DNA from: a virus
IMG/VR virus record: IMGVR_UViG_3300031523_000005
Span: 1-29,104 of that record
Direction: 5' to 3' (one strand)
DNA: 29,104 nucleotides
The position numbers were made by a program, and so were the translations under genes. Each line of letters starts with the position of its first letter. Within the stretch, counting starts at the first letter, position 1. Below are positions 1-29,104 of the stretch, one piece after another. Under the pieces are notes generated by a model. The model made no database searches and had not been told where the DNA came from. It saw only the letters and a program-made list of their open reading frames with translations.

Positions 1-236
1 ACACAATATATATTACCCCCTATTAAAGCACTGGTATTAATATATTTACTCGTTAAGTTTTGAGGTGCTAATATTTTAACCCCAGGAAGTATGTCTAACC
101 CATTTCTATCTACCAGATCAAAATACCACCTACTATCTCTAGTATTAAAACTAACAGTAATAAAAATACTATTACTGTTTAAAGTTATAAGTTTTTCTTG
201 GTAAGTATTATCTTCTATTTTTATACGTAATGGCAT
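1..236 (-). CDS. Baseplate plug-like protein (DUF6983-like), 3' part outside the window
   Basis: This gene starts at the ATG at 236-234, just after the TAA of the gene at 239-817, and stays open to the left edge, so only about the first 78 residues are visible. The protein begins MPLRIKIEDNTYQ and contains W-Y-F-D-L-V-D-R-N-G followed by L-P-G-V-K-I-L. That matches the 'WY-x-DLxDxxGxxLxxGxKL' pattern of phage baseplate plug proteins. In known contractile phages this small beta-rich protein sits in the baseplate hub, and its gene lies a little downstream of the tape measure and Dit-like genes, exactly where it is here. The family assignment is from memory of the pattern, and the missing C-terminus cannot be checked. 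Confidence 0.65.
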   Translation of the reverse strand, partial: MPLRIKIEDNTYQEKLITLNSNSIFITVSFNTRDSRWYFDLVDRNGLDILPGVKILAPQNLTSKYINTSALIGGNIYC

Positions 237-238
237 TA

Positions 239-817
239 TTATCCTCCTTTCAGTATTTCCGCTAACTTGGCTTTCATGGATAGTTCTAATTGTTCTGGCA
301 CTTGTTCTGTAGAACTCCCACCGCCAGTAGACTTACCTGTAACTTCATCTTTAACTTCTGGTTTAGGCTTTTTAATAGAAATTATTTTAGCTCTCTCAGA
401 TATATCTATCTCTTGAAAACTAAGGTTACACTTCCACCCTGAAGATCCTTCTTCTTTGGTCTTAGATAAATCAAATTCAGTGATAATACAATTAGATATT
501 ACCTCTGTATCTGCTACCAAGGTGAGTAATACCTTGCTTTTACGCAAGGCACTGATTTCTCCAATCCATTGGAATACAGGAGTGTTCTGTGCATCAGCAG
601 AGTTAACTCTGATGTCTGTTATTATACCTGCAAAAGTGGCAGTCCTGTTATCTAGATAATAATTATCCACAATACTAGTGCCATCTTCCACTGCATGTTT
701 AGTTGCCACAGCAGGGTGTTTTATATTAATATCTGTAGTACAAGATAGTTCATAAATCTTAATACTATTAGATGAAGAACTATCTGCTTTTGCTTCTTTA
801 AAGTAAAATTTAGCCAT
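239..817 (-). CDS. Dit-like tail/baseplate protein
   Basis: This 192-residue protein is encoded 6 nt downstream of the tape measure gene. Its central segment, H-A-V-E-D-G-T-S-I-V-D-N-Y followed by F-A-G-I-I-T-D-I, matches the N-terminal domain of Dit-like phage tail proteins, where a conserved 'P-V-x-x-G-x-x-I-x-D-H' strand leads into 'x-x-x-G-x-I-S-D'. Such proteins form the ring joining the tail tube to the baseplate hub. The last 50 residues change character: Lys/Pro-rich, then a Gly/Ser linker (GGGSS), then a short amphipathic helix ending in AEILKGG, suggesting a flexible C-terminal tether. The start has the preceding TMP stop close by, so translation is probably coupled. The baseplate role is fairly secure from motif plus position; details are inference. 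Confidence 0.68.
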   Translation of the reverse strand: MAKFYFKEAKADSSSSNSIKIYELSCTTDINIKHPAVATKHAVEDGTSIVDNYYLDNRTATFAGIITDIRVNSADAQNTPVFQWIGEISALRKSKVLLTLVADTEVISNCIITEFDLSKTKEEGSSGWKCNLSFQEIDISERAKIISIKKPKPEVKDEVTGKSTGGGSSTEQVPEQLELSMKAKLAEILKGG

Positions 818-823
818 TATTTA

Positions 824-2809
824 TTATCCTGATTCATCTACCATGCCACCTGACCACGCCATGTCTACCGCACCTTTTATAGTGGTGTTAAGGTAACTAG
901 GTAGTCCTGTAACAACAACCTCTACTTTAGTGGGGTTTTCCCTATTGTATATAGCAGAAGGTGTTAGTCCTCTTCCTGACACTATATCCTCTATCAAACT
1001 ACTTATACCAAACAATCCTTTACTTTCTGTGGTAGTCCCTTTATAGTAATTACCATCTTCTCCCTTGGTTATTTCTGAGACCTGTCCATACAGATTCGTC
1101 TGGTAACCTTGTCTTATCTCTTTAACAGATAATTTAGTCATAGCTTCATCTTTACCTGCTGTAAAGTCTTCAATAATACCTAGTGCAGCTACTGCTGCGA
1201 AGATAGGCGCAAATGCGGTAGTGAAGGACGCTGCTGCTGTAACACCGAAAGTCTTTAATGCTGCACCCATTGTACTTATTTTTACCAGTGCATAGCTACC
1301 AAATATTAACTCGAAGTTATCAATAAACACCTTCATAATAGGTTCTACTAGACGAAGTGAGTATGCAATACCTTTGAATACTGCCCCGAATATTCTACCT
1401 AGTTTCTCTAACTGGGGTCCACTATCCCTAAGTATATCTGATAATGTCTTGTATAGTTTAGATAGTCCTTCTTCAAAACCACTAATAAATATACTTTTAC
1501 CTGCTCTTTCTAGGTCAGTGCCTAGCTGACCCTCTGTGACTCTCAGCCCTTCAAGAGATTTCTGATATGCACCACCAGCATTAGCAGCCTCTATAAAACC
1601 TTTAGCTACCTTAGGTAATACATCTTTTGCGAAGAGTTGTCCATCCTCCATCATTTTAAAAAGTTGACCATCTGTAATGTTCAATGCCTTAGAAAATATC
1701 TGTATGGCACCCGGTAAACTATCCCCTAATTGTTCTTTAAGTTCCTCTGCGGAAATTTTACCTTTTGATCCCATTTGGATCAGGGCTTTTTGTGCTCTCT
1801 TGATGCTTTCAGGTGCTACTTTTAGTGCGGTACCAAACATACTTACACCTTTAAATAGTTCCTCCATTTGTCCATCTGACATCTTCCCTTTCATTGAAAA
1901 TTTAAACTTTACGAAGGCATCAGCGGTATCTTTTAAGTTTAGCCCCATCTCGTTCACAATATTATCTATGAATTTCATGTCTTTAGCTGCTGCTGGAGCA
2001 CTACCACTGGCAGCTAACATAGATGCCTCTATGCCTTGGAAGTCCTGTCCTATACGCTTAATAGCTACTGTACCTTGAAACAAGGCAAACACTGAGGCGT
2101 ATGAACGTATCATATTACGAGTACTATCTACTACACCTTTCTGTGTCATGTTGAGTTTTCTGTTCTCTGCAGCTAGTTTTCTAGTCTCAGTGCCAGTCCT
2201 CCTAAGTTGGTACTGTAACCTACGAAGATCCTCAACTTGACCCATACTAGCTGCTGCATCCATTTTCTCGCCATAAGAACCTAATGTGCCCTCGTACTTA
2301 GCCTTCATGTATGTAGGAGAGTTCTTTATAGACTTATGTAGGTTGTTAGCACCTTTTCTATCTATACCTACCGACAGTTCCCTCTTCCTAAGATTCTCTG
2401 CCTCTTTCTTAAGGTTAGCTGCCGACTTCCTGAGATTAGCAGCTTCCTCTTTAGCAATACCCTTTTGCTGTTTGAACTGACCTTTTAGTAGGTTATCATT
2501 AAGCTTTTGAGCTTTTTGTTGATCAGAGAACTTATTAGGCGCTACTTTAGAATTAACTTTATCTTCTGCTTGCTTAAGTGCACGAGCTTTACTTTTTTCT
2601 GTAGCTAAAAAGAATTTAAAGTTATCAGCTTGATCTTTCTTGTTTTGCAAGTGAAGCTTCTTCTTTAACTTAGCTTCCTCAGTAAGAGGTTTTTCCCTCT
2701 TCTTACCCAGTTCTTCTAAGATCTTCTCAATCTCACCAGCTTCTTTCTTCACCTTCTTTGTATCAAAACCAATTGATATGAAAAATTCTTCTATATAGTT
2801 GTTAGCCAT
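824..2809 (-). CDS. Tail tape measure protein
   Basis: This 661-residue protein is the longest in the tail block. Residues about 20-225 are highly charged (Lys/Glu/Arg) and predicted coiled coil. Residues about 240-430 match the tape-measure N-terminal domain (TIGR02675-like): E-A-S-M-L-A-A-S-G, then L-x-F-I-D-N-I-V-N-E-M-G, K-G-K-I-S-A-E-E-L-K-E-Q-L-G-D-S-L-P-G-A and D-V-L-P-K-V-A-K-G-F. A hydrophobic Ala/Phe-rich stretch near 500-550 could be a membrane-active segment. At the usual ~0.15 nm per residue it would set a tail of about 100 nm (inference). It sits directly downstream of the tail assembly chaperone pair and upstream of the Dit-like gene, the standard order. Its Shine-Dalgarno site is weak (AAGG about 10 nt before ATG). 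Confidence 0.9.
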   Translation of the reverse strand: MANNYIEEFFISIGFDTKKVKKEAGEIEKILEELGKKREKPLTEEAKLKKKLHLQNKKDQADNFKFFLATEKSKARALKQAEDKVNSKVAPNKFSDQQKAQKLNDNLLKGQFKQQKGIAKEEAANLRKSAANLKKEAENLRKRELSVGIDRKGANNLHKSIKNSPTYMKAKYEGTLGSYGEKMDAAASMGQVEDLRRLQYQLRRTGTETRKLAAENRKLNMTQKGVVDSTRNMIRSYASVFALFQGTVAIKRIGQDFQGIEASMLAASGSAPAAAKDMKFIDNIVNEMGLNLKDTADAFVKFKFSMKGKMSDGQMEELFKGVSMFGTALKVAPESIKRAQKALIQMGSKGKISAEELKEQLGDSLPGAIQIFSKALNITDGQLFKMMEDGQLFAKDVLPKVAKGFIEAANAGGAYQKSLEGLRVTEGQLGTDLERAGKSIFISGFEEGLSKLYKTLSDILRDSGPQLEKLGRIFGAVFKGIAYSLRLVEPIMKVFIDNFELIFGSYALVKISTMGAALKTFGVTAAASFTTAFAPIFAAVAALGIIEDFTAGKDEAMTKLSVKEIRQGYQTNLYGQVSEITKGEDGNYYKGTTTESKGLFGISSLIEDIVSGRGLTPSAIYNRENPTKVEVVVTGLPSYLNTTIKGAVDMAWSGGMVDESG

Positions 2810-2840
2810 ACTTATATAACCTTATATAATGGTAGGAGAA

Positions 2841-3131
2841 CTAGCCCCTACTCTTAGGGGGCTTATTGTCTAAATATTCTGCTACTTTATAATCACTAGA
2901 TACCATCATCAATTCCTCATATTCCAGTATTTGTTTAGGTAATGTACTGAATTTAAGTTCATTTATAGGTAGTCCATATTCTTTCCAAGTAAACTTAGAG
3001 ATAGCCAAGAACTTAAGTGTCCTATTATCTAAACTACAAAGGTCTTCTACTTGTTTATCTACTCGCTTCCTATTCCGTTCATTACCTTCCCTAGTCCACC
3101 CATTATCGATTGGAACATATCGCTTTGTGTA
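2841..3131 (-). CDS. -1 frameshift extension of the tail assembly chaperone (gpT-like part)
   Basis: This open frame has no plausible start codon. Its only Met codons are an M-M pair about 30 residues before the end, yet it runs open from the heptamer at 3131-3137 to a TAG at 2843-2841. Entering it by a -1 slip at T-TTT-TTT gives 136 residues of the upstream chaperone followed by 96 new residues, beginning Y-T-K-R-Y-V and rich in Lys/Arg/Asp, for a 232-residue fusion. This is the gpG/gpGT arrangement known in lambda and in most long-tailed phages, where a minority frameshift product binds the tape measure protein during tail assembly. The position between chaperone and tape measure supports this strongly. 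Frameshifting efficiency cannot be read from sequence. Confidence 0.82.
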   Translation of the reverse strand, partial: YTKRYVPIDNGWTREGNERNRKRVDKQVEDLCSLDNRTLKFLAISKFTWKEYGLPINELKFSTLPKQILEYEELMMVSSDYKVAEYLDNKPPKSRG

Positions 3132-3538
3132 AAAAAACCTTGGAAATTTACCTCCAATGCGTAGATAATAAGTTCCATCATCTCGTGAACTTTTTCCTTG
3201 AAGTGTTCGTCTATATTTATAGTCTGCCCTTCACAACTAGCACCTTGTAACATCTTATCTACTAAGTTTCTCATCTCAGGTTTATTGATATTATGAGAGA
3301 CAATAGTAAGTACTTCTTTGAATGTGTTCTGCTTTTCAAACATTGCAGCTTCTTCATCTACGTTTCTACTGTCTAAAACTTCTCCAAATACAGGACCAAT
3401 AGTCTCTAGTATTAATGTCCATCCATCCCAAGCTACCCAACCACTTAATGCTTGAATGCCGTATCTTTTACCACCAATAACTTTCTGTTTAAAGAAATCT
3501 TCTGGGTTTGGTGCTCCACCTTGTAATGTATTGCTCAT
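3059..3538 (-). CDS. Tail assembly chaperone (gpG-like, unshifted product)
   Basis: This 159-residue, mostly helical protein is encoded between the tail tube and tape measure genes. It begins M-S-N-T-L-Q-G-G-A-P-N-P and contains G-G-K-R-Y-G-I-Q-A-L-S-G-W-V-A-W-D-G-W near residues 22-40, a pattern I associate with chaperones in phages carrying DUF3383-type sheaths. The final 23 residues lie downstream of a slippery run of seven T residues, so a minority of ribosomes should produce a longer form. The ribosome-binding region is odd: instead of AGGAGG there is a simple GA repeat (GAGAGAGAGAGA) just before the ATG, also visible as a TC tract on the plus strand at 3547-3559. Function is inferred from position and the frameshift architecture. 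Confidence 0.78.
   Translation of the reverse strand: MSNTLQGGAPNPEDFFKQKVIGGKRYGIQALSGWVAWDGWTLILETIGPVFGEVLDSRNVDEEAAMFEKQNTFKEVLTIVSHNINKPEMRNLVDKMLQGASCEGQTINIDEHFKEKVHEMMELIIYALEVNFQGFFTQSDMFQSIMGGLGKVMNGIGSE
3131..3137 (-). promoter_or_regulatory. Slippery heptamer T-TTT-TTT for -1 ribosomal frameshifting
   Basis: In the frame of the chaperone the codons read GGT TTT TTT ACA, giving an X-XXY-YYZ heptamer made only of T. A slip of -1 changes the next codon from ACA to TAC and enters a 96-codon open frame ending at 2841. Codon phase was checked: 3538-3139 is 399, a multiple of three, and 3131-2843 is 288, also a multiple of three. Confidence 0.8.
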
Positions 3539-3577
3539 ATTGTTTCTCTCTCTCTCTCATTTCTATATTATATAAAC

Positions 3578-3601
3578 TAAAAAGGAGTCCGAAGACTCCT
3601 T
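3578..3601 (-). terminator. Rho-independent terminator after the tail tube gene
   Basis: On the minus strand an 8-bp perfect stem AAGGAGTC/GACTCCTT closes a TTCG tetraloop and is followed by TTT. It lies 15 nt after the tail tube stop and before the chaperone gene. It probably keeps tube and sheath transcripts high relative to the chaperone and tape measure. Confidence 0.88.
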
Positions 3602-3615
3602 ATTTAAAACATCTA

Positions 3616-4113
3616 TTACGCTAGGTTAACTTTAAGGTCTTTAATAGTCTGTACAAATGCCTTTGCATTAACAACATCTGTACTTTCAGTACCTAGTGGA
3701 TCTGGAATGTATTGTACATTCTCCACATAGAACATCCAAGTACGACTACTAGCCTCTACAGCTAAGTCTTGGTTAGCTGGCATATCTAGGAATGCACCCT
3801 TGAGGTAGGTAAGTACACCACCTGATTTATCAGATACCGTGATATCGTAAAATAGTGGTTTACGTGCTTTATCTTGAGCCTGTTGTATACCAGAACAAAA
3901 AGTATTTACTGCACTGTTTTGTTGTTGAACTTCAATATCAAAAGTGCCTGTCACATCAGCAGAATAAGTAAGACCTAATCTACCATCAGCAGAAATGTTC
4001 TTAGAAGTATTTTCTGAGTTACGGGTAATAGTAATACTATCCCATCCGTCTACGTTAATTGCACCACCAAAAGAGATATCTACATCTTTAGGGCTATATA
4101 CATTTTGAGCCAT
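3616..4113 (-). CDS. Tail tube protein (DUF3277-like)
   Basis: This 165-residue protein begins MAQNVYSPKDVDISFGGAI and contains V-D-G-W-D-S-I-T-I-T-R-N near residues 22-33 and a central D-V-T-G-T-F-D-I-E-V-Q-Q-Q-N-S strand. This is the layout of the DUF3277 structural family, whose genes sit beside DUF3383 sheath genes. The protein would polymerise into the inner tube of the contractile tail. The gene follows the sheath gene by 15 nt and is followed by a strong terminator, consistent with a high-copy virion protein. Beta-strand-rich composition with no membrane segment fits the role. Family call is from pattern memory plus synteny. Confidence 0.85.
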   Translation of the reverse strand: MAQNVYSPKDVDISFGGAINVDGWDSITITRNSENTSKNISADGRLGLTYSADVTGTFDIEVQQQNSAVNTFCSGIQQAQDKARKPLFYDITVSDKSGGVLTYLKGAFLDMPANQDLAVEASSRTWMFYVENVQYIPDPLGTESTDVVNAKAFVQTIKDLKVNLA

Positions 4114-4128
4114 AATTTATATCTCCTA

Positions 4129-5484
4129 TTATAAGCTTAGTGTGCCAGTCAACTCTACCATATGAATAGCGTTAGTTAACGTAGCTTTGAATGTGATCTG
4201 CTTGAATGTGCGTGAAGCCTTGTCAGCAGTGTTAAAAAGTGATTGGTCTGGAATAACAATAACAAAATCATCTTCAATGAAATTATGAGTTCCCTCTGAC
4301 GTATACAAAGACAAGACTGTCTGTAATACACTTCTGATTTGGTTTGCACCTTTGTTATTGAAAGCCACTTTAGACGCTTTCTGTCTGATAAGTAAGTTGG
4401 TTAAGTCAGCTTCAAGGTCAACCTGAAGATTATCTCTGCCTACAATATTATCAATATATTCGCCAGAAGCCATCTTACCTACTACAGTAATAACTGGATC
4501 AGAAATGCTACTTCCAACACGAGCAAAATAATCACCATTAACTTTCTTAAGGTTAGTCTGTTCTGTTGCTGTTAAGTCTTTACCTGAAGCATTCTTAGAA
4601 GGACTCACTGCTGCTACAATACGGTTAGCGTATGTAACTGAACCAGTAACTGCAAAAGCAATCTCTGCTAAAGCTGATACTTCTGGGAACTTAGTACTTG
4701 CTTCGTGATGGAAGAAAGCAGAAGAACGGAAGTAATTAGCGGTGTTAAGATCTGCAATCGTACCTGTTGGGGTAGACAGTAAATCATTTACCTCGTTCAT
4801 AGAAGTACGGAATACTTTTAACTTAGCTTCGATATCTGCTGCTGCTGCTAATACAAACGCATTAGACTTATCTTCTGCTGTGAAGTAGCGGTAGGCATCA
4901 TCTTCTAAAGAGATAGCTGCAATAGTAGCTGCTGCTAATTCCGTAGAGACTGCTTCGAAAGTTTCTACTAAATTTACTAAACCACCTACAGTATACCAAT
5001 CAGTACCTGAAACTATTTGAACTAATGTGATAGTTGATGCTGCACCACTACCTACTTTTGTTGCCGTAATCTTAGTAGAGAATATTGCATCTATAGCTGT
5101 GATAATATCATCTATAGTGGTCTCTTCTGTAGTATTGGCAGGGACAGTAATAGTTGACTGGGCTATAGTATTAGCTTGTAAAACAACTGTATGATTAGAA
5201 GTACTAGCTACAAAATTACTAAGTGATAGTATTGATGTAGTTTCTTGTCTACCAATCTTAATAGATGTAGGGCTTGGGTTTTGTGAAAATGCACCTTGTG
5301 CTGCAATGTATATACTAGAGGTAGTTGGAATACCATCTGTTGACATTGCTAAAGTGCTAGTGTAAGCTCGTACACGTTCTGAGAAGTAATTGTGCTTACC
5401 TGCAAACAGAATGGTACCGAAGCCTTGTCTAGACACAGAAGATGTGGCTAGTGCTATATTAGCTATGGCTAATTGTACTGACAT
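4129..5484 (-). CDS. Contractile tail sheath protein (DUF3383-like)
   Basis: This 451-residue protein begins MSVQLAIANIALATSSVSRQ and then F-G-T-I-L-F-A-G-K-H, the start I associate with DUF3383 sheath proteins. It is rich in Ala, Thr and Ser. Its C-terminal part holds a long strand-rich region, I-R-S-V-L-Q-T-V-L-S-L-Y-T-S-E-G-T, then F-K-Q-I-T-F-K-A-T-L-T-N-A-I-H and V-E-L-T-G-T-L-S-L. That end, 'tFkat LtnaIh..ElTGtl', is typical of sheath subunits that exchange terminal strands between neighbours. It has a good Shine-Dalgarno (TTAGGAG) 6 nt before ATG. It makes the phage a myovirus: sheath contraction drives the tube through the host envelope. The gene order neck terminator, sheath, tube supports the assignment. 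Confidence 0.88.
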   Translation of the reverse strand: MSVQLAIANIALATSSVSRQGFGTILFAGKHNYFSERVRAYTSTLAMSTDGIPTTSSIYIAAQGAFSQNPSPTSIKIGRQETTSILSLSNFVASTSNHTVVLQANTIAQSTITVPANTTEETTIDDIITAIDAIFSTKITATKVGSGAASTITLVQIVSGTDWYTVGGLVNLVETFEAVSTELAAATIAAISLEDDAYRYFTAEDKSNAFVLAAAADIEAKLKVFRTSMNEVNDLLSTPTGTIADLNTANYFRSSAFFHHEASTKFPEVSALAEIAFAVTGSVTYANRIVAAVSPSKNASGKDLTATEQTNLKKVNGDYFARVGSSISDPVITVVGKMASGEYIDNIVGRDNLQVDLEADLTNLLIRQKASKVAFNNKGANQIRSVLQTVLSLYTSEGTHNFIEDDFVIVIPDQSLFNTADKASRTFKQITFKATLTNAIHMVELTGTLSL

Positions 5485-5532
5485 TTAAAACTCCTAATTA
5501 GGATTATATTATTATACGTTAACGTGATTAAG

Positions 5533-5563
5533 GGTTATCTCTATCAGCTTAACAGAGATCACC
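5533..5563 (-). other. Intergenic hairpin upstream of the sheath gene
   Basis: In the 99-nt gap before the sheath gene, GGTTATCTCT pairs with AGAGATCACC (one mismatch) across an 11-nt loop. There is no U-run on either side, so it is probably a transcript processing or stabilising structure rather than a terminator. I see no convincing -35/-10 pair in this gap. Confidence 0.4.
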
Positions 5564-5583
5564 TATTCCCTTGTAAGGTGTTT

Positions 5584-6243
5584 TTACGGGTATGTAACAT
5601 TGGTCTCTACATACACATGTAATTCTGGGGTGTCTGGGTCATCAATATAGATACCTCCTTGTATTCCTTCTTGCGATACGGTAGTATCTAGGATTACATT
5701 TTCTATTGGAGGTGCGTCTACTACTGGGATAATAACCTCATCTAATACTGCTAGTATTAGGTCAAAAGAAGCTACTTCCCTGTACTTATCTTCCATGACA
5801 GAAGCAACGAACACTGGGTCGGATTTAGATCTTACTCTAGTCTCTGTAGGTGATAATGTATGTATCATGTCCCTGACACTGTCAACCTCTAAGAGCATAT
5901 GCATTTCGTTACACAAACTCATAACATCATCTTGTGAGGTACCAAAGAACTTAATAGAGTAGGAAGCTATCTTATGTGTTCTGTAAACATAATCTCCATT
6001 GGTATTATATGCTCTTTCTGATAACTCATAACCTTCGTCACTTATACGGGTGTAATCCACACTAGCGTAAGGGTAGTCTGGAAAAGGTGGGGTTACTTTT
6101 GAACTCCCTTGAGAAAAGAGTCTACTTCTTATCACAGCCTTCTTGGTATTAGCACCTGTACCGTAATCCGATAACTTACTACCTATAAACTGTCTTACTG
6201 TCTTAACTAGCGCACCTTCAATACCTCTTATATCTATTGGCAT
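5584..6243 (-). CDS. Phage neck terminator / tail completion protein
   Basis: This 219-residue protein is encoded immediately upstream of the tail sheath, overlapping the preceding gene by 1 nt (ATG inside TAATG-like junction). Residues around 45-65 read F-P-D-Y-P-Y-A-S-V-D-Y and around 88-110 Y-R-T-H-K-I-A-S-Y-S-I-K-F-F-G. This matches the LIC_12616/gp12-like neck terminator family, in which 'P-x-P-Y-x-x-v-x' is followed by a 'y-x-v-x-f-y-G' strand. Members close the head-proximal end of the tail tube. The last ~40 residues (V-V-D-A-P-P-I-E-N-V onwards) look like a separate acidic beta segment. The role follows from family resemblance and from the position between connector genes and sheath. 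Confidence 0.75.
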   Translation of the reverse strand: MPIDIRGIEGALVKTVRQFIGSKLSDYGTGANTKKAVIRSRLFSQGSSKVTPPFPDYPYASVDYTRISDEGYELSERAYNTNGDYVYRTHKIASYSIKFFGTSQDDVMSLCNEMHMLLEVDSVRDMIHTLSPTETRVRSKSDPVFVASVMEDKYREVASFDLILAVLDEVIIPVVDAPPIENVILDTTVSQEGIQGGIYIDDPDTPELHVYVETNVTYP

Positions 6244-6623
6244 TATACTTTATCCTTACGGTAGAAGTAACCTAAGTTATGTACTGGTATTAAGCTGGTA
6301 GCACTATAAGTCTGTCCATCCCACCTTTCGAGATCTTTACAAAAGTAGGAGTTACCTTCATGCTCTAGTTGATCACCTGCTGTCTGAGTTATTTCATCAT
6401 AAGCAACTAAGTCGGAGGGAGTATATACCTTTATAGCATCTACGGATCTATACCCTGTAGGACTATTAAAACTATTTTTACCCTCTCGGTAAGGTTGTAT
6501 ACTACATATTATGGGGATATTTAAAGTATCTCCTGCTACAAAGTTTTCATCGTCATCAATGTAACCTTTTGAGGTAGTACGTACAATAGTCTCTGTTCTA
6601 TTAAACAACTTCATCTTAGCCAT
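6243..6623 (-). CDS. Head-tail connector (stopper-like) protein
   Basis: This 126-residue protein overlaps both neighbours by one base (TAATG junctions), indicating tight translational coupling. It has the pattern R-T-E-T-I-V-R, then an acidic D-D-D-E-N-F-V-A-G-D, I-I-C-S-I-Q-P-Y, and A-I-K-V-Y-T near the middle. This is the layout of small head-closure proteins in myoviruses ('i.r...g.yv.G.w..g......i.asvQP'). It would bind under the portal or adaptor ring and close the DNA channel. No catalytic motifs are present. The functional call rests mainly on synteny: adaptor, unknown, tail completion, stopper, terminator, sheath. Confidence 0.62.
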   Translation of the reverse strand: MAKMKLFNRTETIVRTTSKGYIDDDENFVAGDTLNIPIICSIQPYREGKNSFNSPTGYRSVDAIKVYTPSDLVAYDEITQTAGDQLEHEGNSYFCKDLERWDGQTYSATSLIPVHNLGYFYRKDKV

Positions 6624-7090
6624 TATGCGTACCTTAGTGTATAGTTAAAAGATGTTTTGAATCCAAAGTTATCTGATAACTCACCTGTATCATATAAAGG
6701 TGTGGGGTTATTTGTCACTATTAACATAGAAGAGTTGCCGAAGATGAATCTACCTTCTTGCATATATTTCCTACCTATGGAAGTCAATACGTCCTCTACT
6801 TCATAACGTGAATCTATTTTAATATAGTCTTGTAATAATGACTTGAAGAACTTCTTGTTAGCCCCATCACCCCTAAAGGGTTTGATCTTACCTATAACAG
6901 GTCTCCAAGCATGTTTACCTAATTCAGGAAACTCATGTATGAAGGCTAGTGATGCGTAAGACATATTAGCTAGTGTATGTGTACCTGAATCTGAAAAGTA
7001 CCCTATACTAGCTCTCTGCTCGTGTAATTTCAACAGACGCTTTACTAACTGAGGTAGTTTGCTTTTCTTCTTGTTTCTCGTTATCTTCAT
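6623..7090 (-). CDS. Tail completion / neck protein (HK97 gp10-like)
   Basis: This 155-residue protein has a basic N-terminus (KITRNKKKSKLPQL), then I-G-Y-F-S-D-S-G-T-H and A-F-I-H-E-F-P, a W-R-P-V-I segment, and T-N-N-P-T-P-L-Y-D-T-G-E-L-S near residues 126-139. The 'a.iHEfG ... pR.fl ... pPLidTG.L..s' series is the signature of gp10-like tail completion proteins. These sit at the head-proximal tail end. The start at 7090 has AAGGA 9 nt upstream but lies 83 nt inside the preceding gene in another frame, an unusually long overlap. The gp10-like fold is a confident call; the exact neck position is inferred. Confidence 0.72.
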   Translation of the reverse strand: MKITRNKKKSKLPQLVKRLLKLHEQRASIGYFSDSGTHTLANMSYASLAFIHEFPELGKHAWRPVIGKIKPFRGDGANKKFFKSLLQDYIKIDSRYEVEDVLTSIGRKYMQEGRFIFGNSSMLIVTNNPTPLYDTGELSDNFGFKTSFNYTLRYA

Positions 7091-7211
7091 TAGATTTTTT
7101 CCTTGAAGACTTAGTTTTTACTTTCTTATTACTCGGCTTATCCAAGTCAATATAAAATTCTTCTATACTACCATCTTCTAATGTACGTGTTACTTTTGCT
7201 TGTCTGCTCAT
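7008..7211 (-). CDS. Small charged protein overlapping the neck gene
   Basis: This 67-residue protein starts at 7211 in an ATGA overlap with the stop of the adaptor gene, a strong sign of coupled translation. The first 25 residues (M-S-R-Q-A-K-V-T-R-T-L-E-D-G-S-I-E-E-F) look folded. The remainder is Lys/Glu/Ser-rich and probably disordered. Its last 27 codons overlap the next gene in a different frame. I do not recognise it. It may be a small virion or assembly factor. The possibility that only the non-overlapped N-terminal half is functionally constrained cannot be excluded. Confidence 0.62.
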   Translation of the reverse strand: MSRQAKVTRTLEDGSIEEFYIDLDKPSNKKVKTKSSRKKSNEDNEKQEEKQTTSVSKASVEITRAES

Positions 7212-7735
7212 GAGTAATAGTGTCCTGTTCTGAAACCTCTCCTGCCAGTAGATCTTCCAGTTACTTTTGGAAATGCTGCTACAGATAAAGGGTTGTAGGT
7301 ACTAGTAGTATTAGGGTTTGTTCTATAGTTCTCTACTTCTTGAGCAGAAACACCATTTATAAGTACTGGAGGTTGTACAGTAACTAATATAACTCCAAAC
7401 TTTTCTGGGTTAGCAGCGTAGTCATTGTATAGTTCATCATAAGCTTCTATAACCTCTTTAGAGGATGTGTATTGTACATCTATACTAACATCACCTATCT
7501 TCTCTTTAGTGCCTTTAGTGCCACTCTCTGAGCTTGTAGTAGCTCCTGCTTTCAGATAATCTAGTACACTTAGTGTAGTTCTCCAGAAAATCCATGGATA
7601 GTCTCCTATATGTGCTGGGTCTGTATCAGTTATATCCCCAAAATGGACAATTATATCCTCTGGTAATTTTTCTACTGATATACCACCTAAGCAAATCCGT
7701 ACATCTTTTATTAGTTTTGACTGATTATAAGCCAT
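7208..7735 (-). CDS. Head-tail adaptor-like protein
   Basis: This 175-residue protein is the first gene after the promoter at 7765-7793. It carries L-P-E-D-I-I-V-H-F-G-D near residues 24-34, D-Y-P-W-I-F-W-R-T-T near 44-53 and a helical E-A-Y-D-E-L-Y-N-D-Y near 96-105, then an Arg/Gly-rich C-terminus (G-R-S-T-G-R-R-G-F-R-T-G-H). Its position at the head of the neck operon suggests the adaptor ring that binds the portal. Sequence resemblance to gp6-like adaptors is weak, so the role is inferred from gene order. The basic tail could contact DNA or the portal. Confidence 0.5.
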   Translation of the reverse strand: MAYNQSKLIKDVRICLGGISVEKLPEDIIVHFGDITDTDPAHIGDYPWIFWRTTLSVLDYLKAGATTSSESGTKGTKEKIGDVSIDVQYTSSKEVIEAYDELYNDYAANPEKFGVILVTVQPPVLINGVSAQEVENYRTNPNTTSTYNPLSVAAFPKVTGRSTGRRGFRTGHYYS

Positions 7736-7764
7736 AGGTTTTTATCCTCTTATTTATAATACCC

Positions 7765-7793
7765 ATTATAGCAGTATTCCTTTGTATCGTCAA
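7765..7793 (-). promoter_or_regulatory. Sigma-70-type promoter for the neck/tail genes
   Basis: TTGACG at 7793-7788, a 17-bp spacer, then TATAAT at 7770-7765. It lies 30 nt upstream of the adaptor gene start and directly after the gene ending at 7814, so it would drive neck and tail genes with host RNA polymerase. Confidence 0.82.
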
Positions 7794-7813
7794 TTAGTAA
7801 GGTTATTCTTGGA

Positions 7814-8134
7814 CTAGACAGTGTGACCTGATATAGTGAAATATATAGAATCTAGTGCAGAGGACTCTAGTTTAAGTTCTCCTCCTGCAGGTATTAACTG
7901 GTTTAAAATACCCCTCCCAAGGTCTATTTCTCCCCATACCACTATCTTGAAGGGTATCTGTGGTTCTTCAATACCCCCAGAAACTATATAAGCTTTGTAA
8001 CTTGCAGAGACAGTAGAGGTATTAGCTATAGTAACTGAATCGATAACCACACCCTTATTTCCTGCTAAGAATAAGGTCTGTGGTGTATCTACTAAGGTAT
8101 TTACGGCATTATTTAATATTTGTAATGTAGCCAC
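7814..8134 (-). CDS. Small virion-associated protein, beta-rich
   Basis: This 106-residue protein overlaps the stop of the fibre-like gene by 1 nt. It reads as a compact beta sandwich: M-A-T-L-Q-I-L-N-N-A, V-V-I-D-S-V-T-I-A-N-T-S, S-A-S-Y-K-A-Y-I-V and I-P-A-G-G-E-L-K-L-E-S. The pattern 'v.sv.iaN.s..s.....y...........ip.G..l.l' is seen in small phage head-fibre or decoration proteins. I do not recognise a specific family. Being the last gene before a strong promoter and directly after a fibre-like gene suggests it accompanies that fibre. Confidence 0.55.
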   Translation of the reverse strand: MATLQILNNAVNTLVDTPQTLFLAGNKGVVIDSVTIANTSTVSASYKAYIVSGGIEEPQIPFKIVVWGEIDLGRGILNQLIPAGGELKLESSALDSIYFTISGHTV

Positions 8135-9384
8135 TAGTTAATCCTTGCGATTGCGCTCGAAACTAAAACGTTAGTTGTATTTGAATTGTTAGCAACAAAA
8201 ACCTCAACATAGTCACCTGTTGAAAAAGTATGCTGCCAAGGGAGCGTTATTGATGTTGGGCCATTTGCTGAGCCTGTGCCCTGTCTTCTTGATTGAGGTA
8301 CTATTACTCCGTTTATTGCAATGTACGCTGACATGGATATACCCGTACTTAGCGTAGGAGATAAACTAACAGAGAATAATATAGGTAACCTAATATCCTT
8401 ACCCGCAAAATAGGTTAACCTGCCACCCACAGTTCCCGTAAACTGACTTAGCTCATCAAGAACCCATGTACCTACAGCAAGAACAGCAGTATTAATAACT
8501 GTTATAGGCGTTGCTGTAGCGTTTCCTTGCATTGAAAGCAGCCCGTCTGCCCTACTATCTCTGATTGTATTACTAAAACTGAACACGTAAAGAGAGTCGG
8601 CAGAAGATATCTGTTGCAAAGGTATTCCTCCTCCCGCTAGCTGAACATTAGTCACTGAAGCTAACCCACCAGCGTTTATATTACCTGAGTTTGCCAACCC
8701 TGACAGAAAGAAAGATCCAGTAACATAATTTAAGGTCGTTTCGCTTATACTGATTGAATCAAATGTTGCCGCACCTAAATCTATAAAAGCCCCCCCAGAC
8801 AATGAACTTAATGTAGGTTCAAAAAGAAATACTCTCCAGTTTCCTGAAAAAGTCATACCCCTTAGTGATGCTGATCCTGAAAAGTTAGTAAATCTTACCC
8901 CTGAGTTTGTACCGCCAAGTGCACCTATAGAGCTTCCGTCATAGGACACATCACTAACCCTTAACACATGCGCGCCAGAGTCAGAAAATGAGAATAACGG
9001 ACCGTTAGGGTGTACCGCTCTAATGTCTTTTACGCTACCCGTCACGTTTATAAATGTAAATAACGGCAAAGTACCTGTGTAGCTTATTTCTACAACCAAT
9101 GAATCAATACCAGAGTAAACGGTATTCTCTCCCATTACTAACCTAGTTGTTGATAGGGCTATATCATCAGCTTGGACGTACAGGGTATTACTTGCTAAAG
9201 TTATTACATTTCCAACGGGCGTAGGCAAGTCAGCGATAGAGTTGACAACCACACGCCTGTTTAATGTTGAGACTGCAAATAACTCCGTGAAGTTATCATT
9301 TATTTTATCAGATGCTGAATAAGGGGTATCCCCTAGCTTATCATTAGGTGCTGAAGATGCGGGATTTAAAAATTGTTGTGCCAT
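8134..9384 (-). CDS. Fibre or receptor-binding protein with beta-helix and C1q/TNF-like C-terminus
   Basis: This 416-residue protein begins M-A-Q-Q-F-L-N-P-A-S-S-A-P-N-D-K-L-G-D and then S-A-S-D-K-I-N-D-N-F-T-E-L-F. That 'K-I-N-x-N-F-x-E-L' attachment sequence is common at the N-terminus of phage fibres. Residues about 45-290 are Ser/Gly/Thr/Ala-rich with short regular strands, like a right-handed beta-helix. The C-terminal ~100 residues (I-S-M-S-A-Y-I-A-I-N-G, W-Q-H-T-F-S-T-G-D-Y-V-E-V-F-V) look like a jelly-roll knob. The DNA appears richer in G and C than its neighbours, suggesting recent exchange. It lies among head genes rather than tail genes, so it may be a head or neck fibre. Function is inferred. 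Confidence 0.65.
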   Translation of the reverse strand: MAQQFLNPASSAPNDKLGDTPYSASDKINDNFTELFAVSTLNRRVVVNSIADLPTPVGNVITLASNTLYVQADDIALSTTRLVMGENTVYSGIDSLVVEISYTGTLPLFTFINVTGSVKDIRAVHPNGPLFSFSDSGAHVLRVSDVSYDGSSIGALGGTNSGVRFTNFSGSASLRGMTFSGNWRVFLFEPTLSSLSGGAFIDLGAATFDSISISETTLNYVTGSFFLSGLANSGNINAGGLASVTNVQLAGGGIPLQQISSADSLYVFSFSNTIRDSRADGLLSMQGNATATPITVINTAVLAVGTWVLDELSQFTGTVGGRLTYFAGKDIRLPILFSVSLSPTLSTGISMSAYIAINGVIVPQSRRQGTGSANGPTSITLPWQHTFSTGDYVEVFVANNSNTTNVLVSSAIARIN

Positions 9385-9560
9385 TATGCTAATACCTTAT
9401 CCATTGTCCATTCTGTTTGATCCATAGTAAAACCTGTTGTCTCCATTGTAAACTCAGGTAAACCATCTATTTGTTGCTGTAACCACATTATTTGAGAAGG
9501 ATAACTACTTGGTTGTGGTTCACTTTTTATACATTTTGTTGCTGGGGAAACTATTGGCAT
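9384..9560 (-). CDS. Small 58-residue protein between virion genes
   Basis: The ATG at 9560-9558 lies 7 nt after the stop of the preceding gene, and the TAA overlaps the ATG of the fibre-like gene by one base (TAATG). The product begins MPIVSPATKCIKSEPQPSSY, contains M-W-L-Q-Q-Q-I-D-G-L-P near residues 25-35, and ends W-T-M-D-K-V-L-A. There are three M-x-x-T/Q-like turns (T-M-E-T-T, T-M-D-Q-T, T-M-D-K-V), suggesting a small repeat. The Shine-Dalgarno site is weak, so it probably depends on coupling. I do not recognise it. The tight packing on both sides is the main evidence that it is real. Confidence 0.6.
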   Translation of the reverse strand: MPIVSPATKCIKSEPQPSSYPSQIMWLQQQIDGLPEFTMETTGFTMDQTEWTMDKVLA

Positions 9561-9567
9561 ATTGTCT

Positions 9568-9861
9568 TTACTCTATGTTTTGTACGTTTATTCTAGACTC
9601 TCTAGGTGCAGGTGCAGCACATATAGCCCATACTTCAAGGCTACCAGATAATACTACTCTGGTTGACGATTCACCAAATACATCGGTTAAGATAGTACCT
9701 TCTCTAGATATAGAAGGCTCAGTACTGGACTCCACTAAGTATACCCAGTAACCATGCTTATGTTGTATTTCAAGACAAGTCCCTATAGGTATCCCTGTGA
9801 TAGTATTTATAGAGGTATAAGCTGTTGCAGATAATGTTATATCTGGTAAAGTTTCTGCCAT
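9568..9861 (-). CDS. Small virion-like beta protein
   Basis: I place the start at 9861 (M-A-E-T-L-P-D-I-T-L) because AAGGA lies 8 nt upstream and the terminator at 9880-9913 occupies the space before it. An upstream in-frame ATG at 9897 would fall inside that hairpin. The 97-residue product has the pattern G-I-P-I-G-T-C-L-E-I-Q-H-K, Y-W-V-Y-L-V-E-S-S-T-E-P and L-S-G-S-L-E-V-W-A-I-C. It looks like a single small beta domain of the kind often found as a fibre or capsid accessory. Function unknown. It starts a cluster of small virion-like genes running to 7814. Confidence 0.6.
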   Translation of the reverse strand: MAETLPDITLSATAYTSINTITGIPIGTCLEIQHKHGYWVYLVESSTEPSISREGTILTDVFGESSTRVVLSGSLEVWAICAAPAPRESRINVQNIE

Positions 9862-9879
9862 TATTTTATTCCTTATAAC

Positions 9880-9913
9880 AAAAAACCCCTCAAACACGAG
9901 GCAAGAGGGGTTT
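9880..9913 (-). terminator. Rho-independent terminator
   Basis: On the minus strand AAACCCCTC pairs with GAGGGGTTT across a 13-nt loop, followed by further T residues. It separates the gene at 9931-10281 from the small virion genes downstream. Confidence 0.85.
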
Positions 9914-9930
9914 AGTATTCTTATTATTAT

Positions 9931-10281
9931 CTATTCTGATTCTTGCTTAATAGCTTTCTTAGATTTCTTTTTAGGTTTTTCAATATCTACTTGAATCTCA
10001 GGTTCAGGCTCTACTACATCTTCTACGGTAACTTCTTTCTCTGACCAAGCTACCATAAAGCCACTACCTGCTACTTTAGCTACAGAAGGTATCATTAAAC
10101 CTTCTTGAACTTTATTAATAGCTTTTACCATAGTAGCTACGCTAACACAGCTAAAAGATTCACCTTCTTTCATAGCAAAACCATACTTAGCCATGCGACC
10201 TGACTTACTTACATCAACACCATCTAAGCGTGTACTTAATTCTTTTAAAAATGCGTTCTTATTAATATAATGAGTGCTCAT
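9931..10281 (-). CDS. Unrecognised protein downstream of the major capsid gene
   Basis: This 116-residue protein has a folded N-terminal part (residues 1-80, with K-N-A-F-L-K-E-L-S-T-R-L-D-G-V-D, A-T-M-V-K-A-I-N-K-V and G-S-G-F-M-V-A-W-S-E) and a disordered tail made of Glu/Pro then Lys/Ser runs (E-P-E-P-E-I, K-P-K-K-K-S-K-K). It is preceded by AGGAA and flanked by terminators on both sides, so it may be an independent or read-through cistron of the capsid operon. I do not recognise a family. Position next to the capsid gene suggests a head role, which is inference. Confidence 0.6.
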   Translation of the reverse strand: MSTHYINKNAFLKELSTRLDGVDVSKSGRMAKYGFAMKEGESFSCVSVATMVKAINKVQEGLMIPSVAKVAGSGFMVAWSEKEVTVEDVVEPEPEIQVDIEKPKKKSKKAIKQESE

Positions 10282-10330
10282 TTAGTTTCCTTTAATTCTT
10301 GTATTTATATAGGGATTTCTTTTTTATATC

Positions 10331-10376
10331 CTTTCTTATATTAATATACTATTCATAATGTACTAATATAAGAAAG
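10331..10376. repeat. 13-bp perfect inverted repeat downstream of the capsid gene
   Basis: CTTTCTTATATTA at 10331-10343 is repeated as its exact reverse complement at 10364-10376 around a 20-nt loop. In RNA this makes an AU-rich hairpin just after the capsid terminator. It leaves a structured leader before the gene at 10281. Confidence 0.75.
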
Positions 10377-10396
10377 GAAGCAAATTAATGCTTCCA
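10371..10396 (-). terminator. Terminator after the major capsid gene
   Basis: On the minus strand GGAAGC pairs with GCTTCC across an 8-nt loop and is followed by TTTCTT. It lies 50 nt after the major capsid stop. The stem is short, so termination may be partial. Confidence 0.7.
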
Positions 10397-10445
10397 GTTC
10401 TTAACAAATAACAACCTAAGTTGCTAAGATATTGAAACTAAAGAA

Positions 10446-11450
10446 TTAATCTTCAGCGTTCAACGTACCAGTACTTTTGATCACAAGTTCAGGGCGGTTA
10501 CATAAAGCTTGAAAACTAGTTTCAGTCTCTAACTTAGTGTGACGATGATCTTTAACTTCAAAGATATACTGATCTTTAGCAACTGTGTTAGCTAATTCTT
10601 CTACATCAGCAGGAGCATAATGTAGTTGGAACATATCATCAATACCTAAAGGAAGGATATATGCGTCTCCACGGGCAATCTGACCAGAAGTGGCGTCTTC
10701 TAAGTATGTGACACCTTGATAATCGAATGAACGATTAATCAAATTACCGCCTAAGCGCTGGCGAAGTGGTTCTTGATTTGACGGATACTTGTCCCATGCA
10801 TTTTGAACCAATGGGTGATTAATTAGGCCGTTAAACCAACCTGAACCACAAATACAAATAACTTGGTATTGGTCAGCTGCATTCTGTGCTTTAGTCTGAA
10901 TTACTTCACGACCATTTTTCTCAATAATTTGTGCTGGGTTAACTGCGTCATTAGTGAAATCAACGTTAGCAGTAGTAGCTGTAACGCCCCACTTAGTTGC
11001 TAGGTTAACAGTGTATTGGTTGCCACCGCTTGTAGTACCTTTTAAAGCATTGTACATTACTTGAGTTTTAAGCTTATCATGACTCAAAGTAATACGTTTT
11101 AAAGCTTTAGCTAAACCTGAGTTAGCTGTTAATGGTGTATCAGAAGTAGCAAACTCACGGAAATCCTGTAGATCAGCGGCTGTCTGTTTAAAATCTAATG
11201 GGTAGAATGGGATAGGGAAGTATTCAGTTTGTGCTGTGTTTTTACCAGCATAATTACGATCCCCGCCTCGTTCTTTAGATGCAATAGTGTCTGATGCTTC
11301 AGTCTCACGTTCTACAATTGCAACAGTAGTTTTACCGAAAATAGTTTCGAATAAACCTAGCTCTTGAAGTAAGTTTGTGTTACGTTCGACCAATGCGGTC
11401 ATCGGTGTGAAGTCTTGTAAACCTGAATCACCGTTACGGATAATTGTCAT
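10446..11450 (-). CDS. Major capsid protein (lambda gpE-like family)
   Basis: This 334-residue protein carries the features of the gpE-type major capsid family: an N-terminal F-x-x-x-x-L-x-x-x-x-N section, Q-E-L-G-L-F-E-T-I-F, then I-V-E-R-E-T, a central helix rich in K-A-L-K-R-I-T-L-S-H-D-K-L, C-I-C-G-S-G-W-F-N-G-L, and near the end E-T-E-T-S-F-Q-A-L-C-N-R-P-E-L-V-I-K-S. The closing 'e.es.pl.....Pel.v...' matches the gpE C-terminus. It forms the icosahedral HK97-fold shell. Immediate upstream neighbours are a gpD-like decoration protein, scaffold and prohead protease, the expected head cassette. The call is secure. Confidence 0.88.
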   Translation of the reverse strand: MTIIRNGDSGLQDFTPMTALVERNTNLLQELGLFETIFGKTTVAIVERETEASDTIASKERGGDRNYAGKNTAQTEYFPIPFYPLDFKQTAADLQDFREFATSDTPLTANSGLAKALKRITLSHDKLKTQVMYNALKGTTSGGNQYTVNLATKWGVTATTANVDFTNDAVNPAQIIEKNGREVIQTKAQNAADQYQVICICGSGWFNGLINHPLVQNAWDKYPSNQEPLRQRLGGNLINRSFDYQGVTYLEDATSGQIARGDAYILPLGIDDMFQLHYAPADVEELANTVAKDQYIFEVKDHRHTKLETETSFQALCNRPELVIKSTGTLNAED

Positions 11451-11468
11451 TTTGTTTTAGTCCTTGTC

Positions 11469-11813
11469 TTACTTGAAGATGTTAGTGTTAGCAGCTAAAC
11501 CAGTTAGCGCTGAAGAAACGGCTGTTGCAGCATCTGCGTAAACAAGTACATCATTTAGCGGGAATACATTACCACGAACGGCAACGTTTAAAAATACAGT
11601 ATCACCTACTGTATGTGCTTGTAGCATCTCAGTGTTATCATCGATAACTTTAACTGCTGTAGCTGCACCAGCAGCGGCAGCTACTTCAGTGTTAGCTGCT
11701 ACAAGTAAAGAACCTTGCTTCATTGTTGCAGTCCAAGTAACAGAAACAGTTTCTGCTGTGTGAGAAGTTAACATTGTATCTAATACAACTTGATCTCGGT
11801 TTAAAATTGTCAT
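11469..11813 (-). CDS. Head decoration protein (gpD-like)
   Basis: This 114-residue, Ala/Val/Thr-rich protein lies 18 nt upstream of the major capsid gene, the usual place for lambda gpD-like decoration proteins. Features include K-Q-G-S-L-L-V-A near residues 32-39, K-V-I-D-D-N-T-E and V-F-L-N-V-A-V-R-G-N-V-F near residues 73-84; 'G.l..........G......vavrg.v' is the gpD pattern. Trimers of such proteins bind the outer capsid at threefold sites and stabilise it. The assignment is by position plus weak pattern. Confidence 0.68.
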   Translation of the reverse strand: MTILNRDQVVLDTMLTSHTAETVSVTWTATMKQGSLLVAANTEVAAAAGAATAVKVIDDNTEMLQAHTVGDTVFLNVAVRGNVFPLNDVLVYADAATAVSSALTGLAANTNIFK

Positions 11814-11841
11814 TTAATCTATTCTCCGTGAATAATTATTA

Positions 11842-12846
11842 TTATTTAGTTGCTGCTAAGGTAGAAGCTACTTTTTCTTGTAGTGACTTGTACAATTCTG
11901 CACCAGACTTAACTACCGTTACATCCTTAGGTTCACTAAGATCTGCATTTTCTTTCTCACCAAACTCTTTCTTGATAACTTCTTTCTCAGCTTCAATAGC
12001 TTCGATTGATTCTTTAGCTGATTCCAATGCTTTTATGAAAGCAACTGAATCTTCACCAGAAGCGAGGATAGCTTTAACCACTGCTTTAGAGTCTTCTTCT
12101 TTTACGAAAGTGAAAGACTTAACAATAGATACTGTAGATTTCTCTAACTCTACTTGAGCACGATCTGCTTTATCTGAGGCTAATGCATCATTTACTGCTT
12201 TAGTGATAGATTCTTGACTAAGCAAAGCTGCTTGAGCTTTTACTAATTCATCTAATTCATCTTGTGACTTTACAATCACTTCTTTGCCGACTGACATAGT
12301 TTTAATTCCTTTATCGATTTTTGTATTGGTTTTTGGTTCTACATCAGGTATGATGTTATTAGCTACTTCAACTTCACTGGATAATCCAGCATGTTTTAGG
12401 AGTAATTCTTTTCCGTCTACTGACAGGTATATTGTGTGTTCTATTGCTTCCTTGACATCACCAAGGATCTCCACACCACTATCACCGTCAATGAACTTAA
12501 TAGCGTATTTAGTATCTTCGAAAGAGTACACTACTGTATCTTCATCTAAGTCCACTACCCAAACATATGGGTAATTGAATCCAGCAGCTCTATAAGCACC
12601 TTCAATCATAGACTCTAATTGATTACGTAAATTTCTATATGACATCTTCTCAATATGTTCTTTTGAGTAAACGTCACTAAGTGATTTAATTATTTCATCA
12701 CTGACAGGTAAACTACCTTTCATGATAAGAGCATCATGTGCTAGATTTGCGCTACCACCTTGTGCTTTGTGACATACAGCTAAGTGCGCGCCATTGTGGT
12801 CAAACGAAATATCTGTTATCTCTTTTGACTTATCTAAATCTAGCAT
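11842..12846 (-). CDS. Capsid assembly/scaffold protein with possible internal start
   Basis: This 334-residue protein has two parts. Residues 1-175 form a globular region opening with D-I-S-F-D-H-N-G-A-H-L-A-V-C-H and Q-G-G-S-A-N, a pattern seen beside XkdF-type proteases. Residues 184-334 are a charged, Glu/Lys/Ala-rich helical scaffold. An ATG at 12297-12295 (residue 184, M-S-V-G-K-E-V-I-V) has AAGGA 9-10 nt upstream, so a separate 151-residue scaffold could be made in frame, as lambda Nu3 is made within C. The gene overlaps the protease stop by one base. Scaffold role is confident from composition and order; the nested product is inference. Confidence 0.75.
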   Translation of the reverse strand: MLDLDKSKEITDISFDHNGAHLAVCHKAQGGSANLAHDALIMKGSLPVSDEIIKSLSDVYSKEHIEKMSYRNLRNQLESMIEGAYRAAGFNYPYVWVVDLDEDTVVYSFEDTKYAIKFIDGDSGVEILGDVKEAIEHTIYLSVDGKELLLKHAGLSSEVEVANNIIPDVEPKTNTKIDKGIKTMSVGKEVIVKSQDELDELVKAQAALLSQESITKAVNDALASDKADRAQVELEKSTVSIVKSFTFVKEEDSKAVVKAILASGEDSVAFIKALESAKESIEAIEAEKEVIKKEFGEKENADLSEPKDVTVVKSGAELYKSLQEKVASTLAATK

Positions 12847-13739
12847 TATGACAATTCCTCTGGTTGTACTCTCTTACCCATAGCACCTATGGAAACTCCG
12901 AGGATTTCTCCTGAAACTTTCTTATCCCACAGGGCTTTATCTATATACTTCATTTCTGAAACCCATGTACCTTCTACTACTTCTTGTTCTCCAATGATAC
13001 AATCAACAGGAACTATAAAAGTCTTTAATATATGTAGTTTTTCAGTCTCTGCTTGTACATGGTATAGGTTAGGTGTTACATTACCTGTAAGTAGGTTCTG
13101 GTTGAAGTTTTCACAAGCTTTTACTAAAGTATCTTTAGAGTACCACTCACCGTGAGCGTCTAGCTTATTGGGTTCTGCTATAATGTCAAAAGCTATTTGT
13201 TGTACTTCATCTATAGCTTTCATTATAAGTTTATTTGAATCAGGCATACTTTCTATAGTAACTCCTTTGATTATTTCATCCCACCAATTAATAGCTGTTG
13301 GGGTATCTGGTATTTCTTCTTGAATTTCTTCAACCGACACATTGATATCAGCTACTGATCTATTTACAATAATATCTTCATACATTTGTGATAAATCAAA
13401 GGGGGTTTCATATGAACTTTCGTTGATAGTTATCTTACTAACTACTTCTCTAAGTGTTTTTGGTTGGGGATTAGAATTCTCACCTACAACATCCTGTCCT
13501 GTAACGTTGATCAGTAAACCAAGACCATCTTTATCAAAACTAATACTTTTATGAATACTAGTGTCAGATAACTTAATACCCAGAAAGGTATCATCAGAAG
13601 TGTTATAAACAACTTCTATCTCAGACATATGGAATTGGTAATACTTAACGATTTGGGCGCTTAGAGGTTCAGTAAAAACTTTAATACTAAAACCTTCGGT
13701 GTTGCTAGTATGGAGGGACTTTATAATTTGTCTCTTCAT
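12846..13739 (-). CDS. XkdF-like prohead protease
   Basis: In this 297-residue protein the last ~130 residues match the XkdF putative phage serine protease domain: Q-Q-I-A-F-D-I-I-A-E-P-N-K-L-D-A-H-G near residues 173-190, a long helix A-C-E-N-F, the central P-N-L-Y-H-V-Q then L-H-I-L-K-T-F-I, G-T-W-V-S-E-M-K, and L-G-V-S-I-G-A-M-G-K-R near 279-289. His in the central strand and Ser in S-I-G-A are the likely catalytic residues. The N-terminal ~150 residues are unrecognised and Ser/Asp/Glu-rich. It cleaves scaffold and capsid precursors during maturation. It is the first gene after a perfect promoter, so it heads the head operon. Confidence 0.78.
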   Translation of the reverse strand: MKRQIIKSLHTSNTEGFSIKVFTEPLSAQIVKYYQFHMSEIEVVYNTSDDTFLGIKLSDTSIHKSISFDKDGLGLLINVTGQDVVGENSNPQPKTLREVVSKITINESSYETPFDLSQMYEDIIVNRSVADINVSVEEIQEEIPDTPTAINWWDEIIKGVTIESMPDSNKLIMKAIDEVQQIAFDIIAEPNKLDAHGEWYSKDTLVKACENFNQNLLTGNVTPNLYHVQAETEKLHILKTFIVPVDCIIGEQEVVEGTWVSEMKYIDKALWDKKVSGEILGVSIGAMGKRVQPEELS

Positions 13740-13751
13740 CTTATAGTACCT

Positions 13752-13780
13752 ATTATATTATAAGCTACTGATAATGTCAA
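13752..13780 (-). promoter_or_regulatory. Consensus sigma-70 promoter for the head operon
   Basis: TTGACA at 13780-13775, a 17-bp spacer, then TATAAT at 13757-13752. Both hexamers are perfect. The start of the protease gene lies 13 nt beyond the -10 box, so the leader is very short. It would drive protease, scaffold, decoration and capsid genes. Confidence 0.88.
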
Positions 13781-13789
13781 CAGTAGCTT
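13762..13789. promoter_or_regulatory. Possible operator: inverted repeat around the -35 box
   Basis: AAGCTACTG (13789-13781) and its exact reverse complement CAGTAGCTT (13770-13762) flank the 10 bp that begin with TTGACA. The arms centre about 19 bp apart, roughly two helical turns, as for a dimeric repressor or activator. No U-run follows, so it is unlikely to be a terminator for the gene at 13798. Confidence 0.5.
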
Positions 13790-13797
13790 GTGTTTGG

Positions 13798-14916
13798 TTA
13801 TGATGTCACCTCATTTTCAGAGATATATTTAGAAAGTAGACTTTTTCTCTTCCTCCCTTTAACAAGGGACTTTATGTAAGTAATAGGAATATCTGTTACA
13901 TCACTGATGTCTGTGTAATTTCTTTTATCTATAAAGTGGAGGTCATAAACTTTAATAACTTGCGCTACAGTATACTGCTTCGATTTGGTAAAAGTATAAC
14001 CTTCTTCTTTTGCCCAACGGTACAAACAAGTTTTTGGGTACTTCCCATCTGATAGTAGGGACGAAAAACTCTCACCACTGCTTAATCTTATTTTCACTTC
14101 TTCTTTTAATGATGCCTTTACCATGTACCTTTTAGCTTGAGGGTTATCAGTGTGGTATATATCTAGTAACGAGTTTCTTTTATTACCTGCTAATATAGAT
14201 CTAATATACGTTTCAGATATCCCACTAATCTCTACAATACTCTCCATATGAATATTATCTTCATAATACAGTTTAAGTACTTCCATCACTTTATGATCTG
14301 GGTACTTTTGTATAGATGGTATGCTTCTTGACTTACCTTCATCCCTAAGTAATTTAGCTTCCCTCAGAGCATGTATACCTTCTCTTTCAAAAAGACCTTT
14401 ACACTTAGCTCCTCTCAATATATAGGTCAAGTAGCTAGCGCACATACTAAGTTTTTCCGATATATACCTTGTAGTTTTACCTTCCTTATAGTAAAGATGG
14501 TATACTTCAAGGATTTGTTGTTCTGTATACTTTGTAGGTAAACTTGGTAAGTTTTTAGCAATGTAACCTTTTACTTTATCAGGGTAATCATATCTTGTCT
14601 TAGATACATTGCTGAGTACCCCACCTTCCGCCATTACTCCATAATAAGATATTAAGTATTCTTCTAAATTATATGCTTCTTCTTCACTGTCATGGTAGGA
14701 GATTATTTGTCTTTTTATATTACCTACACCATACTTCTTTATTATATTGGACTTAATAGAACCATTATTTATTCTTTGAGGGGTAAAGTGGTTATTTATT
14801 CTTAAACCCAACCCTTTACCAATATAGAATACACTATTGTTTGGTCTAAGTAGCATATAGACATAATACTTACCATCAAAATTAGGGTCCACTCTATAAG
14901 GACTACGTGCCGTCAT
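13798..14916 (-). CDS. GIY-YIG homing-type endonuclease with repeated helix-turn-helix units
   Basis: This is a 372-residue protein. The N-terminal GIY-YIG nuclease has Y-V-Y at 18-20, F-Y-I-G-K-G at 30-35, the catalytic Arg at 39 and Glu at 85-86 in N-L-E-E-Y-L-I. The C-terminal two-thirds holds three related ~47-residue units, at about 130-176, 205-251 and 315-361. Each runs Y-x-x-x-x-V/I-x-x-V-x-x-L-Y, then I-S/V, then Y-I/L-x-x-I-L-x-G-x-K-R-x-x-L-L, and looks like a helix-turn-helix. The start overlaps the portal stop (ATGA). Such free-standing nucleases spread by cutting cognate phage genomes. Its insertion separates portal from protease, normally adjacent. Confidence 0.82.
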   Translation of the reverse strand: MTARSPYRVDPNFDGKYYVYMLLRPNNSVFYIGKGLGLRINNHFTPQRINNGSIKSNIIKKYGVGNIKRQIISYHDSEEEAYNLEEYLISYYGVMAEGGVLSNVSKTRYDYPDKVKGYIAKNLPSLPTKYTEQQILEVYHLYYKEGKTTRYISEKLSMCASYLTYILRGAKCKGLFEREGIHALREAKLLRDEGKSRSIPSIQKYPDHKVMEVLKLYYEDNIHMESIVEISGISETYIRSILAGNKRNSLLDIYHTDNPQAKRYMVKASLKEEVKIRLSSGESFSSLLSDGKYPKTCLYRWAKEEGYTFTKSKQYTVAQVIKVYDLHFIDKRNYTDISDVTDIPITYIKSLVKGRKRKSLLSKYISENEVTS

Positions 14917-16475
14917 GAAGCATTATTACTATTGGTGGAGGAGTTATTACCGAGAGAATCTCCTGTGCCATTGGGCATACCTGACTCTAATGCTTGTCCA
15001 CTTTTGGTGGTCATCTCACCCAGTAACTCAGTTAACTCTTCTTTAGAAGTATTCTCAGGTATACGGTAAGTAAATCCTGACTTCTCTAGTAGCTCATTAA
15101 TAGAGCCTACCGTCTTAGGGAACAATCCTGTGGCACCTAATCTTTGTGCCCACTTACCTAACTCATCAATAGAGGCAGGAGACATTGCACCTGCTTTTAC
15201 CTTAGGCATTTCTGCAAAAGTTAGTTCCCATTCGTTTAATCTAAACAACTGAGGTATAAGGTTCATGTTCCAAGACTCTTCTATTACAGAGATATCTCTT
15301 TCGATGAAGTGGTAATGAAGATTAGTTTGACCTTCTAGTTGGTTATAACCACCACTACTATCATTACTGATCAGGTTAGAGGCACCAAAAGTAGAATATA
15401 TAAACTTACGTCTTTGTTCTACAAGTTTCTCAAGGTCGAAGTTCTTACCACCACCATCAACACCTAAGAACTTTATTTCAAATTCTTTAGCACCACTACC
15501 TGCCTCATTGAATGTATCAGAAGGCATGATCATGGAAGCTTGGTCACCAGCATGTAGGTTAGCCATACTTTCTTTTAATTCTGCTACCATTCTACCAGCA
15601 TCACTGCTGGGGTCGGCTGCTGCATCATTAAGTATACTTGCAGGAAGAAGTAATATTGGAGTACCAGCTAAATCTTTACTAACACCAACAGAGGTCAAGT
15701 CTTGTAGTAATACTTTCTCTCTCCAAGCTGTGTAACAAGATTCAAAAGGAGATCTACCAAAAGGTTGAGCATCTGTAGCGCTATAAGTAGTAAGTAATAC
15801 TTTACTTATAGGTATAGATATATAGCCTTGAGGGTTACCTACTTTAGTTGTCAACATATTACCAGAGTTTTTAAAAGCATTCGTGCTTTGCCTCATCTCG
15901 GTAATCTTGTTGCCGCCTTGAGTAAGAACAAAAGGTTCTCGTTCGTATAAAGTAAGAGGTGAAATATAGTTTAACTTCTTAATCTTCCAAGCTGGTAATC
16001 CTGATGGAGTAGTTGCCCACTCACCATAGCTTCTTTCGAATATCTTTTCAAAAGGCGCTACACCATCTCTTTTAAACTCAATAGCACTACGAGCAATACT
16101 ACGGACACTTTGATTTTGTAAGTGATTTAGATTCCATTTAAGAAACTCTGCTGCTTGCCTACTGGTCTCAGAGGTATTGTCAAACTCAACACTATAGTTG
16201 GAGAAAGCTTCTTCTACAAAAACAGCGTTAGTAGTGAAAGCATCTGAGACACTATCATCTAACATCATTAGTTGAAAAGTTTTTAAACGTTGGGACTCGG
16301 AGAGTTCAAAAGGTTTTAGTATGTCAACTACTTGTTTAACAAATTCTATACCTACTGTGCCAGTTTCACTTTTGTTAGCTCGTTGCTCTACTGTAGCTTT
16401 ATTAATATGGCTCTTATTAGCAATACTCTTATCAGAGTTGTTAGTAGAACGCTTCCTACTTTTGTTCTTTCGCAC
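14913..16475 (-). CDS. Portal protein
   Basis: This 520-residue protein starts with GTG at 16475, preceded by AAAGGAG 10 nt upstream and starting only 12 nt after the end of the tRNA. After a Lys/Ser/Asn-rich, probably disordered leader (1-40) come L-M-M-L-D-D-S-V-S-D-A-F, an E-A-F-S-N-Y-S-V-E-F wing segment, A-I-E-F-K-R-D-G-V-A-P-F-E-K-I-F-E, Y-I-S-P-L-T-L-Y, a stem G-R-S-P-F-E-S-C-Y-T-A-W-R-E-K, and F-I-Y-S-T-F-G-A-S-N-L. These match DUF935-type/T4-like portal architecture. It forms the dodecameric DNA channel and packaging motor dock. A Ser/Asn-rich tail ends the protein. Position directly after terL supports the call. Confidence 0.86.
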   Translation of the reverse strand: MRKNKSRKRSTNNSDKSIANKSHINKATVEQRANKSETGTVGIEFVKQVVDILKPFELSESQRLKTFQLMMLDDSVSDAFTTNAVFVEEAFSNYSVEFDNTSETSRQAAEFLKWNLNHLQNQSVRSIARSAIEFKRDGVAPFEKIFERSYGEWATTPSGLPAWKIKKLNYISPLTLYEREPFVLTQGGNKITEMRQSTNAFKNSGNMLTTKVGNPQGYISIPISKVLLTTYSATDAQPFGRSPFESCYTAWREKVLLQDLTSVGVSKDLAGTPILLLPASILNDAAADPSSDAGRMVAELKESMANLHAGDQASMIMPSDTFNEAGSGAKEFEIKFLGVDGGGKNFDLEKLVEQRRKFIYSTFGASNLISNDSSGGYNQLEGQTNLHYHFIERDISVIEESWNMNLIPQLFRLNEWELTFAEMPKVKAGAMSPASIDELGKWAQRLGATGLFPKTVGSINELLEKSGFTYRIPENTSKEELTELLGEMTTKSGQALESGMPNGTGDSLGNNSSTNSNNAS

Positions 16476-16498
16476 TAGGTTGCAACTCCTTTATGTTG

Positions 16499-16574
16499 TG
16501 GTGCTGATAGTAGGAGTCGAACCCACGACATCTTCATTACAAGTGAAGCGCTCTACCTACTGAGCTATATCAGC
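16499..16574 (-). tRNA. tRNA-Thr (anticodon TGT)
   Basis: A full cloverleaf can be drawn: acceptor GCTGATA/TATCAGC, D stem GCTC/GAGC, anticodon stem CTTCA/TGAAG with loop CTTGTAA (anticodon TGT, reading ACA), and T stem GTGGG/CCTAC with loop TTCGACT. The discriminator A and a CCA end are encoded (16502-16499). It sits in the leader of the portal mRNA, just after the promoter at 16651-16679. Confidence 0.95.
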
Positions 16575-16650
16575 TAAATTTGGTTAGGTCGGGAGATTTT
16601 CAGGTAAATAATCAAATGTTTTGAAAAACTCCTTTCCTGTTATAATACTC

Positions 16651-16679
16651 ATTATACCAGCATTATCCCATACCGTCAA
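16651..16679 (-). promoter_or_regulatory. Sigma-70-type promoter for tRNA-Thr and portal
   Basis: TTGACG at 16679-16674, 17-bp spacer, TATAAT at 16656-16651, with an extended -10 (TG one base before TATAAT). The tRNA begins 76 nt downstream. Confidence 0.85.
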
Positions 16680-16708
16680 CAAAGTGGTATAATCGTTGCA
16701 TATAATAG

Positions 16709-18514
16709 CTATTTTGTACGATTACGATGCTCCGCGAGGAGCGTAGGGTTATTCATGTTGGGTATGGAGACTGGTTTGGATACCCTTTCTCTGGATATAA
16801 AATTAAAAGCAGAACCTGCTGCATCTAATAAATCATCTTTGTATCCATTATTCTTATCTCCATCAAAGTTTTCCAGTTCAAGGTATAGGTAATCTAATAC
16901 TTTACGATCAAAAGAATCAGTGACAAAGAAAACAAAACCATTATGACAGGCAGCACAGAAAGGTTCGAACTTCTTTATCTTACCTTTGTTATAAGCCATT
17001 GGATCTTTTTTAACGATAAAACCTTCTTCTTGTAAGTCCTTAGAGTGTTGTTCTAGCTCAATTTTTCCTGCTTGAGCTGGATCTTGAGGGAGTACTATGA
17101 TAGTATCACTGCCATCTAAGTTCGCTTGATCAAGTATAAGCTGGTTTCTTGCGCCCACTTTTTTCCTAAACCTACTTAATTGTCTATCCTCTTCATCCTT
17201 AATATAGTTACCAAAGACATAGTAGTTCTTGTTAACATCTTTACCTATTGAAACACTAGCTGTGTAATCTGGGTCATAACTACTTTCTTTAGATTTCTCC
17301 ACACATGCCTTATCCCATCCTCTACACAGTTTTAGGTTATTAGGTACTTCTGCTAAAGTCACTTCATTTATTGTAGTTCTTTCCCATACACCATTGCTAG
17401 CTTTCTGATAATGCCAGTTGCCATCTAATAACATTGCTGCATTGGCAGGGTCATTAGCTTGTAAGTCATCAGCATATTCAGGGTTATTAGCTAACATTAG
17501 GGGGTTGTCTACAAGACTAGAACTTACTGCTGTATATGCTCGTGGTTTACTACTAGGGAATCGTTCTCTTAAGTCTTCTTCAGCCCAAGATGTATGTATC
17601 TCTCCTCTATCAAACACATAATATCTTAGTCTACCATTAAGACTCCTATCTAGAACACCGTACCTTGAATCATTTTCATCTTGTATGATAAAAGCTTCAA
17701 GGTATTTACTTTTTACAAAATGGTTTGGGTCGGGGTTCATCGAACAACGGATGAATGAAGGGTATTTAGAGTTACTCCGCATACGAGTACGGATATAATT
17801 GTAACTACCCTCATCAAAATGCGTAAATTCGTCAAAAAATGCTGCTGAGAGTTGTGCCCCCTGCCAGTTTTCTACTGCATCTTTCTCTGAAGTGAGGTAT
17901 GAAAATTCTACGGTAGCTCCGCTAGGAAAGGTTATCTTATAATTGCCTTGGCTATCTATTATTTTTGCTTTACCTTTATACTTCCCCTTATTCTTACCCG
18001 TTTGATGTATTAATAGCGGGCGGTACATAGACTTAGCTTCTTTCCAAAGTGAACGACTCAATTGTTTCAGTGTCTTTCTGAAACAAACACCATACCATTC
18101 TGGATCATCAACGAAGCGCAGTATATACAAAAGAAGGGCAAAAGATTTCCCACCACCCAGTGGGTTGTTATGTAGCTCGTTAAACTACTCTGGTATTTCT
18201 ACCAGTATCGGACTATATCTTCAGTATGTTTATACTGCCTTCCGTTTCGACTTCACTTGAAGCCTACTCTACTCACTTACCCGATAACGTAATTATCTTC
18301 TGCTTTCGATAGTCTCTGAACGTTCCCCTAACGAGGCTTCGCTGCTGATTACCTACATCTTAATGTTTAGGTTTCCAGACAATTAAAAAGGTTTAATGCG
18401 ACCAGTGGATTTTTAAGCCGCACCACCATAAAATACTAAAGGTATCTCTGGTGGGATATTCATAAAAGTCTCCTGCGAGCCTATTTGGGGTCGCAAAATG
18501 CTATTTCTACTCAT
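16709..18514 (-). CDS. terL: Terminase large subunit, interrupted by a group I intron (exons 18514-18416 and 18157-16709)
   Basis: This is the ATPase-nuclease of the DNA packaging motor. Exon 1 (33 codons) starts M-S-R-N-S-I-L-R-P-Q-I-G-S-Q-E with GAGGA 7 nt upstream and ends F-Y-G-G-A-A. Exon 2 resumes with G-G-G-K-S-F-A-L-L. Joined, they restore the Walker A motif G-G-A-A-G-G-G-K-S at residues 30-38 in a 515-residue protein. Walker B is A-A-F-F-D-E at 138-143 (D142, E143). The nuclease acidic residues lie in R-G-W-D-K-A, L-P-Q-D-P and K-D-D-L-L-D-A-A-G-S. Without splicing, exon 1 runs into TAA and only a 35-codon peptide is made. The ATG at 18130 in exon 2 is not a true start: it lacks the P-loop. 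Confidence 0.92.
18158..18415 (-). ncRNA. Group I intron (IA-like, td-related) in terL
   Basis: This 258-nt insertion has the group I hallmarks. P1: exon end GCGGCT pairs with intron GGTCGC, closing on the required U-G wobble. P10: exon 2 GGTGG pairs with intron CCACT just before the guide. The P7 strands are AGACTA (near 18310-18315) and ATAGTCC within AAGATATAGTCC. TCGAAACG between them and the CTGGTA-GAAA-TACCAG hairpin (P9, GAAA loop) also fit T4 td-like introns. The last base is G. It has no ORF of its own. The splice sites are fixed by both base pairing and the restored Walker A codons. Confidence 0.93.
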
Positions 18515-19260
18515 TATTTTTCCTCGTCTCTTACTCTTCCATGATTGTCATGGTAACCTAATGGTACCTCTGCCTCTTTCCTAGCTTCAATAGCTTCCTC
18601 TACGGTATTGTATGTACCTATATGAGTCTGCTTCCCATTTAATGTTATGCTAGCTATGAATCTACCTGATCTAACCTTATATACACCACTTTGACCGTAC
18701 TTATTATTAGTGTATAATGTTAAGTTTCTCATATTAGTTTTATGTGTAACGGCTCTTAGGTTCATAACCCTGTTGTCAAGACCATCCCCGTTTTCATGGT
18801 CTGTTACTAAATCCGCAGGGGTGTCTAGTATTAACCTGTGAAGAGCTACTCTCTTATTATCTATCTTAGCGTAGGTATAATAATTCTTGCTATGAGGGGC
18901 TTTGTATGCATACCATTTGTTTCTAGTCATATATTTGTAGTACATATCGGTGTCTACCGTACAGAATTTATTTGTAAAGGTTTCTGTGGAAACATCTACT
19001 ACTGTTAGTCCACCATCTATATGTGTTACTGTGTTGACTCTGCAGGAACAACCATTACCACAACCCATACCTTTTACTTTATTCTTTACATGGGTAGATG
19101 AGGTGACCAGTTTCTTGTTGCACAAAGTACATTCTACATCCCACATAGGGTGTTTTCCTTTTTTCTCTACAAAAGATAATACTAATATATCTCCGTATAC
19201 CTTTCCAGTTAAATCCATAAAGGCTTTATTCTTTTTTAATTCTTCTAGTGTTTTACTCAC
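18514..19260 (-). CDS. HNH-AP2 homing endonuclease next to terL
   Basis: This 248-residue protein starts with GTG at 19260 behind GGAG. Residues 18-73 hold a zinc-ribbon-like part (W-D-V-E-C-T-L-C at 40-47, G-C-G-N-G-C-S-C at 66-73). The HNH nuclease has A-L-H-R-L at 139-143, T-D-H-E-N-G-D-G at 153-160 and N-R-V-M-N-L-R at 163-169. Residues 190-231 form an AP2-type DNA-binding domain (S-G-V-Y-K-V...F-I-A-S-I...H-I-G-T-Y-x-T-x-E-E-A). Its TAA shares one base with the terL ATG. It has its own strong promoter. Its position beside an intron that lacks an ORF suggests it may help that intron spread. HNH-AP2 identity is secure; the link to the intron is inference. Confidence 0.88.
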   Translation of the reverse strand: MSKTLEELKKNKAFMDLTGKVYGDILVLSFVEKKGKHPMWDVECTLCNKKLVTSSTHVKNKVKGMGCGNGCSCRVNTVTHIDGGLTVVDVSTETFTNKFCTVDTDMYYKYMTRNKWYAYKAPHSKNYYTYAKIDNKRVALHRLILDTPADLVTDHENGDGLDNRVMNLRAVTHKTNMRNLTLYTNNKYGQSGVYKVRSGRFIASITLNGKQTHIGTYNTVEEAIEARKEAEVPLGYHDNHGRVRDEEK

Positions 19261-19292
19261 TTTATTCTCCTCTTTGTTTATAGCATATAACT

Positions 19293-19321
19293 ATTATAAC
19301 ATATAAAACACTTACTGACAA
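19293..19321 (-). promoter_or_regulatory. Sigma-70 promoter for the endonuclease-terL unit
   Basis: TTGTCA at 19321-19316, 17-bp spacer, TATAAT at 19298-19293, plus an extended -10 TG. It lies 33 nt upstream of the GTG of the endonuclease gene, so endonuclease and terL would share one transcript. Confidence 0.83.
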
Positions 19322-19339
19322 CCCTCACTGTGGGCTTAC

Positions 19340-19540
19340 TTACCCATCACCTTCCTCCTCTGGAGCACCTGTACTCTCACACAACATACTCTTGTAAATA
19401 GCTTCTTGGTAAGCTTCTATATCTTTACACCACTCGTCTATAATAGGTATACCTCCTACTATCTCATGCAAGATATAACTAGGATAATCATAATCTTTTT
19501 CAGTGTCAGATTTAGGGTACTTAATGTTTTTATCTGACAT
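19340..19540 (-). CDS. Small acidic protein, unknown
   Basis: This 66-residue protein starts with AGAGGT 7 nt before ATG and overlaps the previous gene by 11 nt. The sequence is acidic and Tyr-rich (Y-P-K-S-D-T-E-K-D-Y-D-Y-P-S-Y) with a predicted helix (I-D-E-W-C-K-D-I-E-A-Y-Q-E-A-I-Y) and a Glu-rich end. I do not recognise it. Position just before the terminase unit makes a packaging accessory role possible, but nothing in the sequence shows it. Confidence 0.6.
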   Translation of the reverse strand: MSDKNIKYPKSDTEKDYDYPSYILHEIVGGIPIIDEWCKDIEAYQEAIYKSMLCESTGAPEEEGDG

Positions 19541-19868
19541 AAGATTTACCTCTGATGTATAACTCAGCAGCTACTCTTTCTACAGCTATGATACTATCAA
19601 ATCTCATACCCTGCATGGTATCTGCATTTCCCTTCTTTACAAAGTAATATTTATTGCCTTTACGATAATCTTTATGTACTTCTAATAGTTTACTTGCCGA
19701 ATCAAGATTACTACTATAGAGTACCAGCACTTCTTTCTTCTTCAATAGATTATCCAGTATCCCTGCCTCTTTCTTAACCCTTTTAAAGTCAAAACTTATA
19801 GGGTTAAGGAAAGCTTGCCCATCGAAGAATTCTTCTTGTCCTTGTATATAATCATTTTCTTTACTCAT
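19530..19868 (-). CDS. Unrecognised 112-residue protein
   Basis: A strong AAAGGAG lies 8 nt before the ATG at 19868. The protein has a Lys/Leu-rich helix (F-K-R-V-K-K-E-A-G-I-L-D-N-L-L-K-K-K), a strand L-V-L-Y-S-S-N, and M-Q-G-M-R-F-D-S-I-I-A-V-E-R near residues 86-99. The last motif faintly resembles the Walker B neighbourhood of helicases and terminases, but no P-loop is present and the length is too short for an ATPase. It lies between a terminator/leader region and the terL unit. A small terminase role is a guess from position only. Confidence 0.6.
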   Translation of the reverse strand: MSKENDYIQGQEEFFDGQAFLNPISFDFKRVKKEAGILDNLLKKKEVLVLYSSNLDSASKLLEVHKDYRKGNKYYFVKKGNADTMQGMRFDSIIAVERVAAELYIRGKSYVR

Positions 19869-20073
19869 ACTCTCTCTCCTTTGTCCTCACGGACATAAAT
19901 TAATAATAGGTTGGTTGTGTAGACCACAATTTACCTTGTAACTGACTCATTGAGCTAGTTCAATACTATTCGTACAAGCACCATTTAAAGGGTTTACTGG
20001 CTCCTAGCACTACCTTCCTACCCTATAACTCAAGTATACACTACTCTCACTAAAATGCAACTATATTACAAAC
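19869..20073 (-). promoter_or_regulatory. Leader region with possible promoter (20033-20060)
   Basis: This is a gene-free stretch between a terminator and the gene at 19868. TTGCAT (20060-20055), a 16-bp spacer and TATACT (20038-20033) make a moderate promoter, giving a leader of about 155 nt. Just upstream of the Shine-Dalgarno site is a hairpin GTCC-GTGA-GGAC with a GNRA loop, which could affect translation. I see no tRNA or ORF in it. Confidence 0.5.
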
Positions 20074-20109
20074 ACAAAAGCGGCAACCCCAAAGGATCAC
20101 CGCTTTTTA
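20074..20109 (-). terminator. Rho-independent terminator
   Basis: Directly after the stop at 20110, AAAAGCGG pairs with CCGCTTTT, with further partial pairing of GATCC and GGGTT inside. The stem is flanked by A and T runs on either side, so it could also work on the opposite strand. Confidence 0.85.
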
Positions 20110-20394
20110 TTATTGCTTATTTCTACTTAGTGCTTTACTTTCTTCACGTATACTGCGTCTAACTATACACCACTCTATTGCTTTCTTACAGTGGTCTTCT
20201 TGCCAGAAGAAGATAGCATTGATCCACTTCTCAGCTTTCAATGCCCAAGGTTTACCTAATGTAGCATGGTAACCTACTCTACCTGATATTGTATGATCAG
20301 GATCTCCACCCAGTAAAGTGTTAACTATTTGATCTGCTAATATTAAGAGGTTGAATAAGTATTTACCTACCCTGCGCCCTATAACTTTTAACAT
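20110..20394 (-). CDS. Small conserved phage protein, often near lysis genes (function unknown)
   Basis: This 94-residue protein contains I-L-A-D-Q-I-V-N-T-L-L-G-G-D-P-D-H-T-I-S-G-R-V near residues 18-40 and D-H-C-K-K-A-I-E-W near 67-75. This pattern recurs in small phage and prophage proteins, commonly close to holin or endolysin genes, whose function I do not know. There is an amphipathic to hydrophobic segment near the N-terminus (Y-L-F-N-L-L-I-L-A) but no clear signal peptide. The start overlaps the preceding gene by 7 nt and lacks a Shine-Dalgarno site, so it probably relies on re-initiation. A strong terminator follows it. Confidence 0.7.
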   Translation of the reverse strand: MLKVIGRRVGKYLFNLLILADQIVNTLLGGDPDHTISGRVGYHATLGKPWALKAEKWINAIFFWQEDHCKKAIEWCIVRRSIREESKALSRNKQ

Positions 20395-20720
20395 ATACAG
20401 GGTATGCTTAGATTATTGAGACATTTATTGGTAAGTACATACTCATCACCTACAGGGTATGTAGCGTTAATACCTTCTATAACTAAATATGTTGGTACAT
20501 CAACTGATGTTGTAACTGAACCTAGATTGAGCTGTAGTTGTGTATCCGAGTTAACTGCAACTATTGTAGGGTTACCTGTAAGTGTGTAGACAGTACCTGC
20601 CCAACTAACATTTATCTCAGTAAAGCCACTTAATCCAAAAGAAGGATCGCTAGGTACAGAAAAAGTAAAGTTTATTATAAGAGGGTTTGCTTTGTTAGGT
20701 ATTACTGTATTTAAAGACAT
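20388..20720 (-). CDS. Small beta-sandwich protein, probably virion
   Basis: This 110-residue protein has alternating strands: I-I-N-F-T-F-S-V, F-T-E-I-N-V-S-W-A-G-T-V-Y, L-Q-L-N-L-G-S-V, T-Y-L-V-I-E-G-I-N. It looks like an Ig-like domain of the kind used in tail or baseplate accessory proteins. The C-terminus is Cys-containing (K-C-L-N-N-L-S-I-P-C-I-C). It follows two other virion-like genes closely and overlaps the next gene. I do not recognise a named family. Confidence 0.6.
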   Translation of the reverse strand: MSLNTVIPNKANPLIINFTFSVPSDPSFGLSGFTEINVSWAGTVYTLTGNPTIVAVNSDTQLQLNLGSVTTSVDVPTYLVIEGINATYPVGDEYVLTNKCLNNLSIPCIC

Positions 20721-20731
20721 ACCTTAGTTCC

Positions 20732-21184
20732 TTATACTGTACGTGTTACCTTACTAATACCACCAGCAGCTACTGTATAGGTTAAACCTTGAGTAGTGTC
20801 AGCAGGGGTAGTACCACCATCTGTTGTTAAATCTATGATTTCAAGTCCATCTTTGTTAGGACTTGTATCATTATAGATAAAAATTGCCTTACCTGTAGTA
20901 GGATTAGCTGCGTCTGCTGCGAAAGAGTAATCATCTCCATCTATAGTAGATATAGCCCCTGCTCTTGTCCAAGTAGTATTAGCAATAGTGGTATTTGCTA
21001 CATACAACCCTACACTAGCTACTTGAGTAAAACTGGAAAGTTGTGGAGATGCCATATCCGCATCTGTTGTTGTGTAACTGTCTGTAATAATAACCCACTT
21101 GAATACGTCTGTTGAGTTGTTATAGGCACCGTTACCTGATTCAAGATCATACTCACTGAATCGTTTAGAGTCACTTCTAGCCAT
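20732..21184 (-). CDS. Virion structural protein, beta-rich
   Basis: This 150-residue protein starts at 21184 with TTAGGAG about 9 nt upstream. It reads M-A-R-S-D-S-K-R-F-S-E-Y-D, then V-F-K-W-V-I-I-T-D-S-Y, and ends V-A-A-G-G-I-S-K-V-T-R-T-V. The middle is Thr/Asp/Ala-rich with turns such as T-I-D-G-D-D-Y-S-F. The 'Fkwvi..d.....d.a.P..ss...v.......' pattern is one I have seen in small tail or neck proteins of several phages, but I cannot name a family. No enzymatic motif. Confidence 0.6.
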   Translation of the reverse strand: MARSDSKRFSEYDLESGNGAYNNSTDVFKWVIITDSYTTTDADMASPQLSSFTQVASVGLYVANTTIANTTWTRAGAISTIDGDDYSFAADAANPTTGKAIFIYNDTSPNKDGLEIIDLTTDGGTTPADTTQGLTYTVAAGGISKVTRTV

Positions 21185-21251
21185 TATTTTATTCTCCTAA
21201 GAATATTTATTTAAAATTTAATTTGTCATGTGATCTTTAATTTAGATATGA

Positions 21252-22565
21252 CTATGGATTTCCATAAGATACCGTGATACCTTCTGTTACATAAGATGGG
21301 GTTATTCCTCCATCTGAGTATGCTATTGTGAAACTCTCTATAACAAAAACACTACCTAGTAGAATATTAGGATTTATAGATTCACTAATACTCTCTGTAG
21401 TGTTAGGTGTTATAGTTAAACCAAACGATAAGTTTATAGTTGGGTTTATAGCTTCACTTTGTGATTCTGTTAGTATTGGGCTTAAATCTACTGTTCCTGT
21501 AAGTACTATAGAAGGGTTTATCGCTTCAGTGATACTCTCAGTTATATTAGGCACAATACTGATAGGTACAGATAAAGAAATAATAGCTGGTATTGCTTCG
21601 CTACTGCTTTCAGTAATAGTAGGTGTTAGTACTATAGTATCTGTAAGAGATATCGTAGGTGATACTGAGGTAGTCTCAGACTCTGTTACAGCAGGGTTTA
21701 TTGATACCACTAAACCTAATACTATTGTAGGTGATATAGCCTCAGATTCACTCTCTGTGGTCTGCGGGGTTAATTGTACCTTACTCGTAATAATTAAAGT
21801 GGGGTTTACTGACTCACTAACACTTTCTGTAACAACTGGGTTGATAGCTACAAGAGAAGTTAGATCCACTGAGGGGTTTATTGCTTCACTTGTACTTTCA
21901 GTTATGTTAGGTAGTAAAGATATATTAGCTGTTAAACTAATTATAGGTGATATTGAGTTACTCTGGGATTCTGTTGTAATGGGACTTAGAGTTACACCTC
22001 CTCCCCCACCTAGTACATCAGCATTGTAAGTCGATATAAAATCAGTAGTTGAGTCTGTATTGAATGCTACAATACCTTGTTTTGTTTCTGTCTGAAATAC
22101 AGATTCTGTTATGTCCGAGCCTTGCTGTACCCCATCTTCATAAAACCTTATTGTTGTACCTTCGGCTTCTATTCTGTAAACTCGACCAGCAATACCTTGC
22201 ATTGTAAATAGATTAGTTGTATTTCCTGATACAACTTTGACTAGTCGCATACCTGCGCCACCAGTACCTGCCAATAGCCAACCAATAAAGTTGGCAGAAT
22301 CTTGCGCTCTCAGTACCACATATCGACCATTCTGAGCGCTTAGTGTAGAAAGCTCAGCTTCTACGTAGCAATCTGCATCACCTAGATCATCGGATCTTAC
22401 AAATGTGCGCGCTACTGCTGTTGATACTAGTGAGTTATTTAGTGCTCTAACTACTAAGTTTGAACTATCACCAGAATCTAAAGTCCAAGCGGTACCAACA
22501 TTAGGTACATGTAGAGTTAGTAATGTGTCACTTGACTCCGTATACGTATCTTCAAAAGCAGCCAT
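21252..22565 (-). CDS. LamG/ConA-like protein with nine 24-residue repeats
   Basis: This 437-residue protein has three parts. Residues 1-185 look like a concanavalin A-like lectin/glucanase sandwich: C-Y-V-E-A-E-L-S-T, Y-V-V-L-R-A-Q-D-S-A-N-F-I-G, Y-R-I-E-A-E-G-T-T-I-R-F-Y-E-D-G. A G-G-G-G-G linker follows. Residues 192-407 are nine repeats of exactly 24 residues, each with L/I-x-P-x-x-T-E-S-x-S-E-A-I-N-P-x-I-x-L. A 30-residue beta tail closes the protein. The protein is acidic and Ser/Thr-rich, with no signal peptide. A surface-exposed virion fibre that binds carbohydrate is plausible. ORF start and repeats are directly seen; the binding role is inference. Confidence 0.75.
   Translation of the reverse strand: MAAFEDTYTESSDTLLTLHVPNVGTAWTLDSGDSSNLVVRALNNSLVSTAVARTFVRSDDLGDADCYVEAELSTLSAQNGRYVVLRAQDSANFIGWLLAGTGGAGMRLVKVVSGNTTNLFTMQGIAGRVYRIEAEGTTIRFYEDGVQQGSDITESVFQTETKQGIVAFNTDSTTDFISTYNADVLGGGGGVTLSPITTESQSNSISPIISLTANISLLPNITESTSEAINPSVDLTSLVAINPVVTESVSESVNPTLIITSKVQLTPQTTESESEAISPTIVLGLVVSINPAVTESETTSVSPTISLTDTIVLTPTITESSSEAIPAIISLSVPISIVPNITESITEAINPSIVLTGTVDLSPILTESQSEAINPTINLSFGLTITPNTTESISESINPNILLGSVFVIESFTIAYSDGGITPSYVTEGITVSYGNP
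21345..21992 (-). repeat. Nine 72-bp coding repeats
   Basis: These are codons 192-407 of the gene at 21252-22565. The protein repeats are exactly 24 residues with no indels, but at DNA level copies are diverged, so they are old or under selection. They could still be a site of unequal recombination. Confidence 0.85.
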
Positions 22566-22936
22566 TAACTGAAATCTCTATTTGTTATTGAGCCAAGTGT
22601 TTTGAAGTCTACATTAAAAAAGTAACATATATTATTTATCAGATCCCCTGTAGTTACACTGCCTGATGTATTGATGTTTCTAGCGTTCAGCTCGCTCGCA
22701 ACTTTTGTTATTTCACTCTCGCTTAAGCTTGATATTAAAGTATCGAGAGGATAAGGAGGAAGCATAAGCGCTGTAAGTTTTTCAGCATCATCACCTTCAA
22801 CAATCGCCAAGACATTAGTGCCGTTGCTGTCATGGTGATAAGACACTTTTACATTTAAATTTTGAGACTCTACTAATATAGATGTTTTGTATTCATTATT
22901 TACTAAATAAGCATTGTCTAAGTAAATTCTAATCAT
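22565..22936 (-). CDS. Unrecognised 123-residue protein
   Basis: This protein begins M-I-R-I-Y-L-D-N-A-Y-L-V-N-N and has strands T-S-I-L-V-E-S and V-S-Y-H-H-D, then a helical second half (L-D-T-L-I-S-S-L-S-E-S-E-I-T-K-V-A-S-E-L-N). Its stop overlaps the ATG of the repeat protein gene, so the two are co-translated, and it may be that protein's partner or chaperone. It is the first gene after a terminator. I see no clear promoter in front of it. Confidence 0.6.
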   Translation of the reverse strand: MIRIYLDNAYLVNNEYKTSILVESQNLNVKVSYHHDSNGTNVLAIVEGDDAEKLTALMLPPYPLDTLISSLSESEITKVASELNARNINTSGSVTTGDLINNICYFFNVDFKTLGSITNRDFS

Positions 22937-22982
22937 TGCTTAACCTTGTTATTTTATAATATTTATCCCCCTGATAAAGAAA

Positions 22983-23017
22983 AGCCCTCTCACCGAAGGA
23001 GGTACGGATCGAGGGCT
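22983..23017 (-). terminator. Rho-independent terminator
   Basis: On the minus strand AGCCCTC pairs with GAGGGCT, followed by TTTTCTTT. The 21-nt loop contains ACCTCCTT, a match to the anti-Shine-Dalgarno end of 16S rRNA. Confidence 0.87.
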
Positions 23018-23091
23018 GAGGAGAGGAGGAGATTGTGTATAAATACACTGGTTGCTTATGCAACTCTTATATTATCGGAGGAGATAATTCT
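23018..23091 (-). other. Structured intergenic region with three small hairpins
   Basis: Reading the minus strand after the stop at 23092: ATTATC-TCCTCC-GATAAT, then GTTGC-ATAA-GCAAC, then GTGTA-TTTA-TACAC, then a pyrimidine stretch CTCCTCCTCTCCTC, then the terminator at 22983-23017. It could be a stable 3' untranslated RNA. No gene is seen here. Confidence 0.55.
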
Positions 23092-23436
23092 TTAGTTTAA
23101 TGCTTTATTTGTGTCATCTGAAGAAGATAAAGATATTGACATTGTGTAATCTTCTTCTTCATCTTCAATGGTATCTGCGCTAACTGCTTTAAGTATTTCT
23201 TTAGCTGCCTTGCGGTTCTCTTTGTTATGACCTAGAACTCTATCAATAAGAGTTAAGTTTATATTATCTTTTTGCTTATCCATATTATCTACCATAGCTA
23301 ATAATTTCTTAATAACTTTAGGTACAGCCTTTGCCATAGCTAGGTCTATACGGACTTCAGCATTTTCATGGGCATTGTCTGCTTGCTGGGCTAGAGTAGG
23401 TCTTCCTGCTGGTTTATTCTGATTCTCAGTAGTCAT
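23092..23436 (-). CDS. Unrecognised protein with A-G-R-P-T motif; terminase small subunit possible
   Basis: This 114-residue, almost wholly helical protein begins with a polar leader and A-G-R-P-T-L-A-Q-Q-A-D-N-A-H-E-N-A, then K-A-V-P-K-V-I-K-K-L-L-A-M-V-D-N-M, and ends acidic and Ser-rich (E-D-E-E-E-D-Y, S-L-S-S-S-D-D). 'GRPt' near the N-terminus followed by helices is common in terminase small subunits, but also in other small DNA-binding phage proteins. It is about 4.6 kb from terL, which counts against it. It overlaps the zinc-ribbon gene by 11 nt. I give the small-terminase idea low weight. Confidence 0.62.
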   Translation of the reverse strand: MTTENQNKPAGRPTLAQQADNAHENAEVRIDLAMAKAVPKVIKKLLAMVDNMDKQKDNINLTLIDRVLGHNKENRKAAKEILKAVSADTIEDEEEDYTMSISLSSSDDTNKALN

Positions 23437-23678
23437 TACGACTCACCTCTGGTATGTTCAATCCTAAAGAGTCTAAATCTAACTCTTCTTCTTCAACGGG
23501 ATAATTTGATTTGTTGGAACACTTATTACAATAATCTTCTTCTACTCTCATTGTAGTTGTCTTTCCTACCTCTGTTGGGTGAGGGATCAAGATGCTACGA
23601 TAAATGAGTGCAGGAGGTAACATAGAATTACAGCAAGCGCACCTAATGAGTCACCTTCTTAGTGATTGATGGTTTCAT
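23426..23678 (-). pseudogene. Zinc-ribbon protein gene with a broken or shifted frame
   Basis: The best start is the ATG at 23678, overlapping the previous stop (ATGA) with AAGGAG 6 nt upstream. It reads M-K-P-S-I-T-K-K-V-T-H and then TAG at 23645-23643. In the +1 frame, right after that TAG region, the sequence reads R-C-A-C-C-N-S-M-L-P-P and continues 65 more codons to 23426, including Y-C-N-K-C. Joined, this makes an 83-residue protein with two C-x-x-C pairs, a typical small phage zinc ribbon. The ATG at 23623 has no Shine-Dalgarno site and loses the first Cys pair. So there is a single-base insertion, an assembly error, or programmed +1 frameshifting. Confidence 0.65.
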
Positions 23679-24268
23679 AGCCATCTCCTTGTTAGTGCCT
23701 CTTTTATAAGAGGGTCTATTATATCTTCTGCTAATTTTATAGCATATTTATGTTTCTGATTTTTCCAAGATAGGTGGGCTTCTAGTTCAGTGTCAAAAAC
23801 ACCTAGGTAGTTGCTACTGCTTCTGTTAAAAGGGTTATTGCACCTTGCTACATAACATACCTTTTTACCTGAATAGGAGGTGACACCTATCATAAGGGTA
23901 CCTCTTGTGGCTAAACTGTCTGTAAAGAAAGAGTTTATTGCTTGCGTGACAAAACTACAGCAGGAGGGGGAGTATATTTTATTCCCTTCAAAAAGTATGT
24001 CTTTGTCCAAATGTAAACCTTTCCACTCTTGTTCTACCATCCACGCCCTAAAGTTGCTGAATGTAAGCCAAGACTCACAAACGGAACAACCTTCGTAGGT
24101 GTGTGTGCCTTTACTATAACACCTACTGACCATATCTCGCCACTTTGCATAGTAAGGGCAAATCCAAGTTTGTACTCGTTTTATTTTCCCACAAGGCTGT
24201 GGTACATTTTCAGATAATTTTACGGTATAAGGTGCGTCATTGTTTGCCACGCCACAAAGTATACTCAT
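23675..24268 (-). CDS. HNH-like endonuclease family protein (copy 2)
   Basis: This 197-residue protein is a clear paralogue of the one at 26071-26709. Shared core: C-P-Y-Y-x-x-W, R-C-Y-S, Y-x-x-C-x-V-C-E-x-W-L-T-F-S-N-F, W-M-V-x-Q-x-W, L-D-K-D-x-L, Y-S-P-x-x-C and a C-terminal L-G-x-F/Y-x-T-E-x-E-A-H-L-x-W-K. The final part looks like an AP2-type DNA-binding domain. 'LDKD...GN..YSP..C.F' occupies the place of an HNH centre with changed His. Many phages carry such genes singly as mobile elements. It is led by a perfect promoter (24362-24390), and its stop overlaps the zinc-ribbon start. Nuclease activity is inferred. Confidence 0.72.
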   Translation of the reverse strand: MSILCGVANNDAPYTVKLSENVPQPCGKIKRVQTWICPYYAKWRDMVSRCYSKGTHTYEGCSVCESWLTFSNFRAWMVEQEWKGLHLDKDILFEGNKIYSPSCCSFVTQAINSFFTDSLATRGTLMIGVTSYSGKKVCYVARCNNPFNRSSSNYLGVFDTELEAHLSWKNQKHKYAIKLAEDIIDPLIKEALTRRWL

Positions 24269-24361
24269 TTTCTTTCCTTAATTTAATAAGGTCGTGCATC
24301 ACTGCATTAACTGAAACTTGTTGTAGGGATAACCTTATTAGATTACCCCTTTCATACCCCT

Positions 24362-24390
24362 ATTATAACCTAGGTTTTTCTTGGTGTCAA
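24362..24390 (-). promoter_or_regulatory. Consensus sigma-70 promoter
   Basis: TTGACA at 24390-24385, 17-bp spacer, TATAAT at 24367-24362. Both hexamers are perfect. It lies about 94 nt upstream of the HNH-like gene, in the gap after the gene ending at 24411. Confidence 0.88.
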
Positions 24391-24410
24391 TGGTGTGTGC
24401 TTATGGGTAG

Positions 24411-24650
24411 TTAAGATAAACTATTTACCCAATCAAAGTAGTTCTCTCCATAGAAGGTTTCCATCAGGATTTCGTATGCGTACTGAGTGTCTATCTCCCT
24501 CTGTAACTTATCCTCTTCAAAGTATAATCTTGCTGACTCCTTTAAACTATGGTAATCTGGATTCTCCAGTAGAACAGGGAAAGGTTTTGCCTTACCTCTA
24601 CGTTCTAACTCTTCATTTAATTGTTGTGTTGTTAATTCTTTAATGATCAT
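24411..24650 (-). CDS. Small acidic helical protein, unknown
   Basis: This 79-residue protein overlaps the previous gene (ATGA-type) and has AGAGGGG 8 nt before ATG. It is helical and Glu-rich: L-T-T-Q-Q-L-N-E-E-L-E-R-R-G-K-A near the start, then Y-F-E-E-D-K-L-Q-R-E-I and a Tyr/Phe-rich end (F-Y-G-E-N-Y-F-D-W). I do not recognise it. It ends the accessory operon just before a new promoter. Confidence 0.6.
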   Translation of the reverse strand: MIIKELTTQQLNEELERRGKAKPFPVLLENPDYHSLKESARLYFEEDKLQREIDTQYAYEILMETFYGENYFDWVNSLS

Positions 24651-24925
24651 AACGTAAACCCCTCTTTATCTTTATTACACTTCTTGTGCCAAGCACGAAT
24701 CATCTTCTCTACATCTTTGTCTTCTGATATATCCATCCCTTCAATGTAAGGTATATCAAACACATAAGACATATTGCTGTTGTTTATTGTACTATTAACG
24801 TAGATGCATATTACACTACCGTCTTCATAGTCAGGTATAGCTCCAGCATAGTAATTAGACATGAACTCTTTTATTGACACTTCATAATACTTATCTACGA
24901 TAATTTCTCTGCTAAAACTGATCAT
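24647..24925 (-). CDS. Small unknown protein of the accessory operon
   Basis: This 92-residue protein has AAAGGAG about 11 nt before ATG. It begins M-I-S-F-S-R-E-I-I-V-D-K-Y-Y-E-V, with strands V-I-C-I-Y-V-N-S and an acidic E-G-M-D-I-S-E-D-K-D-V-E-K-M. No family recognised. Overlap with the next gene indicates co-translation. Confidence 0.6.
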   Translation of the reverse strand: MISFSREIIVDKYYEVSIKEFMSNYYAGAIPDYEDGSVICIYVNSTINNSNMSYVFDIPYIEGMDISEDKDVEKMIRAWHKKCNKDKEGFTL

Positions 24926-24951
24926 AATCTGATATCTCCTTTACATTTATA

Positions 24952-25470
24952 TTATTTATTAAAATTAAGTACAGCCGCTATGGAAGTATCAGCATCCACT
25001 ATAGTCATCTCAGACCTAGGTACCACAACCAAGTGCCATGTGCCATCTAACATAGGTAAGATCAAGTGGACATGTGACTCTGGTGGAAATTCACTGTTAG
25101 CCATTAAGTCTTTTAGGTACTCTACTTCTTGTGTAACCCCTACATCTTCTTTAAGTATTCCTTTAATAGGTAAGGGTGGTGCTGGTTTTATCTTCTCCCA
25201 TATTTCCAATTTAGCTTGATACACCAATTCCGCTCCTACTATACTTTCAGCATGTTTCTCTTCATATTTGTCTTTTTCCTCGCCGCGCATTGATTTGAAT
25301 TCTGGGTGATCTATTGGATTGAATACAAAACCCCATTCACCATCTCCTTTGTCTTCAAGTAGCCATACTTTATATGACATTTCCCCTTGATAATGCCATG
25401 TACCTGCTATTATTTTAATTGTATTCTGTCCTTCTATACTTATAATCTTCTCATGTGTATATGTTTTCAT
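24952..25470 (-). CDS. Unknown protein of the accessory operon
   Basis: This 172-residue protein starts at ATG 25470, overlapping the previous TGA (ATGA) with AAGGAA upstream. It has T-W-H-Y-Q-G-E-M-S-Y-K-V-W-L-L-E-D near residues 24-40, a charged helix (R-G-E-E-K-D-K-Y-E-E-K-H), and a C-terminal beta part V-H-L-I-L-P-M-L-D-G-T-W-H-L-V-V-V-P-R. The repeated G-T-W-H pattern suggests two related strands. I do not recognise it. Confidence 0.62.
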   Translation of the reverse strand: MKTYTHEKIISIEGQNTIKIIAGTWHYQGEMSYKVWLLEDKGDGEWGFVFNPIDHPEFKSMRGEEKDKYEEKHAESIVGAELVYQAKLEIWEKIKPAPPLPIKGILKEDVGVTQEVEYLKDLMANSEFPPESHVHLILPMLDGTWHLVVVPRSEMTIVDADTSIAAVLNFNK

Positions 25471-26069
25471 ATTATTTGTTCCTTAACTAATTTAGTGTTA
25501 TGTACATGCTCTACCTCACTTTTAGTTGTTATGTGTGTCTCAAACTCATAATGGTATTGACCATTATCTTTGCACTCCATAACATACATAGGCTTACCTT
25601 GAGTATTTACATAGTCTAACGCATCTGCTGGCATAAAGACTAGATCTTCTATATCTAGGTAACCGTCTGCGATATTCTTATCCAAGAACATTTTTGCAAA
25701 AGTATTAAGTTCTGAGGTGGATAGTGGATCAGAATTAGCATTTAAAGAAATCTTAATGTAATTTTTACCTGTTCCCCTTTCCTCTTCATCAAACCTAGTT
25801 ATATTTATACTGAAATAGTTAGGTAGAATATTTATTTCTCCTGTGCGATCTCTTTGTGGAGGCACTTTATACCTTGCAGGAGAATAACTCCCTGTGGGCA
25901 TTAAGTTTTGTATTATACTCCGATCTAAATCTGAATGATCTTCAGCTAATACTTTTAACTCATACCACTCTCCGTTGGTAAGTTTAACCTTAGATAAATC
26001 TTCTTTCGTAACCTTATCATTTATTAGTAAGGTTAGCAACTCTCTTGGTGTTTGTCTATTTGTTTTCAT
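25467..26069 (-). CDS. Unknown protein of the accessory operon
   Basis: I start this at ATG 26069 (M-K-T-N-R-Q-T-P-R), because GAGGAA lies 9 nt upstream. An in-frame ATG six codons earlier sits inside the previous gene and has no such site. This gives 200 residues. Visible features are a helical start, S-P-A-R-Y-K-V-P-P-Q-R-D-R-T-G-E, strands Y-F-S-I-N-I-T-R-F and Y-I-K-I-S-L-N-A-N, and a His/Glu-containing end (H-Y-E-F-E-T-H-I-T-T-K). No family recognised. Confidence 0.62.
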   Translation of the reverse strand: MKTNRQTPRELLTLLINDKVTKEDLSKVKLTNGEWYELKVLAEDHSDLDRSIIQNLMPTGSYSPARYKVPPQRDRTGEINILPNYFSINITRFDEEERGTGKNYIKISLNANSDPLSTSELNTFAKMFLDKNIADGYLDIEDLVFMPADALDYVNTQGKPMYVMECKDNGQYHYEFETHITTKSEVEHVHNTKLVKEQII

Positions 26070-26070
26070 G

Positions 26071-26709
26071 TTATAATTCCTCTTCATAAATTGTGTAATT
26101 TTTATATTTATTTCTTAGTGCCTCTGCTACCCGTTCATCTGTCACATATTCTGAGTCAGCTAACTCACAAGCATAAATGTGTTTCTGCTTCTTCCATGCT
26201 AAGTGAGCTTCTATTTCTGTAGAATACCTACCTAATGTCGTCCCCTTACTATTAAAAGGATTACTGATTGCAGACTTGAAATTACCTGTGTATTTATCCC
26301 AATAACAACCTATTAGGTGTTCACCTCTTGAGGTTTTATTGACCATAATAAAAGTATTAATATCGTGACCTATAAATACACAAGTCCTTGGAGAATATAC
26401 ACCATTACCTCCTACCAGTAAATCTTTATCTAATGCATTACTCTCCCAATCTTGATCTACCATCCACGATTTAAAGTTACTAAATGTTAACCATTCTTCA
26501 CAAACAGTACAGTCTTTGTAGGTAGGGGATCTCTTGTGTAAACTGCCACTATAGCACCTTTGTAACATACTTGTCCACCTCTGATAATAAGGACATCCTA
26601 TATACTTGTAACCTCCACTTGCAATCCTCTCTTCTGGAAATACCTTATAACTTGTAGGTTCATCCACATCATTAATACCTACACCATAGACTAGTTTCTT
26701 ATCACTCAT
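26071..26709 (-). CDS. HNH-like endonuclease family protein (copy 1)
   Basis: This 212-residue paralogue of the gene at 23675-24268 has the same core: C-P-Y-Y-Q-R-W-T-S-M-L-Q-R-C-Y-S, C-T-V-C-E-E-W-L-T-F-S-N-F-K-S-W-M, L-D-K-D-L-L-V-G-G-N-G-V-Y-S-P and Y-S-T-E-I-E-A-H-L-A-W-K-K-Q-K. A short variable N-terminus (Y-G-V-G-I-N-D) may fit the insertion site. It is embedded in an operon by overlaps with both neighbours, so it was inserted cleanly between genes. Likely a free-standing homing-type nuclease with AP2-like C-terminus; the HNH centre is not canonical, so activity is inferred. Confidence 0.72.
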   Translation of the reverse strand: MSDKKLVYGVGINDVDEPTSYKVFPEERIASGGYKYIGCPYYQRWTSMLQRCYSGSLHKRSPTYKDCTVCEEWLTFSNFKSWMVDQDWESNALDKDLLVGGNGVYSPRTCVFIGHDINTFIMVNKTSRGEHLIGCYWDKYTGNFKSAISNPFNSKGTTLGRYSTEIEAHLAWKKQKHIYACELADSEYVTDERVAEALRNKYKNYTIYEEEL

Positions 26710-27127
26710 AACTCATCCCCTCATTTAACATATCACGTATCTTATTAAACACCACTCTCCTATCGCTAAAGCGACAATCATCGTCCTGTTGCATAAAGAA
26801 TGCTGTGAATCCATGTCTTGCTTGGAACACACCCTCTACTTTAACACTATTAACTTTGTCCAAGTAGATCCAAGGGTAGTTACCACCTAATTCTACAGTG
26901 ATACCTATAGCAGATAATCTATCTGTGAAACGAGTAATTATATTTCTTATTGTAAAGTTATAATGGTCTCCTACCTCCGAAGGAGGTCTATTCTTACCTA
27001 CCATTATATTACTGTCCTCAGAGTAACTTCCTCTTTCAACGGTAACATCCTGTTTGAGTATGGTATAATCTAAAGCTGTAATCTTATAGGGGTATGGTAC
27101 TCCTGCTTTGGTTATTGTGCCTTTCAT
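26702..27127 (-). CDS. Conserved phage hypothetical protein
   Basis: This 141-residue protein contains G-G-N-Y-P-W-I-Y-L-D-K-V-N near residues 81-93, A-R-H-G-F-T-A-F-F near 102-110 and F-S-D-R-R-V-V-F-N-K-I-R-D-M-L near 118-132. I have seen this combination in uncharacterised proteins of many phages, where it is a compact alpha/beta domain, but I know no function. It has GGAG upstream of ATG and overlaps both neighbours. It is adjacent to the DUF262 gene and may work with it. Confidence 0.68.
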   Translation of the reverse strand: MKGTITKAGVPYPYKITALDYTILKQDVTVERGSYSEDSNIMVGKNRPPSEVGDHYNFTIRNIITRFTDRLSAIGITVELGGNYPWIYLDKVNSVKVEGVFQARHGFTAFFMQQDDDCRFSDRRVVFNKIRDMLNEGMSYE

Positions 27128-27630
27128 AGTTGTTCTCCTAACAAACCTAAGACCTTTTCCATATGCGCTTCAGATTGTGGCACCCCAGTAAAGTTAATTC
27201 TATAGAAATACTCCAATTTATCCTTTTCTGTCATACCATGATATAAACACTGATAAGGCATACCCCTACTCCTTAATTGTCTCGATGTAGGTGCATCTAA
27301 ATCCTTAAAATAGTAATTCCCCTCTTCTGTTTTATAAGGGATATTATTATTTAAATACAGTAATATCGTAGTGATCCGTTGCTTACCATCAACCACTTCA
27401 TAGTTAGGTTCTCCTTCAATATAAGTGTCTTTATCTATAATAGCAATAGTACCTAGGGGAAGGTTATTGAATACTGAATACAGGAATTCCTGTTGTTCTT
27501 TCTCCTCCCACACATAAGATCGCTGGTAATAAGCATTAAGATCTAGGTCATCTGATTCTTGCCAACACAAATAGTTTCCAACGGTGACATTGTGAGTGGT
27601 TGTTAGTAATCTTCTTGAAAATAACTTCAT
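27124..27630 (-). CDS. DUF262 (ParB/sulfiredoxin-like) domain protein
   Basis: This 168-residue protein shows the DUF262 core: Y-Y-Q-R-S-Y-V-W at 34-41, F-L-Y-S-V-F-N-N-L-P-L-G at 49-60, V-V-D-G-K-Q-R-I-T-T-I at 79-89, and the later F-Y-R-I-N-F-T-G-V-P-Q-S at 142-153. The D-G-x-Q-R motif is the nucleotide-binding or hydrolysis centre in this superfamily, used by type IV restriction enzymes such as GmrSD. Here the nuclease (DUF1524/HNH) part is absent, so it is a single-domain form. It overlaps the genes on both sides. Role unknown; DNA modification or counter-defence is inference. Confidence 0.85.
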   Translation of the reverse strand: MKLFSRRLLTTTHNVTVGNYLCWQESDDLDLNAYYQRSYVWEEKEQQEFLYSVFNNLPLGTIAIIDKDTYIEGEPNYEVVDGKQRITTILLYLNNNIPYKTEEGNYYFKDLDAPTSRQLRSRGMPYQCLYHGMTEKDKLEYFYRINFTGVPQSEAHMEKVLGLLGEQL

Positions 27631-28109
27631 GGTTGTTCTCCTTTTATCTCAGATCTAACTTGCATAAGTACCCTTCCTAAGTGGTTCTCACCTTCTCCTG
27701 TTTTCATACAAACGCCCCAAATTTTATCATCCCACCAATTAGCTTCTTGTAGGTAAGAGTCTTCTGTAGCTAACAGCTTTTGTCTTAGGTTGGGATTAGC
27801 TAAAGAAAACTTATAACGTATTGCGTAGAGCATAACATCAAGTTTAATATCTTCCCAGTCTTCACGCAGTTCTAAGGATCTACCTATCTTCTTAGCCTCT
27901 GCACCATTTTTACAGTTAGCTATCTTGATACGTAATAACGGGTTATCTGTTTTCATTGCCATATAAAATGACTCAGAAGTCTTGAAGATCACACTAATAG
28001 GTTGTCCATTCAAGAAAATAACCTTGTGCATAGGAGTTTCGAAGTTCCAGAAGTTACTAAGGAATCTGTACTTTTCATTACTAAAGCTTGCTTGTGTTTT
28101 TGTGGTCAT
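27627..28109 (-). CDS. NADAR-family ADP-ribose glycosidase
   Basis: This 160-residue protein has the full NADAR (YbiA-like) pattern: Y-R-F-L-S-N-F at 14-20, S-E-S-F-Y-M-A-M-K at 45-53, Y-K-F-S-L-A-N-P-N-L-R at 99-109, L-L-A-T-E-D near 112, then W-W-D-D-K-I-W-G at 125-132 and E-N-H-L-G-R-V-L-M-Q-V-R at 141-152. Characterised members cleave N-glycosidic bonds of ADP-ribose derivatives, including ADP-ribose on guanine in DNA, or riboflavin intermediates. In a phage the likely use is to remove ADP-ribose placed on phage DNA by host DarT toxins, or to act in NAD metabolism. Length is typical. Substrate is inference. Confidence 0.88.
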   Translation of the reverse strand: MTTKTQASFSNEKYRFLSNFWNFETPMHKVIFLNGQPISVIFKTSESFYMAMKTDNPLLRIKIANCKNGAEAKKIGRSLELREDWEDIKLDVMLYAIRYKFSLANPNLRQKLLATEDSYLQEANWWDDKIWGVCMKTGEGENHLGRVLMQVRSEIKGEQP

Positions 28110-28121
28110 GTTAAATCTCCT

Positions 28122-29104
28122 TTATTTTATCTTACAATTAACTTTACTGCCCATTACATGCTTATAAGCATCTTCCATAAGGTTAGTTGTAAAATCCTTT
28201 AATGTAGACTTCACAATTATTGAATCATGTACTGGTAATCCAACCTCCCCTATCTCCATCAAACCCTTAATACAATACTCAATCATATCACTATCTAGTT
28301 TTTGGAATCTTAATCCTACACCAGACAGCATGTAAGATGCAAGTTCTTTATTATTGGCAAGTAGTTTATCCACCAATAATGATACTTGTATATTGGAGAT
28401 ACCTACAAATTTACGTTTAACAGGTTCTTCTTTTTTATAATCCTTGAATATATTATCACTGATACCTGCCTTAGCTGATCTAACAGAACTCGCATTGAAC
28501 ATAACTAACAAAGCGGACTTCTTAAGGTTACGTACTGGATCATACTTCTCAGTGAAGCCGTATTTATCCCTCCATCTATCTATAGCACCTAAGTCTACAG
28601 GAATATCAAACTCAAAGGCATAAGGATCTTTACCTTTTAAGTCCAAACCTAACTCTTCACATGCACAAGAATAGTGCAAGCCTGAGTAATCTAATTCTAT
28701 TGTATCACACCCATCTATTAGTATGGACGATCTAGATGTTTGATCCTCTCCTTGTATTTGTCCATTGTCATAAAACCTACCACCATGCTGCATATCATTC
28801 TTATGTATTCTTCTGAAGAATATCTCAGGTACCATTATACCATTGACCATTATAGATCGCTTCTCTAACTCATTGTTATAAGCTTTTAGTATCTTCTCAG
28901 CATCTCCCATAGGGGCTATCTCCTCTTTTTTAGGGGTAACTATCTCTTTGTTATCATCCCTTATTGTAACTAATTTAGGTAGTGGGGAACGTAAACACTC
29001 TTCCATGACATTCACTACAACCTTATTAGAATTACAGTAATCAATGAAGTTAGGTGTGAATAATAACATACTACTCATACTCTTATCATTACTATCTATG
29101 TAAC
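28122..29104 (-). CDS. Polymerase palm-like protein related to T7 RNA polymerase/family A polymerases (5' end outside)
   Basis: From ATG 29078 the product is 318 residues, but the frame stays open to the right edge and this ATG has only a weak ribosome site, so the true start is probably outside. Motif A is I-E-L-D-Y-S-G-L-H at 127-135 (D130). A motif-B-like helix has R183, K187 and N-A-S at 195-197, with the same spacing as R-x3-K-x7-Y-G-S in T7 RNA polymerase. Motif C is L-P-V-H-D-S-I at 281-287 (D285). H-G-G-R-F-Y precedes motif A. No 3'-5' exonuclease is seen. I recall similar uncharacterised proteins in phages and plasmids. Palm identity is likely; whether it makes DNA, RNA or neither is unknown. 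Confidence 0.75.
   Translation of the reverse strand, partial: YIDSNDKSMSSMLLFTPNFIDYCNSNKVVVNVMEECLRSPLPKLVTIRDDNKEIVTPKKEEIAPMGDAEKILKAYNNELEKRSIMVNGIMVPEIFFRRIHKNDMQHGGRFYDNGQIQGEDQTSRSSILIDGCDTIELDYSGLHYSCACEELGLDLKGKDPYAFEFDIPVDLGAIDRWRDKYGFTEKYDPVRNLKKSALLVMFNASSVRSAKAGISDNIFKDYKKEEPVKRKFVGISNIQVSLLVDKLLANNKELASYMLSGVGLRFQKLDSDMIEYCIKGLMEIGEVGLPVHDSIIVKSTLKDFTTNLMEDAYKHVMGSKVNCKIK

Follow-up and report, generated by a model that had tools for sequence, protein, structure and literature searches.

The large terminase gene (terL) of this virus is interrupted, within the codons of the ATP-binding Walker A motif (P-loop), by a group I intron devoid of an open reading frame (ORF); the best explanation overall, with a probability of about 0.8, is a self-splicing TerL intron belonging to a horizontally spread family that moves by endonuclease-driven homing. 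The window, that is the whole 29,104-base IMG/VR virus record analysed here, carries the late genes on its minus strand (Table 1). A stop codon lies directly 3′ of terL exon 1, whose product ends in FYGGAA, and the frame is taken up again 258 nt further on with GGGKS at position 18157; joining both exons restores the frame and yields a single 515-residue TerL, with the intron separating an Ala codon from a Gly codon within Walker A (FYGGAA^GGGKS). Exon 2 on its own matches Pfam Terminase_6N (E 1e-12). The Rfam group I model RF00028, a search with which had been proposed together with the original prediction, aligns along its full length with positions 18453-18189 of the minus strand, scoring 92.8 bits with an E-value of 6.9e-23, well over the gathering score of 50, and it is the only group I match given by Rfam in the whole record. 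The interval predicted for the intron turned out to be exact, as did the break and resumption of the frame. A truncated terminase call starting from 18130 had also been anticipated, and the ORF list indeed has the gene begin at a TTG at 18130, so that the whole of GGGKS would be lost. The intron, its boundaries and the restored frame are established at the level of sequence.

Table 1. Positions of the features discussed in the window
Feature	Position	Strand	Description
Free-standing homing-endonuclease-type gene	18514..19260	-	248 aa; HNH_3, PF13392, E 6e-6
terL exon 1	18416..18514	-	33 codons, ATG at 18514; MSRNSILRPQIGSQETFMNIPPEIPLVFYGGAA; ends FYGGAA (GCG GCT)
P1 5′ strand, in exon 1	18416..18425	-	TGGTGCGGCT; last base U pairs with G
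Group I intron	18158..18415	-	258 nt, ORF-less, phase 0; last base G at 18158; RF00028
P10 strand, in intron	18404..18408	-	CCACT; partner is exon 2 GGTGG, 18157-18153
P1 internal guide strand	18394..18403	-	GGTCGCATTA
Conserved 3′ core	18208..18222	-	GAAGATATAGTCCGA, including the P7 3′ strand; RF00028 match
P9 hairpin	18190..18205	-	CTGGTA-GAAA-TACCAG; RF00028 match
terL exon 2	16709..18157	-	GGGKSFALLL..., 482 codons plus stop; Pfam Terminase_6N
tRNA-Thr (TGT) gene	16499-16574	-	between terL and the portal gene
GIY-YIG nuclease gene	13798-14916	-	between portal and protease genes, overlapping the portal stop
Two paralogues	23675-24268 and 26071-26709	-	pairwise identity 41.7%; relatives of nuclease-like genes that adjoin terL in L281 and L029

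At the splice sites, a longer P1 of 10 pairs can be drawn (TGGTGCGGCT with GGTCGCATTA) that has a U.G pair at the 5′ splice site; in the guide pairing of GGTGCGGCT with GGTCGCATT, the last exon base, U, stands opposite a G of the guide strand. This wobble, the P10 pairing (GGTGG with CCACT) and the GAAA-capped P9 hairpin were all found where they had been predicted, and the 3′ end of the intron is the G characteristic of the group. The splice sites are regarded as fixed because the RNA pairing and the protein join, which restores GGAAGGGKS, agree. Among seven introns located at the Walker A motif, 21 of the 34 predicted consensus pairs display at least one compensatory double change. P1 also appears in the fold of the single strand; since the z-score of the whole-intron fold is a weak -1.9, the covariance model was relied upon. 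The extra sequence, including a hairpin, found between P7 and P3, where td-like introns have their P7.1/P7.2 elements, fits subgroup IA, to which the intron may belong.

A terL gene that is broken, or expressed as two pieces with no splicing at all, would account for the stop codon directly after exon 1; this reading deserves next to no credence in view of the complete group I fold with its compensatory changes, the intact remainder of TerL and a counterpart that does splice. That counterpart is terL of the Vibrio phage ICP1, whose splicing was demonstrated in 2023 by RNA-seq, RT-PCR and Sanger sequencing (Barth et al., PMC10448857); by homology, splicing of the window terL is nearly certain. 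The window terL is a new case of an arrangement already known from ICP1 and an intron in terL is not new in kind, so the novelty implied by the original prediction is lower. The two cases share the gene (the TerL proteins are 50.6% identical), the Walker A motif, which the text of the ICP1 paper does not mention, an ORF-less intron of about 260 nt and a nuclease gene immediately preceding exon 1, which in ICP1 is Gp130 (PMC10448857). They differ in that the ICP1 intron is inserted 3 nt further upstream (GGA^AGGGKS), is only 57% identical to that of the window and is accompanied by a GIY-YIG-like T5orf172 nuclease instead of an HNH_3 enzyme.

Group I introns, some of them proven to splice, are also known in terL of LL-H, rV5, SIOphi and KASIA; in contrast to the window, several of these contain a nuclease inside the intron, and none is described in the texts consulted as lying in Walker A (PMC3606486, PMC11878797, PMC8541194). 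A different kind of selfish element, the intein, occupies adjacent positions of the TerL Walker A motif in mycobacteriophages, where splicing takes place in the protein rather than the RNA and the main sites fall at or after the GK codons (PMC5050341).

How frequently the P-loop of terminases is interrupted was assessed by scanning IMG/VR viral contigs for the conserved 3′ core of the intron joined to a downstream G-x-G-K-S/T motif. This gave 62 places, 61 of which are TerL Walker A motifs (TerL being recognised by BLAST); the same pattern and test, applied to bacterial and archaeal genomes totalling 257 billion bases, returned 22 matches and no TerL, which argues that the viral matches are not due to chance. 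Insertion sites were assigned for 28 nonredundant introns with a fixed 5′ site (two of them, L003 and L007, placed by hand); a locus was left aside where the motif in exon 1 does not conform to GGxx or has no U. Four sites, spaced three bases apart and all at codon boundaries, are occupied: G^GxAGxGK (2 introns), GG^xAGxGK (6), GGx^AGxGK (7) and GGxA^GxGK (13, including the window). A group I intron requires a U before its 5′ splice site; we infer from the genetic code that only codon boundaries are used because, in Gly (GGN) and Ala (GCN) codons, U is possible solely at the third position. A candidate 678-nt intron in L083 proved to be a false match lying inside the nuclease ORF of that locus.

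Five introns at the GGxA^GxGK site (L005, L006, L007, L040 and L065) have a displaced P10, in which the 5′ end of the intron is complementary to exon 2 from position +6/+7 onward instead of to its first bases; this complementarity covaries with the exon (AGGTAAGAG/CTCTTACCT, GGTAAAAGT/ACTTTTACC, GGTAAG/CTTACC and TGGAAA/TTTCCA). Some terL genes harbor two or three group I introns: L007 (Vibrio phage VnaP) at 2904-4762, L005 at 2911-4085 and L040 at 622-837 and about 1130-1336. In L040, the second intron is partly similar to the Walker A intron of the same gene (86% over 71 nt), suggesting that an intron may have spread to a second site within one gene.

RF00028 did not reach E 0.01 on the ICP1 intron (L012, 2673-2934), which splices according to the literature, nor on the terL intron of L002. 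Surveys based on Rfam would therefore miss the ICP1 intron lineage; for the same reason, lack of an Rfam match was not taken as a sign of an empty allele, and alleles were called empty by reading the motif itself. The annotated start of ICP1 terL, flagged as having a 'poor ribosome-binding site', lies inside the intron, among its final bases.

The introns follow their insertion site rather than the terminase that hosts them. On a tree built from intron cores, with the guide region excluded, the site label changes 5 times, as against a mean of 13.2 and a minimum of 9 over 300 shuffles, and 9 times when mapped on a tree of the TerL proteins from these loci. The ICP1 intron shares 82% and 81% identity with its counterparts in L031 and L037, whose TerL proteins match that of ICP1 at only 33% and 28% identity; conversely, the TerL sister of ICP1, L022 (79%), has its intron at another site and the two introns are 59% identical. 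Taken together, these comparisons indicate a horizontal, site-specific spread of the introns among viruses. Site-specific lineages would be equally expected if the introns had moved by reverse splicing steered by their internal guide sequences (IGS), with no homing at the DNA level, and the IGS of every intron fits its own site; this route is nevertheless very improbable, since it requires reverse transcription and recombination, the window shows no sign of such an enzyme and the association with nucleases is left unexplained.

Empty alleles are readily found. J2-1, the TerL sister of the window (61% identical), has an uninterrupted FYGGAAGGGKS and no nuclease gene upstream of terL; two scans each found intact Walker A motifs in at least 120 contigs, and close IMG/VR relatives exist both with and without the intron. 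The original statement that empty alleles can always be invaded thus holds as to their existence, in J2-1 and IMG/VR relatives, while 'always' is too strong, as many intact alleles persist. In L023 and L070, an intron of 237 nt occurs along with a nuclease gene; L233, L271, L223 and L327, with TerL proteins 94-96% identical to theirs, lack both, and terS is followed almost directly by terL. The presence of many close intronless relatives also bears on the notion that the intron is a regulatory switch on a late packaging gene, retained for a splicing reaction sensitive to GTP or to the growth state. A 'molecular on-switch' has been put forward for phage introns in genes of NTP-using proteins (PMC11878797); even so, a regulatory role is improbable here, as introns that follow the insertion site and not the TerL lineage look like parasitism. 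As separate observations on the mobility of the gene, the flanks of Barba19A (L009) and Barba1S (L205) are 98.8% identical around entirely different terL genes, which is a swap of the terL gene, and Barba19A and L038 have P-loop introns at different sites with no adjacent nuclease gene.

Most relevant to the mobility of the intron is a gene absent from the original prediction: an HNH gene abuts terL exon 1 so closely that its stop overlaps the terL ATG (TAATG). An ORF-less intron with an adjoining free-standing nuclease gene is the structure of a collaborative homing pair, and the same layout is seen for phage T3 and for psbA/F-CphI of cyanophage S-PM2 (Bonocora and Shub 2009; Zeng et al. 2009, as cited in PMC3984707 and PMC10448857). 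As those citing papers present them, the T3 and S-PM2 systems involve other host genes, and cutting of the intron insertion site by the endonuclease was shown there, in contrast to the pair in the window, which is known from sequence. The window contains three more genes that are of, or resemble, the homing-endonuclease type. One, the GIY-YIG gene, is a further insertion of this type in the packaging/head operon; the other two, the paralogues, gave no Pfam match and probably represent an unrecognised homing-endonuclease family.

In the mechanism we favor, P1 and P10 would align the exons in the pre-mRNA, an exogenous G would attack after the U of GCU, and exon joining would give back a complete packaging ATPase. 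The intron would be a member of a related family that spread horizontally and settled at precise positions within the TerL P-loop: a nuclease would cut the empty P-loop, and repair from an intron-bearing genome would copy the intron, often together with the nuclease gene beside exon 1 (collaborative homing). The cutting enzyme today would most likely be the free-standing neighbour, acting in trans; homing of this kind is likely, and the HNH enzyme of the window would then cut the intronless P-loop site.

For ICP1, Barth et al. proposed either collaborative homing or nuclease turnover (PMC10448857). Under turnover, the upstream HNH gene would be an unrelated selfish gene that homes upstream of terL to a target of its own, the former nuclease of the intron, whether carried or borrowed, having been lost; we regard this as a serious contender with the odds somewhat against it. 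It fits the variety of nucleases within one intron lineage and site, namely T5orf172 in ICP1, HNH_3 in L031 and NUMOD4-HNH in L037. It also fits L034 and L052, a pair with about 97% identity in the terL region and the intron in both, their main difference there being a nuclease gene found in L052 only, gained or lost with the intron unchanged. Several intact loci (L248, L308, L218, L268, L281, L284 and L245) have a nuclease gene and no intron, and L002, L034, L038 and L009 have the intron and no nuclease gene. What speaks against turnover is the joint presence or absence of both elements in L023 and its relatives, and a strong raw excess of nuclease genes beside intron-bearing terL. A nuclease-type gene lies directly upstream in 30 of 45 nonredundant intron loci (25 recognised by Pfam and 5 by similarity or inspection), as compared with 0 of 87 general intact TerL loci (YGGAxGGGKS) among the matches listed. 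Since these general controls are too distant, terS dominating upstream, intact loci with a related TerL were added, and 5 of these 59 have such a gene. Fisher's test gives p 5e-15 (25/45 vs 0/87) and p 5e-10 (30/45 vs 5/59), both uncorrected for kinship and with the control sets scored differently, by Pfam for the general set and by phmmer against the nucleases found for the related one. A phylogeny-corrected pair test, underpowered, yields about 4.6 pairs for the link and 1.3 against (median p 0.375); because relatives are not independent and this test lacks power, the nuclease-intron link is suggestive only. The free-standing nuclease genes directly upstream of intact, intronless terL in L284, L314, L252, L245, L248 and L268 constitute natural material for testing what such enzymes cut.

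Nuclease and intron also reassort: the HNH protein of the window shares 57.6% identity across 205 aa with the nuclease encoded upstream of L031 terL, although the L031 intron differs from that of the window in both lineage and site. In a broader and still tentative reading, to which we give a little less than even odds, phage group I introns of several lineages would use the TerL Walker A motif as a general target, every lineage keeping to a single one of four neighbouring codon boundaries; they would move between unrelated viruses and be paired with interchangeable free-standing nucleases (HNH, NUMOD4-HNH, T5orf172, GIY-YIG) that occupy a single position upstream of exon 1. If true, any nuclease recognising the P-loop could mobilise any intron that interrupts it. 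No description of four sites, site-tied intron lineages and swapped nucleases was found in the literature searched. An intron in Walker A means that the terminases of many viruses are mis-annotated, the predicted protein losing its ATP-binding motif. What was a curiosity of ICP1 becomes a recurrent pattern of several intron lineages, four codon boundaries, one ATPase motif and swapped nucleases, and it makes testable the question as to whether free-standing nucleases and ORF-less introns are loose evolutionary partners or just neighbours.
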